A stretch of DNA of 46,812 bases from Nitrososphaerales archaeon (GTDB lineage Archaea > Thermoproteota > Nitrososphaeria > Nitrososphaerales > Gagatemarchaeaceae): contig JACWAI010000075.1 in the NCBI GenBank assembly GCA_014874415.1, forward strand, positions 1-46,812. Direction: 5' to 3'. Below, piece by piece: positions 1-46,812 of this stretch. The position numbers and the translations under genes were made by a program. The notes beneath the pieces were generated by a model. The model did not search any database. It had not been told where the DNA came from and saw only the letters and a list, made by a program, of their open reading frames with translations. Positions within the stretch are counted from its first letter, which is position 1; every line of letters starts with the position of its first letter.

Positions 1-445
1 GCAGTACATGGAGGAGGCTGATAAGCTGTGCGAAAGACTGTTCATCATAGACCAAGGGAAGATCGTCGCAAGCGGGACCCCCGAATCGCTGAAACGGGAG
101 GTCGGAGCAGACTCGATCACCATGACACTCGAAAACGGCGGGGCCGCCCCTGAGACGAAAGAAAAGGCGAAGCAGGTCCTGAAGGGGATGCAGGGGATAA
201 GCAGCATAATAGAATCGGACGGCGGACTGACAGTCTATGCGAAGAACGCGGGGACGATAATCGCGGACATAGTGAGGTCGTTCGACTCGAATGGGATCCG
301 CCTTTCGTCAGTGAACTTTGCGTCTCCGACCCTTGACGACGTCTTTCTGCAGCACACAGGCAGGAGGATCAGGACAGAGGACTTGAACACGAAAAAGACA
401 TCCTTCGCCCGATTTGGCGCAGCAAGGAGGCCGGTAAGACAATGA
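1..445 (+). CDS. ABC transporter ATP-binding protein, C-terminal part (5' truncated by window)
   Basis: The reading frame is already open at base 2, so the gene starts outside the window and only its last 147 codons are seen. The visible part begins just after the H-loop, in the QYMEEAD segment that follows the switch histidine in DrrA/NatA-type exporter ATPases, and continues into the accessory C-terminal domain (DUF4162-like) ending in the typical LDDVF motif. Walker A, signature and Walker B motifs must lie upstream and cannot be checked. It overlaps the permease gene by the tetranucleotide ATGA (442-445), so the two are translationally coupled and probably form one exporter of the drug/lipid (ABC-2) type. 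The substrate cannot be told. Confidence 0.88.
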   Translation, partial: QYMEEADKLCERLFIIDQGKIVASGTPESLKREVGADSITMTLENGGAAPETKEKAKQVLKGMQGISSIIESDGGLTVYAKNAGTIIADIVRSFDSNGIRLSSVNFASPTLDDVFLQHTGRRIRTEDLNTKKTSFARFGAARRPVRQ

Positions 446-1239
446 GCCTTGCATCAGACACTTGGTACCTGTTCGTCCGCGCACTGAAGAAGGTCCTTCG
501 CAACCCCATCCTGCTCTTCTTCTCGCTGCTCCAACCAATAATATTCCTTGTCCTCTTCACACAGCTCTTCACCAGGTTCTCTTCGGTCCCGGGCCTCTTC
601 CCGCCGGGCCTCACCTACCTGGAGTACGCGACGCCAGGAATCCTCCTGCAGAACGGGTTCAGCAGCGCCCTTCAGTCCGGGACATCCATAGTGGACGAGC
701 TCAACTCTGGGATGCTCGAGAAGATGCTGGTGACGCCAGTAAACCGCTCGGCGATCCTGCTAGGCAGGCTCCTCTCAGACGCTTTCAGGGTGGTCGTCCA
801 GTCTGTAATCATCCTTGTCCTGGCCTACTTCCTTGGCTTCAACGTGGCCGCAGGGGCGGGCGGAATAGCATCGATGCTGGTGGTGATAGCGTTCTTTGGG
901 CTCGCGTGGTCCGGAATTTCGCTGGCAATCGGGATGAGGACCCGAAGCGCCGAGACAGTCTTTGGCATAGGTGGGTTCCTTACGTTTCCTCTACTCTTCA
1001 TGAGCGACGCATTGGTTCCCACAAGCGCCATGCCTTCTTGGATTGCGACCGTCTCGCAGTTCAACCCAATCAGCTATGCGGTGGATGCTGTGAGGAGCGT
1101 ATCGGTACCTTCGAACGCTTTCTCGGTGCTTGGCCTTTCTCTCCCTGGCAACGTGCTGTCCGCCCTAGGGTACATCGCGGCGATAGCTGTGGTCACCCTC
1201 GGGGCAACTCTATACCTGTTCAGAAAAGTTGTGTCTTAG
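442..1239 (+). CDS. ABC-2 type transporter permease (DrrB-like)
   Basis: A 265-residue integral membrane protein with about six hydrophobic segments, beginning with an amphipathic N-terminus that carries the 'ALKKVLRNPILLFFSLLQP' segment typical of ABC-2 permeases. A conserved region near residues 85-105 (SGMLEKMLVTPVNRSAILLG) is the coupling-helix region of DrrB/NodJ-like permeases. Its start overlaps the stop of the preceding ATPase (ATGA), and it is followed without a gap by a second ATPase gene at 1240. It is probably the membrane half of an exporter together with the upstream ATPase. The substrate is unknown. Confidence 0.9.
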   Translation: MSLASDTWYLFVRALKKVLRNPILLFFSLLQPIIFLVLFTQLFTRFSSVPGLFPPGLTYLEYATPGILLQNGFSSALQSGTSIVDELNSGMLEKMLVTPVNRSAILLGRLLSDAFRVVVQSVIILVLAYFLGFNVAAGAGGIASMLVVIAFFGLAWSGISLAIGMRTRSAETVFGIGGFLTFPLLFMSDALVPTSAMPSWIATVSQFNPISYAVDAVRSVSVPSNAFSVLGLSLPGNVLSALGYIAAIAVVTLGATLYLFRKVVS

Positions 1240-2172
1240 ATGGCCCCATCACTAGAAGCGGTCAAAGTAGCCAAGAAGTTCGGCACCTTCACCGCTGTTT
1301 CCGACCTTAACCTGAAGATACAAGGGACGAAATGCGTCGGTTTCCTAGGTCCGAACGGTGCGGGGAAGACGACGACGATGAAGATGTTCACCGGGCTCAT
1401 CTCCGCGTCCAGCGGGAGCGCCCTGATCAACGGCGTTGACGTGGCCAAGGACAAGAAGGCCGCACTCGCGTCCTGCGCCACCCTCATCGAGACCCCTGAA
1501 ATCTACCCATCCCTCACACCCTACGAGGCAATGTCGATGCTCTGCGAAATCAGGGGGGTCCCTCGGGAGGAGCGGAACAAGAGGATAGACGACGCGCTCG
1601 GGAGGGTCAAGATGCAGGAATGGGAAAGGAAGAAGGTGGGGAGCTTTTCGAAGGGGATGAAGCAGAGGGTGAACGTAGCGTCCACCCTACTCAGCGACCC
1701 CGAGGTGATAATCCTTGATGAGCCCTCTACCGGTCTCGACCCGAGAGGGATGAGCGAGGTGAGGGACATCGTGAAGTCCCTTGGGAACAGGCTGGTATTC
1801 ATGAGTTCCCACCTCCTGGCCGAGGTGACCGAAGTCTGCCAAGAGGTGGCGATGATAGACCATGGAAAGCTCTTGGTCTATGACACCATCGAGAACATCA
1901 CTTCGAAGTTTGCAGGAGGCTCGGGAGAGGTGCAGGTTGCGTTCGCACGCCCCCTCGACGTCACGGCCGGGTCGGCCATCTCCAACATCGATGGAGTCAC
2001 TTCGTTCACGAGGAACGGCGACAGGCAGATCGTCCTGAAGTTCAACCCGGCTGTGGTGTCGCAGGAGATCCTGTTCCACAGGATCGCCGCCCTAAAGGTA
2101 GGGGCGCTGAGCTTCCACTCTACATCGGGGCTGGAGGACGCCTACCTGAGCCTGATCAAGGAGACGCTGTGA
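1240..2172 (+). CDS. ABC transporter ATP-binding protein
   Basis: A complete 310-residue ATPase of the CcmA/NatA exporter class. Walker A is GPNGAGKTT near residues 37-45, the signature is the slightly non-canonical FSKGMKQR near 131-138, Walker B with the catalytic glutamate is VIILDEPSTGLDP near 151-163, and the switch histidine sits in FMSSHLLAE. A roughly 100-residue C-terminal extension follows. The ATG comes directly after the stop of the first permease gene, and the stop is one base from the next permease start, so four genes form one transcription unit. The natural partner is the permease at 2174. The substrate is not predictable from sequence. Confidence 0.92.
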   Translation: MAPSLEAVKVAKKFGTFTAVSDLNLKIQGTKCVGFLGPNGAGKTTTMKMFTGLISASSGSALINGVDVAKDKKAALASCATLIETPEIYPSLTPYEAMSMLCEIRGVPREERNKRIDDALGRVKMQEWERKKVGSFSKGMKQRVNVASTLLSDPEVIILDEPSTGLDPRGMSEVRDIVKSLGNRLVFMSSHLLAEVTEVCQEVAMIDHGKLLVYDTIENITSKFAGGSGEVQVAFARPLDVTAGSAISNIDGVTSFTRNGDRQIVLKFNPAVVSQEILFHRIAALKVGALSFHSTSGLEDAYLSLIKETL

Positions 2173-2173
2173 G

Positions 2174-3022
2174 ATGAGCGAAGCATCCAGGGCCAGGGTA
2201 AGCTCCTTTGCCCAGATAGGGATAATCGCGAAGTACAACTTCCTCAACTACTTCAGGGCAAGGAGGTTCTATGTGATGCTCGCCATCATCCTGATCATAG
2301 GCGGCCTCGTCACGGGGCTGGTCGCCTACTTCGGGGTGGCGAGCTTCGGCGGATCGAGCGCTCTCGGGTTCTATGGGGCGGGATGGGGGAGCTTCGCGTC
2401 CTTCGTGATTATCCTGTCAGCGGTGTTCTTCGGCGGCGACGCCATCTCTGGAGAGTTCCAGAACAAGACCGGGTACTTTTTGGTCCCGAACCCCATCCGG
2501 AAGTCGGCCGTATACGTCGGGAAGTACATCGCCGCCCTTGCTGCTTCCTCTCTGATTTTGGGGATATTTGCTCTGATCATGATCGCAAACGGGCTCTACT
2601 ACTTCCCCGGATCGTTCCCGTGGCAATTCGCCCAGTCGATAATGTTCGCTTGGGTTTACCTCATCGCGGTGATGTCGCTGGCGTTCGCCTTCAGTTCGCT
2701 CTTCAAGAGTACCTCCATCTCCATACTCATGACCGTCATTCTCCTCCTGTTCGTCTTCAACATCGTCGACGAGGTCGTCTCCATAGTCGCCGGCATAGAG
2801 CCGTGGTACTCGATCGTGTACGGGGCGGGGATAGTTGGAGACATCCTCATGCCCACCTACCCGGCCCACAAGACGCCGCTGGGCGTGGGGCAAGGGCGGT
2901 TCGCCGGAATCTCTACGTTCAATCCCACGGTCCCCGAAGGGCTTGCCATCCTGTTGATCTATTTCGTCGTGATGGGGATAGTGGGTCTCTACCTCTTCGA
3001 GAAGAAAGAGTTCACTTCTTAG
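2174..3022 (+). CDS. ABC-2 type transporter permease (NatB/NosY-like)
   Basis: A 282-residue protein with about six transmembrane segments. After a cytosolic N-terminus the first helix covers roughly residues 34-57. The loop with DAISGEFQNKTGYFLVPNP (about residues 88-106) is the signature of NosY/YhaP/NatB-type ABC-2 permeases, in which the coupling region contacts the ATPase. The last helix ends in FEKKEFTS. The start lies one base after the stop of the cognate ATPase. The stop overlaps on TTAG with the stop of the antisense metallophosphoesterase remnant at 3019. It probably forms a full exporter with the preceding ATPase, perhaps with Na+ or peptide/lipid export function, which is only family-level inference. 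Confidence 0.9.
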   Translation: MSEASRARVSSFAQIGIIAKYNFLNYFRARRFYVMLAIILIIGGLVTGLVAYFGVASFGGSSALGFYGAGWGSFASFVIILSAVFFGGDAISGEFQNKTGYFLVPNPIRKSAVYVGKYIAALAASSLILGIFALIMIANGLYYFPGSFPWQFAQSIMFAWVYLIAVMSLAFAFSSLFKSTSISILMTVILLLFVFNIVDEVVSIVAGIEPWYSIVYGAGIVGDILMPTYPAHKTPLGVGQGRFAGISTFNPTVPEGLAILLIYFVVMGIVGLYLFEKKEFTS

Positions 3023-3290
3023 CCATTCGTGAGCAGGAAGTCGTGGAGCTTCTCTTCGGAGAGGTTTACCAGCGCCCCCCTGAGGATTCCGTCGGCATAT
3101 TCGCTCCCAGGGTTGATGCAGGTTGTCCGCCCTATCTTTGCGAACCCCTTCGACTTGTGGATGTGCCCGTGCAGCCCGAGCATGGGAGAGTTCTTCTCGA
3201 TCGATCTCCTTACAGCGCTGCTCCCGGCGTGGATGAACTTGATGCCATTTAATGATGGTTTGTCGTTGAATCGCCGACGCCAAAGGAGCG
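3019..3290 (-). pseudogene. Metallophosphoesterase C-terminal remnant
   Basis: Reading the minus strand from about 3290 to the TAA at 3019-3021 gives a C-terminal fragment of a calcineurin-like metallophosphoesterase: KFIHAGSSAVRRSIEK, then LGLHGHIHKSKG (the conserved GHIH metal-binding motif), then CINPGSEYADG and LRGALV. Family members need about 220-250 residues, with metal-binding D-x-H, GD-x-x-D and GNHE motifs at the N-terminus. Here the frame runs into the 3' end of the antisense CoxG-like gene, with no start codon and no N-terminal half. I infer a decayed gene whose 5' part was lost when the neighbouring gene arrived. The homologous tail clearly begins at about the residues encoded near 3250. 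Confidence 0.72.
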
Positions 3291-3310
3291 GGGATCCATG
3301 GCGGCAGTCA

Positions 3311-3757
3311 TCAGGACGAAGCTTCCACAGCTTTGGTGATGCCCGAGAATATCTCGGCCACTTTCTTCGCTGCGAACCCCTTCAGGAGGCTGGACCCGAT
3401 CCCAGCCATCACCCCGCCTACTTCAGCGTCCGCAGACCATGCCATGGTCGTTTGAGAATCCCCTGAAAGGTCGAACACGCTTGTGATCTTGAGCGTGCTG
3501 CCGCTTCCGGCCCCTTCTGCTACAAGTGTCGCTTTGGAGGGTGGTGCAGTCCTCTCCACCCTCAATTTCATCCTCATGGTCGTCGAAACGACCGCTATCC
3601 TCAATTTCATCCTAGCCTCCAGGCTAGAGCCGTCGATGACCCTGACGTCCTCGGAATCAGGGAGGCTCTTGGAAATGAAGTTGGGGTCTGTAAGGAGGGA
3701 GTAGACCTTCTCCCGGGGGGAGTGAATGGCGTTGGAACCATCTAGGTGGATGTTCAT
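3311..3757 (-). CDS. CoxG-like SRPBCC family protein
   Basis: A 148-residue START/SRPBCC-fold protein like CoxG (carbon monoxide dehydrogenase subunit G). The N-terminus MNIHLDGSNAIHSPREKVY leads into the helix-grip pattern, with LLTDPNFISKSLPDSEDV typical of CoxG, followed by alternating beta strands and a C-terminal helix (SSLLKGFAAKKVAEIF). CoxG proteins are often linked to molybdenum hydroxylases, or occur alone as lipid/ligand-binding proteins. No CO dehydrogenase genes are present here. It lies 31 bases downstream of the acyl-CoA dehydrogenase stop, so the two probably share a transcript. A role in binding a hydrophobic substrate is inference. Confidence 0.83.
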   Translation of the reverse strand: MNIHLDGSNAIHSPREKVYSLLTDPNFISKSLPDSEDVRVIDGSSLEARMKLRIAVVSTTMRMKLRVERTAPPSKATLVAEGAGSGSTLKITSVFDLSGDSQTTMAWSADAEVGGVMAGIGSSLLKGFAAKKVAEIFSGITKAVEASS

Positions 3758-3788
3758 TGACGTTCATCCTGCCCCGTGCGAGATAAAT

Positions 3789-5012
3789 TCACCGATAAGC
3801 CTCGAATTCCCTGCCCAGCACGCTCGAAGCTATCTTGAGTTCCATTATCTCGTCCGTTCCTTCGTAGATCCTCGCGACTCGCGCGTCCAGGAAGTGCTTG
3901 GCGACGGGGGACAGGATGGAATAGCCGAAGCCCCCGAAGCACTGGACGGCCCTGTCGGCCGACCCGAAGGCGCACCTGGAAGCCGTGTACTTCGCGACTG
4001 CAGAGAGCCTGTCTGACTCCGACCTCAGCGCCAGGTTCTTCAGGTCCTTCTCATATTCATCCTTCTTCAGCGCCGCCCTGTAGATCAGCCACCTGCACGC
4101 CTCCAGGCTCGATTCGATGTAGGCGACGTGCCTCTGTATCAGCTGATGCCGGGCTATCTCCTTGCCGTGCTGGACGCGCGTAGTGGCTCTTTCCTTGACC
4201 TGGTTCAGGCAGTCTTCCATGACCCCGACGCATCCCGACCCGATTCCGATTCTGCCGTTCAGCAGAGCGGAGTATGCAACGGCCAGTCCCTTGCCTTCTT
4301 GCCCAAGCATGTCCTCTGACTGGACGAACGCATCATCGAGGCTGACCATAGATGTGTCCGAGGTGAAGAGACCGATCTTCTCCTCTAGCCTCATGTCAAC
4401 CGAGAACCCCTTGTCCTTGGTGTCGAGGATGAAGGCTGTCGGGGTCCCTGGCCCTTCCTGGGGCCTGGCGAAGATGATCATCCTCGTCGCTATCGACCCG
4501 TTGGAGATCAGGTACTTGGAGCCGTTGAGTCTGTACCCTCCACCGTCCTTGACGTAGCTCGTCTTGAGGGACGCCGGGTCCGAGCCTGCCTCCGGCTCGG
4601 TGAGCCCGTAGGCGAAAATCGTGTCCCCCTTCGCGGCTGCCGGGAGGTATCTTGCCTTCTGCTCTTCGTTCCCCCAGTCCTGCACCGCGAGGCTTCCAAG
4701 GCACTGGTGAACGTCGGAGAAGGTGATGACGCCCATCCCGGTCTGTCCCATCCTCTCCAGGAAAAGCGCCTCGACAAGCTGGCGGGCACCGCGACCGCCA
4801 TATTCCTCCATTATTGGGACCCCCAGCAGGTTGTTTCGCTTTAGCACCCCCATTATCTCGGGGTTGTACTTGCGCTCCACATACTTCTCGAACTCGGAGA
4901 CTAGGAGCTCGCTGGCTGCGCGGTCAGCGTCCTCGAGTATAATGAGTTCTTCCTTCTTGAGCCCGACAAGCCTGGATACCTCGTCAACGGACGATTGGAA
5001 GAGCGGTTCCAC
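3789..5012 (-). CDS. Acyl-CoA dehydrogenase
   Basis: FAD-dependent acyl-CoA dehydrogenase that introduces the alpha-beta double bond into an acyl-CoA thioester. Visible motifs in order: FAYGLTEPEAGSDPASL (FAD/substrate loop), GSKYLISNGSIATRM, the quartet around RVQHGKEIARHQLIQ, CFGGFGYS, and the catalytic glutamate segment ARIYEGTDEIMELKIASSVLGR close to the C-terminus. I place the start at GTG 5012 (407 aa). ATG codons at 5039 and 5051 are in frame, but the only TATA-like box (5041-5049) overlaps them. The same box appears to serve the divergent gene at 5075. Without an adjacent ETF or CoA ligase, substrate chain length is undetermined. Confidence 0.93.
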   Translation of the reverse strand: MEPLFQSSVDEVSRLVGLKKEELIILEDADRAASELLVSEFEKYVERKYNPEIMGVLKRNNLLGVPIMEEYGGRGARQLVEALFLERMGQTGMGVITFSDVHQCLGSLAVQDWGNEEQKARYLPAAAKGDTIFAYGLTEPEAGSDPASLKTSYVKDGGGYRLNGSKYLISNGSIATRMIIFARPQEGPGTPTAFILDTKDKGFSVDMRLEEKIGLFTSDTSMVSLDDAFVQSEDMLGQEGKGLAVAYSALLNGRIGIGSGCVGVMEDCLNQVKERATTRVQHGKEIARHQLIQRHVAYIESSLEACRWLIYRAALKKDEYEKDLKNLALRSESDRLSAVAKYTASRCAFGSADRAVQCFGGFGYSILSPVAKHFLDARVARIYEGTDEIMELKIASSVLGREFEAYR

Positions 5013-5040
5013 GCCTAACCTGTGAGGTCGTGCCCCCATG

Positions 5041-5049
5041 CCTTTAACC
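5041..5049. promoter_or_regulatory. Shared bidirectional TATA box (acyl-CoA dehydrogenase / small zinc protein)
   Basis: The sequence cctttaacc reads as ggttaaagg on the other strand. Its centre is 29 nt from the ATG at 5075 (plus strand) and 34 nt from the GTG at 5012 (minus strand), which are the distances expected for archaeal TATA boxes of leaderless genes in both directions. This supports the start choices on both sides. Confidence 0.45.
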
Positions 5050-5074
5050 ATCTCGGACGTCGACTTCGGCGCGA

Positions 5075-5296
5075 GTGGATGGGAAGACTGGGATGAAGAC
5101 GAAGGTCTCGCCTATGTTCTTGACTTATTTCATGATGAAATGGGAGGAGGTAGTGCAGCACGAATCCGGCCAAAAGTGCACGCTCTGCGGCAAGCCGCTG
5201 ATGCAGACCGAGGTGGTGACGGACGAGAAAGGGATTGACTATGATGGGTTCGTCTGCCACGCGGACAAACAGGTAACCTGGGTGCGGAAGACCTAG
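5075..5296 (+). CDS. Small zinc-ribbon-like protein, unknown function
   Basis: A 73-residue protein with a C-x2-C pair (CTLCGKP, about residues 35-41) and a third cysteine followed by histidine (FVCHADK, about residues 60-66), giving a plausible C2-C-H zinc site. The core from MKWEEVVQHESG onward looks like a conserved small archaeal protein, but I cannot name a family. The start at ATG 5075 is supported by the TATA-like box at 5041-5049. Internal ATGs at 5093 and 5132-5135 are alternatives that keep the cysteine core. Its TAG stop overlaps the stop of the convergent MazG-like gene on CTAG (5293-5296). No function is proposed. Confidence 0.68.
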   Translation: MDGKTGMKTKVSPMFLTYFMMKWEEVVQHESGQKCTLCGKPLMQTEVVTDEKGIDYDGFVCHADKQVTWVRKT

Positions 5297-5619
5297 GGGC
5301 TCGGGCCCTTCTTTGACCTGAAGCCTTCGCCGTATTGGAACGGGCGCCCCATGTTCTTTGCCCACTTCCTTTCGAAGACCTGGTCGAGGTCGGCGTTGGG
5401 GTCGATGAGCCTTGAAGCGTCGAGGACGTAGAATATCACGTCGATGAGCTCCTCGATGGTCTCTTCAGTTGGTTTGCCCTTCTTCCAAGAGTCCCCAGCC
5501 TCACCCAGCTCGATGAACGCGAACAGGAGCTTGTTGGGGATATCGTCTGGCGTATTTCCAAAGCCCTTCGAGACCACGAGTTCCCCTACCTTCTTCTTGG
5601 ATTCCTGAAGCGACGGCAC
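5293..5619 (-). CDS. MazG-like nucleotide pyrophosphohydrolase domain protein
   Basis: An all-alpha NTP pyrophosphatase-like protein. The key pattern is IELGEAGDSWKKGK, then EETIEELIDVIFYVLDASR, then a downstream KWAKNMGRPFQYG, matching the E-x2-E ... E-x2-D metal-binding layout and the terminal K-x2-N-x2-R of MazG/dUTPase-like domains. These enzymes hydrolyse (d)NTPs to (d)NMP plus pyrophosphate, often as housecleaning. The open frame extends to 5784, but that part overlaps the endonuclease III coding end. GTG at 5619 gives a compact 108-residue domain and lies 23 nt after the nth stop, so an operon with the DNA repair gene is likely. Confidence 0.75.
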   Translation of the reverse strand: MPSLQESKKKVGELVVSKGFGNTPDDIPNKLLFAFIELGEAGDSWKKGKPTEETIEELIDVIFYVLDASRLIDPNADLDQVFERKWAKNMGRPFQYGEGFRSKKGPSP

Positions 5620-5642
5620 GAGCCGGGGCGTCCCGCCTGAGG

Positions 5643-6332
5643 CTAAGAAGCTTTTTCCCTCTGAGCCACTACAGTCCTGAAGTACACACAGTCCATCGCG
5701 AGGGAGCAGGAGTGGCATCGGGGGCCTATCGGCTTGCATGTCGTCTGTCCGAACCTCACGAACAGGTCGTTCAGCTCCAGCCAATAGCGTTTCGGGACCG
5801 ACTTCGTGAGCTCTGATTCAGTGTCCTCTGGTTTCTTCGTCTTCACAAGGCCGAGCCTGTTCGATATCCTGTGGACGTGAGTGTCGACCGGGATCGCGGG
5901 CTTGTTGAAGGCGTAAACGAGGACGCAGTTGGCCGTCTTCCTCCCGACCGACCTGATCTTCAGGAGGTCCTCTTCGTTGTCGGGAACCTGCCCCCCGAAT
6001 TCGCTGACGAGCTGACGAGACGCGATCATGATGTTCTTCGTCTTCATGTTGTAGAACCCCGCGGGATGTATCAGCCTGCGGACGACGGCAGGGTCCGCCT
6101 TTGCGAGCTGTGCTGGGGTACTGTACTTTGAAAACAGGTTTTCAGTCGCCTTGGTGGTGTTTTCATCCCTGGTGCGGTGGGAGAGTATCGTCCCGATCAG
6201 GATGCGGAAGGGGTCCCCGCCTTCGGAGTCCTTGAGCTGCGCAAGGGCAGTGGCCCGCTTGTCCTTGGACCCGTATACCATCCGGCGCATCTCCCTGAGG
6301 ATGGTCGAGATGGCTAGCTTTCTACGACCCAT
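5643..6332 (-). CDS. nth: Endonuclease III (DNA glycosylase/AP lyase)
   Basis: A 229-residue helix-hairpin-helix glycosylase that removes oxidised pyrimidines and cleaves the AP site. [18 protein letters not shown] matches the family's 'LLSAQTTD' region, [13 protein letters not shown] is the hairpin with the catalytic lysine, and [16 protein letters not shown] carries the catalytic aspartate. The C-terminus has the four cysteines of the [4Fe-4S] loop spaced C-x6-C-x2-C-x5-C. The ATG at 6332 is chosen because the family begins near it and because the longer frame would only extend further into the upstream gene. It overlaps the epimerase-like gene by 19 bases, so translation is probably coupled. 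Confidence 0.93.
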
Positions 6333-7231
6333 GGTTCCTTCTTGTACCAGCTCGCGATTTCCTCGCAGGTCCTTCTTAGATCGTATTCGGGGGCGTAACC
6401 GAGCTCCTTCCAACTGGGCTGGACGTCTATCCTTGCAGAGGCTTTGAGCTGGGATGAGGTGTATTTCGGCAGGGTAGTGCCGGCAAGAAGCCCCTGCTTC
6501 CTTACTTCGACCTCCCTCCCAAGCGCCGATGCCACGCCACGGGCGATTTCCTCAGGGGTCGAATCGAAAGATTTCACCAGGTATGAGCTGCCAGTCGGAG
6601 ACTGTCCCGTCGCCGCTTTGTACAACGCCTGGGCGATGTCGCGGGGGTGCGAGAATGACATTGCCGCGGTCGATGGCAATACCACCCTCCTGTCTTCAAT
6701 CATCTGAAGGATGGGGACTGCCAGAGATCCATCCCTCGACCCTATGGCCTTCGCGGCTCTGATCACGGCTATCCTGGGGAGGGCTTTCCCCTTCGAGTAT
6801 TCCATCAACAGGCGCTCCGCCTCCGCCTTGGAGCTTTGGTACTCGTTCGAAGGCTTGAAGGAATCGCCTGGGAAGATCGACCTGGACCCGAAACCGTAGA
6901 CGTCGAGAGTGCTTAGGTGCACGAACGTCTTTACATCGGCCCCGGCTGCCGCGATCAGGTTCATGATGCCTTCCGTGTTGGTCTTCGTGAAATCGGCGCC
7001 ATCGTTTGGATTGGGGGAGGCAAGGCTGTAGATGGTGTCGACCCCCTCCATCGCCTCGTGCAGGCTTTCGCGATCAAGGATGTCCGCTTCTATCCCCTGC
7101 ACTCCGTTTGTGTCCATTATCTTCAGGTGTGAACCTTTCCTGAAGATGCCTTTGGATATCTCCCCCTGCTGGAAGAGGTACTCGACGAGATGTCCGCCGA
7201 CGAATCCCGTGGCCCCCACGAGGAGGTTCAA
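6314..7231 (-). CDS. NAD(P)-dependent epimerase/dehydratase (extended SDR)
   Basis: A 305-residue extended short-chain dehydrogenase/reductase. The N-terminus has the Rossmann motif [14 protein letters not shown] (residues 5-18). The middle contains a STLDVYGFG strand and the catalytic YQSSK motif near residues 130-134, with [11 protein letters not shown] supplying the serine/threonine. The C-terminal segment [21 protein letters not shown] is typical of sugar-nucleotide epimerases and of 3-beta-HSD/cinnamyl-reductase-like SDRs. Substrate is unknown. The start overlaps the stop of the preceding small gene by ATGA (7228-7231) and the 3' end overlaps nth, so it is the middle gene of an operon. 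Confidence 0.88.
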
Positions 7232-7545
7232 GGCTGCGCCTCTCCCTCGCCGAGGTGGTGGTGATGGTGGTGCTCGTCTCTCCCGGGCCTGGCCTCGAAG
7301 TCCCCCCTGACCAGCCTCAGCTGTAGGTCTTCTTCGAAACCAGCGAAATCCCCCGTCAGCGACGCGATTTTCTCCTTGGCTGCCCTGGTGAACTGCGGGG
7401 AGAAGTTCTGCCCGCCGAAGCGACCATAGGCGACCCCCGAGAAGCGGACCTTCTTGCCATTCAATTCTACGAATCCTCGGATGAGGTTGGCAACCTCCCC
7501 TTCGCTGACATAGTCTATGACGACCTGATAGGGGGGGAGGCTCAT
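7228..7545 (-). CDS. Small protein with natural hexahistidine C-terminal tail, unknown function
   Basis: A 105-residue protein of unrecognised family. Residues 1-80 look like a small alpha/beta domain (YQVVIDYVSEGEVANLIRGF, then a short GKKVRFSGVAYG strand). The tail contains six consecutive histidines in [17 protein letters not shown]. Such tails in other proteins bind nickel, zinc or cobalt, so metal storage or delivery is possible but not shown. A TATA-like element (7572-7580, reverse) lies about 31 nt upstream of the ATG, so it probably heads the operon with the epimerase, nth and MazG-like genes. Its stop overlaps the epimerase start by ATGA. Confidence 0.75.
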   Translation of the reverse strand: MSLPPYQVVIDYVSEGEVANLIRGFVELNGKKVRFSGVAYGRFGGQNFSPQFTRAAKEKIASLTGDFAGFEEDLQLRLVRGDFEARPGRDEHHHHHHLGEGEAQP

Positions 7546-7631
7546 GACTTGGTCTGCCCCCGCCGGACCTTCTTAAATCCAGACTCCGCCCATTCAGCCC
7601 GCTGGCGCCGTTGACGAAAGTGCGGACATGC

Positions 7632-8060
7632 CTACATCTCGAAGTCTGGAGGGCGGTACCTCGCCTGGACCATCTCCTTGAGCGAGGTCACCAGAGCGAA
7701 GCTGGAGTTCACGATGTCAGTCTGGGTGATGATGCCCACTAGCTTTCCGCCGTCCATCACAGGGAGCTTCTTCACCCCGGCGTCCGTCATTGTCTTCGCG
7801 GCCACCTCGACTCGTTCCCCCGGGGGCACGGTGACTAGCTTCTTTCGAGCGATGGAGACGCTGGTTGCTGCAGGGTCCACCCCCCGGGCGACCAACCTGG
7901 ATATGTCCCCCTCCGTCACGATGCCGGTGGGCTTGTCCCCCTCGACTATGACCAGCGCCCCGATCTTCCACTTTGCCATGACCCTGGCCGCCTCAGAGAC
8001 GCTGGCATCAGCACCGGTCGTCCTGACGCGGCTTGTCATGACGTCCTTGACGTAGATCAC
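7632..8060 (-). CDS. CBS-domain pair protein
   Basis: A 142-residue stand-alone Bateman module: the first CBS domain (about residues 1-62) starts YVKDVMTSRVRTT and ends in GIVTEGDISRLVA. The second (about 65-125) ends VGIITQTDIVNSS. Each has the G-h-h-T-x-x-D-h motif of ligand-binding CBS domains, which usually sense AMP/ATP or SAM. The GTG start at 8060 is four bases after the stop of the universal stress protein gene, so the pair is co-transcribed and likely acts in energy or stress sensing. The ligand is unknown. Confidence 0.9.
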   Translation of the reverse strand: MIYVKDVMTSRVRTTGADASVSEAARVMAKWKIGALVIVEGDKPTGIVTEGDISRLVARGVDPAATSVSIARKKLVTVPPGERVEVAAKTMTDAGVKKLPVMDGGKLVGIITQTDIVNSSFALVTSLKEMVQARYRPPDFEM

Positions 8061-8064
8061 GATT

Positions 8065-8520
8065 TCACCTCGCGATGAGCACAGCGCAGGGCGAATGGTT
8101 GGCGAGCCCTGCGGAGACGCTGCCGAGTATGAGTTTCTTGAAGCCGGTCATTCCTCTTGTCCCGACAACGATTAGGTCCACCTTTTCTCTCGTCGCGATC
8201 TCGACAAGCGCTTCCACCACAGAGGGCGCTTCAACCAACTCCCCCTTTGCAGTGATGCCCTCGTCTCTCGCGAGCTGCAGGCCTTTGGATAGGACGGCTT
8301 GGGCCGAAGACTTCTTGGCTTCCTCCAGCTCCCGGTAGTCAGGGATTGGGACCCCTGAACTTGCGCTGAACCCGACGGCGGCCGGGGAGTAAACGTACAC
8401 CACCACAAGGTCGGACCCGTACTTTGTGGCCAGGGAGCAGGCCAGCTTGATGGCCTTGGCCGAATCGGTCGAGCCGTCGAAGGCAGCCAGCACCTTGTTG
8501 AACCCTCCCCCGGTGGACAT
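8065..8520 (-). CDS. Universal stress protein (UspA family)
   Basis: A 151-residue USP domain. The N-terminus NKVLAAFDGSTDSAKAIKLA carries the first strand and nucleotide-binding aspartate. The C-terminus VGTRGMTGFKKLILGSVS fits the G-x2-G-x9-G-[ST] ATP-binding pattern, so this is an ATP-binding type USP. A TATA-like box (8551-8559, reverse) lies about 36 nt upstream of the ATG. It is the first gene of a two-gene operon with the CBS protein. Function is general stress/metabolic signalling at family level only. Confidence 0.92.
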   Translation of the reverse strand: MSTGGGFNKVLAAFDGSTDSAKAIKLACSLATKYGSDLVVVYVYSPAAVGFSASSGVPIPDYRELEEAKKSSAQAVLSKGLQLARDEGITAKGELVEAPSVVEALVEIATREKVDLIVVGTRGMTGFKKLILGSVSAGLANHSPCAVLIAR

Positions 8521-8651
8521 CTTCTCTCAGTCCCCGATAGCACGCTGTTCCTATTTAATGCGCTCGGCCGATGGTTAAAGGTAAGTCTGTTGGCCACTCA
8601 ACCGACAGCTGAACTTCGAGCCACCAAATGTGAATTTTCTACCTCCTTGGT

Positions 8652-8660
8652 CGTTAAATC
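8652..8660 (+). promoter_or_regulatory. TATA box of tnpB
   Basis: cgttaaatc is centred 23 nt before the ATG at 8679, a position expected for a leaderless archaeal gene. Confidence 0.4.
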
Positions 8661-8678
8661 TTCCGTTCCCTTTGGCAC

Positions 8679-9937
8679 ATGTTGCAGGCTACCAAATCGG
8701 TCGTGCAGCCTTACAGAAGCGAAGCCGTCGACGGCCTGCTCGGTGAATGCCTCACCCTCACGTATAACGCGATGTGCTACGGAGAGGGGCACAATGTCAC
8801 CAATCGAAAAAAGATGAAGGAGTTCTACAGGTCGCTGAAGGAGGTCGAACTCCCGTCCTGCTACAAGCGGGCTGTAATCACCCGTGCGTGCGCCATCCTG
8901 AAGAGCAGGATGAAGAGCGAAAACCGAGGAGTGGAGACGAAGCACTCCAGACGGCTTAGGCCCATGGTCTGCATAACCTCCGGGTTCTTCGTCACTGCCA
9001 AGGGGAGGCTGTTCATACCTCTGAAGCGTGACGTCTACGTGGACGTCCTCCGAACCACCACGCCCGGGAGATGATCCGAGGCAGGAACCTCAGGAGCCTG
9101 ACCGTCACGCAAGACTCGCTGTCGCTGTGTTATTCGCAAGAGATCGGGGAGATTAGGGCGAAGACAGTCTATGGCGTGGACAGGAACGAGAAGAATCTCA
9201 CTTTCGGGAACGCGGAGCGCGTAATCCAGCTGGACATGTCGAAGACTGTCAGTATCAGGCAGACTACACGCGAGATAGTGGGGTCTTTCAAGAGGAACGA
9301 TGTTAGGATAAGAAGAAAGATCGCTTCGAAATATTGGAAGAGGGCGAACCACAGGACGGACCAGATACTTCACGCAGCCACTAACCTCGTAGTCGGCGTG
9401 GCTCTTAGGAGCGACGCCGCCATCGCCCTCGAAGACCTGAAGGACATCAGGAAGATGTACCAGAAGGGAAACGGGCAAGGAACGGGATACCGCTTCCGAC
9501 TGAACTCTTGGCCATACGGGAAGGCAGGGAAGATGCTGGAATACAAGTCGGCATGGAAGGGCGTCACCATAATCTCGCTTACAAAGTCTGAAACCAGAGG
9601 GTCCTCGTCGGTGCATCACGCGTGTGGGGAGAGGCTCCACAGACCCCAGAGGGGCGATGCTGTGCACGCGAGGATGCTCTGGTGCCAGAAATGTAAGGTG
9701 TGGGTGGACAGGGACGTGAACGCGGCCGTTGTCCTCTCGCAGAGGGGGCTGGCAAGGTTCGCCAGCTCCCTTCCCAGACCACAGGACGGCCCACAACCAA
9801 CTGTGGCCAGGGAAGAAGGGCTGGCAAGTGAAGCGATGAAGGGGAACGGGACGACGACCCTGATCCTCAGAGCAGATGCCAGCAAGTTGACTGGTGGCGC
9901 GGCGGTTGACAGACCGCCGAATGGCCCTACAAGTTGA
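8679..9937 (+). pseudogene. tnpB: IS200/IS605-family TnpB (OrfB), split by a frameshift
   Basis: Two overlapping frames, 8679-9074 (131 codons) and 9071-9937 (288 codons), together make one TnpB, the RNA-guided RuvC nuclease of IS200/IS605 elements. The first holds the N-terminal domain. The second holds RuvC-I (GVDRNEKNLTFG), RuvC-II (IALEDLKDIR) and RuvC-III (DRDVNAA), all with catalytic acidic residues intact. A Zn-finger pair CQKC precedes RuvC-III, but the first pair reads HHACG, with histidine in place of the first cysteine. Reading back from ATG 9071, the second frame continues NHHARE in place of the first frame's RTTTPGR, so one missing base near 9050 explains the split. There is no tnpA. 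The tail GLASEA...ILRADASK is typical of archaeal TnpB. Confidence 0.8.
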
Positions 9938-10130
9938 TAGAACCCGGCCGATTCCCATGGCTGAGAAACGAGAGTCTTCGTTCCCGAAGGCAGTACGCAG
10001 CTTCCCGATTCTCCGGTCCATGCTAAAGGGTGAGGGGTTCGACCGACATCGAGGGCTACTCCATGAAAGCGACCCCTGTGGCAGCGTTCGTCCCTAAAAC
10101 TGATTATCAGAAACGAAAATAGTCTCCGGC

Positions 10131-10140
10131 TATTATATAC
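10131..10140 (+). promoter_or_regulatory. TATA box upstream of the 4-TM protein gene
   Basis: tattatatac is the strongest TATA element in the window. Its centre is 27 nt upstream of the ATG at 10163, which predicts a leaderless transcript. It follows a relatively A/T-rich stretch (10095-10120). Confidence 0.7.
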
Positions 10141-10162
10141 CGGGCGAGAAGGGCAAGCATCC

Positions 10163-10717
10163 ATGGAAAACGCGATACGGACAACCCAAGGCAAGTGGGC
10201 CGGACGTTTCATCTTCGCATCGGTCATTCAGGGAATCATCGCGGTCATCGCGACCGTACTCATCATCGAACCCTGGTCCTTCTTCAACATCAACCTGTAT
10301 TATTCGCCAGCCAAGGTGATCGCTTCAAACGGAGCGGGAACTTGGATGTTCGCGGGCTACATATCATTCCTAGTGGTCGGGGTAGTGGCGACAGCCGTCA
10401 CAGCAGTCTTCTACTTCTACATCGAAGGCATCCAAGGCAAAGTGTACAAGGGATTCACCAACCTCCTCGCATGGGGGCACCTCCTCTTCATGAACATCGG
10501 CGTCGCAGGGGCAATGATCATAATGATGTATCAGGGCTACCTGGCAGGTGTGGCTGCTGCGCCAGTTTCGAGCGGCGGCCTCGGATATAACGCCGGACAG
10601 ATCCACGTAAACATCCTTGCATGGACTGTGAACCCAATCGGGGGCCTCATTCTCCTCGCTTCAATCGGCGCGCTCTTGGGCGGTCTAGGATACCTGGTAA
10701 GAAGCAGGACCAATTAG
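10163..10717 (+). CDS. Four-helix membrane protein, unknown function
   Basis: A 184-residue integral membrane protein with about four transmembrane helices (roughly residues 14-36, 58-84, 98-125 and 148-178). Two histidines lie at the ends of helices, in LLAWGHLLFMN (H106) and GQIHVNILAW (H148). This layout recalls small haem-binding or haem-copper-oxidase subunit I-like proteins, but the resemblance is weak and I do not assign a family. The start is supported by an excellent TATA box and the end by a hairpin plus T-run (10701-10740), so it is a monocistronic, probably well-expressed gene. It is bordered by the TnpB element upstream and a transcriptional regulator downstream. Confidence 0.85.
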   Translation: MENAIRTTQGKWAGRFIFASVIQGIIAVIATVLIIEPWSFFNINLYYSPAKVIASNGAGTWMFAGYISFLVVGVVATAVTAVFYFYIEGIQGKVYKGFTNLLAWGHLLFMNIGVAGAMIIMMYQGYLAGVAAAPVSSGGLGYNAGQIHVNILAWTVNPIGGLILLASIGALLGGLGYLVRSRTN

Positions 10718-10740
10718 GCCCTGCTTCGCCTCTGTTTTTT
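10701..10740 (+). terminator. Hairpin followed by T6 run
   Basis: The perfect 8-bp inverted repeat gaagcagg (10701-10708) / cctgcttc (10720-10727) is followed at 10735-10740 by six T residues. The left arm lies in the last codons of the membrane protein gene and the stop codon is in the loop. It looks like an intrinsic terminator. In archaea the T-run alone can be enough. Confidence 0.6.
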
Positions 10741-10797
10741 CAGTGCTCTACGAGAGCAGAATAAACTCAAATAAGCTAGAGAATCGTTTTCAAGCGT

Positions 10798-11160
10798 TTG
10801 GAGATAACAGACCAGTCCCGCATCCAGGCGCTGGTGGAGGGACTGGCAGACGAGTACTCGAGAAAGATCCTACTCTCCGCCATCCCGAAAGCGAAGTCCG
10901 TAGAAGACATGAGCAGGGAGAACGACATCCCTCTGAGCACCTGCTACAGAAGGGTGCACGAGCTGCTCAACAGCCAGATCCTGGTTGTAGAGAAGATCAT
11001 AGTCACCCCCGACGGCAAGAAGTATGAACTCCTCAGGAGCGCCTACAAGGCTGTGAACGTCTCCTTCGACGGCGGCGTGATGAAGGTGGACGCCCTCATC
11101 AACGAAGACGTCGCAGATAAGCTGAGGCGCCTGTGGATGACAATGCGGGAGACGAAGTAA
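10798..11160 (+). CDS. ArsR-like winged helix-turn-helix transcriptional regulator
   Basis: A 120-residue DNA-binding protein. Residues about 8-75 form a winged helix: LADEYSRKILLSAI, then the recognition region SVEDMSRENDIPLSTCYRRVHEL, then the wing ILVVEKIIVTPDGKKYELLRS. A C-terminal dimerisation segment follows (VADKLRRLWMTMRE). There are no CxC-type metal ligands, so metal sensing is not indicated. The TTG at 10798 is preceded by a TATA-like caaataagc (10768-10776), 26 nt upstream, which supports a leaderless TTG start. The next gene encodes a small DUF7521-like membrane protein, a pairing I recall from haloarchaea. Confidence 0.83.
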   Translation: MEITDQSRIQALVEGLADEYSRKILLSAIPKAKSVEDMSRENDIPLSTCYRRVHELLNSQILVVEKIIVTPDGKKYELLRSAYKAVNVSFDGGVMKVDALINEDVADKLRRLWMTMRETK

Positions 11161-11221
11161 TTGCCAACCCTTGGAATCGTTCTCAACTCCTTAAAGCGAG
11201 GTGGAGGTGAGAGCTGTTAGA

Positions 11222-11497
11222 ATGGACCTGATATATCTCGACGTAGCGCAGGTGCTGATCCTCGTCTTCGGCGGGGTGGTGGTATACTTCGCCTCCCGTG
11301 CCTATGGGAGGACGAAGAGCGTCGCCATGCTCCTCCTTGGGCTGGGCTTCGCTTGCGTAGCATTGGGAGCCCTCGCCGCGGGGATCCTCTACAACCTGAA
11401 CACGGGAGACCTGAGCACGCCAATCACGGTGCAGGCGTACAGCCAGGTTGTGGGATTCCTCTTCATAGTGTATTCGCTCGCAAAGGCGAAGAGCTGA
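11222..11497 (+). CDS. Small membrane protein, DUF7521-like
   Basis: A 91-residue protein with three predicted transmembrane helices: VAQVLILVFGGVVVYFASRA, then SVAMLLLGLGFACVALGALAAG, then SQVVGFLFIVYSLA near the C-terminus. The arrangement, with the charged AYGRTK loop after helix one, resembles DUF7521 proteins, which occur next to HTH regulators in archaea. The ATG at 11222 is preferred over the upstream GTG at 11201 because a TATA-like ccttaaagc (11189-11197) is 29 nt upstream of it. Function is unknown. It could act as a membrane partner of the ArsR-like regulator, which is inference from adjacency. Confidence 0.72.
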   Translation: MDLIYLDVAQVLILVFGGVVVYFASRAYGRTKSVAMLLLGLGFACVALGALAAGILYNLNTGDLSTPITVQAYSQVVGFLFIVYSLAKAKS

Positions 11498-11603
11498 ACG
11501 GCGCGGAAGGAACAATAATGCGACGATGAAAGCGGCCCGGTTCCAGGATTGGGAATCGTGAGGTCGGCTTTTAACCACGCTGATTCCCCGCAGCCGTGAG
11601 CTC

Positions 11604-14288
11604 ATGATAGAAAGGTTCGAAGGGGATGTCGTGCTGAAGGACGGCTCCCTCGTCCACATCAGGCGCGCAACTGACGAAGACGCGAAGCCGCTTGAAGAGT
11701 TTCTTGACGGACTGTCAGAAGGGTCGCTGGGCTCAAGGTTCCCCAGGAAGGTTTCCCGGGGAGGAGAGCTGCTTTCCGAGGTCATGCCCTCGGCCGTACA
11801 GTTCACACTGGTTGCCGAGAGGGAACGCAAGATCGTAGCCGAGGCTGACTACAAGACAAAAGGGCCAGACACCGGCCACGTCGGGGTCATAGTCGCCGAC
11901 GCGCTCCAGCGCAAGGGGCTTGGCACCATCCTTCTCGCCCAGGTCTCCCAATCGGCCGCCGACTCGGGGATCACGACCTTCACCATAACCACTCCTGCCA
12001 CGACCCATTACAAGCTTGACTTCGTGGAGGAAATGGGATATCCGACCCAAGTCGGAGCGCCTCCGGGCTTTGTCCAGCTCACCTTCCCGACCTCGATAAC
12101 CCCGTCGGGGCTGGAGGCGTTCGAGAAGAGCGAAGCCGTTTCCACGTCGGCAGCCGTGAAGCGCTTTCTCAGTCCGCGGAGCATCGCTGTGATAGGTGCG
12201 TCCAGGGAGAAAGACTCGATCGGAGGGGCCCTTTTCTCCAACATACTCGAGGGAGGTTTCAGGGGACCAGTCTATCCTGTCAACAGGGAGGCACCTTTCG
12301 TCCAGTCTGTGACGGCATATCGGTCCGTGCTGGAATGCCCTGGAAGAGTGGATCTTGCGATAGTCGTCGTCCCCGCTAGGTATGTGGCGGCGACAGTGAG
12401 GGAGTGCGCCCAGAAGGGGGCCCCTGCCGTCGTTGTCATCTCATCGGGTTTCGCCGAGGTCGGAGGGGAAGGCCTTGGACTGCAGGAAGAGCTCGTTCAG
12501 GTCTGCAGAGACTCGGGGATCAGGCTGATAGGCCCGAACTGCATGGGGATCATAAACGCAGACCCTGAAGTGAGCCTCAACGGCCAGTTCGCGCCCACCA
12601 GGCCGACGACAGGGGGCATTGGGTTCCTTTCGCAGTCGGGGGCCCTCGGTTACGCCATCATAGACCAGATGGGGAAACTGGGGCTGGGGATGTCCAGCTT
12701 TGTCTCTGTCGGGAACAAGGCAGACGTCTCCGGCAACGACCTTATCCAATACTGGGAGAGCGACGAGAGGACCAACGTCCTCCTCCTCCACATCGAGTCA
12801 TTCGGCAATCCAAGGAAGTTCGCGAGGCTCGCGAAGAGGATAGCAAGGACCAAGCCCATCGTGGTGGTCAAGAGCGGGCGCACTTCGGCTGGGTTCAGGG
12901 GGACTCAGTCCCATACTGGAGCCATCGTGGCCGCCTCCGATGTGACCGTCGACGCGCTGTTCAGGCAGTCAGGGGTGTCTAGGACGGACACCCTGGAAGA
13001 GATGTTCGACCTTGCTGCTCTCTTCTCGACCCAGCCCCTTCCGAGAGGGAACAGGGTGGCCATAGTAACCAACGCCGGGGGACCAGGGATACTTGCGGCC
13101 GATGCGTGCGAAGCGCAGGGGCTAAGAGTTCTGGAACTGAGCGAGGCTACTAGGTCTGAACTGAGGAAGTTCCTCCTTCCCATCGCGGGAACAAGCAATC
13201 CCGTCGACATGACTTCGGTCGCGTCGGCAGGGGACTATCATCGTGCGATTCGAGCCGTTTCAGACGACCCGAACGTGGACGCACTTATCGTGATTTTCAT
13301 CCCTCCGATAGCCGTGGAGACCGAGGACGTCGCTTCGGAGATAGTTCTTGCCGCAGACGAGCTCAAAGGAAGAATCCCGGTGGTTGCGACATTCATGGCC
13401 GCCAAAGGGATCTCCGGCCAACTAACGGGGAAATCGACCAGCGTGCCCGCATTTCCCTTCCCCGAATCGGCGGCTCGCGCCTTGGCCCAGGCCGCGGCGC
13501 GCAGGAGATGGCTGGACGCACCCAGAGGAAAGGTGCCCCAGTTCCCTGCCATCAGGAGGCTTGAAGCGGCGGCTGTTGTCTCAAGGGCTCTCGCTGAGGG
13601 GCGAGGATGGCTCGACAACGCCGAAACCCACGAGCTCCTGGACTGTTATGGGATCAGGGAAGTGAAGAGCGTCAGGGCGAAGACCCCCGAGGCTGCCGCC
13701 GGAGCCGCCAGGGAGTTCCGGGGGAAGGTGGTTTTGAAAGCGCTGGCGCCCGGCCTGGTGCACAAGTCGGAGCTCGGGGCAGTCATCGTGGGCCTCGAGG
13801 CAGCCGAGGTCGACTCGTCAGCCAGACGGATAGAGGATAGGCTGCGCCAAGGAGGGATCCTCGATGCGGAGTTCCTCATCCAGGAGATGGTCGAAGACGC
13901 GGCCGAAACATTCGTCGGAGTGACAAACGACCCGAACTTCGGGCCGCTAATCGCCTGCGGCGCCGGGGGCACATTGGTGGAACTCATCAAGGACGTCTCC
14001 GTCAGGCTCACCCCCCTTACTGACGTGGACGCCTCGGAGATGATCAGGTCACTGAAGACGTTCCCCGTCCTGGACGGATACAGGGGAGGGCCGAAGAGGG
14101 ACGTCGAAGCCCTTGAGCAGCTCACGCTCAGATTGAGCGCCCTGGTCGAAGACATCCCTGAGGTGGCGGAGCTAGACCTGAACCCTGTTTTCGTGCTAGA
14201 TGAGGGGCAGGGAGCAGTGGTGGCGGACGCCAGGGTAAGGGTCGTTGAAAGCCAAAACCAGCTCCCTCTAGGCGCCAAGAAAAGATAG
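11604..14288 (+). CDS. GNAT acetyltransferase fused to ADP-forming acyl-CoA synthetase
   Basis: An 894-residue fusion. Residues about 1-170 form a GNAT domain with the acetyl-CoA loop ALQRKGLGTILLAQ. Residues about 180-300 form the CoA-binding domain (SPRSIAVIGASREKDSIGG). The succinyl-CoA-ligase-like domains follow with SQSGALGYAI and SHTGAIVAASDVT, the histidine in the latter aligning with the phosphohistidine loop. The C-terminal ATP-grasp domain (about 670-885) has KVVLKALAPGLVHKSELGAV and ELDLNPVFV. It could conserve energy by converting acyl-CoA plus ADP to acid plus ATP, or act as a Pat-type lysine acetyltransferase. A TATA-like element lies at 11569-11576, about 32 nt upstream of the ATG. 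Confidence 0.92.
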   Translation: MIERFEGDVVLKDGSLVHIRRATDEDAKPLEEFLDGLSEGSLGSRFPRKVSRGGELLSEVMPSAVQFTLVAERERKIVAEADYKTKGPDTGHVGVIVADALQRKGLGTILLAQVSQSAADSGITTFTITTPATTHYKLDFVEEMGYPTQVGAPPGFVQLTFPTSITPSGLEAFEKSEAVSTSAAVKRFLSPRSIAVIGASREKDSIGGALFSNILEGGFRGPVYPVNREAPFVQSVTAYRSVLECPGRVDLAIVVVPARYVAATVRECAQKGAPAVVVISSGFAEVGGEGLGLQEELVQVCRDSGIRLIGPNCMGIINADPEVSLNGQFAPTRPTTGGIGFLSQSGALGYAIIDQMGKLGLGMSSFVSVGNKADVSGNDLIQYWESDERTNVLLLHIESFGNPRKFARLAKRIARTKPIVVVKSGRTSAGFRGTQSHTGAIVAASDVTVDALFRQSGVSRTDTLEEMFDLAALFSTQPLPRGNRVAIVTNAGGPGILAADACEAQGLRVLELSEATRSELRKFLLPIAGTSNPVDMTSVASAGDYHRAIRAVSDDPNVDALIVIFIPPIAVETEDVASEIVLAADELKGRIPVVATFMAAKGISGQLTGKSTSVPAFPFPESAARALAQAAARRRWLDAPRGKVPQFPAIRRLEAAAVVSRALAEGRGWLDNAETHELLDCYGIREVKSVRAKTPEAAAGAAREFRGKVVLKALAPGLVHKSELGAVIVGLEAAEVDSSARRIEDRLRQGGILDAEFLIQEMVEDAAETFVGVTNDPNFGPLIACGAGGTLVELIKDVSVRLTPLTDVDASEMIRSLKTFPVLDGYRGGPKRDVEALEQLTLRLSALVEDIPEVAELDLNPVFVLDEGQGAVVADARVRVVESQNQLPLGAKKR

Positions 14289-14326
14289 TGCTTAAGACCC
14301 GAACTCTGGACTGGCCGAGCAGTTCG

Positions 14327-15304
14327 ATGCGCCACAGGACAAGCGTTGGTATGAGCTCGGCTGGAGTAGTCGTCGTCCTCATGCTCTTAATCCTCGCCGC
14401 CGTGGGTGTCGTATACGTCTCGTCGACCCAGAGCACCTCTGACCAGATCAGCTCCCAGAACCAGCAGATATCGACTCTGGAGTCCGAGCTGCAGCAGCTC
14501 GCGTCGAGGTTCTCGCTCGGCCAGGGCACAGCGGGTGCGAACCTGACCCTCCCGGTGATGAATCAGGCCCCCGCCATTAGGACCATAAGGGAAACATGGT
14601 ACCTGTCGCCCTCAGCGCACCAGGACAGGTTCGACCCATCGTTCATAATAGTTAACCAGGGGGACACGGTCCGCCTTACACTCATCGACAACGACACGGT
14701 CGCCCATGACTTCGTGATCGGTCCTCCCTACAAGATTAACGTAAACGCCACCGTTCCAGGACTGATCAACGATCTCACTGGACAGATGTTCACAACCCCT
14801 TCGAGGAACAACTCGCCAGGAGTCGTTGTGACTGGAGTGAAGGGGAACGTGACGGCGACGTACACCTTCATCGCTTCATACTCGGGAATCTACGAGTTCG
14901 TTTGCACTTACCACGCGCAGGTAGGCATGATAGGGTACCTGGTGGTGCTTCCCAACGCCGCCTTCAAGCAGTCCACGACGACCACGATTGCAACCTCGAC
15001 AGCCGCAAGCGCAGTGGCGGTGAGCATCGCATCGGGCCAGACGAACTACCCGAACAAGGGCTTCACTCCTGACAACATAACGGTGGTCATTGGCATGAAT
15101 AACACGGTCACCTGGACTAACAACGACGTGAACACCCATACGGTCACCTCCTCTACCGTACCGTCGGGAGTTTCCCCCTTCGATTCAGGGTATCTCGACA
15201 CGGGCGCGACGTTCACTTACACGTTTACAGTCGCCGGGACCTATGAGTACCACTGCCAGCTACATCCGTGGATGACCGGGTTCGTAATCGTGAAGTCTGG
15301 CTAG
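14327..15304 (+). CDS. Membrane-anchored protein with two cupredoxin (blue copper) domains
   Basis: A 325-residue protein with an N-terminal transmembrane segment (VVVVLMLLILAAVGVVYV), so both copper domains face outward. A short coiled-coil-like stretch (SQNQQISTLESELQQL) follows. Cupredoxin one (about residues 75-205) has AHDF and the ligand motif C-x2-H-x4-M in CTYHAQVGM. Cupredoxin two (about 235-325) has NTHTV and C-x2-H-x2-M in CQLHPWM, as in plastocyanin/amicyanin-like proteins. A Thr/Ser/Ala-rich linker joins them. It probably transfers electrons at the cell surface, for example to a terminal oxidase. The frame is open from GTG 14288, but ATG 14327 lies about 34 nt after the TATA-like tgcttaag and is preferred. 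Confidence 0.88.
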   Translation: MRHRTSVGMSSAGVVVVLMLLILAAVGVVYVSSTQSTSDQISSQNQQISTLESELQQLASRFSLGQGTAGANLTLPVMNQAPAIRTIRETWYLSPSAHQDRFDPSFIIVNQGDTVRLTLIDNDTVAHDFVIGPPYKINVNATVPGLINDLTGQMFTTPSRNNSPGVVVTGVKGNVTATYTFIASYSGIYEFVCTYHAQVGMIGYLVVLPNAAFKQSTTTTIATSTAASAVAVSIASGQTNYPNKGFTPDNITVVIGMNNTVTWTNNDVNTHTVTSSTVPSGVSPFDSGYLDTGATFTYTFTVAGTYEYHCQLHPWMTGFVIVKSG

Positions 15305-15705
15305 CGCAGAGCTTCGGCCTGGATTATTTCGGACAGCTTCTGGAAGTATAGGCGCGTCGCCAGCGGCATCCCGTCGAGGTTCCTGTCGATCGCCTCTGTC
15401 ACGTACCTTATGGCCCGCCTTGACGTCTTGAACTCGAACTTCATTGGCAGGATGGGGTCCTGGATGACGTCGATCGAATCGGTCAGATAGGAAGGAGCCT
15501 CCGCCCTGGCGTCGCTAGCTATCTTCTGGTACCACCCAGAAAGGACGTTGGGGTCGAGCCCCAGTTTCAGGTCCTCGATCTCCTGGAGGAGCTTGTTAAG
15601 CACCAGCATCTCTTCATTGGCCAATGTTGTCCCCTGGATGTGACGTAGCCGCGCCTCGTTTAAGGAAAAGTGTGTAAAGATGTTGTTGCCGGTGTCTAAC
15701 TGCAC
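15301..15705 (-). CDS. Hypothetical alpha-helical protein
   Basis: A 134-residue protein predicted to be almost entirely helical (LANEEMLVLNKLLQEIEDLKLGL, and MPLATRLYFQKLSEIIQAEALR at the end). There is no transmembrane segment and there are no cysteines. I do not recognise a family. The start overlaps the 3' end of the upstream zinc-ribbon gene by 10 bases, so the two are co-transcribed. Its stop is shared with the convergent cupredoxin gene on CTAG (15301-15304). Function is unknown. Confidence 0.75.
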   Translation of the reverse strand: MQLDTGNNIFTHFSLNEARLRHIQGTTLANEEMLVLNKLLQEIEDLKLGLDPNVLSGWYQKIASDARAEAPSYLTDSIDVIQDPILPMKFEFKTSRRAIRYVTEAIDRNLDGMPLATRLYFQKLSEIIQAEALR

Positions 15706-16109
15706 CTCATTTCAAAAATCTCCGTCTTCTCGTACTCGGCTTCCCAGAGGTGGGTGCTGTTCCTTCCTCTGCGGACCGCGAGGAGGGTATAGCCATCGGG
15801 CGCCTGCTTGTATGCCCTCTCGAGTATGGAGATGGCCGGCTCGGCGTCTTCATCGAAGTTCTTGACGATGTGCTGCCTGTACTTTTCAACTTCTTTCATG
15901 TAGTCTGCCAGGCAGAGGGTTTTTCCCTGGAGCCGGGCGGAAGTAATCAGCTTCACCTCGTTTCCGCATGCGCCGCACTTCACCCTGGTCATTCCGTCGT
16001 TGAGGCAGACCCTGCCTACTCCTACGACCATGGGGAACGTCCCCGGCTGGCTCTCCTGGGCCCCGCACAGGGCGCATTTTGCGAGCCCTTTGGAAGATGA
16101 ATGCTGCAT
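15696..16109 (-). CDS. Zinc-ribbon protein, unknown function
   Basis: A 137-residue protein with two C-x2-C pairs in the first half: CALCGAQ (about residues 12-18) and CGACGNE (about 45-51), with further cysteines at VCLND and LCLADY. These could form one or two zinc ribbons. The second half is helical (YMKEVEKYRQHIVKNF) and ends in a short strand region. The ATG at 16109 is chosen because a TATA-like element lies exactly 29 nt upstream. The longer frame would run into the divergent gene. It is co-transcribed with the helical protein gene at 15301. No function can be assigned. Confidence 0.75.
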   Translation of the reverse strand: MQHSSSKGLAKCALCGAQESQPGTFPMVVGVGRVCLNDGMTRVKCGACGNEVKLITSARLQGKTLCLADYMKEVEKYRQHIVKNFDEDAEPAISILERAYKQAPDGYTLLAVRRGRNSTHLWEAEYEKTEIFEMRCS

Positions 16110-16133
16110 CGTAAAATCGAACAGGCTACGAAC

Positions 16134-16143
16134 CAATTTAAGG
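16134..16143. promoter_or_regulatory. Shared bidirectional TATA box between divergent genes at 16109 and 16168
   Basis: caatttaagg (aaccaatttaaggtt in context) is nearly palindromic. Its centre (about 16138) is 29-30 nt from the minus-strand ATG at 16109 and from the plus-strand ATG at 16168. No second TATA-like element is visible in this 58-nt gap, so one element probably drives both leaderless genes. Confidence 0.55.
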
Positions 16144-16167
16144 TTGCCTCGGCGGAGAGGCGTTTCA

Positions 16168-17259
16168 ATGAAGGTCGAATCGGTGGAGGCCTTCCCGATC
16201 AGCATCAAGGCGGAAGAGAAGCTCAGAGGAGGTACGTTCGCCTATTCACACTATCAGACCGTGCTCGTAAGGGCGACGGCAGACGGGGTGGAAGGGTGGG
16301 GGGAGGCGATGACAAGATTCGACCCCGAAGCGACTGCCCTCATGGTCCGATACCTTGGGAAGGGGATGGCTGGACGGAGCTTCGAAGGCATCGCCGACGT
16401 CTGGAAGGAGTCCTGGCGCGAACTCAGGATAAGGGGCCACACCAGGGGCATCGACGTAGAGGCATTGAGCGGCATCGAGATCGCCCTTTTCGACTCCCTG
16501 GGCCACGCCGTCGGCAAACCCCTTGGAGCACTCTTCTCACGCACCCCGGCGAGAGAGGTCCCTGTCTTCGCTGGGTCCCTGTTCGCCTCGAGGGGGCCGC
16601 TGAAGGGCCAGGTGGAGGACGCGATGTCGCGGGGACTGGCGGGGGCGAAGGTGAAGATAGGGTTCGGGGTCGAAAAGGACAGGCAGACGCTAAGCCAGGT
16701 GAGAGGGCTCTGGGAGGAGGGAATGATCGTCGCAGACGCCAACGGCGCCTATGACGCGAGGGGCGCAGCGAAGGCATGCAAGGCGTTTGCCGACCTCCAG
16801 CTTGCGTGGTTCGAGGAACCCGTCCTGTCGGACGACTTCGACGGCTACGACTCGTTGAAGGGGTCCAGCGTGAAGATCGGGGCTGGTGAAAGCTGGTTCG
16901 CGGGCGACTTTCAGGGGGCCATAGAGCGAAGGCTCGTTGGAGTGCTGGAACCGAGCGTGAGCAGGTGCGGGGGGGTCGCAGTTCAGATGGACGCAGCGAA
17001 GCGGGCGGCTTCCAAGGGGATCGGCTTCTCGCCGATGACAGGGATGAACTCGGCGATTTCGGTGGCGGCGTCGCTCCAGGCGGCTTCGGCACGTCCCTCG
17101 TTGGGGGTGGAATTCAACCCTTTCACGAACCCCCTTCAGTCAGAGCTCGCAGCAGGGCTGGGCCAGCCTTCGAGGGGGAGGATCAAGGTCCCCGCCGGTC
17201 ACGGCCTCGGCATTGATGTGGACGTGGGCTTCGTCAAAGCCCATTCGCTCAAGGCCTAG
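16168..17259 (+). CDS. Enolase-superfamily enzyme (mandelate racemase/muconate lactonizing enzyme family)
   Basis: A 363-residue MLE/MR-type enzyme. The N-terminal capping domain starts MKVESVEAFPI. The barrel contains the general-base motif K-x-K (AGAKVKIGFG) and three metal ligands in series: D in VADANGAY, E in WFEEPV and E in GAGES. PMTGMNSAISVAAS covers the late barrel strands. All catalytic elements look intact, so it should abstract a proton alpha to a carboxylate. Possible activities include sugar-acid dehydration, muconate cycloisomerisation or o-succinylbenzoate-type chemistry, and sequence inspection cannot choose among them. ATG 16168 is supported by the shared TATA box. It is convergent with the HAD phosphatase gene. 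Confidence 0.9.
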   Translation: MKVESVEAFPISIKAEEKLRGGTFAYSHYQTVLVRATADGVEGWGEAMTRFDPEATALMVRYLGKGMAGRSFEGIADVWKESWRELRIRGHTRGIDVEALSGIEIALFDSLGHAVGKPLGALFSRTPAREVPVFAGSLFASRGPLKGQVEDAMSRGLAGAKVKIGFGVEKDRQTLSQVRGLWEEGMIVADANGAYDARGAAKACKAFADLQLAWFEEPVLSDDFDGYDSLKGSSVKIGAGESWFAGDFQGAIERRLVGVLEPSVSRCGGVAVQMDAAKRAASKGIGFSPMTGMNSAISVAASLQAASARPSLGVEFNPFTNPLQSELAAGLGQPSRGRIKVPAGHGLGIDVDVGFVKAHSLKA

Positions 17260-17264
17260 CTTCG

Positions 17265-18044
17265 TCAAAGAAGTGGTACAATCTCGTCCACGTTGGATAG
17301 CTTCGCCAGGAGCTTGAACCCCTTGGCTTCCCTGTCAATCCCGCTGGTTACCAAGATAGCGTCTATCCCCGCTCTGGACGCGCCGGCGATGTCGGTATCG
17401 GTCTGATCGCCGATCATGACGGCTTCGATCCTCGGGCACCCTGCCCTTCGGAGGGCTATGTTGAACATTAGCGGAGACGGCTTCCCTATCACGGTGGCCC
17501 GCTTGCCGCTCCCATATTCGATGGCTTTCACGAGCGGCCCGGTCGCGATGGCCGGCCCCGTCTTGTACATGTAGAGCCTCGAGCTGTGCGTCGCTATAAT
17601 ACGCGCCCCGTTCCTCGCCAGCCTGGCGGCGCGGTCGAGCTTCTCATAGGTGATCTTTCTGTCCAGGCCCACGACGACGAAGTCGGCGTCCTCCGTATCG
17701 GTCCTCCTGTGACCGAATTTTCTCATTTCGTCCTCCAGCCCTTGCTCTCCAACCAAGAAGTAGGATACTTTTCCATGCTTCTGGTGAAGATATTCTGCAG
17801 TGAGCAGCCCGCTCGTAAGGACCTCGTGGAGCTCTACAGGAACGCCGAACCCGACCAGCCTGGAGTGGACTGTCTCCGATGAATCGGTGGAGTTGTTGGT
17901 GAGGATGAAGAGCGCCCGCCCTTCCTTCCGGAGCGCTTCGACCGCCTTCGTCCCTCCGATCTTTGTCCTGCTTTCCTTCCCCTTGTAGAAGACCCCGTCG
18001 ACGTCGAACAGGAACAGCCTCTTCCCGTGAAGGAGTCGCCTCAA
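17265..18044 (-). CDS. HAD-superfamily phosphatase (NagD / 4-nitrophenylphosphatase-like)
   Basis: A 259-residue HAD hydrolase of the NagD/phosphoglycolate phosphatase type (class IIA cap). Motif I is FLFDVDGVFYKG (residues about 11-22), motif II is FILTNNSTDS with the conserved N-N-S, motif III is near KRATVIGKPSPLMF, and motif IV is AVMIGDQTDTDIAGASRAG. The TTG start overlaps the stop of the phosphomevalonate dehydratase small subunit gene by TTGA, so it is the third gene of a translationally coupled operon. Its substrate is unknown. The coupling suggests a phosphorylated intermediate of isoprenoid metabolism or a damaged metabolite, which is inference only. Confidence 0.9.
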   Translation of the reverse strand: MRRLLHGKRLFLFDVDGVFYKGKESRTKIGGTKAVEALRKEGRALFILTNNSTDSSETVHSRLVGFGVPVELHEVLTSGLLTAEYLHQKHGKVSYFLVGEQGLEDEMRKFGHRRTDTEDADFVVVGLDRKITYEKLDRAARLARNGARIIATHSSRLYMYKTGPAIATGPLVKAIEYGSGKRATVIGKPSPLMFNIALRRAGCPRIEAVMIGDQTDTDIAGASRAGIDAILVTSGIDREAKGFKLLAKLSNVDEIVPLL

Positions 18045-18469
18045 GGCCCTGCGCTCACGTCCCCCGTGTCGGCGTCGATGGAAACCGGGGTCCCCGACTT
18101 CACTCGGGAGTACTCCGCCCTCGCCACCCCCGATATCACGGGAACCTCTTTGCCATATACCAATCGGGCCATGACCGAACCGATTACCGCCGACAGGTCG
18201 ACCCCCTCGGTGACGATGGCCGCAGGGTTGTTCCCGAGCCTAACCGTTTCGAGAAACCAAGACGATGCGGTGGTGGATCCCTTGCCGAAGGGGTAGAAGA
18301 GGACCTTCCCCCTGACGTTCGAACCCTTGATGTCGCTCCGGACGTCGGTGACGTTCCCCGTTTCGGGGTCCACGCCGTGGGCGAAGGTGAAAGCCTTCTG
18401 CGACACGAGCGACTCTGCGCGCGCCTTCCCCTTCACTAGCCCCCTGCCCTTCATCGCGGGAGCTTTCAA
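18041..18469 (-). CDS. Phosphomevalonate dehydratase small subunit (aconitase X swivel domain, DUF126)
   Basis: A 142-residue DUF126 protein. The conserved features are GRGLVKGKARAESLVSQ at the start, FTFAHGVDPETG, then GKVLFYPFGKGSTTASSWFLE (the most conserved stretch, carrying the active-site serine), and NNPAAIVTEG near the middle. In archaea, together with the large subunit, it dehydrates mevalonate 5-phosphate to trans-anhydromevalonate 5-phosphate. The start (TTG) overlaps the large-subunit stop by TTGA and the stop overlaps the HAD gene start by TTGA, so all three are coupled. Confidence 0.93.
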   Translation of the reverse strand: MKAPAMKGRGLVKGKARAESLVSQKAFTFAHGVDPETGNVTDVRSDIKGSNVRGKVLFYPFGKGSTTASSWFLETVRLGNNPAAIVTEGVDLSAVIGSVMARLVYGKEVPVISGVARAEYSRVKSGTPVSIDADTGDVSAGP

Positions 18470-19674
18470 CTCGTCACCTCTTCGATGATCGCTTTCTGAG
18501 AAGCGTACCTGATCTTGATCTCCCCTTCCGATGACACGATCTCGGCGAGCTTCGCCGAGTTCGTCATCACGACGTTGAATCCCAGCGCCTTCAGAGGCGA
18601 GATTTCCGCGTCGGTGCTGTGGGTGACCCGGGCCCCCGTTCGCTCTATGGCAGTGGTGATCCCTGTTCTCCCGGCCAGGTCGTATGCCTGGGACGACGTG
18701 TATACGTACATCTTCACCCCTTCCTTCAGCCTCCGACCTTCCAGCTGGTTGGCCAGCTCCCCGAGCTCGTTGACTGAAAGGTGAGGGACCCCGAAGGCGA
18801 CAAGGTCTGGGGTTTCGCTTGTCTGGTTCAGGTCCTCCTCGACCTCGGCAAGGTCCGACCTCGCGATGTCGATTCCTTCCACCGATTCCCCGCCGGTCGC
18901 GTCCGTGACGCTTGCCGAGCCTGGTGTTATGCCTAGGAGGTGGATCATGGTCACCGGGCCAGCCGCGGCAGCCCCAGCCCCGAGGTGCTTGACCTGATCG
19001 GAGGTTACCGAAGCGGGCAGCCCCGAAAGGACAGGAACCCGCGATCCCGCCTTTCTCCCTATGAAGAAGCCGATGGAACGGTAGTCGAAATCAGATAGAC
19101 TCTTCAGCCCGAGCTTGAACACTACCCCCGCCGTTCGGTTCTCGTCGAGGAGCATTCCAAAGTGTGGTGTCACCCCCAGCACAGCGCAGGAGACGTCCAT
19201 GCCCGCTGTGATCTTGTTCGACCTGCAACCTAGGACCGAGTTTGCGAAGACCACGGCGCTCGACTCTGCCCAGGCGACGGTCTCGCCCTGCTTGGGGAAG
19301 TTGCAGACCTGATACTGGACGCATGTCCAGCACCCCATCCCTCCAAGCTTGGCGTAGGCGTCGCATAGCCTGAACTGCTTCCTCGCGTATTCTTCGGGAA
19401 TGCCGAAGCTCTTCCAGTTCTTCAGGTCGATGCTCGCGGGGTCGACCGAGGTTGGTACGGCGAACTTCCCCCCTGACTCCGCGAAGCGCTCCAGTACGTC
19501 CACCCCCGCGTCGTGGAGGCTGCTGTAGTGTGCCAGGACATGGGCCGACTTTATGGGGACCAGGGCGTCGGCGCCCACGGCGTCCCCGACCTTCGTGACC
19601 ACCTCCATGGCGAACTGCTTCGCTCCCCCTCCTTCCCCGCGGAGCAGCTTCTCCTGGTTCGAATCGAGGAACAA
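18466..19674 (-). CDS. Phosphomevalonate dehydratase large subunit (aconitase X catalytic domain, DUF521)
   Basis: A 402-residue aconitase X catalytic subunit. MEVVTKVGDAVGADALVPIKSAHV near the start, GGMGCWTCVQYQVCNFP with three cysteines, AESSAVVFANSVLGCRSNK and VSCAVLGVTPHFGMLL are characteristic segments. The cysteines are placed to hold the iron-sulphur cluster of the archaeal enzyme. It acts in the archaeal mevalonate pathway that makes isoprenoid precursors for membrane lipids. The TTG at 19674 is supported by a TATA-like box centred 28 nt upstream (19697-19706), which it appears to share with the divergent Fe-ADH gene. The downstream decarboxylase and kinases of the pathway are not in this window. 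Confidence 0.93.
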   Translation of the reverse strand: MFLDSNQEKLLRGEGGGAKQFAMEVVTKVGDAVGADALVPIKSAHVLAHYSSLHDAGVDVLERFAESGGKFAVPTSVDPASIDLKNWKSFGIPEEYARKQFRLCDAYAKLGGMGCWTCVQYQVCNFPKQGETVAWAESSAVVFANSVLGCRSNKITAGMDVSCAVLGVTPHFGMLLDENRTAGVVFKLGLKSLSDFDYRSIGFFIGRKAGSRVPVLSGLPASVTSDQVKHLGAGAAAAGPVTMIHLLGITPGSASVTDATGGESVEGIDIARSDLAEVEEDLNQTSETPDLVAFGVPHLSVNELGELANQLEGRRLKEGVKMYVYTSSQAYDLAGRTGITTAIERTGARVTHSTDAEISPLKALGFNVVMTNSAKLAEIVSSEGEIKIRYASQKAIIEEVTS

Positions 19675-19696
19675 CCGTTCGACGCCGGGCCAATAT

Positions 19697-19706
19697 CAGT
19701 TAAAAA
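19697..19706. promoter_or_regulatory. Shared TATA box between phosphomevalonate dehydratase and Fe-ADH genes
   Basis: cagttaaaaa is the only TATA-like element in the 54-nt gap. Its centre (about 19702) lies 27 nt from TTG 19729 on the plus strand and 28 nt from TTG 19674 on the minus strand, where it reads tttttaactg. Both genes would be leaderless with TTG starts. Confidence 0.5.
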
Positions 19707-19728
19707 GGCGTTAACCTCTCTCAGCACG

Positions 19729-20877
19729 TTGAAGTTCTCATATTTCCTTCCCACGAAGCTGTCCTTCGGCTTCGGCTCCCTGGACGCAATCGGCCAGGAG
19801 GCCAGGGGCCTCGGCGCCACGAACGCCCTCGTGGTCACGGACAAAGTGATGGTAAAGACTGGAATCGTCGAAAGGGTCACGAGCCGGCTCGAAGGGGTCG
19901 GTTTCGAGGTCTTCGACGAGGTGGAGGCCGAGCCAAAGATCGAAGTCGCTCAGAAAGTCGCTGACAGGGTGAGGTCCGCGCCCTTCGACCTCGTGGTCGG
20001 GGTGGGAGGGGGAAGCTCGATGGACATGGCAAAGGTAGCCGCTGGATTCGCCTCAAACCATGGTGCGGCGCTCGCCTTCGTCGGGAACAACAAGTTCGCC
20101 AAGAAGCCTGTCCCGTCGATAATGGTTCCCACAACAGCAGGGACTGGAGCGGAGCTGACTGTCACATCGATGGTCACCGTCGAAGGGCACAAGCAGTGGA
20201 TAAACAGCCCGCTGCTGCTACCTTCGGTCGCCCTGGTCGACCCCGAGCTCACCATGAGCATGCCCCCTGGCGTGACGGCAGCCACAGGAATGGACGCGCT
20301 CTGTCACAACACCGAAGCATATCTTTCGAGCCTGGCGAGCCCCATCACCGACTCTGCTGCGCTGGAGGGGATAGGCCTCATTGTGAGAAGCCTGGTGAAG
20401 GCGTACGAGAACGGGAGCGACAGGGGGGCGAGGGAATCGATGAGCCTCGGTGCCCTGATGGGGGGCATCGCCCTCCAGGCTAAGATGGTCTACGGCCACT
20501 CCATAGGGTACACCATCGCGACCAGGTTCAATCTCCCCCACGGGGTGTCCTGCGGGCTCCCGCTCCCCTACGTCATATCCAACTACGCCGTAGCCTGCGC
20601 CCCGAAGATGGAGAAGCTTGCAGTCGCCTTCGGGGTGGGTGCCAATGGCGATGCTGGGGCGCTAGGGCTGGCCATAGCTGAGAAGACGGTAGGCATAGCG
20701 AAGAGCCTGAAGCTGCCCACGGCCCTGAAGGACTTGGGCGTCCCTGAAAGGGATTTACAAGCCCTCTCGGACGAGTGCCTGAGCATGTATCCGAGGCCGA
20801 ACAGCCCGCTCGTCTTCGACGGGAAGAGCATGGGGCAGCTCTACAGGCGGATGTGGGAGGGGAAACTCGAAGCATGA
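19729..20877 (+). CDS. Iron-containing alcohol dehydrogenase (succinic/malonic semialdehyde reductase-like)
   Basis: A 382-residue group III alcohol dehydrogenase. The N-terminal NAD(P) domain has GVGGGSSMDMAK, followed by PTTAGTGAELT. The iron ligands are aspartate/histidines in the ATGMDALCHNTEAY, YGHSIGY and FNLPHGVSCG regions, all present. The frame is open much further upstream, but TTG 19729 is the only start between the divergent gene and the conserved FSYFLPTKLSFG. It is followed after 43 bases by an aldehyde dehydrogenase gene. In Nitrososphaeria a related enzyme reduces malonic and succinic semialdehyde in the 3-hydroxypropionate/4-hydroxybutyrate cycle. That role is possible here but not proven. 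Confidence 0.9.
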   Translation: MKFSYFLPTKLSFGFGSLDAIGQEARGLGATNALVVTDKVMVKTGIVERVTSRLEGVGFEVFDEVEAEPKIEVAQKVADRVRSAPFDLVVGVGGGSSMDMAKVAAGFASNHGAALAFVGNNKFAKKPVPSIMVPTTAGTGAELTVTSMVTVEGHKQWINSPLLLPSVALVDPELTMSMPPGVTAATGMDALCHNTEAYLSSLASPITDSAALEGIGLIVRSLVKAYENGSDRGARESMSLGALMGGIALQAKMVYGHSIGYTIATRFNLPHGVSCGLPLPYVISNYAVACAPKMEKLAVAFGVGANGDAGALGLAIAEKTVGIAKSLKLPTALKDLGVPERDLQALSDECLSMYPRPNSPLVFDGKSMGQLYRRMWEGKLEA

Positions 20878-20882
20878 CAAAT

Positions 20883-20890
20883 CTTATACA
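20883..20890 (+). promoter_or_regulatory. TATA box of the aldehyde dehydrogenase gene
   Basis: cttataca is centred 34 nt before TTG 20921 and 40 nt before ATG 20927, so the second gene of the pair has its own promoter. Confidence 0.5.
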
Positions 20891-20920
20891 CGAGCGAAGG
20901 AGGTTGCGGCCAGATTCGCC

Positions 20921-22387
20921 TTGAAGATGCTAATAGAGGGTCAGCTTGCCGACGCCGAGAACGGGGAGAAATTCAACGTGGCGAACCCGGCCACCCAGGA
21001 AATAGTAGATTCGGTCCCGAAGGGAACGAGGGAGGACGCGAAGAGGGCGATAGACGCAGCTACGGAGGCGTACAAGATTTGGTCTGAAAAGCCTTCCATC
21101 GAGCGTTCCAGGGTCCTGCTGAAGATCTCCGAGGTCGTGAGGGCGAACGTCGAAGGGCTCGCGTTGAGCCTGACGCTGGAGCAGGGCAAGCCTCTGGGAG
21201 AGGCAAGGAGCGAGATAAACTCCTTCGCGAACACCTGCGAGTACTACGCGGGGCTCATCGGCAGGGAAAGGGGGGCGCAGACCCCGTTCTCCACGGGAGA
21301 GGGCTTCTTCATCGTGACGAAGAGGCCACTTGGGGTCGTGGGGGCCATACTACCCTGGAACTTCCCCGTCTCACTCATGGGATGGAAGGTGGCGCCTGGG
21401 CTGGCCGCTGGGAACACCTTCGTGGTGAAGCCCGCGAGCACCACGCCCATCACGGACATCAAAGTTGCAGAACTGATGGTAAAGGCGGGGCTGCCGCCCG
21501 GAACGGTCAACGTGGTGACCGGGCCCGGAGGAGTGGTGGGAGAGGAGCTGCTGGACAACCCCAAGGTCGCCAAGATAGCGTTCACGGGGGAGACTGCGAC
21601 TGGGAGGAGGATAATGGAGGGTTCGGCGAAGTACATCAAGCGGCTGACCCTGGAGCTCGGCGGCTCAGACCCGATGATCGTGTGCGACGACGCAGACCTG
21701 GAGCTTGCAGTCGAGGGCGCGGCCTGGGGGAGGTTCAGGAACTGCGGCCAGTCGTGCACCTCGGTCAAGCGGCTCTTCCTGTTCGAATCCATCGCCGAAG
21801 GTTTCATCAAAAGCTTCGCAGAGAAAGTGAAGACGATCAAGGTGGGGAACGGACTCGAAAAAGGAATCCACATGGGGCCGATTCACACCGAAGAGCAGAG
21901 GGAGAAGGTGGAGTCGATGGTGGAAGACGCCGAAAGCAGGGGGGCAAAAGACATAGTGAAGGGCGGGAGGCCCGAAGACAAGGAGCTGGCTCGCGGGAAC
22001 TTTTACGTCCCCTCCGTGCTCGGGGACGTCGACTACGACGCCAAGATCGCGAGGGAGGAGTGCTTCGGACCCGCCCTGCCAATCTTCGTAGTGAAGGACC
22101 TGGAAGAGGCGATAGAGAGGGCGAACGACACCCCCTATGGGCTTGGGTCTTCGGTGTGGACGAAGGACGTGGAAAGGGCTTACCATGCTGCAGAGAGGAT
22201 ACAGGCCGGGACGACATGGGTGAACTCGCCTCCGATCGCGAGGGCAGAGGTCCCCTTCGGGGGGTTCAAGCAGAGCGGTTTCGGGAGGGAGCTGGGAATC
22301 GAGGGTCTGGACCACTACTACGAGACGAAGAGCATACAGATCTTGGAATACGGGAAAGGGAAGAAGTGGGCGTTCCCAATCAGCTAG
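20921..22387 (+). CDS. NAD(P)-dependent aldehyde dehydrogenase (succinate-semialdehyde dehydrogenase-like)
   Basis: A 488-residue ALDH. LPWNFPVSLMGWKVAPGLAAG and VVKPAS form the cofactor site, LTLELGGSDPMIV holds the general-base glutamate, and NCGQSCTSVKR holds the catalytic cysteine. VPFGGFKQSGFGRELG closes the C-terminal domain. The family resembles succinate-semialdehyde, lactaldehyde and non-phosphorylating glyceraldehyde-3-phosphate dehydrogenases. The start may be TTG 20921 or ATG 20927. The upstream Fe-ADH suggests an alcohol/semialdehyde/acid interconversion module. The 3' end overlaps the convergent FAD oxidoreductase gene by eight bases. Confidence 0.92.
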   Translation: MKMLIEGQLADAENGEKFNVANPATQEIVDSVPKGTREDAKRAIDAATEAYKIWSEKPSIERSRVLLKISEVVRANVEGLALSLTLEQGKPLGEARSEINSFANTCEYYAGLIGRERGAQTPFSTGEGFFIVTKRPLGVVGAILPWNFPVSLMGWKVAPGLAAGNTFVVKPASTTPITDIKVAELMVKAGLPPGTVNVVTGPGGVVGEELLDNPKVAKIAFTGETATGRRIMEGSAKYIKRLTLELGGSDPMIVCDDADLELAVEGAAWGRFRNCGQSCTSVKRLFLFESIAEGFIKSFAEKVKTIKVGNGLEKGIHMGPIHTEEQREKVESMVEDAESRGAKDIVKGGRPEDKELARGNFYVPSVLGDVDYDAKIAREECFGPALPIFVVKDLEEAIERANDTPYGLGSSVWTKDVERAYHAAERIQAGTTWVNSPPIARAEVPFGGFKQSGFGRELGIEGLDHYYETKSIQILEYGKGKKWAFPIS

Positions 22388-23813
22388 GGGAGGGAGCGGG
22401 ACCTCCGGCTTTCCCTTCGGATGATGGCTTGGCATCTTTCTGATAGTATTTCGCCCAGGCGTTGTTGAGCGGAAACGCAAGGCGCTTTCCGATCATCCTC
22501 TCCAGCCAGATGGGGACGAGGAATTTTCGGTTCACATCGAAGTATCCGTAGTACTTCTCATCCCCCGTCTCCTTCTCAGCAAGCACCTGCCTTGCAACGA
22601 AGTCCCCGCAGAAGGTGGCCCACGGGAGGCCGACGCAGCCGAGCACCCGGTGCACCCAGGGAGAGTCTGGCTCCTTCAGCACAGTTGGGAGTAGGTCCCT
22701 TGTCATGTCTATCCTCCCCGACCAGTATTGCATGAACCTGACAGACTTCAAGGCGGGGAACATCTTCCTGAACCCGGACACAACGCGGCCTATGACCCCG
22801 GAAGTCGTCGAATCGTTCCTGGCGTAGGTCGTGAGCAGGCTCCCTCCTCCGAGCAGGAGCCTCTTCGTCCCGGTCAGCCTGTAGTACGAGTACATGAGGT
22901 CCGAGTCCCAGCACTGGAATGGCTCGGCAGGAAACAGCGAAGCCTGCTCGGTGCCGCTGAGCGGCTCGGTGATCGAAAGGAATGTCTGTTCGTGGTAGAC
23001 GTTCCAGGAGTAGGGATTCAGATCCGGCCCGAGCTTGTCCGCGCAGAAGATGACCTGGTCGGCGGTCACCGACCCCATGTGAGTCCTTGCCGTATGTCCG
23101 GAGAAAGCGATCACGGATGACGACTCGAAGATCGAGACCCCGCCATCGATGAGCATCCCTTTGATCCCCTGCGCGTATCTGAGCCCGTCCACTCCATAGG
23201 TGTCCTTGTATCTCACCGCGGCAGAGTAACCGTTCGAGCCTATGACAGATGCTAGCTCTCCGCTGGAATAGACCTGGGACTCGTACCCCAGGCTCCTCCT
23301 TGTTTCGTCCTCGTCCTGGACGGCCCTGACCCCGCCGCTCCCCTTTCCAAGGAAGAGACTATCCTGCCTCTGAAGGTCGCACTCGGTCCCGCTCGACCTG
23401 ATAAGGGAGATCATCCTCTCTATCCCTCTGACCGGGACCGCCCACAGGTCCTTCGCGCCCGTGGCGCCGAACCTTCGGATCAGCTGGGACAGCTCCAGTT
23501 CGCTGTCGGGGGTCAGGAATCCTGCGCTCCTGCCTGTAGAGCTCCCACCACATATGTTCCTCTCGAGGAGGACCACCTTCTTCCCGGTGCCAACCAGCCT
23601 GGCCGCTGACGCCAGGCCCGCGGCTCCCCCGCCTATGATGAGGACATCGCACTTGAGGTCGTCCTTCAGAGGGGGCTGTATGGGCCTCTTCGTCCCGATG
23701 AGCGTCGTGTACCACCAGTTCTGGAGCAGCAACCTATGCCTATCTTCCGTTCCACTCTCCCTCACAGGAGCGGCCGGTAATCCCGGAGCCCCAGTCTGTT
23801 CCACGGAATACAT
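22380..23813 (-). CDS. FAD-dependent oxidoreductase (DAO family, PuuB-like)
   Basis: A 477-residue amine/amino-acid oxidase-like flavoprotein. The N-terminus has the WWYTT ... PPLKDDLKCDVLIIGGGAAGL arrangement typical of gamma-glutamylputrescine oxidase-like proteins, with the dinucleotide motif GGGAAGLASAARL near residues 60-72 and STGRSAGFLTPDSELE, in which SGRNAG-like residues contact FAD. The C-terminal WSGRIDMTRDLLPTV region completes the flavin site. It probably oxidises a secondary or primary amine. The exact substrate is unknown. It is six bases downstream of the restored stop of the VOC gene and likely co-transcribed with it. Confidence 0.87.
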   Translation of the reverse strand: MYSVEQTGAPGLPAAPVRESGTEDRHRLLLQNWWYTTLIGTKRPIQPPLKDDLKCDVLIIGGGAAGLASAARLVGTGKKVVLLERNICGGSSTGRSAGFLTPDSELELSQLIRRFGATGAKDLWAVPVRGIERMISLIRSSGTECDLQRQDSLFLGKGSGGVRAVQDEDETRRSLGYESQVYSSGELASVIGSNGYSAAVRYKDTYGVDGLRYAQGIKGMLIDGGVSIFESSSVIAFSGHTARTHMGSVTADQVIFCADKLGPDLNPYSWNVYHEQTFLSITEPLSGTEQASLFPAEPFQCWDSDLMYSYYRLTGTKRLLLGGGSLLTTYARNDSTTSGVIGRVVSGFRKMFPALKSVRFMQYWSGRIDMTRDLLPTVLKEPDSPWVHRVLGCVGLPWATFCGDFVARQVLAEKETGDEKYYGYFDVNRKFLVPIWLERMIGKRLAFPLNNAWAKYYQKDAKPSSEGKAGGPAPSPS

Positions 23814-23819
23814 TTCTGT

Positions 23820-24235
23820 CTAGGACTCGGACTGAGCTGCGATGTTTACCATCCAGTGAACGCCAAACCGGTCTGTGACCTGCCCGTAGGTGTCCCCCAG
23901 AATTGCTTGGCAAATGGAAGGTCGACCTTGCCACCTTCCGCCAGCCTGTTGAAGATCTCGGTGAGCTTCCTGGCGTCCTGGCCGTTTAGACTCATGTGGA
24001 CATTGTCACCGAACGTCACCCTTCGGCCAGGCATAGAATCGCTGGCCATGAAAGCGAGCGCCTCGCCCTTTAGCGTGGCATGGATGATAAGGTCGTTCTC
24101 CCCTGGTGTCCTGGCCATCTTGGATTCACCGAAGGTCTGCATCTTCAGCTCCCCTCCGAGAATGGAGTGATAGAGCTTCATCGCCTCTTTCGCGTTCCCG
24201 TTGAATGTCAGATAGGGCGCAAGAGCGGATTCCAT
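23820..24235 (-). CDS. VOC-family (PhnB-like) protein with a 3' frameshift
   Basis: A glyoxalase/bleomycin-resistance fold protein of the PhnB type. MESALAPYLTFNGNAKEAMKLY, then LGGELKMQTFGES, VTFGDNVHMSLNG and FAKQFWG are characteristic. As written the frame ends at 23846 with GTPTGRSQTGLAFTGW, which is not family-like. Adding one base in the run of five C at 23894-23898 changes the tail to FWGDTYGQVTDRFGVHWMVN followed by IAAQSES and a TAG at 23820, which is the canonical PhnB C-terminus. So either the base was lost in this lineage or the read is wrong there. A TATA box (24257-24265, reverse) is 26 nt upstream of the ATG. Confidence 0.85.
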
Positions 24236-24351
24236 GAGGTCGTGTTTCGACCGCCTCTATTTAAGAAAAGGTCAATCCGCTTCCCGAAAAGAAGGCGGCG
24301 TTCCTGCAGAGTTCGAGTCTGTGGCGGAAGTCCGCGATATCGGCGGCAACA

Positions 24352-24360
24352 TCTAAATAG
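24352..24360 (+). promoter_or_regulatory. TATA box of the S10 gene
   Basis: tctaaatag is centred 30 nt upstream of the ATG at 24386, as expected for an archaeal TATA box of a leaderless or short-leader gene. Confidence 0.55.
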
Positions 24361-24385
24361 ACAACAACGACGCCGATGAAAGAAA

Positions 24386-24697
24386 ATGGCTCAGTACGCC
24401 AGGATAAAGCTCACAAGCACAAACCTTCCCGAGTTGGAAAAGGTGGCCAATGACATACGAGAGATAGCTGACAAGACGGGGGTAAAGGTGAGGGGGCCCC
24501 AGCCTCTCCCGACCAAGAAGCTCAAGATAACCACAAGGAAGGCGCCGACAGGGGAGGGGAGCCACACCTTCGACCACTGGCAGCTGAGAGTCCACAGGAG
24601 AATACTCGACGTCCAACCTGACGACAGGACGATGAGACAGATAACAAAACTGCATATTCCCGAAGACGTGAAGGTAGAACTGATCCTTACGTCCTAG
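24386..24697 (+). CDS. rpsJ: 30S ribosomal protein S10 (archaeal uS10)
   Basis: A 103-residue S10. YARIKLTSTNLPELEKVAND leads to GPQPLPTKKLKITTRKAP, then EGSHTFDHWQLRVHRRILDV and a C-terminal VKVELILTS. The RGPQPLPTKK and the HxFDxWxxRxHRRxxDV-type segment are diagnostic of archaeal/eukaryotic uS10. It sits in the head of the small ribosomal subunit. In many archaea the gene follows the EF-1-alpha gene, but here it stands alone with its own TATA box. Its stop overlaps that of the convergent epimerase gene on CTAG. Confidence 0.97.
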   Translation: MAQYARIKLTSTNLPELEKVANDIREIADKTGVKVRGPQPLPTKKLKITTRKAPTGEGSHTFDHWQLRVHRRILDVQPDDRTMRQITKLHIPEDVKVELILTS

Positions 24698-25587
24698 TCC
24701 TGCTTCTTCACCCAGTCGATAGTGCGCCTAATCCCCTGTTCGAGGGTAAGTTCGGGGGCGTATCCGAGCTCTGACTTCACCCTTTCGAGGGAAGGATAGC
24801 TGATCTGGGGCTCGGCTTCGAGCTGTGTGCGCGGAGGCGCGAGGTTGAGCTGAGACTTGGATCCTGTCAGTTCCTTGACCTTCTCAGCCAGCTCCCTGAT
24901 GGTGACAGGCCTTTCTCCTCCGAAATTGTATGCTCTCCCCACGGCCTTTTCGTTTCTTAGGATGGTCAGGGCTAGCTTCGCGAAGTTCACCGCGTGAGTG
25001 GGAGCCGTCGTGTCCTTCCCCCCGTTGAACAGCGTCAGAGGCTCGTCCGCGAGGCAGGCGCGGATGAACCTTATCATGGCCCTCGTGGGCTGGTCATATT
25101 CCCCGAAGAGGAGCCAGCTCCTTGTCAGGGAGACGGGAAGCCCCTTCGTCTTGTAGAAGCTCATGGCCATGTTCTCAAGCACGACCTTCGTGTAGTCATA
25201 GGGGACCCGCGGGTCGAATGGGGACTCTTCGGTGACCGGATTTACCTTCGGCGCCCCATAGACGTTCGCCGAAGAGGTCGCAAGAATTCTTGAAACATTC
25301 TTTCTACGGGCCAGCTCCAACATGTTCAGGCTACCCATGCAGTTGACCTCGAAAGCGAGTTTCGGGTCTTCGACCGTCTTCTTGATCTCAGTTATGGCGG
25401 CCATGTGGATGATCGCGTCGAAGTCGACGGACGCCAGCTTGCCGAAGACGAAATCCTTGTCGAGCAGGTCTCCGGAGACCTCCCAACCGGAAAGGTCCGT
25501 GGGGACCGTGTCGACCCCTTTTTCCTTCATGTAGGCGACGAGGTTCTGTCCGACCATCCCCGACGCCCCGGTGACGAGCACCTTCAA
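24694..25587 (-). CDS. NAD-dependent epimerase/dehydratase (GalE-like extended SDR)
   Basis: A 297-residue extended SDR. The N-terminal VLVTGASGMVGQNLV Rossmann motif binds NAD, ATSSANVYG and YDYTKVVLE supply the catalytic Ser/Thr and Tyr-x3-Lys, and the C-terminal SELGYAPELTLEQGIRRTIDWVK is typical of UDP-glucose 4-epimerase relatives. It likely acts on a nucleotide sugar for glycan or S-layer glycoprotein synthesis. The frame reaches TTG 25602, but TTG 25587 is preferred because the TATA box (25612-25620, reverse) is centred 29 nt upstream. Confidence 0.88.
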   Translation of the reverse strand: MKVLVTGASGMVGQNLVAYMKEKGVDTVPTDLSGWEVSGDLLDKDFVFGKLASVDFDAIIHMAAITEIKKTVEDPKLAFEVNCMGSLNMLELARRKNVSRILATSSANVYGAPKVNPVTEESPFDPRVPYDYTKVVLENMAMSFYKTKGLPVSLTRSWLLFGEYDQPTRAMIRFIRACLADEPLTLFNGGKDTTAPTHAVNFAKLALTILRNEKAVGRAYNFGGERPVTIRELAEKVKELTGSKSQLNLAPPRTQLEAEPQISYPSLERVKSELGYAPELTLEQGIRRTIDWVKKQD

Positions 25588-25611
25588 TTGGACGCCCCGC
25601 AAAGAAGGACT

Positions 25612-25620
25612 CTATTTAAG
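25612..25620 (-). promoter_or_regulatory. TATA box of the GalE-like gene
   Basis: ctatttaag (cttaaatag on the minus strand) is centred 29 nt from TTG 25587. It overlaps the stop codon of the next gene upstream (25616-25618), so the promoter lies partly inside the neighbour's coding end. Confidence 0.55.
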
Positions 25621-26008
25621 CAGGGGAGGGAATCCCAGACTTCCTCGACATTTCGGCGACGAGTTCTGGTTCGACCACGCCGTAGCCCATCGACTCGGTC
25701 CCGTCTGCCATTGTGATGGGGAGCCTGGAGACGTAGTGGGGCACGTCGTATCCCTCGAGCTTGTCTTCGTCCGCTCTGAAGAGAATGCCCCAGGAACCAG
25801 ACCTCAGTTCGAAGCATGACACGCCGACCACCTTCCTCTCCCCGAAGCCCCCTCCACGTCCTCCGGCTGCCAGGGAGCCTTCGCCTATCATCAAGAGGAA
25901 GATCCTGTTGTCCGGGGATTGCGGCCTAAGGTCGACCTCCTTCTCTGAGATTACGATGGCCCTGGCGCTCCCCGTCAGTTTGGCCACCAAGTCGGCGAGG
26001 GCGTCCAT
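25616..26008 (-). CDS. Hypothetical protein
   Basis: A 130-residue soluble protein of unrecognised family. It begins with a short helix (MDALADLVAKLTG), has strands such as ARAIVISEKEVDLRP and IFLLMIGEGSLA, a glycine-rich loop (AAGGRGGGFGERK), and a second strand region. It could be a small ligand-binding alpha/beta protein. The ATG is 27 nt downstream of a TATA-like cgtataaacc (26031-26040, reverse), which supports the start. It stands just upstream of the GalE-like gene, which has its own promoter. Function is unknown. Confidence 0.7.
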   Translation of the reverse strand: MDALADLVAKLTGSARAIVISEKEVDLRPQSPDNRIFLLMIGEGSLAAGGRGGGFGERKVVGVSCFELRSGSWGILFRADEDKLEGYDVPHYVSRLPITMADGTESMGYGVVEPELVAEMSRKSGIPSPA

Positions 26009-26041
26009 GTCGTGAAGAAGGTTCGACCCGCGTATAAACCA

Positions 26042-26572
26042 TCAGGGGGCCGGTTCGCTCTTGGCGCCACCCTCGAGGTACGCTCTCAACAGAATGACGG
26101 CGTCGGGGGTCATCGAACCCCCGTCCATCATCCGGCGCAGGTCCGGCTCGGTCACTTCCATGACCCCTTCGAGCTCCACAGGGTCGATGACGCAAAGCTG
26201 GTCTGTCCGTGCGATGTAGAAGCTCACCCACTCTCGTTCTATCCATCCTCCTGACTCGATCGGCTGAAGGGGACGCCTGGTCACAAAGGCAAGGTCCGCT
26301 GAAATCCCGAGTTCCTCCTTCAGCTCCCGCGCTGCAGCGGCATGATAGGCCTCTCCTCTCCTGACATGCCCGGTGCTAGAAATCGTCCATAGCCCCGGAT
26401 GCCAGCTGTCCTTCTTGCTCCGCTGCTGCATTAGGAACGCCCCGTCGCTGCGGATCACTTGGACGGCCACAGCCCGGTGCAAGAGACCCCTTTCGACACA
26501 TTCTCCGAGTGTAGCCGAACCGATGATGGCGTCGTGTTCATCGACGAGGTCGACGACCTCCCCTCGAGCCAT
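26042..26572 (-). CDS. Nudix hydrolase (IPP isomerase-like subgroup)
   Basis: A 176-residue Nudix protein. The Nudix box fits G-x5-E-x7-REUxEExGU exactly, in GHVRRGEAYHAAAARELKEELG. The N-terminus has EVVDLVDEHDAIIGSA and LLHRAVAVQVIRSDG, the arrangement seen in YfcD and type I isopentenyl-diphosphate isomerase relatives, with WHPGLWTISSTGHV before the box. It may be a true IPP isomerase or a general Nudix hydrolase, and I cannot decide. It starts seven bases after the small membrane protein gene stop, so the two are co-transcribed. Confidence 0.87.
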   Translation of the reverse strand: MARGEVVDLVDEHDAIIGSATLGECVERGLLHRAVAVQVIRSDGAFLMQQRSKKDSWHPGLWTISSTGHVRRGEAYHAAAARELKEELGISADLAFVTRRPLQPIESGGWIEREWVSFYIARTDQLCVIDPVELEGVMEVTEPDLRRMMDGGSMTPDAVILLRAYLEGGAKSEPAP

Positions 26573-26579
26573 GCTCTGA

Positions 26580-26957
26580 TCAGACGGCTGTCGCCGCTGG
26601 AGCCCCTCCGCCTGCCGGGGCCGGGGTGGTCGCAGCGCTGTACAGCTTTGGGGTCTTGCCCAGGTAGACGTTGATCAAGATTAGAACCACGATGGCAATC
26701 AAGATAAGAGCGACAGCATAGTTGAACGAGATGAAGTCGAAAAGAGATAGTGCGGCAACGACGACACCCCATCCCATATAGAAGCTCCTGTCCTTCATGT
26801 CGACTATCACGAAGGCGGCGACCAAGGTCCAGAGCCCCACGAGCAGGAGCATCAGCGAGACCGTGCCCGCGAAGTTGATCCCGTTAATCCCAAGGAGTCC
26901 GACGGCGAGAGATAAGAGAATCGCTACAATGGTCCCAATCCCCCATCCTGGCTTCAA
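26580..26957 (-). CDS. Small membrane protein, unknown function
   Basis: A 125-residue protein with about four hydrophobic segments (GTIVAILLSLAVGLLGI, TVSLMLLLVGLWTLVAAFVI, MGWGVVVAALSLFDFI and VALILIAIVVLILINVYLG), ending in an Ala/Pro/Gly-rich cytosolic tail. I recognise no family. TTG 26957 is chosen because the longer frame runs into the amidase gene end and because a TATA-like element (26991-27000, reverse) lies about 39 nt upstream. It is the first gene of an operon with the Nudix gene. Confidence 0.72.
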   Translation of the reverse strand: MKPGWGIGTIVAILLSLAVGLLGINGINFAGTVSLMLLLVGLWTLVAAFVIVDMKDRSFYMGWGVVVAALSLFDFISFNYAVALILIAIVVLILINVYLGKTPKLYSAATTPAPAGGGAPAATAV

Positions 26958-27012
26958 ATTGCTAACCGCTCTTTCGCCCGCTTCGGGGCGGATATTAAGC
27001 AGTCGGCGTTCA

Positions 27013-28416
27013 TCATTCGTGGAGGGAAGGGGGCGGGTAAGGGCCGAACCTGCCCTCGTAGGCGTGCACAAGGCGTAGCAGGGCTGCCTCGTCGAAGAGT
27101 CTTCCAGCGACCTGGACCCCCAGGGGGAGCCCGTCCACGATTCCCGAAGGGATCGAGACCGAGGGGAAGCCGACGTAGTTGAAAGGCAGAGTCAGCCGAT
27201 TGAGGGCGGAGTAGACAGCGACCTCCTTGCCTTGGATCATCGTCTTGGACTGGCCAACCTTCGGCGCGGGGATGGAGGTCACAGGAGCGACAAGAAAATC
27301 GAAACGCCTCATGAGTTCGGACCAACCTTCGATTGTCGAGGGCCTGGCGTTTAGGGCGTTGACGTAGTCCACCGCCAGGACGTTCTTTCCCAGTTCCAGG
27401 AGGGACCTGACGTCTTCTCCGTACAGCTCGGGTGCTGTTCTGAGCCACCTTTCGTGGAACGCCGTGGCTTCTGCCCTCCTGATGACGAGCCACCGGTCAT
27501 AGACTTCCTGGATTCCGGCCAAGTCCGCCTCTTCTACTACGCATCCTATTTCGCGCAGACGCGAGGCAAAGGCTGCGGAGTTCTCTTCCACCATTGGGTC
27601 TATGTCTTCGTGAAAATATTGGCGGACGATCCCGACCCTCGCCCCGTTGAAAGGCGTGGAGAGGGATTCTACGTAATCAGGGACTGGCTCGTCGACCGTT
27701 GTCATGTCTGTCTGGTCATGGCCGGAAATGACGCCCAGCATAGCCGCCGCGTCCCAGGCGCTCAACGATAGGACGCCAACGGTGTCCAGAGATGCGGCCA
27801 ATGGCACCACCCCGAGCCTGCTCACTCTCCCGTAGGTCGGCTTGAACCCAAGGACCCCGCAGAGTGCGGCTGGGATCCTTACTGACCCTGCCGTGTCTGT
27901 CCCAAGCGCCCCCTCGGCCATTCCAGTGGCCACAGCCACGGCCGATCCCCCGCTCGAACCCCCTGCGACTCGGGTCGTGTCCCAGGGATTGAGGACAGGA
28001 CCGTAGTGAGGGTTGTCGCTCGTCACCCCAGCGGCGAATTCGTGCATGTTGGTAGTCCCCACGAGCACGGCCCCCGCGTCCTTCAACTTCCGAACGACTG
28101 TCGCGTCGTATCCCGCGATGTTGTCGGCGAGTATCTTCGAGCCTGCCGTACATCTGACACCTTGTACGTAGAAGACGTCTTTGACCGCGACAGGGACCCC
28201 GTCGAGGGGGCCAAGAGGCGTCCCCTTCCTGTACCTTTCCTCAGATGCTTCTGCTGACGCCAACGCCGAGTCGTTCAGGACGGTGATGAAACAGTTGAAC
28301 TTCCGGCCTAGCCGCTCGATCTTGGCGAGGGACGCCCTGATAGTGGACACCGGGCTCGCAGACCCCGAGCGGTAGGATTCGGCAAGCTCCTTGATCGTCC
28401 CGGGGGACCCGGTCAT
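27013..28416 (-). CDS. Amidase (amidase-signature family, GatA-like)
   Basis: A 467-residue amidase-signature enzyme. VAVKDVFYVQG carries the catalytic lysine, GGSSGGSAVAVATG the cis-serine and nucleophile-helix region, and GTDTAGSVRIPAALCGVLG the nucleophile serine (in the T-A-G-S-V-R motif). FKPTYGRVSRLGVVPLA is shared with GatA of the Glu-tRNA(Gln) amidotransferase. GatB and GatC are not nearby, so it may be a general amidase or allophanate-type hydrolase rather than GatA. The ATG at 28416 follows the thioesterase gene stop by 29 bases. The longer frame reaching 28596 overlaps that gene. Confidence 0.88.
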   Translation of the reverse strand: MTGSPGTIKELAESYRSGSASPVSTIRASLAKIERLGRKFNCFITVLNDSALASAEASEERYRKGTPLGPLDGVPVAVKDVFYVQGVRCTAGSKILADNIAGYDATVVRKLKDAGAVLVGTTNMHEFAAGVTSDNPHYGPVLNPWDTTRVAGGSSGGSAVAVATGMAEGALGTDTAGSVRIPAALCGVLGFKPTYGRVSRLGVVPLAASLDTVGVLSLSAWDAAAMLGVISGHDQTDMTTVDEPVPDYVESLSTPFNGARVGIVRQYFHEDIDPMVEENSAAFASRLREIGCVVEEADLAGIQEVYDRWLVIRRAEATAFHERWLRTAPELYGEDVRSLLELGKNVLAVDYVNALNARPSTIEGWSELMRRFDFLVAPVTSIPAPKVGQSKTMIQGKEVAVYSALNRLTLPFNYVGFPSVSIPSGIVDGLPLGVQVAGRLFDEAALLRLVHAYEGRFGPYPPPSLHE

Positions 28417-28445
28417 GTTCGCATCCTGCTCCAAGGTAACGCCTG

Positions 28446-28910
28446 CTATTGCCACCGATGGAAGGCGGGGTGCGATTCCTTGACTGCGACAAAGAGCCCC
28501 GACATCGTTGCCGTCACGACCCCTCCCACTTTGAGCTCTCCTGCGGCGCTCACCCTGTCGCCCTCGATCTTCGTCGCCCAGGCGCTCACCTGCCACGGCT
28601 TGTCGATGGGGGAGGGCTTCAGGAACTTCACCGTATATTCCGAGGTGACCGTGCCGGGGGCAGAGGGCGACCTTCTCGATTTCATGAGCCCGTAGGTAGC
28701 GGCCCAGTTTCCCTGGCAGTCCATCAAGACAGAGATTATACCCCCGCTCCCGATGTTCCCGAACGCAACGTGGTGAGGCTTCGGCTTCCAGTCCGCCACG
28801 ACGGCTTCCCCGAACGGGAAGCTCTTGAGCTGGAGGCCCAGCCTGTTCTTGGGACCGCAGCCGAAGCAGACGCTGTTGGGGGCGTACCTGTCCTGGAGGC
28901 TATCAGCCAT
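28446..28910 (-). CDS. Hotdog-fold acyl-CoA thioesterase (PaaI-like)
   Basis: A 154-residue hotdog protein. After an N-terminal CFGCGPKNRLGLQLK segment (as in 'CFGCGxxNxxGL' thioesterases), the core helix is GNIGSGGIISVLMDCQGNWA, in which the D at the end of the hot-dog helix and surrounding G-G are catalytic in PaaI-like enzymes. Strands TSEYTVKFLKPSP and GELKVGGVVTATMSGLFV follow. It probably hydrolyses an acyl-CoA. Substrate is unknown. It is co-transcribed with the amidase gene. Confidence 0.85.
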   Translation of the reverse strand: MADSLQDRYAPNSVCFGCGPKNRLGLQLKSFPFGEAVVADWKPKPHHVAFGNIGSGGIISVLMDCQGNWAATYGLMKSRRSPSAPGTVTSEYTVKFLKPSPIDKPWQVSAWATKIEGDRVSAAGELKVGGVVTATMSGLFVAVKESHPAFHRWQ

Positions 28911-29030
28911 GAATACTAGCTCCGCACCTGCATGCGCCGTCTCACTTGCAGGGGACTTGAGCTTTTCTGTGCACGTCTTATATGAGTTGCAGGAAGATAT
29001 GGAGGCAGGCAGCTGACTTGACCCGCAACA

Positions 29031-29038
29031 ATTTTACC
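29031..29038 (+). promoter_or_regulatory. Candidate TATA box of the HerA-like gene
   Basis: attttacc is centred 32 nt upstream of the ATG at 29067. A stronger element, cttatatg, lies at 28977-28984 and would give a leader of about 60 nt. Either could be used. Confidence 0.35.
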
Positions 29039-29066
29039 CTGTTGAAATGCTCCCCTTGCTGGAAGT

Positions 29067-30668
29067 ATGTCTGAAACCCCAGACGTCACGTTGTCGCAGC
29101 TCGTAGTCGGGACCACCAAGTCGGGGCCCTTCGTCATAGACGCGAACCTGGTGGTTACGGGGAGGACCTGCGTGCTTGGAAGCAGCGGGAGCGGGAAGAG
29201 CTACACGGTCGGCGTCCTTTGCGAAGAGCTGTGCAGGAACGAGGTTCCCTTCGCCATCGTCGATACGGAAGGGGAGCACACTGGTCTGAAGGAGAAGTTC
29301 GAGGCGATCTGGGTAGGGGAGGAGAGGGACAGCGACCTCTCTTGGGAGAACTTGGACCTGAGGGACCTGGCAAGACAGGCACCCGACATATCTCCTCTCA
29401 TACTCGACGTCTCCGACCTGACCGACCCCAAGGAGAAGGTGGCCGCTTTCATCACCGCCCTCTACGAGACCCTGACTGAGAGGAGGATGCCTTACCTCGT
29501 CGTCGTGGAGGAGGCGGACAAGTTCGTGCCTCAGTATGGTGAGCGGGTCCCCATATTCGCAGAAGTTGCGAGGAGGGGGAGGAAGAGGGGGATGGGGCTG
29601 ATGATATGCTCGCAGCGGCCCTCCCTGGTGGACAAGAACGTGCTCAGCCAGTGCGGGAACCAGCTGATCGGGAAGCTCATCATACAGAACGACCTGCAGT
29701 CTGTGGCACAGTTCTTCCCGAGCAAGGGGCTCCCCAAGGAGCTGACGACCCTGAACGCGGGGCAGTTCTTCGCCATGGGGGGGTTCGCCCCTGCCCCTTC
29801 TCTGGTCACGATAAGGGAGCGCGTCACGAAGCCCGGGGGGGTGACGCCTTCCCTTGCCAAGAGGGTAGTGAAGAAATACGTGGGTCCCATGGACCAGAAG
29901 GAGATGCCAGTGGTACCAGGAAGATCAGAGGAACAACCCGGCCCCTCTTTGCGGAAAGTGGCGTTGGGCCTGGCCCCTTCAATCAAGACTGATGACCTGC
30001 CTGCCATGGTCAGGAGAGAGCGCAGTTTCGGAATATTCGGGCCAAGGGAGACAGTCACGGGGGTAACCCCCCAGTTTCGGACGCTCATCCAGCTGGGGGT
30101 GAGGAAGAGGCGGGGGCTGCTGAAGCGGAGGTTCGAGACCGTGTACGCCTACCTCGACGGCGCCACAGGAAAGGAGGTTTCCATCAACCGCGGGCTCGAG
30201 GTGGTCAGGGGATTCGAGAAGCTCCTTGGACTGACGACGCTTCAGGTCGAGGTCCTGAGGGAGGTGAAGCCCGACAGCGACACGAGCGCGCTCGACGTGG
30301 CGAGCGCCCTTGGTGAGTCGAAGTCCACTGTCTCGAGGGTCCTCAACTTCCTCAACGACAGGAGGCTAGTAAGGACCATCGAGGTCCGGAAAAGGAAGCT
30401 GTTCAGGCGGCTCACCGACCTCCCCGGGGAGCCGTCGGAGCTCTCACCACTCGAACTGGGCGAAATCAGCACTGAGGGTGGCAGGGTCGTCGCGCCGAAG
30501 CTGAAGGAATCTGATGTGAGGGACGCGGTGAAGGGGCTCTGGGAAGGGGCGGACGTGGAGAGCTTCGAGACGTTCCTCTACCCTGTCTTCAGGGTCGAGC
30601 TTGTCGTGCGGAGGAAGCACAGGCAGGTCCTGATAGACGGCCGGAGCGGCAGGGAGCTGGAGTTCTGA
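29067..30668 (+). CDS. HerA-like P-loop ATPase with C-terminal winged helix
   Basis: A 533-residue HerA/FtsK-superfamily ATPase (DUF87-type). Walker A is GSSGSGKS (near residues 34-41), a conserved acidic VDTEGEH follows, Walker B is YLVVVEEADKFVPQ (near 141-154), and ARRGRKRGMGLMICSQRPS is the arginine-finger/sensor region. Residues about 370-455 contain a winged helix (VASALGESKSTVSRVLNFLNDRRL). HerA works with NurA nuclease in archaeal DNA end resection, but no nurA, rad50 or mre11 lies near. This may be a stand-alone paralogue in DNA or plasmid defence/segregation. Convergent with deoC. Confidence 0.87.
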   Translation: MSETPDVTLSQLVVGTTKSGPFVIDANLVVTGRTCVLGSSGSGKSYTVGVLCEELCRNEVPFAIVDTEGEHTGLKEKFEAIWVGEERDSDLSWENLDLRDLARQAPDISPLILDVSDLTDPKEKVAAFITALYETLTERRMPYLVVVEEADKFVPQYGERVPIFAEVARRGRKRGMGLMICSQRPSLVDKNVLSQCGNQLIGKLIIQNDLQSVAQFFPSKGLPKELTTLNAGQFFAMGGFAPAPSLVTIRERVTKPGGVTPSLAKRVVKKYVGPMDQKEMPVVPGRSEEQPGPSLRKVALGLAPSIKTDDLPAMVRRERSFGIFGPRETVTGVTPQFRTLIQLGVRKRRGLLKRRFETVYAYLDGATGKEVSINRGLEVVRGFEKLLGLTTLQVEVLREVKPDSDTSALDVASALGESKSTVSRVLNFLNDRRLVRTIEVRKRKLFRRLTDLPGEPSELSPLELGEISTEGGRVVAPKLKESDVRDAVKGLWEGADVESFETFLYPVFRVELVVRRKHRQVLIDGRSGRELEF

Positions 30669-30685
30669 GCCGATCAAGCTGGCAG

Positions 30686-31381
30686 TTACTGAGGAAGCTC
30701 CTCCACTATCCTCGCCCCTGAGCTTGTGCCTATCCTGTCTGCCCCGGCCCTTACCATCTCCAATGCTTTAGCGAGGGTGCCGATCCCTCCCGCCGCCTTT
30801 ACTCCCGTCCTGTTCGCCAGCGTCCTCCTGAGCAGCGACACGTCAGCAACCGTGGCCCCTCCTCCGCCGAAGCCGGTCGAAGTCTTGACGAAGTCCGCCC
30901 CTGCCTGCTCTGCAAGCAGAGCCCCTCTCACCTTCTCCTCGTCGGTGAGATAGCAGCATTCGAGGATGACCTTCAGGAGCGTGTCAGACCTGCCGCAGAG
31001 GGCCGCCAACTCGTTGACGTCAGCGAAGAAAGCGCCTGTGTCCCCGGACTTCAGGGCGCCTATGTTGGATACCATGTCTATCTCCCTGGCCCCATCGGCG
31101 ATGGCTGTCCTCGCCTCCATCAGCTTCAGCTCGGTGGTGCTCGACCCAAATGGGAAGCTTACGACGGAGCAAACGATGGTACTGCTCCCGGCGAGTCTGC
31201 GGGCCGCCTGTTTCACGTTGCTCGGGTTGACGCAGGCGCTCCAAAAGCCATACTTCGTCGCCTCTTCACAGAGCACGTCAACGTCGGAGAAGGTAGCGAC
31301 GGGTTTCAGGAGGGTGTGGTCGATGAGCCGAGCGATCTCGGATCTCTTGTTGACGTGGGTCGGTGAGAGGAGCGCTCCCAT
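30686..31381 (-). CDS. deoC: Deoxyribose-phosphate aldolase
   Basis: A 231-residue class I aldolase that cleaves 2-deoxyribose 5-phosphate to glyceraldehyde 3-phosphate and acetaldehyde. ARLIDHTLLKPVATFSDVD is the signature N-terminus, AGADFVKTSTGFGGGGAT has the Schiff-base lysine, and GVKAAGGIGTLAKALEMV the second lysine and phosphate loop. The ATG at 31381 is used. A TTG three codons earlier is possible. It lies apart from other nucleoside catabolism genes. Confidence 0.95.
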   Translation of the reverse strand: MGALLSPTHVNKRSEIARLIDHTLLKPVATFSDVDVLCEEATKYGFWSACVNPSNVKQAARRLAGSSTIVCSVVSFPFGSSTTELKLMEARTAIADGAREIDMVSNIGALKSGDTGAFFADVNELAALCGRSDTLLKVILECCYLTDEEKVRGALLAEQAGADFVKTSTGFGGGGATVADVSLLRRTLANRTGVKAAGGIGTLAKALEMVRAGADRIGTSSGARIVEELPQ

Positions 31382-31501
31382 GCCTTTCAAGACCGCGCCT
31401 CAGGATGGTCTTGATAAACCGGGTGCACGATTCTCACGTTTGGCACCTGGGACGGAGGGGGCCCGTATTCGGTTTCTCAAGAGTGGGAATTGTGCTCGCC
31501 A

Positions 31502-31508
31502 TTTAATA
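31502..31508 (+). promoter_or_regulatory. TATA box of the four-CBS protein gene
   Basis: tttaata is centred 35 nt before TTG 31540, supporting that start with a very short leader. Confidence 0.45.
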
Positions 31509-31539
31509 CTCCGACACGGCTCTTCTGACGAGACAAGAG

Positions 31540-32349
31540 TTGCAGAGGCATGCCGGACCGCTCGCCAAGGAGTTCATGGGCAAAGGAGTGGTCACAGTCC
31601 CGGTCGAATCGAGGGTGGAAGAGGCCATCAAGCGAATGGCGGAACACGACATAGGGAGCGTGGTGGTGAAGGACAGCCTAGGGCCGTGCGGCGTGTTCAC
31701 AGAAAGAGACCTGCTGAGCAGGGTGCTTGCCAAGGGGAAGGACCCATACGCCACCATCATCTCCGAGGTGGCGTCTCCGAAATTCCCTTCCATCGTCTCC
31801 ACTCTCACATTGGAGGAGACCGCCGCCGCCATGGTGGAGAAGAAGAGCAGGCTTATGGTGTTCGAAGGGGCTGAGCTTGTCGGGATAGTGACCCCAACAG
31901 ACATTGTGCGCATAATCCGGGGCATCGAAACCGACTTCTCGATTCTAAAAGTGATCTCGACGAGGATGGTGACAGCGCCGCCTGAGGCCCCCGTCGACGC
32001 AGTCGTCAGGTTGATGGACGGGAAGAAGACGGGGAGCGCCCTGGTCAGCGAGGATGGGAAATGGACCGGAATATTCACCGAGAGGGACCTCGTAAAGAGG
32101 GTCCTGGCCCCGAAGAAGAGCCTCGGGACACCGGTGAAGGAGGTCGCCTCCAGCCCGGTGGTGACAGCCGAGCCGGGGATCTTCGGGAGAGAGGTGGCGG
32201 GGATCATGGCCCTCCACAGGTTCAAGCGCCTTCCGCTCGCCCTCGAAGGGGACGGGGTGGGGATCATAACAGCCAGGGACGTGGTGGAGGCGTTCGCGAT
32301 GGCGCACAAGCCCCTGGCTCCCCGAGTGGATTGGGTCCAGTGGAACTGA
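31540..32349 (+). CDS. Four-CBS-domain protein
   Basis: A 269-residue protein composed of four CBS repeats (about residues 10-65, 75-130, 135-195 and 205-260), making two Bateman modules. Repeats one and three contain GVFTERDLLSRVL and GIFTERDLVKRVL, repeat two VGIVTPTDIVRII, and repeat four VGIITARDVVEAF, the conserved G-h-h-T-x-x-D-h ligand element each time. It likely senses an adenine nucleotide and regulates another protein. No enzymatic domain is attached. The TTG start is supported by the TATA box at 31502-31508. Its convergent neighbour is the cyclic 2,3-diphosphoglycerate synthetase-like gene. Confidence 0.92.
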   Translation: MQRHAGPLAKEFMGKGVVTVPVESRVEEAIKRMAEHDIGSVVVKDSLGPCGVFTERDLLSRVLAKGKDPYATIISEVASPKFPSIVSTLTLEETAAAMVEKKSRLMVFEGAELVGIVTPTDIVRIIRGIETDFSILKVISTRMVTAPPEAPVDAVVRLMDGKKTGSALVSEDGKWTGIFTERDLVKRVLAPKKSLGTPVKEVASSPVVTAEPGIFGREVAGIMALHRFKRLPLALEGDGVGIITARDVVEAFAMAHKPLAPRVDWVQWN

Positions 32350-32351
32350 TT

Positions 32352-33683
32352 CTAGGCGGGCTTGGCTGACGCCTTCAACCGGGAGTTGGACCGGATAAGG
32401 CTCTCGAGCTTGTGGCCCCCGACCTCCGACGCCTCGAACTGCACGCGCGCGACGGGCTTGACGATGTGTATCATCCTCGTCAGGTCAGAAGGCGTGCCGA
32501 GGACTACGGCGTCGCAAGCCACCCCGTTGATGCTTCGCTCGAGCTCCTTGAGCTGGGCGTCGCTGTATCCCAGCGCCGGGATCACCTTGCCGAGCTTCGG
32601 GAAGCGCTGGTAAGCTTTCCTGATCGATCCTACTGCCTTGCTTCTAGGGTCGACCAGCATCGCCTTCACGCTCCGGGCGGCATCTGCCCCCGCACCCTCG
32701 GATAGCCCGCCGTGGGTCACGGAAGGCCCATCCTCAACCACGAGCACCCTCTTCCTCCTGACAAGCTCGGGCTTGTCCAGGGTCGCGGCCGAGTTCGTCT
32801 TGACCACCAGCGCATCCGGGTTGAGCGCCCGGCACGCCCGCACGACCTCCTCTACCGTCTTCCGCGAAGCCACGTTCACTTTGTTGACGACGATGGCGTC
32901 GGCCAGCCTGACGTTCGTCTCTCCTGGGTAATACCTCGACTCGTCCCCCGGCCTCATCGGGTCCACGACAGTTATTGTCAGGTCCGGGAGGTAGAAACTG
33001 AAGTCGTTGTTGCCGCCGTCCCATATCACAACGTCCCCCTCCTTCTCGGCCTGCTCCAGGATGGCGCCGTAGTCGACGCCGGCGTAGACCACTATCCCCT
33101 TGTCGATGTGCCCCTCATACTCCTCCCTCTCTTCGATGGTCGCATGATACCTGTCGAGGTCGTCGTGGGTCTGGAACCTCTGGACGGTGACGGAGAGGTC
33201 ACCGTATGGCATCGGGTGCCTCACGACCACGGGCTTCAGGCCCATCTTCAGCAGTATGTCGACAACCATGCGGCTTATGGTGCTCTTTCCGGCGCCCGTC
33301 CTGTCGGCGACCACGGCAACAACGGGCTTGGACGACCTCAGCATCGTGTCTCTTGGTCCCAGGAGGTGGAAGCTGGCGCCCTTCGATTGGGCTAGGGAGG
33401 CGAGCCTCATCACATAGCCGCCAGAGACGTCGCTGTAGGCGAAATAGACGTCTGTGACGTCGTGAGATTGAATCAGCTCCCCGAGCTTCTCTTCAGGGTA
33501 TATCGGGATGCCTTCAGGATACAGACGGCCCGCTACTGAAGCAGGAAACGTGCGGTTTGAAATGTACGGTATCTGGGTGGCTGTAAAGGCAACCACCTGA
33601 AAGTCTTCGTTGTCCTTGAAGTAGACCAAGAAATCATGGAAATCCCGTCCGGCCGCTCCCATGATCAGCGCTTTCCGAACCAA
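32352..33683 (-). CDS. Cyclic 2,3-diphosphoglycerate synthetase-like P-loop protein
   Basis: A 443-residue protein of the cyclic 2,3-diphosphoglycerate synthetase family. The N-terminus RKALIMGAAGRDFHDFLVYF is the family's first Rossmann-like motif, VVAVVADRTGAGKSTISRMV (near residue 120) is a P-loop, and VVIWDGGNNDFSFYLPDLTI and ADAIVVNKVNVASRKT resemble G-protein-like nucleotide-binding segments. In methanogens the enzyme makes the thermoprotectant cyclic 2,3-bisphosphoglycerate, but most relatives in other lineages are uncharacterised and may differ in function. The TTG at 33683 has a TATA-like ccttataag (33715-33723, reverse) about 36 nt upstream. Confidence 0.85.
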   Translation of the reverse strand: MVRKALIMGAAGRDFHDFLVYFKDNEDFQVVAFTATQIPYISNRTFPASVAGRLYPEGIPIYPEEKLGELIQSHDVTDVYFAYSDVSGGYVMRLASLAQSKGASFHLLGPRDTMLRSSKPVVAVVADRTGAGKSTISRMVVDILLKMGLKPVVVRHPMPYGDLSVTVQRFQTHDDLDRYHATIEEREEYEGHIDKGIVVYAGVDYGAILEQAEKEGDVVIWDGGNNDFSFYLPDLTITVVDPMRPGDESRYYPGETNVRLADAIVVNKVNVASRKTVEEVVRACRALNPDALVVKTNSAATLDKPELVRRKRVLVVEDGPSVTHGGLSEGAGADAARSVKAMLVDPRSKAVGSIRKAYQRFPKLGKVIPALGYSDAQLKELERSINGVACDAVVLGTPSDLTRMIHIVKPVARVQFEASEVGGHKLESLIRSNSRLKASAKPA

Positions 33684-33714
33684 TTAGAACCTCAAACCTC
33701 GCGAAATCTTTTGG

Positions 33715-33723
33715 CCTTATAAG
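33715..33723 (-). promoter_or_regulatory. TATA box of the cyclic 2,3-diphosphoglycerate synthetase-like gene
   Basis: ccttataag (reads cttataagg on the minus strand) is centred about 36 nt upstream of TTG 33683. Confidence 0.5.
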
Positions 33724-33841
33724 AATCTCCCCGAATAAACTCGCGAAGTGGTGAATTGATTAACGTCCCAAAGTTTGGAAACTGGTGCAAATTCATTTCT
33801 ATCTGGAAAGACCTTGAAGACGATTCCCCAAGAAAAGACGT

Positions 33842-33857
33842 TTCCTAATTTTAGGAA
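33842..33857 (+). promoter_or_regulatory. Perfect inverted repeat, candidate operator of the haem operon
   Basis: ttcctaa-tt-ttaggaa is a perfect 7-bp inverted repeat with a 2-bp spacer, ending 12 bases before the TATA element gttaaatag. An outer acgttt (33838-33843) / aaacgt (33865-33870) pair is also present. Position just upstream of TATA/BRE fits an archaeal activator or repressor site. The regulator is unknown. Confidence 0.5.
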
Positions 33858-33868
33858 TTATATCAAAC

Positions 33869-33877
33869 GTTAAATAG
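33869..33877 (+). promoter_or_regulatory. TATA box of the haem biosynthesis operon
   Basis: gttaaatag is centred 29 nt upstream of ATG 33902, predicting a leaderless first gene. The whole 218-nt gap 33684-33901 is A/T-rich compared with the rest of the window and holds divergent promoters only. Confidence 0.6.
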
Positions 33878-33901
33878 ACTTTCAATGCCTCGCACCTTGC
33901 A

Positions 33902-35017
33902 ATGCAGCCCCCTTGGACTCAAAGTATCGACTTCTCCAAGAAACCCATCTTCGTATGCTGGGAGACGACGAAGTCTTGCCTGCTTGCGTGCAGGCACTGC
34001 CGGGCCAGGGCGATAAGGAGGAGCCTACCCGGAGAGCTAGACCACCAAACGGGGCTACGTTTGATCGACCAGGTGAGGGAGTTCGGAGAGCCATATCCTG
34101 CACTGCTTTTGACTGGAGGCGACCCGCTCATGCGGCAGGATGCGATGGACCTCATCGAATATGCGAAGGGGAAGGGGATCTACGTGGCCGTGGCCGCCAG
34201 CGTCACCCCCCTGCTCACGGTCGATGCGCTCAGGCGGATGAAGGAGCTGGACGTGGACATCGCATCGGTGAGTCTGGACGGGGCTACCCCTGAGACGCAC
34301 GACGCATTGAGGGGCGTCCCAGGTACATGGGCCGCCACCATCAGGGCCGTCCGGGACGCGAAGTCTCTGGGCCTGCGCATGCAGGTCAACACCACCGTCA
34401 TGAAAAGCAACATCTGGGAGCTAGCAGATATTTTCCACATCGTCAAGGAAGCGGGCGCTGTCGCCTGGGAGGTGTTCTTCTTGGTGAAGACCGGGCGCGG
34501 AGCCAGCCTCGAAGACCCTGGGCCAGCGGAATGCGAAGAGGTGATGCACTTTCTGTACGAGGCTACCCGATACGGGATCCCCGTGAGGACCTCCGAAGGG
34601 CCGCAGTTCAGGCGTGTGTACATGCAGCGCCAGAAGGGGATGGGCGCGCCGAAGGGAAGACTGTATGCTCACCTCGCAGGGAGGCTGCGCGAACTGGAAG
34701 GGGAACCCTCCGGGGCCCCGGCCCTGAGGCTCAACGCGACCGGAGACGGGAAAGGGGTGATCTTCGTGGGTCACGACGGCGAGGTCTATCCGAGCGGATT
34801 TCTCCCCGTATCTTTGGGGAACGTCACCAAAGAAAGCCTGGTGGACATCTACACCTCCCACCCGACCCTCGTGGGACTGAGGGACCCTTCGAAGCTAGAG
34901 GGAAACTGCAGGATATGCGATTATGGGAACATCTGCGGGGGGTCGAGATCAAGGGCTTACGCAGAGTACAATGACGCGTTCCAGAGCGATCCGGCGTGCC
35001 CATACATTCCGGCCTAG
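33902..35017 (+). CDS. Radical SAM/SPASM protein (AhbC/AhbD/NirJ-like), haem operon
   Basis: A 371-residue radical SAM enzyme. The N-terminal CLLACRHC (C-x3-C-x2-C, around residues 26-33) binds the SAM-reducing [4Fe-4S] cluster, preceded by the VCWETTKS motif seen in AhbC, AhbD and NirJ. LLLTGGDPLMR and IASVSLDGATPE follow in the barrel. The C-terminal SPASM-like region CRICDYGNICGGSRSRAYAEY and DPACPYIP matches this family and could hold a second cluster. AhbD converts Fe-coproporphyrin III into haem b anaerobically. AhbC and NirJ act on sirohaem-derived haems. It lacks the extra cysteine of HemN. First gene of the haem operon, with TATA and inverted repeat upstream. Confidence 0.86.
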   Translation: MQPPWTQSIDFSKKPIFVCWETTKSCLLACRHCRARAIRRSLPGELDHQTGLRLIDQVREFGEPYPALLLTGGDPLMRQDAMDLIEYAKGKGIYVAVAASVTPLLTVDALRRMKELDVDIASVSLDGATPETHDALRGVPGTWAATIRAVRDAKSLGLRMQVNTTVMKSNIWELADIFHIVKEAGAVAWEVFFLVKTGRGASLEDPGPAECEEVMHFLYEATRYGIPVRTSEGPQFRRVYMQRQKGMGAPKGRLYAHLAGRLRELEGEPSGAPALRLNATGDGKGVIFVGHDGEVYPSGFLPVSLGNVTKESLVDIYTSHPTLVGLRDPSKLEGNCRICDYGNICGGSRSRAYAEYNDAFQSDPACPYIPA

Positions 35018-35057
35018 GGGATGGTTGGGCCTGAAGACCGTGGCGCAGGAAGGGAGC

Positions 35058-36305
35058 TTGCACGAGGTCCAGTCGGCGGGAGAGCGCCGCGTCTCCGTCC
35101 AACTGCTTGCCATCGAGACTTCGTACCGGACGTCAGACCTCGCCTTCCGAGAGAAGCTGAAATCTCTGGATGTCGGACGCCTGACTGCCTCGCTCGGTCA
35201 GCCTAAGGAATTCGCAGTCCTGTCGACCTGCAACAGGTTCGAGGTATATCTCGCGACCCCTTCTCCCGACGCGACTTATACTGAGTTCCTTGAGGCTGTA
35301 CGGAGCCAGACCGGACTCCGGGCGGACTCGGCGTTCTCTCCATTGATAGGGGTGGAGGCTGCGCGCCACCTCTTCATGGTGGCAGCCGGACTCGACTCGG
35401 TCGTGATAGGAGAGCCTCAGGTCCTCTCTCAGGTTCGGGGAGCGGGCATCGAAGCTAGGAAAAGGGGGAACGCGAAGGGCATCTTGTCTCCTCTCTTCGA
35501 CAGGGCGACCAGGGCAGGGTCCAAGGTCAGGTCAAAATACGGCCTGGGCTCGGGCGAGGCATCCCTGAGCACCCTCGCGGTTGACGCCGTGGACCGCCTG
35601 ATGCCCGGCCGCTTCGATGCAATGCTCATCGGAAGCGGAAAGATGATCCAGCTTGCGGCCAGGAGGCTGAAGGGGAGAGCCAGGAAGGTCTACGTGGCTT
35701 CGAGGAGGAGGGCCCTCGGGGGATTCGAGGGAGGCGAAGCGATCAGCTACGGGGACATAGGGCGCACCGCTTCCAGGTGCGACGTTCTGATAGCCGCGAC
35801 GACGGCAAAGCACCCGCTCGTCCTGAAGTCCGACCTGAGGGGAAGGAAGAAGCGGGTGGTGGTGGACCTGGGAATGCCGAGAAACGTGTCGCCATCGGTC
35901 AGGGAGCTTCCCAATGTTCACCTGATCAACCTCGACGACCTGGCAAAGATTGCCCGGCCCCCGAAAACACTCCCCCAGCTCAAAGAGGCCGAATTAACAA
36001 TCTCCCAGGAAGCTTCCGAGTTCTACGACTGGCTAGTCCAGACCAGGCTGTCGTCTACCCTGGCAAACCTCTACGCGTGGGCCAACGAAGTGAGAGAGGA
36101 AGAGCTCGAGAGGGCTCGCGGCAAGCTGCAGCCCAAGAGCGCGAGAGAGGCCCGCATCCTGGACGCCATGGGGAGGAGAATAGTGAGCAAGCTGATGGCC
36201 AGGCCTGCAGATTTCGCTCGGAGAGAGAATCGCAAGCTGGACGAGGACGATAAGCTCGAGCTCCTGGGGGCAATTTTCGGATTGGGCGACCGCTCTGAAA
36301 ACTAG
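35058..36305 (+). CDS. hemA: Glutamyl-tRNA reductase
   Basis: Catalyses NADPH-dependent reduction of glutamyl-tRNA(Glu) to glutamate 1-semialdehyde, the first step of C5 haem synthesis. The N-terminal catalytic domain has VQLLAIETSYRTSDLAFREKL and the nucleophile in LSTCNRFEVY (about C58). GLDSVVIGEPQVLSQVR is the family signature, MLIGSGKMIQLAARRL the NADPH domain and VVVDLGMPRNVSP follows. The C-terminus forms the dimerisation helix. The frame is open well upstream. TTG 35058, preceded by gaaggga, gives the best fit (415 aa); GTG 35040 and TTG 35025 are alternatives. It follows the radical SAM gene by 40 bases and its 3' end overlaps hemC. Confidence 0.93.
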   Translation: MHEVQSAGERRVSVQLLAIETSYRTSDLAFREKLKSLDVGRLTASLGQPKEFAVLSTCNRFEVYLATPSPDATYTEFLEAVRSQTGLRADSAFSPLIGVEAARHLFMVAAGLDSVVIGEPQVLSQVRGAGIEARKRGNAKGILSPLFDRATRAGSKVRSKYGLGSGEASLSTLAVDAVDRLMPGRFDAMLIGSGKMIQLAARRLKGRARKVYVASRRRALGGFEGGEAISYGDIGRTASRCDVLIAATTAKHPLVLKSDLRGRKKRVVVDLGMPRNVSPSVRELPNVHLINLDDLAKIARPPKTLPQLKEAELTISQEASEFYDWLVQTRLSSTLANLYAWANEVREEELERARGKLQPKSAREARILDAMGRRIVSKLMARPADFARRENRKLDEDDKLELLGAIFGLGDRSEN

Positions 36306-37218
36306 GCTTCTCCTTGGCACGCGAGGTAGCCCACTGGCGCTGGCACAGACGAACCTCGTCATCGAAAGGCTGAGGCATGTCCATCCGGGCCTTCAGGCCG
36401 TGCCGGTAGCCATCCGGACAATGGGAGACACGCTCCCGCATGACAGGCTGAAGGATGTCGACGGGAAGTCCGCATTCACCGGGGATTTGGACAAGAACCT
36501 TGCCGAGGGCAAGGTGGATGCAGTTGTGCACAGCATGAAAGACCTGCCTTCGGAACTGGACCCGAGGCTGACCATAGCGGCGACCCCGGAAAGGGGGGAT
36601 GCCAGGGACGCGTTCGTCTCGAAGTCCGGAGGGTCCATCCAAAGCCTCCACGGCGGAGACAAGGTGGGGACGTCAAGCGTCAGGAGGCAGGCTCAGCTGC
36701 TGAGGTTGAGGCCAGACATCAAAGTTGTCGAACTTCACGGGAACATAGGCACCAGGCTGGAGAGACTGGAGGGGGGAGACCTGTCGGGGATCGTGCTGGC
36801 GGCCGCTGGCCTGCAGAGGCTGGGGCTCGGTTCCAGGATTAGCCAAACATTCGGGACTGACGAGATCGTGCCAGCAGTCTGCCAGGGGACCATGGCCGTC
36901 GAAGCAAGGAAGGATGACCTGCAGACCCGAGCCCTGCTGGAGAAGATTGACGACCCGCCGACCAGGGCTTCAAGCGAATGCGAGCGGGCCTTCGCAGCGG
37001 CTCTGGGAGGAGACTGCAACGTTCCCCTGGGCGCGTTCGCTGCCATTCAGTCCGGTACGCTGCGCGCGATTGGGATGGTCGCGGACCCCGCCGGGAACGA
37101 GATGGCAAGGGCTGAGGCGGCGGGTCCTCCCGGAGAGGCGGTAGCACTGGGCAGAAGCCTGGCAGCCATGGTAGAAGAGGCGGGCGGGCGGCGGATCTTG
37201 AGGGGGCTCGCGCATTGA
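36295..37218 (+). CDS. hemC: Hydroxymethylbilane synthase (porphobilinogen deaminase), apparent CTG start
   Basis: Polymerises four porphobilinogen molecules to hydroxymethylbilane. The essential N-terminal segment LLLGTRGSPLALAQTNL is encoded at about 36307-36357. DAVVHSMKDLP, RDAFVSK and GTSSVRRQAQLLRLRPD follow, and GGDCNVPLGAF holds the cysteine that anchors the dipyrromethane cofactor. No ATG, GTG or TTG lies in this frame between the TGA at 36193 and the GTG at 36400, which would delete the first 35 residues. I therefore take CTG 36295 (LKTRLLLGTRGS) as the most plausible start, overlapping the hemA stop by 11 bases. A base error is the alternative. Length 307 aa is normal. Confidence 0.9.
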   Translation: MKTRLLLGTRGSPLALAQTNLVIERLRHVHPGLQAVPVAIRTMGDTLPHDRLKDVDGKSAFTGDLDKNLAEGKVDAVVHSMKDLPSELDPRLTIAATPERGDARDAFVSKSGGSIQSLHGGDKVGTSSVRRQAQLLRLRPDIKVVELHGNIGTRLERLEGGDLSGIVLAAAGLQRLGLGSRISQTFGTDEIVPAVCQGTMAVEARKDDLQTRALLEKIDDPPTRASSECERAFAAALGGDCNVPLGAFAAIQSGTLRAIGMVADPAGNEMARAEAAGPPGEAVALGRSLAAMVEEAGGRRILRGLAH

Positions 37219-37961
37219 CTGGGAAGATAGTCGTAGCAAGGTCCAGAGAAGGGAACGCAGAGGTCCAGTCTCGACTCTCGAAGCTGGGGATCGCCTCCGT
37301 CGGAGTGGAGACCATCGTGTTCGGAGAGCCCACTGACCGAACCGCAGTCGACGACGCGATCAAAGAGATGCACGATTACGACTGGGTTGTCTTCACGTCT
37401 CCAAGGGGGGTCGCCGCATTTGCGAAGCGCTCAAAAGAGCTGGCGGTCAAGGTCAATCCCACGAAACCAAGGATGGCCGCAATAGGCTCGAAGACCGCCG
37501 ATGCTCTCGCCGCCAACGGGCTGCGTGCCGATTTCGTGCCAGACGTCTTCCTCGCTTCCGCCTTGGCCGAGGGGATCCCGAGCGAGTTCGGAAAGAGGGT
37601 GCTCCTGCTCAGGGCTGACATCGGGGAGGAGTCCCTTGCTTCCGACCTCGAAGGACGAGGATTCGAGGTCACAGACATTGCAATCTACAGGACCAGGCAC
37701 GCTCCCGGAGTCGAGAAACCGGGACACCTATCCAATGCCCGCATCGTCATCTTCGCCAGCCCTTCGGAAGTGAGGGGGTTCAAGGACAGGGTCGATCAAG
37801 AAGCATTCGCGGCGGTCGCTTCGAAGTCGACCGCGGTCTGCATCGGACCTGTCACAGCCGAGGCCGCGCGAGCCGAAGGGTTCAGGAACGTGGTCTCATC
37901 CGAGGTTCATACGGTCGACGGGCTCGTCGAGAAGGTCAGGGAGGTGGCCACCTGTGCTTGA
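37215..37961 (+). CDS. hemD: Uroporphyrinogen-III synthase
   Basis: A 248-residue HemD that cyclises hydroxymethylbilane and inverts ring D. The family is poorly conserved. Recognisable parts are KIVVARSREGNAEVQSRL, the YDWVVFTSPRGVAAFAKR segment (the SxxG/TSxxGV motif), GKRVLLLRADIGEESL near the domain swap and VCIGPVTAEAARAEGF at the C-terminal domain. The position between hemC and hemB and a TTGA overlap with hemC (37215-37218) support it. The start is therefore TTG. The 3' end overlaps the hemB start by eight bases. Confidence 0.9.
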   Translation: MTGKIVVARSREGNAEVQSRLSKLGIASVGVETIVFGEPTDRTAVDDAIKEMHDYDWVVFTSPRGVAAFAKRSKELAVKVNPTKPRMAAIGSKTADALAANGLRADFVPDVFLASALAEGIPSEFGKRVLLLRADIGEESLASDLEGRGFEVTDIAIYRTRHAPGVEKPGHLSNARIVIFASPSEVRGFKDRVDQEAFAAVASKSTAVCIGPVTAEAARAEGFRNVVSSEVHTVDGLVEKVREVATCA

Positions 37962-38949
37962 GCAGCAGAAGCTCAGGCTCGAGAGCAGAGGGAGGCGCCT
38001 GCGGAGGACAGATGCCATCAGGAGAATCCTGAATGAGACCCGTCTCCACACGGACATGCTCGTGGCGCCCGTGTTCGTAATCGAAGGCACAGGCTTGGTC
38101 GAGGACGTCGAGGGCATGCCCGGGGTTTCACGATACACCGTTGACAGGCTTCCGGCATACCTGGAGAGGTTGACTGGACTGGGGATCCGGAGCGTGCTCC
38201 TCTTCGGTGTACCGGCAGCGAAAGACGACTCGGGGACCGGAGCATACTCGAAAGACGGCGTCATCCCCCGTGCAATCAGGTCCCTCCGCTCTAGCTTCCA
38301 AGAACTCGTCATCATGGCAGACGTCTGCCTGTGCGAATACACATCTCACGGCCACTGTGGAGTGCTCTCAGGCAAAATAGTAGACAACGATAGGACGCTG
38401 CCCCTCCTCGCGAGGGCCGCCTTGGAATACGCAAAGGCGGGAGCCGACGTAGTCGCCCCCAGCGCAATGATGGACGGCCAGGTTCTTGCGATCAGGGCTG
38501 GGCTCGAAGAGGCTGGGCTCGACGACACGATAGTGATGGGATACTCGGCAAAGCACGCTTCCGCGTTCTACAAGCCATTCAGGTCCGCCGCTGGGTCGGC
38601 GCCCTCGTTCGGGGACAGGAGGAGCTACCAGATGCAGCCCGAAAACGTCCGCGAAGCCATGAGAGAGATCGAACAGGACGTCAAGGAGGGTGCTGACATC
38701 GTCATGGTCAAGCCAGCGCTCGCCTACCTCGATGTCATCTCCAGGGCAAGGAAGAGGTTCGACCTCCCTCTCGCGGCCTACAACGTCAGCGGCGAATATT
38801 CGATGGTGAAGGCTGCAGCCCAGAACGGATGGCTCGACGAGAAGGCGGCTGTCCAAGAGATTCTCACCGGGATCAGGAGGGCAGGATCAGATTTGATCAT
38901 CACATACTTCGCTGAAGAAGCGGCGCGATGGCTGAAGGAGGGATGGTAA
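37954..38949 (+). CDS. hemB: Delta-aminolevulinic acid dehydratase (porphobilinogen synthase)
   Basis: Condenses two 5-aminolevulinate molecules to porphobilinogen. The zinc-binding cluster VCLCEYTSHGHCGVL has the three cysteines of zinc-dependent HemB. GYSAKHASAFYKPFR and IVMVKPALAYLDVI contain the two active-site lysines (the latter is the Schiff-base one), and FGDRRSYQM is a conserved substrate loop. Length (331 aa) is usual. The GTG at 37954 overlaps hemD by eight bases. Its TAA stop shares TAATG with the chdC start, showing tight coupling. Confidence 0.97.
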   Translation: MLEQQKLRLESRGRRLRRTDAIRRILNETRLHTDMLVAPVFVIEGTGLVEDVEGMPGVSRYTVDRLPAYLERLTGLGIRSVLLFGVPAAKDDSGTGAYSKDGVIPRAIRSLRSSFQELVIMADVCLCEYTSHGHCGVLSGKIVDNDRTLPLLARAALEYAKAGADVVAPSAMMDGQVLAIRAGLEEAGLDDTIVMGYSAKHASAFYKPFRSAAGSAPSFGDRRSYQMQPENVREAMREIEQDVKEGADIVMVKPALAYLDVISRARKRFDLPLAAYNVSGEYSMVKAAAQNGWLDEKAAVQEILTGIRRAGSDLIITYFAEEAARWLKEGW

Positions 38950-39671
38950 TGGAGGAGCCTGCTACGGAGCAAGCCGCAAGGGAGGCGGGCGCGAGGAAGT
39001 TCATGCGCTATGTCTTCTTCAAAACGGACCGAGATTGGAGGTCGCTTCAGGAGGACGAGAAGCAGCGGGGGTCAGGGGAATTCCTCGGCGTCCTCGAAAG
39101 GTATTCGAAGAGGCTCAGCCTCCGATGCTACAGCCTGGTCGCGACCCGGGGGGACGTGGATTTCATGATCTGGATCATAGCCGACGACCTTCAGCCTGTC
39201 CAGGAGTTCGTCTCCGAATTGCTTTCCACAGGTCTTGGAAGGAAGCTCGACGTGGTCTACTCATTCCTTGCAATGACAAGGAAATCGAAGTACATCGGCT
39301 CGCACAGACGCGCGGGCCAGGAGAGGGCTGAAACCGAAGGAAGACCGCACGGCGCGAAGTACGCCTTCGTATATCCTCTCGTGAAGAAGCGCGAGTGGTA
39401 CAAGGTACCCTTCGTCGAACGGCAGAGGATCATGGCCGAGCACTTCAAGATAGGTCACAAGTACCCTTCGATCAAGATCAACACAGGATATTCTTTCGGC
39501 CTCGACGACCAAGAGTTCGTGCTCGCCTTCGAAGGGGACAGCCCAGGGGAGTTCCTCGACCTCGTGGAGGAGCTGCGGTCGTCGGACGCAAGCAAGTACA
39601 CCGAAAGAGAGACGCCGATTTTCACCTGCGCCGCAGTCGACCCGTCAACGATGGTCAAGCTTCTAGGTTAG
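38949..39671 (+). CDS. chdC: Coprohaem decarboxylase (HemQ/ChdC, chlorite dismutase family)
   Basis: A 240-residue chlorite-dismutase-family protein. AFVYPLVKKREWYKVP has the YP-x-x-K-x-R-x-WY motif with the catalytic tyrosine of ChdC, EHFKIGHKYPSIKINT has the proximal haem-ligand histidine (E-H-x3-G-x-x-Y pattern), and SFGLDDQEFVLAFEGD and KYTERETPIFTC are typical. It converts Fe-coproporphyrin III to haem b using peroxide, the last step of the coproporphyrin-dependent pathway. ATG 38949 shares TAATG with the hemB stop and has ggaggg six bases upstream. An in-frame ATG at 38928 is less likely. Confidence 0.94.
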   Translation: MEEPATEQAAREAGARKFMRYVFFKTDRDWRSLQEDEKQRGSGEFLGVLERYSKRLSLRCYSLVATRGDVDFMIWIIADDLQPVQEFVSELLSTGLGRKLDVVYSFLAMTRKSKYIGSHRRAGQERAETEGRPHGAKYAFVYPLVKKREWYKVPFVERQRIMAEHFKIGHKYPSIKINTGYSFGLDDQEFVLAFEGDSPGEFLDLVEELRSSDASKYTERETPIFTCAAVDPSTMVKLLG

Positions 39672-39675
39672 AAGC

Positions 39676-40959
39676 ATGGGGCGCGTCAAATCAGCTGCCC
39701 TCTACAGGAGAGCGTCGAAGGTAATGGTTGGAGGTGTCTCGAGCCCGGTACGAGCGTTCAAGTCGGTCGGCGGGACCCCGCTGTTCTTCACCAAGGGGAA
39801 GGGGGCGCACGTCTGGGACGAGGACGGCAACAGGTACACAGATTACGTCTGCTCCTGGGGCGCCCTGATACACGGCCATGCCCAGCCAAGCGTCGTTCGA
39901 GGCGTCGAGAGACGGACCAGAAAGGGCTCTTCGTTCGGCGCCCCCTCGAGGGAAGAGGTAACCCTCGCCGAGCTGATTTGTAGGTCTGTAAGCTCAATCG
40001 AGAAGATCAGGTTCGTGAACTCGGGAACCGAAGCGACGATGTCCGCCCTGCGCCTGGCGAGGGGATTCACCAAGAGGGCGAAGGTGGTCAAGTTCGAGGG
40101 TTGCTACCACGGCCACGCCGACCCCTTCTTGACCAAGGCGGGTTCAGGGATGGCTACCCTCGACCTCCCCGCGTCAGCCGGCGTCACTTCGGGGGAGATC
40201 GCGGACTCGGTGACCCTGCCCTTCAACGACGCCGGAGCGGTGGAGTCCGAGTTCAAGAAGGAAGGGGACGAGATAGCGGCGGCCATAGTAGAGCCTGTGG
40301 CTGGGAATATGGGAGTCGTGCCCCCGGCGAAAGGATTCCTTGACGCGTTGAGGAGGGCGTGCAGTGACAGCGGCTCGCTATTGATTTTTGATGAGGTCAT
40401 AACTGGGTTCAGGGTGGGAATGGGAGGGGCGCAGGCGCTCTACGGGATCAAGCCTGACATTACCACGCTTGGGAAGATAATCGGGGGTGGCTTTCCGGTT
40501 GGAGCCTACGGAGGAAGGAAGGACATAATGAGCCTGGTCTCTCCCGAGGGGCCTGTCTACCAGGCGGGAACCTTGTCGGGCAACCCCGTGGCGATGGCGG
40601 CGGGCATAGCGACGCTCAGGTTGCTGAACGTGAAGACATATGGAAGGCTAGAACGGACTTCGCGTGACCTCGAAGAGGGCTTGGTCTCCGTGGCTGGTCG
40701 CATAGGACCCCCCCTGGTCGTCAACAGGGTGGGGTCGATGGTCGGTGTCTTCTTCTCATCCCGCCCTGTGACGAATTTCAAGGACGCCAAGGAGGCGGAC
40801 ACGAAGGCTTACGGCAGATTCTTCTGGGGCATGCTGAAGGGAGGAATTTATCTCCCCCCCTCCGCGTTCGAGACCCTGTTCGTTTCATCGGCCCACACAT
40901 CCGCCGACATTGCGATGACCGTTAATCTGGCGGCTGTTTCCATGAGGAGGCAGAGCTAG
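39676..40959 (+). CDS. hemL: Glutamate-1-semialdehyde 2,1-aminomutase
   Basis: A PLP enzyme of fold type I that converts glutamate 1-semialdehyde to 5-aminolevulinate. GGVSSPVRAFKSVGGTPLFF and CSWGALIHGHAQP mark the N-terminus. FEGCYHGHADPFL contacts PLP, LIFDEVITGFRVG holds the PLP aspartate, and TTLGKIIGGGFPVGAYGG carries the PLP-binding lysine. 427 residues is the normal length. It starts four bases after chdC and ends five bases before the hemE TTG start, so it is within the operon, although in the pathway it acts just after HemA. Confidence 0.97.
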   Translation: MGRVKSAALYRRASKVMVGGVSSPVRAFKSVGGTPLFFTKGKGAHVWDEDGNRYTDYVCSWGALIHGHAQPSVVRGVERRTRKGSSFGAPSREEVTLAELICRSVSSIEKIRFVNSGTEATMSALRLARGFTKRAKVVKFEGCYHGHADPFLTKAGSGMATLDLPASAGVTSGEIADSVTLPFNDAGAVESEFKKEGDEIAAAIVEPVAGNMGVVPPAKGFLDALRRACSDSGSLLIFDEVITGFRVGMGGAQALYGIKPDITTLGKIIGGGFPVGAYGGRKDIMSLVSPEGPVYQAGTLSGNPVAMAAGIATLRLLNVKTYGRLERTSRDLEEGLVSVAGRIGPPLVVNRVGSMVGVFFSSRPVTNFKDAKEADTKAYGRFFWGMLKGGIYLPPSAFETLFVSSAHTSADIAMTVNLAAVSMRRQS

Positions 40960-40964
40960 GCGAC

Positions 40965-41990
40965 TTGGAGAGCACCTTCGTCGACGCCTGCAACAGACGG
41001 GGCGTGGACCATACTCCTGTGTGGTTCATGCGCCAAGCGGGTAGATACCTTCCGAGCTACAGGGAGCTGAGGACAGGTAAAGGGATACTGGAGATAGCGA
41101 AGGACCCGGAGCTGGCGTCGGAGGTGACGGTCGACCCGGTGAGGCAGCTCGGGGTGGACGCGGCTGTGCTATTCGCCGACATAATGCTCCCGCTGGAAGG
41201 TATAGGGGTGAAATTCAAGATAGAAGAGAACCTGGGGCCTGTGATTGAGAACCCCGTTAGGACTTCAAGGGAGGTGGAGGCACTGGGGGAATTCGACCCC
41301 GAAGAGCACGTATCGTATGTACTTGAGACGATAAGGAGAGCCGTCGGAAAGCTGAACGGAACGCCGCTCATCGGATTTTCGGGGGCGCCCTTCACCATCG
41401 CGAGCTACCTTATAGAAGGAGCGCCGAGCAGGGATTTCCAGAAGACAAAGCGAATGATGTACTCCGAGCCCGAGGCCTGGGAGGTGCTGATGGGAAAGCT
41501 CACCAAACTCATTGTTCGCTACCTCCAGGCGCAGATCAAGAGCGGAGTCGGCGCCGTCCAGCTTTTTGACAGCTGGGCCGGATGCCTGTCCCCTGGCGAC
41601 TACGATGCGTATGCGAAGGACTACACCGGGCAGATATTCAGCGCTATCCGGGGACCCGTCCCGACGATCCATTTTTGCGCCGACTCGTCCTCCCTCATCG
41701 AACAGTTCGCCTCGACCGGTTGTGACGTCATCAGCGTCGACTGGAGGGTCCCGATAGATTCAGTGTGGGAAAGGACGGGGAACACCATGGCGGTCCAGGG
41801 GAACCTAGACCCGGCCTTGGCGGCGGTGGGCGGGCTCGCGATGGACAAAGGAGTCATGGAGATAATGAAACAGGCAGCAGGGAGAAAGGGGCACATTTTC
41901 AACCTGGGACACGGCGTGATGAAAGAGACCTCCCCCGAGAACCTGAAGAAGATCGTCAGGAGGGTGCACGAAGGGAGAAACGCTAGATGA
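40965..41990 (+). CDS. hemE: Uroporphyrinogen decarboxylase
   Basis: Converts uroporphyrinogen III to coproporphyrinogen III. The signature PVWFMRQAGRYLPSYRELR (near residues 18-36) has the arginines that bind substrate carboxylates, LFADIMLPLEGIGV and GFSGAPFTIASYLIEG follow, and the catalytic aspartate lies in ADIMLP. SVDWRVPID and FNLGHGVMKETSPENL are also diagnostic. The TTG start has an aggagg about 12 bases upstream. The stop overlaps the hemH start by ATGA (41987-41990). Its presence shows that the cluster uses a coproporphyrin route rather than the sirohaem route. Confidence 0.97.
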   Translation: MESTFVDACNRRGVDHTPVWFMRQAGRYLPSYRELRTGKGILEIAKDPELASEVTVDPVRQLGVDAAVLFADIMLPLEGIGVKFKIEENLGPVIENPVRTSREVEALGEFDPEEHVSYVLETIRRAVGKLNGTPLIGFSGAPFTIASYLIEGAPSRDFQKTKRMMYSEPEAWEVLMGKLTKLIVRYLQAQIKSGVGAVQLFDSWAGCLSPGDYDAYAKDYTGQIFSAIRGPVPTIHFCADSSSLIEQFASTGCDVISVDWRVPIDSVWERTGNTMAVQGNLDPALAAVGGLAMDKGVMEIMKQAAGRKGHIFNLGHGVMKETSPENLKKIVRRVHEGRNAR

Positions 41991-42889
41991 AGGGAATCAT
42001 GCTCATGGCCTATGGAGGCCCGACGTCGCTGGACCAGGTCGAGGCATACCTTACCCACATAAGAGGAGGGAGGAAGCCTTCGCCTGATCAGCTCGAGGAT
42101 CTGGTCGGGAGGTACAGGGCGATCGGAGGTTCTTCACCGCTGCTCGAGATAACGAAGAGACAGGCCAGCGGATTGGAAGAGGCATTATCCCGACCGGGGA
42201 ATGCCGTGAAGGTCTACGCTGGGATGAAGCATTCGCCCCCGTTCATAGGCGACGTCTTCGGTCAGGCCGTCAAGGATGGGATAACTGAATTGCTTTGTAT
42301 CCCCCTGGCGCCGCACTATTCCGCCATCAGCATCGGAGGGTACGAGAAGGCAGTGTCGGAGGCGAATGCAGCGCTCGGGAGCCCCGTCAGGGTTACCTTC
42401 GTGAGGTCTTGGCACAGGAACCCCAAGCTGATTGCGATGTGGGCGGGACGGGTGAGGAAAGCCGCTACTGCGGCAGGACCTGGCGCTTCCCTCGTCTTCT
42501 CCGCGCACAGCCTCCCAGAGCGGATCTTGAGGGAGGGGGACCCGTACAAGGACCAACTCCTGGAAACGTCAGGGCTCATCGCCAAAGAGGCCGGTTGGAA
42601 GGACCGGAGCTTCACTTTCCAGAGCCAGAGCAACACAGGGGAGCCGTGGCTCGGGCCGGACATAGTCGACCACCTGCAGAGCCTTTACGAAGGAGGGGCG
42701 AAGGGGTTCATAGTGGCCCCCATAGGCTTCGTCTCGGACCACCTCGAAATCCTCTTCGACATAGATGTGGAGTGCTTGAACTGGGCAAGAGAAAGGGGAG
42801 TGAGGCTCGTCAGGTGTGAGTCCCCTAACGACTCTGCCGAAATGGTTGGCGCTCTCCGCCTGATTGCCTCTGAGAACGGATTCGCCTGA
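41987..42889 (+). CDS. hemH: Ferrochelatase (probably coproporphyrin ferrochelatase, CpfC type)
   Basis: Inserts Fe2+ into a porphyrin. GIMLMAYGGPTSLDQVEAYL is the N-terminal signature, FSAHSLPERIL has the catalytic histidine, TFQSQSNTGEPWLGP the substrate loop, and VSDHLEILFDIDVE the conserved glutamate of the second metal site. Together with ChdC, the expected substrate is coproporphyrin III (the enzyme then named CpfC). The ATG overlaps the hemE stop. Length 300 aa is typical for the monofunctional bacterial-type enzyme. The cluster ends with this gene and a 102-nt gap follows. Confidence 0.95.
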   Translation: MKGIMLMAYGGPTSLDQVEAYLTHIRGGRKPSPDQLEDLVGRYRAIGGSSPLLEITKRQASGLEEALSRPGNAVKVYAGMKHSPPFIGDVFGQAVKDGITELLCIPLAPHYSAISIGGYEKAVSEANAALGSPVRVTFVRSWHRNPKLIAMWAGRVRKAATAAGPGASLVFSAHSLPERILREGDPYKDQLLETSGLIAKEAGWKDRSFTFQSQSNTGEPWLGPDIVDHLQSLYEGGAKGFIVAPIGFVSDHLEILFDIDVECLNWARERGVRLVRCESPNDSAEMVGALRLIASENGFA

Positions 42890-42991
42890 ACTAGCCTAGC
42901 CCGTTCCTCGGCGGTCGCCAGCTTCGCCGAACAACGCAGCGAGACAAGTAATAATCGGCCAGAAACAGGGCTTTGTTGTTAGGGACCTGGC

Positions 42992-43915
42992 ATGAAGGCG
43001 CTTAGAGCCGTTCAGTTGACGAAGGTGTACAGGAAGTCGAAGCAACCAGCGCTTGACTCCCTTGACCTGGAAATCGATTCGGGCCAGATCTTCACGATGC
43101 TGGGGAGGAACGGCGCGGGCAAGACCACATTCCTCAGGATCGCCAGCACCCAGCTCATGCCCACGTCAGGGAGCGTCGAAGTGCTCGGGCTGGACGCAGT
43201 AAGGGAGGCGAAGCAGCTGAGAGAGAAGATTGCCATCACCCCCCAGGAGGCTGAGACGATTTACCCGCTCACCCCGCGGGACCACGTCCTACTCAACCTC
43301 AGGATGAGGGGGTTGCCGAAAGAGGAGGCGAAGCGGCGCGCCCAGGAGGCCCTCGACGACCTCGAGTTGACCGAAGTCGCCGACGTGAATTCTGACTGGC
43401 TCTCGGGGGGGCTCAAGCAGAGGGTGATAGTGGCCATGGCCCTTCGGACGGACGCCGAACTGATCTTCCTCGACGAGCCTAGCATAGGGCTCGACCCTGT
43501 GAACCGCCGCAGGGTGTGGGACCAGCTCACGCGGCTCAAGAAGGACGGGAAGACGATAATCCTGACAACCCATTACATGGACGAGGCCGAGGCGCTTTCA
43601 GACAACCTGGTGATAGTCAGTAGGGGGAAGGTCGTCGCGGCCGGGACTCCCCAGAGCGTTAGGGCCTCGGTGACGCAAAGGACGACGAGGGTCGACGTCT
43701 ATGACAAGTTCAACCAGTCGGAACTGGGCAAGTATGGGCATGCCGTGTCCATTGCTGGAAGATTCCGGGTCCTGACCGACGAGAATGGCGCGAAGGACCT
43801 GGGAGATGAGGCGGTGGCAAGAGGGGCGAGGGTGGCGTTGAGCCCCGTGACCCTGGACGACGTCTTCGTCGACATAGTGGGAGAGGCCGAGAAGGAGGAA
43901 GAGGATGAGCGCTAG
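42992..43915 (+). CDS. ABC transporter ATP-binding protein
   Basis: A 307-residue exporter-type ATPase. Walker A GRNGAGKTT near residues 38-46, Q-loop ITPQEAE, signature LSGGLKQRV, Walker B LIFLDEPSIGLDP, and H-loop TTHYMDEAEALSD are all intact. The C-terminal domain ends in TLDDVFVDIVGEAEKEEE, as in DrrA/CcmA proteins. The gene follows the haem operon after a 102-nt gap with its own weak TATA-like element (aataatc, near 42948), so it could export haem or a precursor, but the substrate is not known. Its 3' end overlaps the permease start by 11 bases. Confidence 0.93.
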   Translation: MKALRAVQLTKVYRKSKQPALDSLDLEIDSGQIFTMLGRNGAGKTTFLRIASTQLMPTSGSVEVLGLDAVREAKQLREKIAITPQEAETIYPLTPRDHVLLNLRMRGLPKEEAKRRAQEALDDLELTEVADVNSDWLSGGLKQRVIVAMALRTDAELIFLDEPSIGLDPVNRRRVWDQLTRLKKDGKTIILTTHYMDEAEALSDNLVIVSRGKVVAAGTPQSVRASVTQRTTRVDVYDKFNQSELGKYGHAVSIAGRFRVLTDENGAKDLGDEAVARGARVALSPVTLDDVFVDIVGEAEKEEEDER

Positions 43916-44642
43916 GAAGAGGCTCCGATCGCTCTGGGCGATAATGTACTACCTGGGGTTCACACCCATGATCAGGAACCCCCTTTTCATCGCATTCGTA
44001 TTCTCAACCCCCTTCACCCTCCTCTTCATCCTGTTCGTAGCGAGCAACGGATCTGCCCTCCCCTACGGCCTCGCCGGAGCCCTGACCATGGTCACGACGG
44101 AGCTCGGGCTGTTCGTCGGGACCGATCTGGCGTCATACAAGATCCAGAATAGGTTCCAGGACATCGTCGTTGCGTCGCCTGTATCACCGCTGGTCTACAT
44201 GTTCGGGGTGGCGCTTTCAGAGCTCATCTTCGGCGCCCCGGCGCTGATAGTGCTCTTCGGCCTGATGGCCGGGCAGGGCGCCTCGGTGGTGTCGCTTGCG
44301 GCCTCCTTGGGCGTCGTTCTGCTCCTGTGGGTCACCACCACTAGTTTGGGGTTCTTCTTCTCAGCCTACGCCCCCAACACCCAGAACGCGTTCATAATCA
44401 ACGGATTCATCACGACCCTACTTTCAGTGCTCCCTCCGGTATACTATTCCGTGAACGTGCTACCGAAGTTCCTAGTGCCCTTCGCCGAGATCATACCTAC
44501 CACCGAAGCTTCAGCACTGTTTCAGGGGACGATAGGGCTGGGGTATTCGATATCCCCTGTGTCCGGGTTCGTGGTCCTGTTGGCTTCGACCATGTTGATG
44601 CTCATCCTTGTTTCATTCAGGATGAGATGGCGCGAGAACTGA
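43905..44642 (+). CDS. ABC-2 type transporter permease
   Basis: A 245-residue permease with about six transmembrane helices, one N-terminal (PLFIAFVFSTPFTLLFILFV) and several further down (TSLGFFFSAYAPNTQ, NGFITTLLSVLPPVYYSVNV, and SGFVVLLASTMLMLILVSF). The loop between helices two and three (ASYKIQNRFQDIVVASPVSP) is the coupling region. It begins within the last codons of the ATPase gene, so the two form one exporter. It may export haem intermediates or lipids. The assignment to haem rests only on position. Confidence 0.9.
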   Translation: MSARKRLRSLWAIMYYLGFTPMIRNPLFIAFVFSTPFTLLFILFVASNGSALPYGLAGALTMVTTELGLFVGTDLASYKIQNRFQDIVVASPVSPLVYMFGVALSELIFGAPALIVLFGLMAGQGASVVSLAASLGVVLLLWVTTTSLGFFFSAYAPNTQNAFIINGFITTLLSVLPPVYYSVNVLPKFLVPFAEIIPTTEASALFQGTIGLGYSISPVSGFVVLLASTMLMLILVSFRMRWREN

Positions 44643-44660
44643 CAGGGTTTCGAAGTTAGG

Positions 44661-44756
44661 CGCCGGGGGTAGGATTCGGACCCACGCGACCCGAAGGTCA
44701 CGGGCTCTCTTTTGTTGGACTCAAGGCCCGCGCATTAACCACTCTGCCACCCCGGC
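44661..44756 (-). tRNA. tRNA-Ser (anticodon UGA) with a 13-nt intron
   Basis: The minus strand gives a complete tRNA. The acceptor stem GCCGGGG pairs with CCCCGGC and the discriminator is G, as usual for serine. The D-stem is GCA/TGC, the anticodon stem CGGGC/GCCCG, the long variable arm GACC-TTCG-GGTC, and the T-arm GTGGG-TCCGAAT-CCTAC. The 20-nt anticodon loop is explained by a 13-nt intron (about 44707-44719, position 37/38), whose removal leaves a loop CUUGAGA with anticodon UGA. Exact splice sites could shift by one or two bases without changing the mature loop. A type II variable arm and G73 support serine over leucine. Confidence 0.93.
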
Positions 44757-44883
44757 CCAGATGGGACTTTCGGGAGTTGTCTTCTTATCCTTTCGCGGAT
44801 GCGATGAAGCGTTCTCAGGGGGCTAATAATTGTGCACAGGCCTCAATGACCTAGCCTTCTCGTTTAGTGGCCAAGTCCCTCAT

Positions 44884-45261
44884 CTACGCGGGATTCTTGA
44901 CCTCGGCCGTGAATGAATTCAGCCGTTTTATTTTGCCGTTCTCCACCTCGAGGATGTCGCAAGCCCTGAGCCTTAGGAAACCGCCCTCCTTCAGGGCTAC
45001 CCGAACCGTGGTCTCCGCGACCACAACGTTGTTTTCCTCCGTCATCCGGATGATCTCGATTGGGAGGGGCCACCCGCCTGGGGGTTCATCTATGCTCTGA
45101 TTGAAAGCGGCCTTCCCTCGCAGTGGGACTCCCGAGTTGGGAAATCCGTCGGCCCACTCTACTCTCTCTACTTCTTCCGTCAAGCGAGAAAGCAGTCCCG
45201 GACGATCCCCCCTGCTCAAGCTGTCCAGGTACCTCTCTGCGACTTCCTTGTTTGGGCTCAC
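44884..45261 (-). CDS. NTF2-like (SnoaL) protein
   Basis: A 125-residue NTF2/SnoaL-fold protein. It begins MSPNKEVAERYLDSLSRGD (the usual 'VxxYLxALxxGD' start), then strands with EWADGFPNSGVPLRGKAAF, and ends with EVENGKIKRLNSFT, the typical last strand. These proteins are small isomerases, hydrolases or ligand binders, often of unknown role. GTG 45261 is chosen because a TATA box cgaatataaag (45282-45292, reverse) is centred 27 nt upstream. The longer frame from 45348 would run through that promoter. It has no clear functional neighbour. Confidence 0.82.
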   Translation of the reverse strand: MSPNKEVAERYLDSLSRGDRPGLLSRLTEEVERVEWADGFPNSGVPLRGKAAFNQSIDEPPGGWPLPIEIIRMTEENNVVVAETTVRVALKEGGFLRLRACDILEVENGKIKRLNSFTAEVKNPA

Positions 45262-45281
45262 CGTCCTCGAATCTATCGGCC

Positions 45282-45292
45282 CGAATATAAAG
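45282..45292 (-). promoter_or_regulatory. TATA box of the NTF2-like gene
   Basis: cgaatataaag (ctttatattcg on the minus strand) is centred about 27 nt upstream of GTG 45261, so the transcript should be leaderless. Confidence 0.6.
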
Positions 45293-45350
45293 ACCCAAGC
45301 CGTTCGCTGCGAGCGGCTGTCACGAACTAACGCATGAGCAACCATCAACG

Positions 45351-45358
45351 GTTAAAAC
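45351..45358 (+). promoter_or_regulatory. TATA box of the 3-hydroxyacyl-CoA dehydrogenase gene
   Basis: gttaaaac is centred 27 nt upstream of ATG 45381, again predicting a leaderless mRNA. Confidence 0.5.
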
Positions 45359-45380
45359 GAACGCGACTGCGTGCGGGCGC

Positions 45381-46271
45381 ATGAACAGCAGCTCAGGGAA
45401 ATTGACGGTACTCGGGGCCGGACTGATGGGCCATGGCATCGCTCAGGTCGCCTCTCAGGTGGGAGGATTCGAAGTGTCGTTACTGGATGTCGAACAAAGA
45501 TTCGTCGACAGCGGGATGAAGATGATCAACTCCAGCGTCGCCAAGTTCGTCGAGAAAGGGAAGCTGACGAAGGACCAGGCAGACGCCGCACTGAAGAGGG
45601 TCCACCCCACACTCGACCTCGCAGAGGCGTTGAAGGGGAGCTCCCTTGTCATCGAGGCGGCTACGGAAGATCCCAAGTTGAAGCTGGACCTATATCGAAG
45701 GGTATCCGATCTATCGGATAGGGACGCGATTTTAGCGTCCAACACCTCCTCCATCAGCATAACGCTCCTCGCGTCGGTGACCAAGAGGCCAGAAAACGTG
45801 TGCGGGATGCACTTCTTCAACCCGCCGCAACTCATGCCCCTTGTCGAGATCATAAGGGGGAACAAGACTTCGGACGAGACAGTCAACAGGGTCAGGGACA
45901 TCTCGGCGAAGCTGGGGAAGGAGACGGTGCTTTGCAAGAAGGACTCCCCGGGGTTCATCGTTAACAGGATACTTGTTCCGGCGCTCAACGAGGCGGTCTT
46001 CTTGGTCCAGGAAGGGGTGGCAGAACCCGAGGACATCGACAAGGCGGTGAAGCTCGGCCTCAACTGGCCGATGGGTCCCCTGCAGCTTCTTGACTACGTC
46101 GGGCTAGATACAACCTTGAACATCACGCAGGTGTTCATGAATGAATTCCAAGACTCGAAATATCGAGCAAGCCCGCTGATGAGAGAGATGGTGCGCGCAG
46201 GGATGATGGGACGAAAGAGCGGAAAGGGGTTCTACGAATGGGGATCGCCAGGCGCCACTAAGACGAAGTGA
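45381..46271 (+). CDS. 3-hydroxyacyl-CoA dehydrogenase (3-hydroxybutyryl-CoA dehydrogenase type)
   Basis: A 296-residue NAD-dependent dehydrogenase that oxidises (S)-3-hydroxyacyl-CoA to 3-ketoacyl-CoA, or reverses this. The N-terminal Rossmann motif is VLGAGLMGHGIAQVASQ, ILASNTSSISIT the conserved S/N site, CGMHFFNPPQLMPLVEII holds the catalytic histidine, and GFIVNRILVPALNEAV the C-terminal domain start. Length fits stand-alone PaaH/Hbd enzymes, not FadB fusions. It overlaps the convergent thioesterase gene by 14 bases. Together with the enoyl-CoA hydratase gene at 46745 it suggests beta-oxidation or crotonyl-CoA metabolism. Confidence 0.96.
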   Translation: MNSSSGKLTVLGAGLMGHGIAQVASQVGGFEVSLLDVEQRFVDSGMKMINSSVAKFVEKGKLTKDQADAALKRVHPTLDLAEALKGSSLVIEAATEDPKLKLDLYRRVSDLSDRDAILASNTSSISITLLASVTKRPENVCGMHFFNPPQLMPLVEIIRGNKTSDETVNRVRDISAKLGKETVLCKKDSPGFIVNRILVPALNEAVFLVQEGVAEPEDIDKAVKLGLNWPMGPLQLLDYVGLDTTLNITQVFMNEFQDSKYRASPLMREMVRAGMMGRKSGKGFYEWGSPGATKTK

Positions 46272-46662
46272 GCTTCGATTTCAGCTCAGGAGAGAAGGTC
46301 ATCTTCTTTCCCCCTTTCAAGGTCAGCACGTGGACGGTGTGGCCTGTCGCAAGCAACGTCTTTTCTGGAAGCTTGTAGATCTCATTCTCGAACCTCATGC
46401 TGCTGTTACCGATTGAAGCGATCCGCGTCTTGACCAGAATCTCGTCATCGAAGCGTGCGGACGAGTTGTAGTCTGCATGGGCCTGGACGACTGGGAACTC
46501 CATTTCGTGCCTTACCCACTCTTTGTAGCCGAATCCGACGTCCCGAAGCAATGCTACTCTTCCAACCTCCATCCAAATGAAAAACTTGGCATAATATACG
46601 ACCCCCATGGTGTCCGTCTCTTCGTAGCGAAGGCGGAGCTTCTGCTCGTGCCGGTCCCCCAC
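46258..46662 (-). CDS. Acyl-CoA thioesterase (YbgC/4-hydroxybenzoyl-CoA thioesterase-like hotdog protein)
   Basis: A 134-residue hotdog thioesterase. LRLRYEETDTMGVVYYAKFFIWMEVGR is represented here by the key YEETDTMGVVYYAKF motif, whose aspartate is catalytic in 4HBT/YbgC enzymes. WVRHEMEFPVVQAHADYNS and FEN-IYKL-like strands follow. The ORF is open to 46797, but GTG 46662 is preferred: it gives the normal family length and a TATA-like ttctttaag (46685-46693, reverse) lies 27 nt upstream. It probably hydrolyses a short or aromatic acyl-CoA. Confidence 0.88.
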   Translation of the reverse strand: MGDRHEQKLRLRYEETDTMGVVYYAKFFIWMEVGRVALLRDVGFGYKEWVRHEMEFPVVQAHADYNSSARFDDEILVKTRIASIGNSSMRFENEIYKLPEKTLLATGHTVHVLTLKGGKKMTFSPELKSKLTSS

Positions 46663-46684
46663 AGCCCACGCGGGATTCTGTCGC

Positions 46685-46693
46685 TTCTTTAAG
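46685..46693 (-). promoter_or_regulatory. TATA box of the YbgC-like gene
   Basis: ttctttaag (cttaaagaa on the minus strand) is centred about 27 nt upstream of GTG 46662 and supports that start over the longer frame. Confidence 0.45.
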
Positions 46694-46713
46694 CTGACGA
46701 GCACACAGGAGCC

Positions 46714-46723
46714 TTTATCAAAA
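46714..46723 (+). promoter_or_regulatory. TATA box of the enoyl-CoA hydratase-like gene
   Basis: tttatcaaaa is centred 27 nt upstream of ATG 46745. Confidence 0.45.
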
Positions 46724-46744
46724 TCGGGGCTCGGCCTTCGTCGC

Positions 46745-46812
46745 ATGGGATACGAGACGATACAGACCTCGAAGGAAGGTATGCTCGGGATAGTCACGTT
46801 GAACCGCCCTCA
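46745..46812 (+). CDS. Enoyl-CoA hydratase/isomerase family, N-terminal start only (3' truncated by window)
   Basis: Only 22 codons are visible before the window ends: MGYETIQTSKEGMLGIVTLN, followed by RP. The pattern 'GxxxIxTLNRP' is the first beta-strand unit of crotonase-fold enzymes, which hydrate enoyl-CoA or isomerise it. The start is supported by the TATA box at 46714-46723 and the divergent thioesterase gene. With the hydroxyacyl-CoA dehydrogenase it probably forms part of a short-chain acyl-CoA pathway. Catalytic glutamates lie outside the window. Confidence 0.72.
   Translation, partial: MGYETIQTSKEGMLGIVTLNRP

Follow-up and report, generated by a model that had tools for sequence, protein, structure and literature searches.

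A conserved archaeal haem operon of the coproporphyrin type with ChdC and an adjoining AhbD-like radical SAM protein

The window analysed here, a 46,812-nucleotide stretch of a Nitrososphaerales archaeon contig, contains nine haem-related genes, all on the + strand between positions 33902 and 42889, in the order rSAM-hemA-C-D-B-chdC-L-E-H. On the evidence of the encoded sequences we consider it probable (roughly 0.7) that this operon encodes a coproporphyrin-type route to haem b, with ChdC catalysing the last step in the presence of oxygen and an AhbD-type radical SAM protein (rSAM) doing so in its absence. The genes are:

33902..35017, + strand: radical SAM/SPASM protein of TIGR04053 (463 bits; cut-off 395), proposed AhbD-like anaerobic coprohaem decarboxylase
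35058..36305, + strand: hemA, glutamyl-tRNA reductase (TIGR01035, 224 against 209.6 bits); open frame from 34923, start uncertain (35040 or 35058)
36295..37218, + strand: hemC, hydroxymethylbilane synthase (TIGR00212, 295 against 164 bits); candidate CTG start
37215..37961, + strand: hemD, uroporphyrinogen III synthase (Pfam HEM4, 170 bits)
37954..38949, + strand: hemB, porphobilinogen synthase (NF006762, 471 against 297 bits)
38928..39671, + strand: chdC, coprohaem decarboxylase, peroxide type (Pfam Chlor_dismutase, 187 bits)
39676..40959, + strand: hemL, glutamate-1-semialdehyde aminomutase (TIGR00713, 590 against 527 bits)
40965..41990, + strand: hemE, uroporphyrinogen decarboxylase, UroD (TIGR01464, 408 against 303 bits)
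41987..42889, + strand: hemH, ferrochelatase of coproporphyrin type, CpfC (TIGR00109, 213 against 124.6 bits)

Families were called at curated NCBIfam cut-offs, with Pfam used for ChdC and for HemD, for which the NCBIfam models stayed below cut-off (best 89 against 275 bits). These calls confirm the nine contiguous genes, their shared strand and their order as described in the first-pass annotation; the G+C content is approximately 60%. Its description of the genes as almost all overlapping holds for four junctions (C/D, D/B, B/chdC and E/H; 4–22 bases), but chdC/L and L/E are gaps of 4–5 bases and the rSAM/hemA overlap is doubtful, amounting to 95 bases only if hemA starts at its first ATG. 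Since hemA homology begins near 35100 (residue 62 of the long frame), a later start (GTG at 35040 or TTG at 35058), with a short gap after the radical SAM gene, is likelier. For hemC, no ATG, GTG or TTG lies where homology begins; CTG at 36295 is a candidate start, and the first in-frame GTG is at 36400.

The eight genes hemA-C-D-B-chdC-L-E-H recur in this order in 11 of the 15 same-family loci read (from among 20 further ChdC-bearing genomes of the family), which excludes chance as the source of the order; they make up an operon conserved in this archaeal family. The radical SAM gene, which had been taken for an operon member, is instead a variable extra: a TIGR04053 gene adjoins the operon in four of the 15 loci, in two of these it is of a different type, and across relatives it may lie on the same strand, divergently on the other strand, or unlinked. 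It is missing from nine of 18 ChdC genomes of the window's genus and is therefore dispensable. The locus lists are not independent, as some contigs are duplicates (L044 = L115, L045 = L113, L047 = L126, L197 = L132).

The late genes bear out the assignment of the operon to the coproporphyrin type. ChdC belongs to the chlorite-dismutase fold family (PF06778, 187 against 25 bits) and its best solved match is a coproheme decarboxylase (9mhr, 105 bits); it falls below the cut-off of the NCBIfam HemQ equivalog NF042928 (134 against 235 bits). Y149, K153 and H172, which we take to be the catalytic tyrosine, the lysine four residues on and the proximal histidine, are kept in all 20 loci read. A catalytic Tyr145 of ChdC is described in PMC10548856. 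The closest solved matches of the hemH product are a ferrochelatase (1doz, 259 bits) and a coproporphyrin III ferrochelatase (9kta, 255 bits), with mitochondrial enzymes at 94 bits or less; judged by these matches it is nearest to coproporphyrin-type enzymes. Tyr9 in its first loop, presumably the mark of this type, is kept in 15 of 15 loci.

In the proposed pathway, HemA, L, B, C and D would produce uroporphyrinogen III, which UroD would convert into coproporphyrinogen III; a further activity, or air, would oxidise this to coproporphyrin III, into which CpfC would insert iron to give coprohaem. Conversion of two propionates of coprohaem into vinyls would then yield haem b, a step that ChdC would perform given oxygen or peroxide and that the radical SAM protein, of AhbD type with AuxII-only cysteines, would perform without oxygen by S-adenosylmethionine chemistry. 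We propose this substrate, product and oxygen-dependent division of labour for the radical SAM protein, and infer that both it and ChdC act on coprohaem.

The radical SAM protein is a member of TIGR04053, matching all 366 of 366 model positions. Its scores against the AhbD (266 bits), NirJ2 (190) and AhbC (160) models are lower, and further SPASM families match at far lower scores still. Failure at the cut-off of the AhbD equivalog TIGR04545 (500 bits) counts against an AhbD reading; TIGR04053 members from Haloferax larsenii (343 bits) and Thermus (352 bits) also fail it and, given the H. larsenii result, this subgroup seems to lie outside the model's reach. The CX3CX2C radical motif comprises three cysteines (C26, C30 and C33). 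The HemN-type motif has a fourth cysteine, which is missing here, as the first-pass annotation had noted, and assignment as HemN is thereby ruled out. A C-terminal CX2CX5CX20C motif is formed by C336, C339, C345 and C366 (residues 336–366).

Both motifs correspond to those reported for all 39 AhbDs compared in PMC10452713 (CX3CX2C near the N-terminus, CX2CX5CX20-38C at the C-terminus), which also gives Glu/Ser/Ser at the three AuxI cysteine positions of non-methanogen AhbDs. The corresponding residues here are E232, S298 and S348, the serines being assigned by spacing and E232 by alignment within TIGR04053 rather than to M. barkeri; the S298–C336 interval is 37 residues (published spacing 36–37), and S298 is replaced by Gly in L159, L163 and L168. 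The protein thus has cysteines for just one auxiliary cluster (AuxII), like the AuxII-only AhbDs of non-methanogenic archaea, which that source describes as lacking biochemical study. Those AhbDs end the sirohaem route, whereas the protein described here is encoded beside a coproporphyrin operon without AhbC.

In the tree, the radical SAM protein groups with proteins of Aeropyrum, Pyrodictium and Haloferax in a starred clade, and not with families unrelated to haem synthesis; starred forks separate it from the AhbC and NirJ rows, ruling out both assignments. L061, sister to the protein's own group, has an AhbC-like neighbour gene (543 bits against a cut-off of 650). The tree is one without any AhbD above the TIGR04545 cut-off, the nearest row scanned being L242 (427 bits). 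Alignment A1 omits L049. By score, motif and tree the protein can be classed as AhbD-like and apart from AhbC and NirJ, in agreement with its original annotation. A literature search found no paper naming TIGR04053.

Neighbourhoods elsewhere inform on function. Among 80 named TIGR04053 loci, which are the best 80 of at least 523 relatives rather than a random sample, CgoX lies directly beside the TIGR04053 gene in 21 (7/7 of those scanned pass the TIGR00562 cut-off), a four-helix membrane protein does so in five (by tblastn), and none has both. This count drops matches shorter than half the query (L112) and excludes a CgoX-like match 2154 bases away (L130) and a weak, profile-only membrane-protein match (L083, 73 bits). 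TIGR04053 is also linked to early hem genes, hemE or hemH; in L107, L108, L123 and L131 it accompanies hemE and a ferrochelatase, and chdC was not found on those stretches. L131, in which hemE and hemH score under their cut-offs (237 against 303 and 86 against 125 bits), counts against the AhbD reading. In Thermus the gene adjoins nitrite reductase. The H. larsenii protein (501 bits) has halocyanin, a cbb3-annotated oxidase and multicopper oxidase as neighbours; this resembles the surroundings described for H. volcanii HVO_2144, the likeness being one of described neighbourhood and not of sequence comparison. Deletion of HVO_2144 is reported to strongly reduce anaerobic growth alone, and haem to restore it. 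This ahbD-like setting makes AhbD-like coprohaem decarboxylation the best reading.

It is unlikely that the radical SAM protein has some other role, acting for example on a peptide or modified haem, and that its gene adjoins the operon by coincidence. The gene's absence from nine of the 18 ChdC genomes of the genus, its varying position, the match to further SPASM families and the 44 of 80 named loci (best 80 of at least 523) without any neighbour sought, many on short stretches, are consistent with such a role. Set against this are the haem-gene linkages above and the finding that all four window-type members read (window, L058, L154 and L155) adjoin hemA or lie one small frame away.

The middle of the pathway lacks a recognised enzyme. 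CgoX, CgoN, HemJ and, for HemN-type proteins, TIGR00539 were sought. The absence of CgoX and HemN noted within the window extends to the genome: no CgoX exceeds its cut-off there or in any of the 61 genomes searched (control: over cut-off in 4/14), which marks the gap as genuine, and TIGR00539 gave one partial match in the window genome (43 bits; cut-off 205). CgoN (DUF1444; window genome; control 1/14) and HemJ (PF03653; window genome and 61 genomes, with two sub-cut-off matches; control 2/14) were rejected as candidates, as nothing exceeded cut-off. With neither CgoX nor CgoN over cut-off, the complete coproporphyrin-dependent pathway was not found in the window genome. The sirohaem route was sought through AhbC rather than ahbA, ahbB or cysG; no AhbC match at E 1e-40 was found in this genome (control 3/14), nor any further strong AhbD/AhbC-like radical SAM protein, and hence no full ahb set.

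The radical SAM gene heads an operon missing the oxidase, and with CgoX lacking across these genomes the encoded protein might itself oxidise coproporphyrinogen III, leaving ChdC as the sole ending. We regard this as very improbable: CgoX adjoins the TIGR04053 gene in 21 of the 80 named loci (best 80 of at least 523), where one is thus no stand-in for the other; the operon is present in G254 (a single contig, 100% complete), which has neither a CgoX (1e-8) nor a TIGR04053 (1e-60) match; and AhbD, NirJ and AhbC, the families closest to the radical SAM protein by score, work on tetrapyrrole side chains.

Foremost among the candidates for a coproporphyrinogen oxidase of an unrecognised kind is the four-helix, CopD/DUF2269-like membrane protein paired with TIGR04053, which would have been lost or left unassembled in the window genome. 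It lies between hemE and the radical SAM gene in L044, L045, L047, L048 and L051, and occupies the place held elsewhere by CgoX (five against 21 loci, both in none, in the best 80 of at least 523). At E < 1e-38, a threshold chosen after the list was seen, 15 of the 61 genomes have both, four the radical SAM protein only, three the membrane protein only and 39 neither (Fisher p 3.5e-8, ignoring kinship); here G291 (rSAM part-match, 300 bits) is scored without the radical SAM protein, and G268, which has a partial copy (8e-15) at the end of a contig, is scored without the membrane protein. At 1e-20, where seven genomes with matches of 1e-21 to 1e-30 change from absent to present, the counts are 15/4/10/32 (p 7e-5, kinship again ignored). 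However, the window genome has just a weak relative (L138, 29.9 bits) whose neighbours are, by eye, not haem genes; ChdC-only genomes such as G254 also have no strong copy, so the protein cannot serve all; and G283 and G288 have a strong copy without TIGR04053, that of G288 adjoining apparent cytochrome oxidase genes (by eye). Pfam hits are weak except for CopD in L131 (35 against 32 bits), and a fold search gave 0/192 PDB matches at E < 0.001. This role is possible but doubtful. A literature search linking HemJ with CopD found no paper. The window-type radical SAM protein is 41–48% identical to this family's membrane-protein-paired type, a point that counts against the AhbD reading.

Air might instead oxidise coproporphyrinogen III without an enzyme, which we also view with some doubt. 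Free porphyrins are harmful, air would be useless to the oxygen-free branch, and an enzyme of a kind beyond those searched, such as HemG, may exist. The ChdC branch, though, needs oxygen or peroxide anyway, none of CgoX, CgoN and HemJ exceeds cut-off in the window genome (nor CgoX or HemJ in the 61), and the CgoN paper notes a non-enzymatic conversion, typically oxygen-requiring.

More broadly, and only tentatively, TIGR04053 could mark a way of finishing the coproporphyrin pathway without oxygen that bacteria and archaea share, an ending in which CgoX or a new four-helix membrane dehydrogenase would be the oxidising partner, CpfC or a CbiX-like chelatase (the latter in L044 and L045) would insert the iron, and haem would be made by an AhbD-type enzyme; the window operon would be the form with this ending and ChdC on one transcript.

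Two endings in one archaeon are already known: according to PMC5746218, H. volcanii uses PitA (ChdC) aerobically and AhbD (HVO_2144) anaerobically, and according to PMC8305020 chdC is present in nearly all haloarchaea and ahbD in two-thirds. TIGR04053 membership, seen in the H. larsenii protein, is a further likeness. As PMC5746218 describes it, H. volcanii lacks uroD, cgoX and cpfC, has ahbC and carries its ending genes at separate loci; in contrast, the window has UroD and CpfC, AhbC was not found, and both ending enzymes lie in one gene block. Like the bacterial coproporphyrin-dependent pathway (UroD, CgoX, CpfC, ChdC), the operon combines UroD, CpfC and ChdC with the early genes, but it is archaeal, has no CgoX and has the TIGR04053 protein added. 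Co-location of ahbD with hemY/hemH/hemQ or ahbABC is also in print (PMC10548856, citing Bali 2011 and Dailey 2015); the likeness lies in an AhbD-type gene adjoining coproporphyrin-route genes, although the loci as given there include hemY (CgoX), and here an archaeal operon with chdC has none. Thermoplasma and Picrophilus similarly have hemE and hemH without known oxidases (HemF/N or HemG/Y) according to PMC3004389, which reports no recognisable ahb-nir genes in the three genomes and leaves their route unclear, whereas the window has an AhbD-like protein. The parts are of known kinds; it is their combination and the missing middle enzyme that raise questions.

This archaeal family thus has bacterial-type late haem genes in place of archaea's usual sirohaem route; in a survey of 2,978 archaeal genomes, the coproporphyrin pathway is described as complete in some Halobacteria and one Ca. 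Hydrothermarchaeota genome (PMC11459464). The operon would allow both known coprohaem decarboxylase types to be compared side by side, and its radical SAM protein and relatives offer testable members of the AuxII-only AhbD subgroup. The findings also narrow the question of how coproporphyrinogen III is oxidised in archaea where UroD and CpfC are present and CgoX is missing.

NCBIfam and Pfam identification confirms the operon of the first-pass annotation: nine genes on the + strand (33902–42889) in the order radical SAM–hemA–hemC–hemD–hemB–chdC–hemL–hemE–hemH. The closest solved structures to the chdC product are coproheme decarboxylases (105 bits), whilst HemH matches ferrochelatase 1doz (259 bits) and the coproporphyrin III ferrochelatase 9kta (255 bits), with mitochondrial enzymes at 94 bits or less. 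The junctions are tight; the overlap of the radical SAM gene with hemA is a product of choosing the longest hemA frame. At 36280–36420, hemC homology starts 5′ of every in-frame ATG, GTG or TTG, and the start is possibly CTG at 36295, or there may be a sequence error there. Elsewhere in the window, an open frame (9071–9937) resembles, by eye, an OrfB/TnpB-type transposon protein.

Comparison with 15 of the 20 other same-family ChdC genomes upholds the eight hem genes as a conserved unit, but not the radical SAM gene as a fixed ninth member. All eight hem genes are collinear in 11 of these 15 loci; contig ends cut the operon in two, hemH is inverted in one (L149), and one (L154) has only hemA, chdC, hemE and hemH at the operon locus. 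A locus from a different family (L168) has all eight, with a radical SAM gene adjacent. Four more loci have a radical SAM gene next to the operon, on its strand or the opposite one: L154 and L155 (65–69% identity to that of the window), L159 and L163 (46%). In L158, 65 bases separate the hemA frame from a gene resembling a CBS-domain gene; the matching interval in the window is approximately 2.7 kb and contains the radical SAM gene and one opposite-strand gene. The arrangement is therefore a core of eight hem genes, collinear in most loci, plus a radical SAM gene whose presence and position vary. Of the 18 ChdC genomes in the same genus as the window, 9 have TIGR04053 over its cut-off and 9 do not; in G254, a single-contig genome rated 100% complete, the operon is present and neither TIGR04053 (at 1e-60) nor CgoX (at 1e-8) gives a match. 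A contig titled Spirochaetaceae (L058), probably a mis-binned archaeal contig, carries the second-closest radical SAM protein (68%) followed by a hemA-like frame.

The radical SAM protein (33902–35017, +) scores 463 bits to TIGR04053, 266 to AhbD, 190 to NirJ2, 163 to NirJ1 and 160 to AhbC. The first-pass annotation had proposed placing it in a tree; among 62 rows it falls within the TIGR04053 clade, apart from the AhbC and NirJ rows, grouped with L058, L154 and L155 (support 100/100) and then L061 (99/91). L061 adjoins a gene resembling AhbC (543 bits against a cut-off of 650; 537 to NirJ1), at the site where an AhbD would be expected to stand. PMC10452713 reports CX3CX2C and CX2CX5CX20-38C motifs in 39/39 AhbDs compared, and Glu and Ser in place of the methanogen AuxI cysteines in non-methanogen AhbDs other than that of Metallosphaera sedula; AuxII-only AhbDs are described there as without biochemical study. 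The window protein has C26/C30/C33 and C336/C339/C345/C366, together with E232, S298 and S348. In Haloferax volcanii, the ahbD HVO_2144 lies near nirK, norB and blue copper protein genes, and its deletion strongly reduces growth, anaerobically only (PMC5746218). A Haloferax larsenii protein scores 501 bits to TIGR04053, and its gene neighbours (halocyanin, a cbb3-annotated oxidase, a multicopper oxidase) suggest a neighbourhood equivalent to that of HVO_2144; on Thermus plasmids TIGR04053 adjoins nitrite reductase. We infer that the window protein acts on coprohaem. A TIGR04053 gene also occurs on a 2.9-kb record labelled as a Campylobacter jejuni plasmid (L263, NZ_CP029056.1), possibly a misplaced assembly fragment.

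The assembly to which the window belongs, as contig 60, totals 1.69 Mb and is 91.6% complete. No CgoX/HemY in it passes the cut-off (best match 34 positions, 19 bits); in a control, the same search passed in 4 of 14 genomes. The genome gave no CgoN match, no HemJ over cut-off, no AhbC match at 1e-40, and a single partial HemN match (43 bits, model TIGR00539 only). Its sole full-length AhbD-like radical SAM protein is that of the window, three further matches scoring 41–61 bits. CgoX is over cut-off in 0/61 genomes, that of the window among them (G205 has two weaker matches), and an assembly gap is therefore an unlikely cause of its absence. Over the same 61 genomes, ChdC passes in 33 and TIGR04053 in 19 (24 at 1e-60), and HemJ and AhbC (650 bits) pass in none; AhbC comes near 500 bits in just two genomes, G287 (549) and G300 (493, truncated where its contig ends). 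Genomes of other families within the same taxonomic order (G003, G012, G190, G205 and G215; L164, L165 and others) have ChdC, and lack AhbC at 1e-40, CgoX over cut-off and TIGR04053 at 1e-60.

Among the best 80 of at least 523 TIGR04053 relatives, CgoX is no more than 310 bases from TIGR04053 in 21 loci and a four-helix membrane protein in 5, both together in none, and no sought neighbour in 44; all seven CgoX neighbours scanned pass the TIGR00562 cut-off. The membrane protein (approximately 160 residues; four long helices predicted, mean pLDDT 91.8) resembles CopD, DUF2269 or UPF0093, weakly in most cases, and its fold has no PDB match at E < 0.001. Of the 19 genomes in which TIGR04053 passes its cut-off, 14 have this protein next to a TIGR04053 gene, G282 being counted through a second copy with an in-frame stop. 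Across the 61 genomes, which as relatives are not independent, the two tend to occur together (p 3.5e-8 with a cut-off picked post hoc; p 7e-5 at 1e-20). Relatives also occur without TIGR04053 and apart from haem genes, and the window genome has a weak one only; the protein is no more than a candidate for the coproporphyrinogen III oxidase. Pairs with TIGR04053 were seen across several archaeal lineages: L191–L195, L197 (= L132), L198, L200, L202–L204, L159, L163, L168, L131, L126, L113 and L115. The second G282 copy (C3:8123–9184), with an in-frame TAA, adjoins the membrane protein; an intact, window-type copy stands beside the hem operon of the same genome.

Other operons support the view that TIGR04053 can end the pathway from UroD-derived coprohaem where ChdC is lacking. 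L107, L108 and L123 combine hemE, hemH, hemC, hemA, CgoX, TIGR04053, hemL and hemB; chdC was not found by tblastn in these 18–21 kb stretches and could lie elsewhere. L131 holds hemH-like and hemE-like genes (each under cut-off), TIGR04053, the membrane protein, hemL, hemC, hemA and hemB, and L044, L045, L047, L048 and L051 have hemE, the membrane protein and TIGR04053, with neither chdC nor hemH found within the stretch. A CbiX-type protein follows TIGR04053 in L044 and L045 (= L113); that of L044 (5823–6323, −), a short chelatase (58 bits) within the hem operon, is a possible alternative iron-inserting enzyme where the stretch shows no hemH. In L102, chdC, CgoX and hemE form one cluster, and TIGR04053 adjoins a second CgoX in the same stretch. 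The contigs L107, L108 and L123, with their coproporphyrin set including CgoX and TIGR04053, belong to MAGs titled Micrarchaeota.

Our literature search, with most subscription papers outside its scope, found no description of the window operon, and the accessible portion of the Gagatemarchaeaceae genome paper (PMC10640624) mentions haem-copper oxidases and no haem synthesis route. The presence of both endings in one archaeon is already known (PMC5746218; PMC8305020), Haloferax volcanii having two haem endings as proposed for the window (PMC5746218); ahbD is stated to adjoin hemY/hemH/hemQ (PMC10548856); and Thermoplasma and Picrophilus have UroD and ferrochelatase with the known oxidases absent (PMC3004389). 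The window operon adds a variant to these known two-ending and ahbD-linked arrangements.
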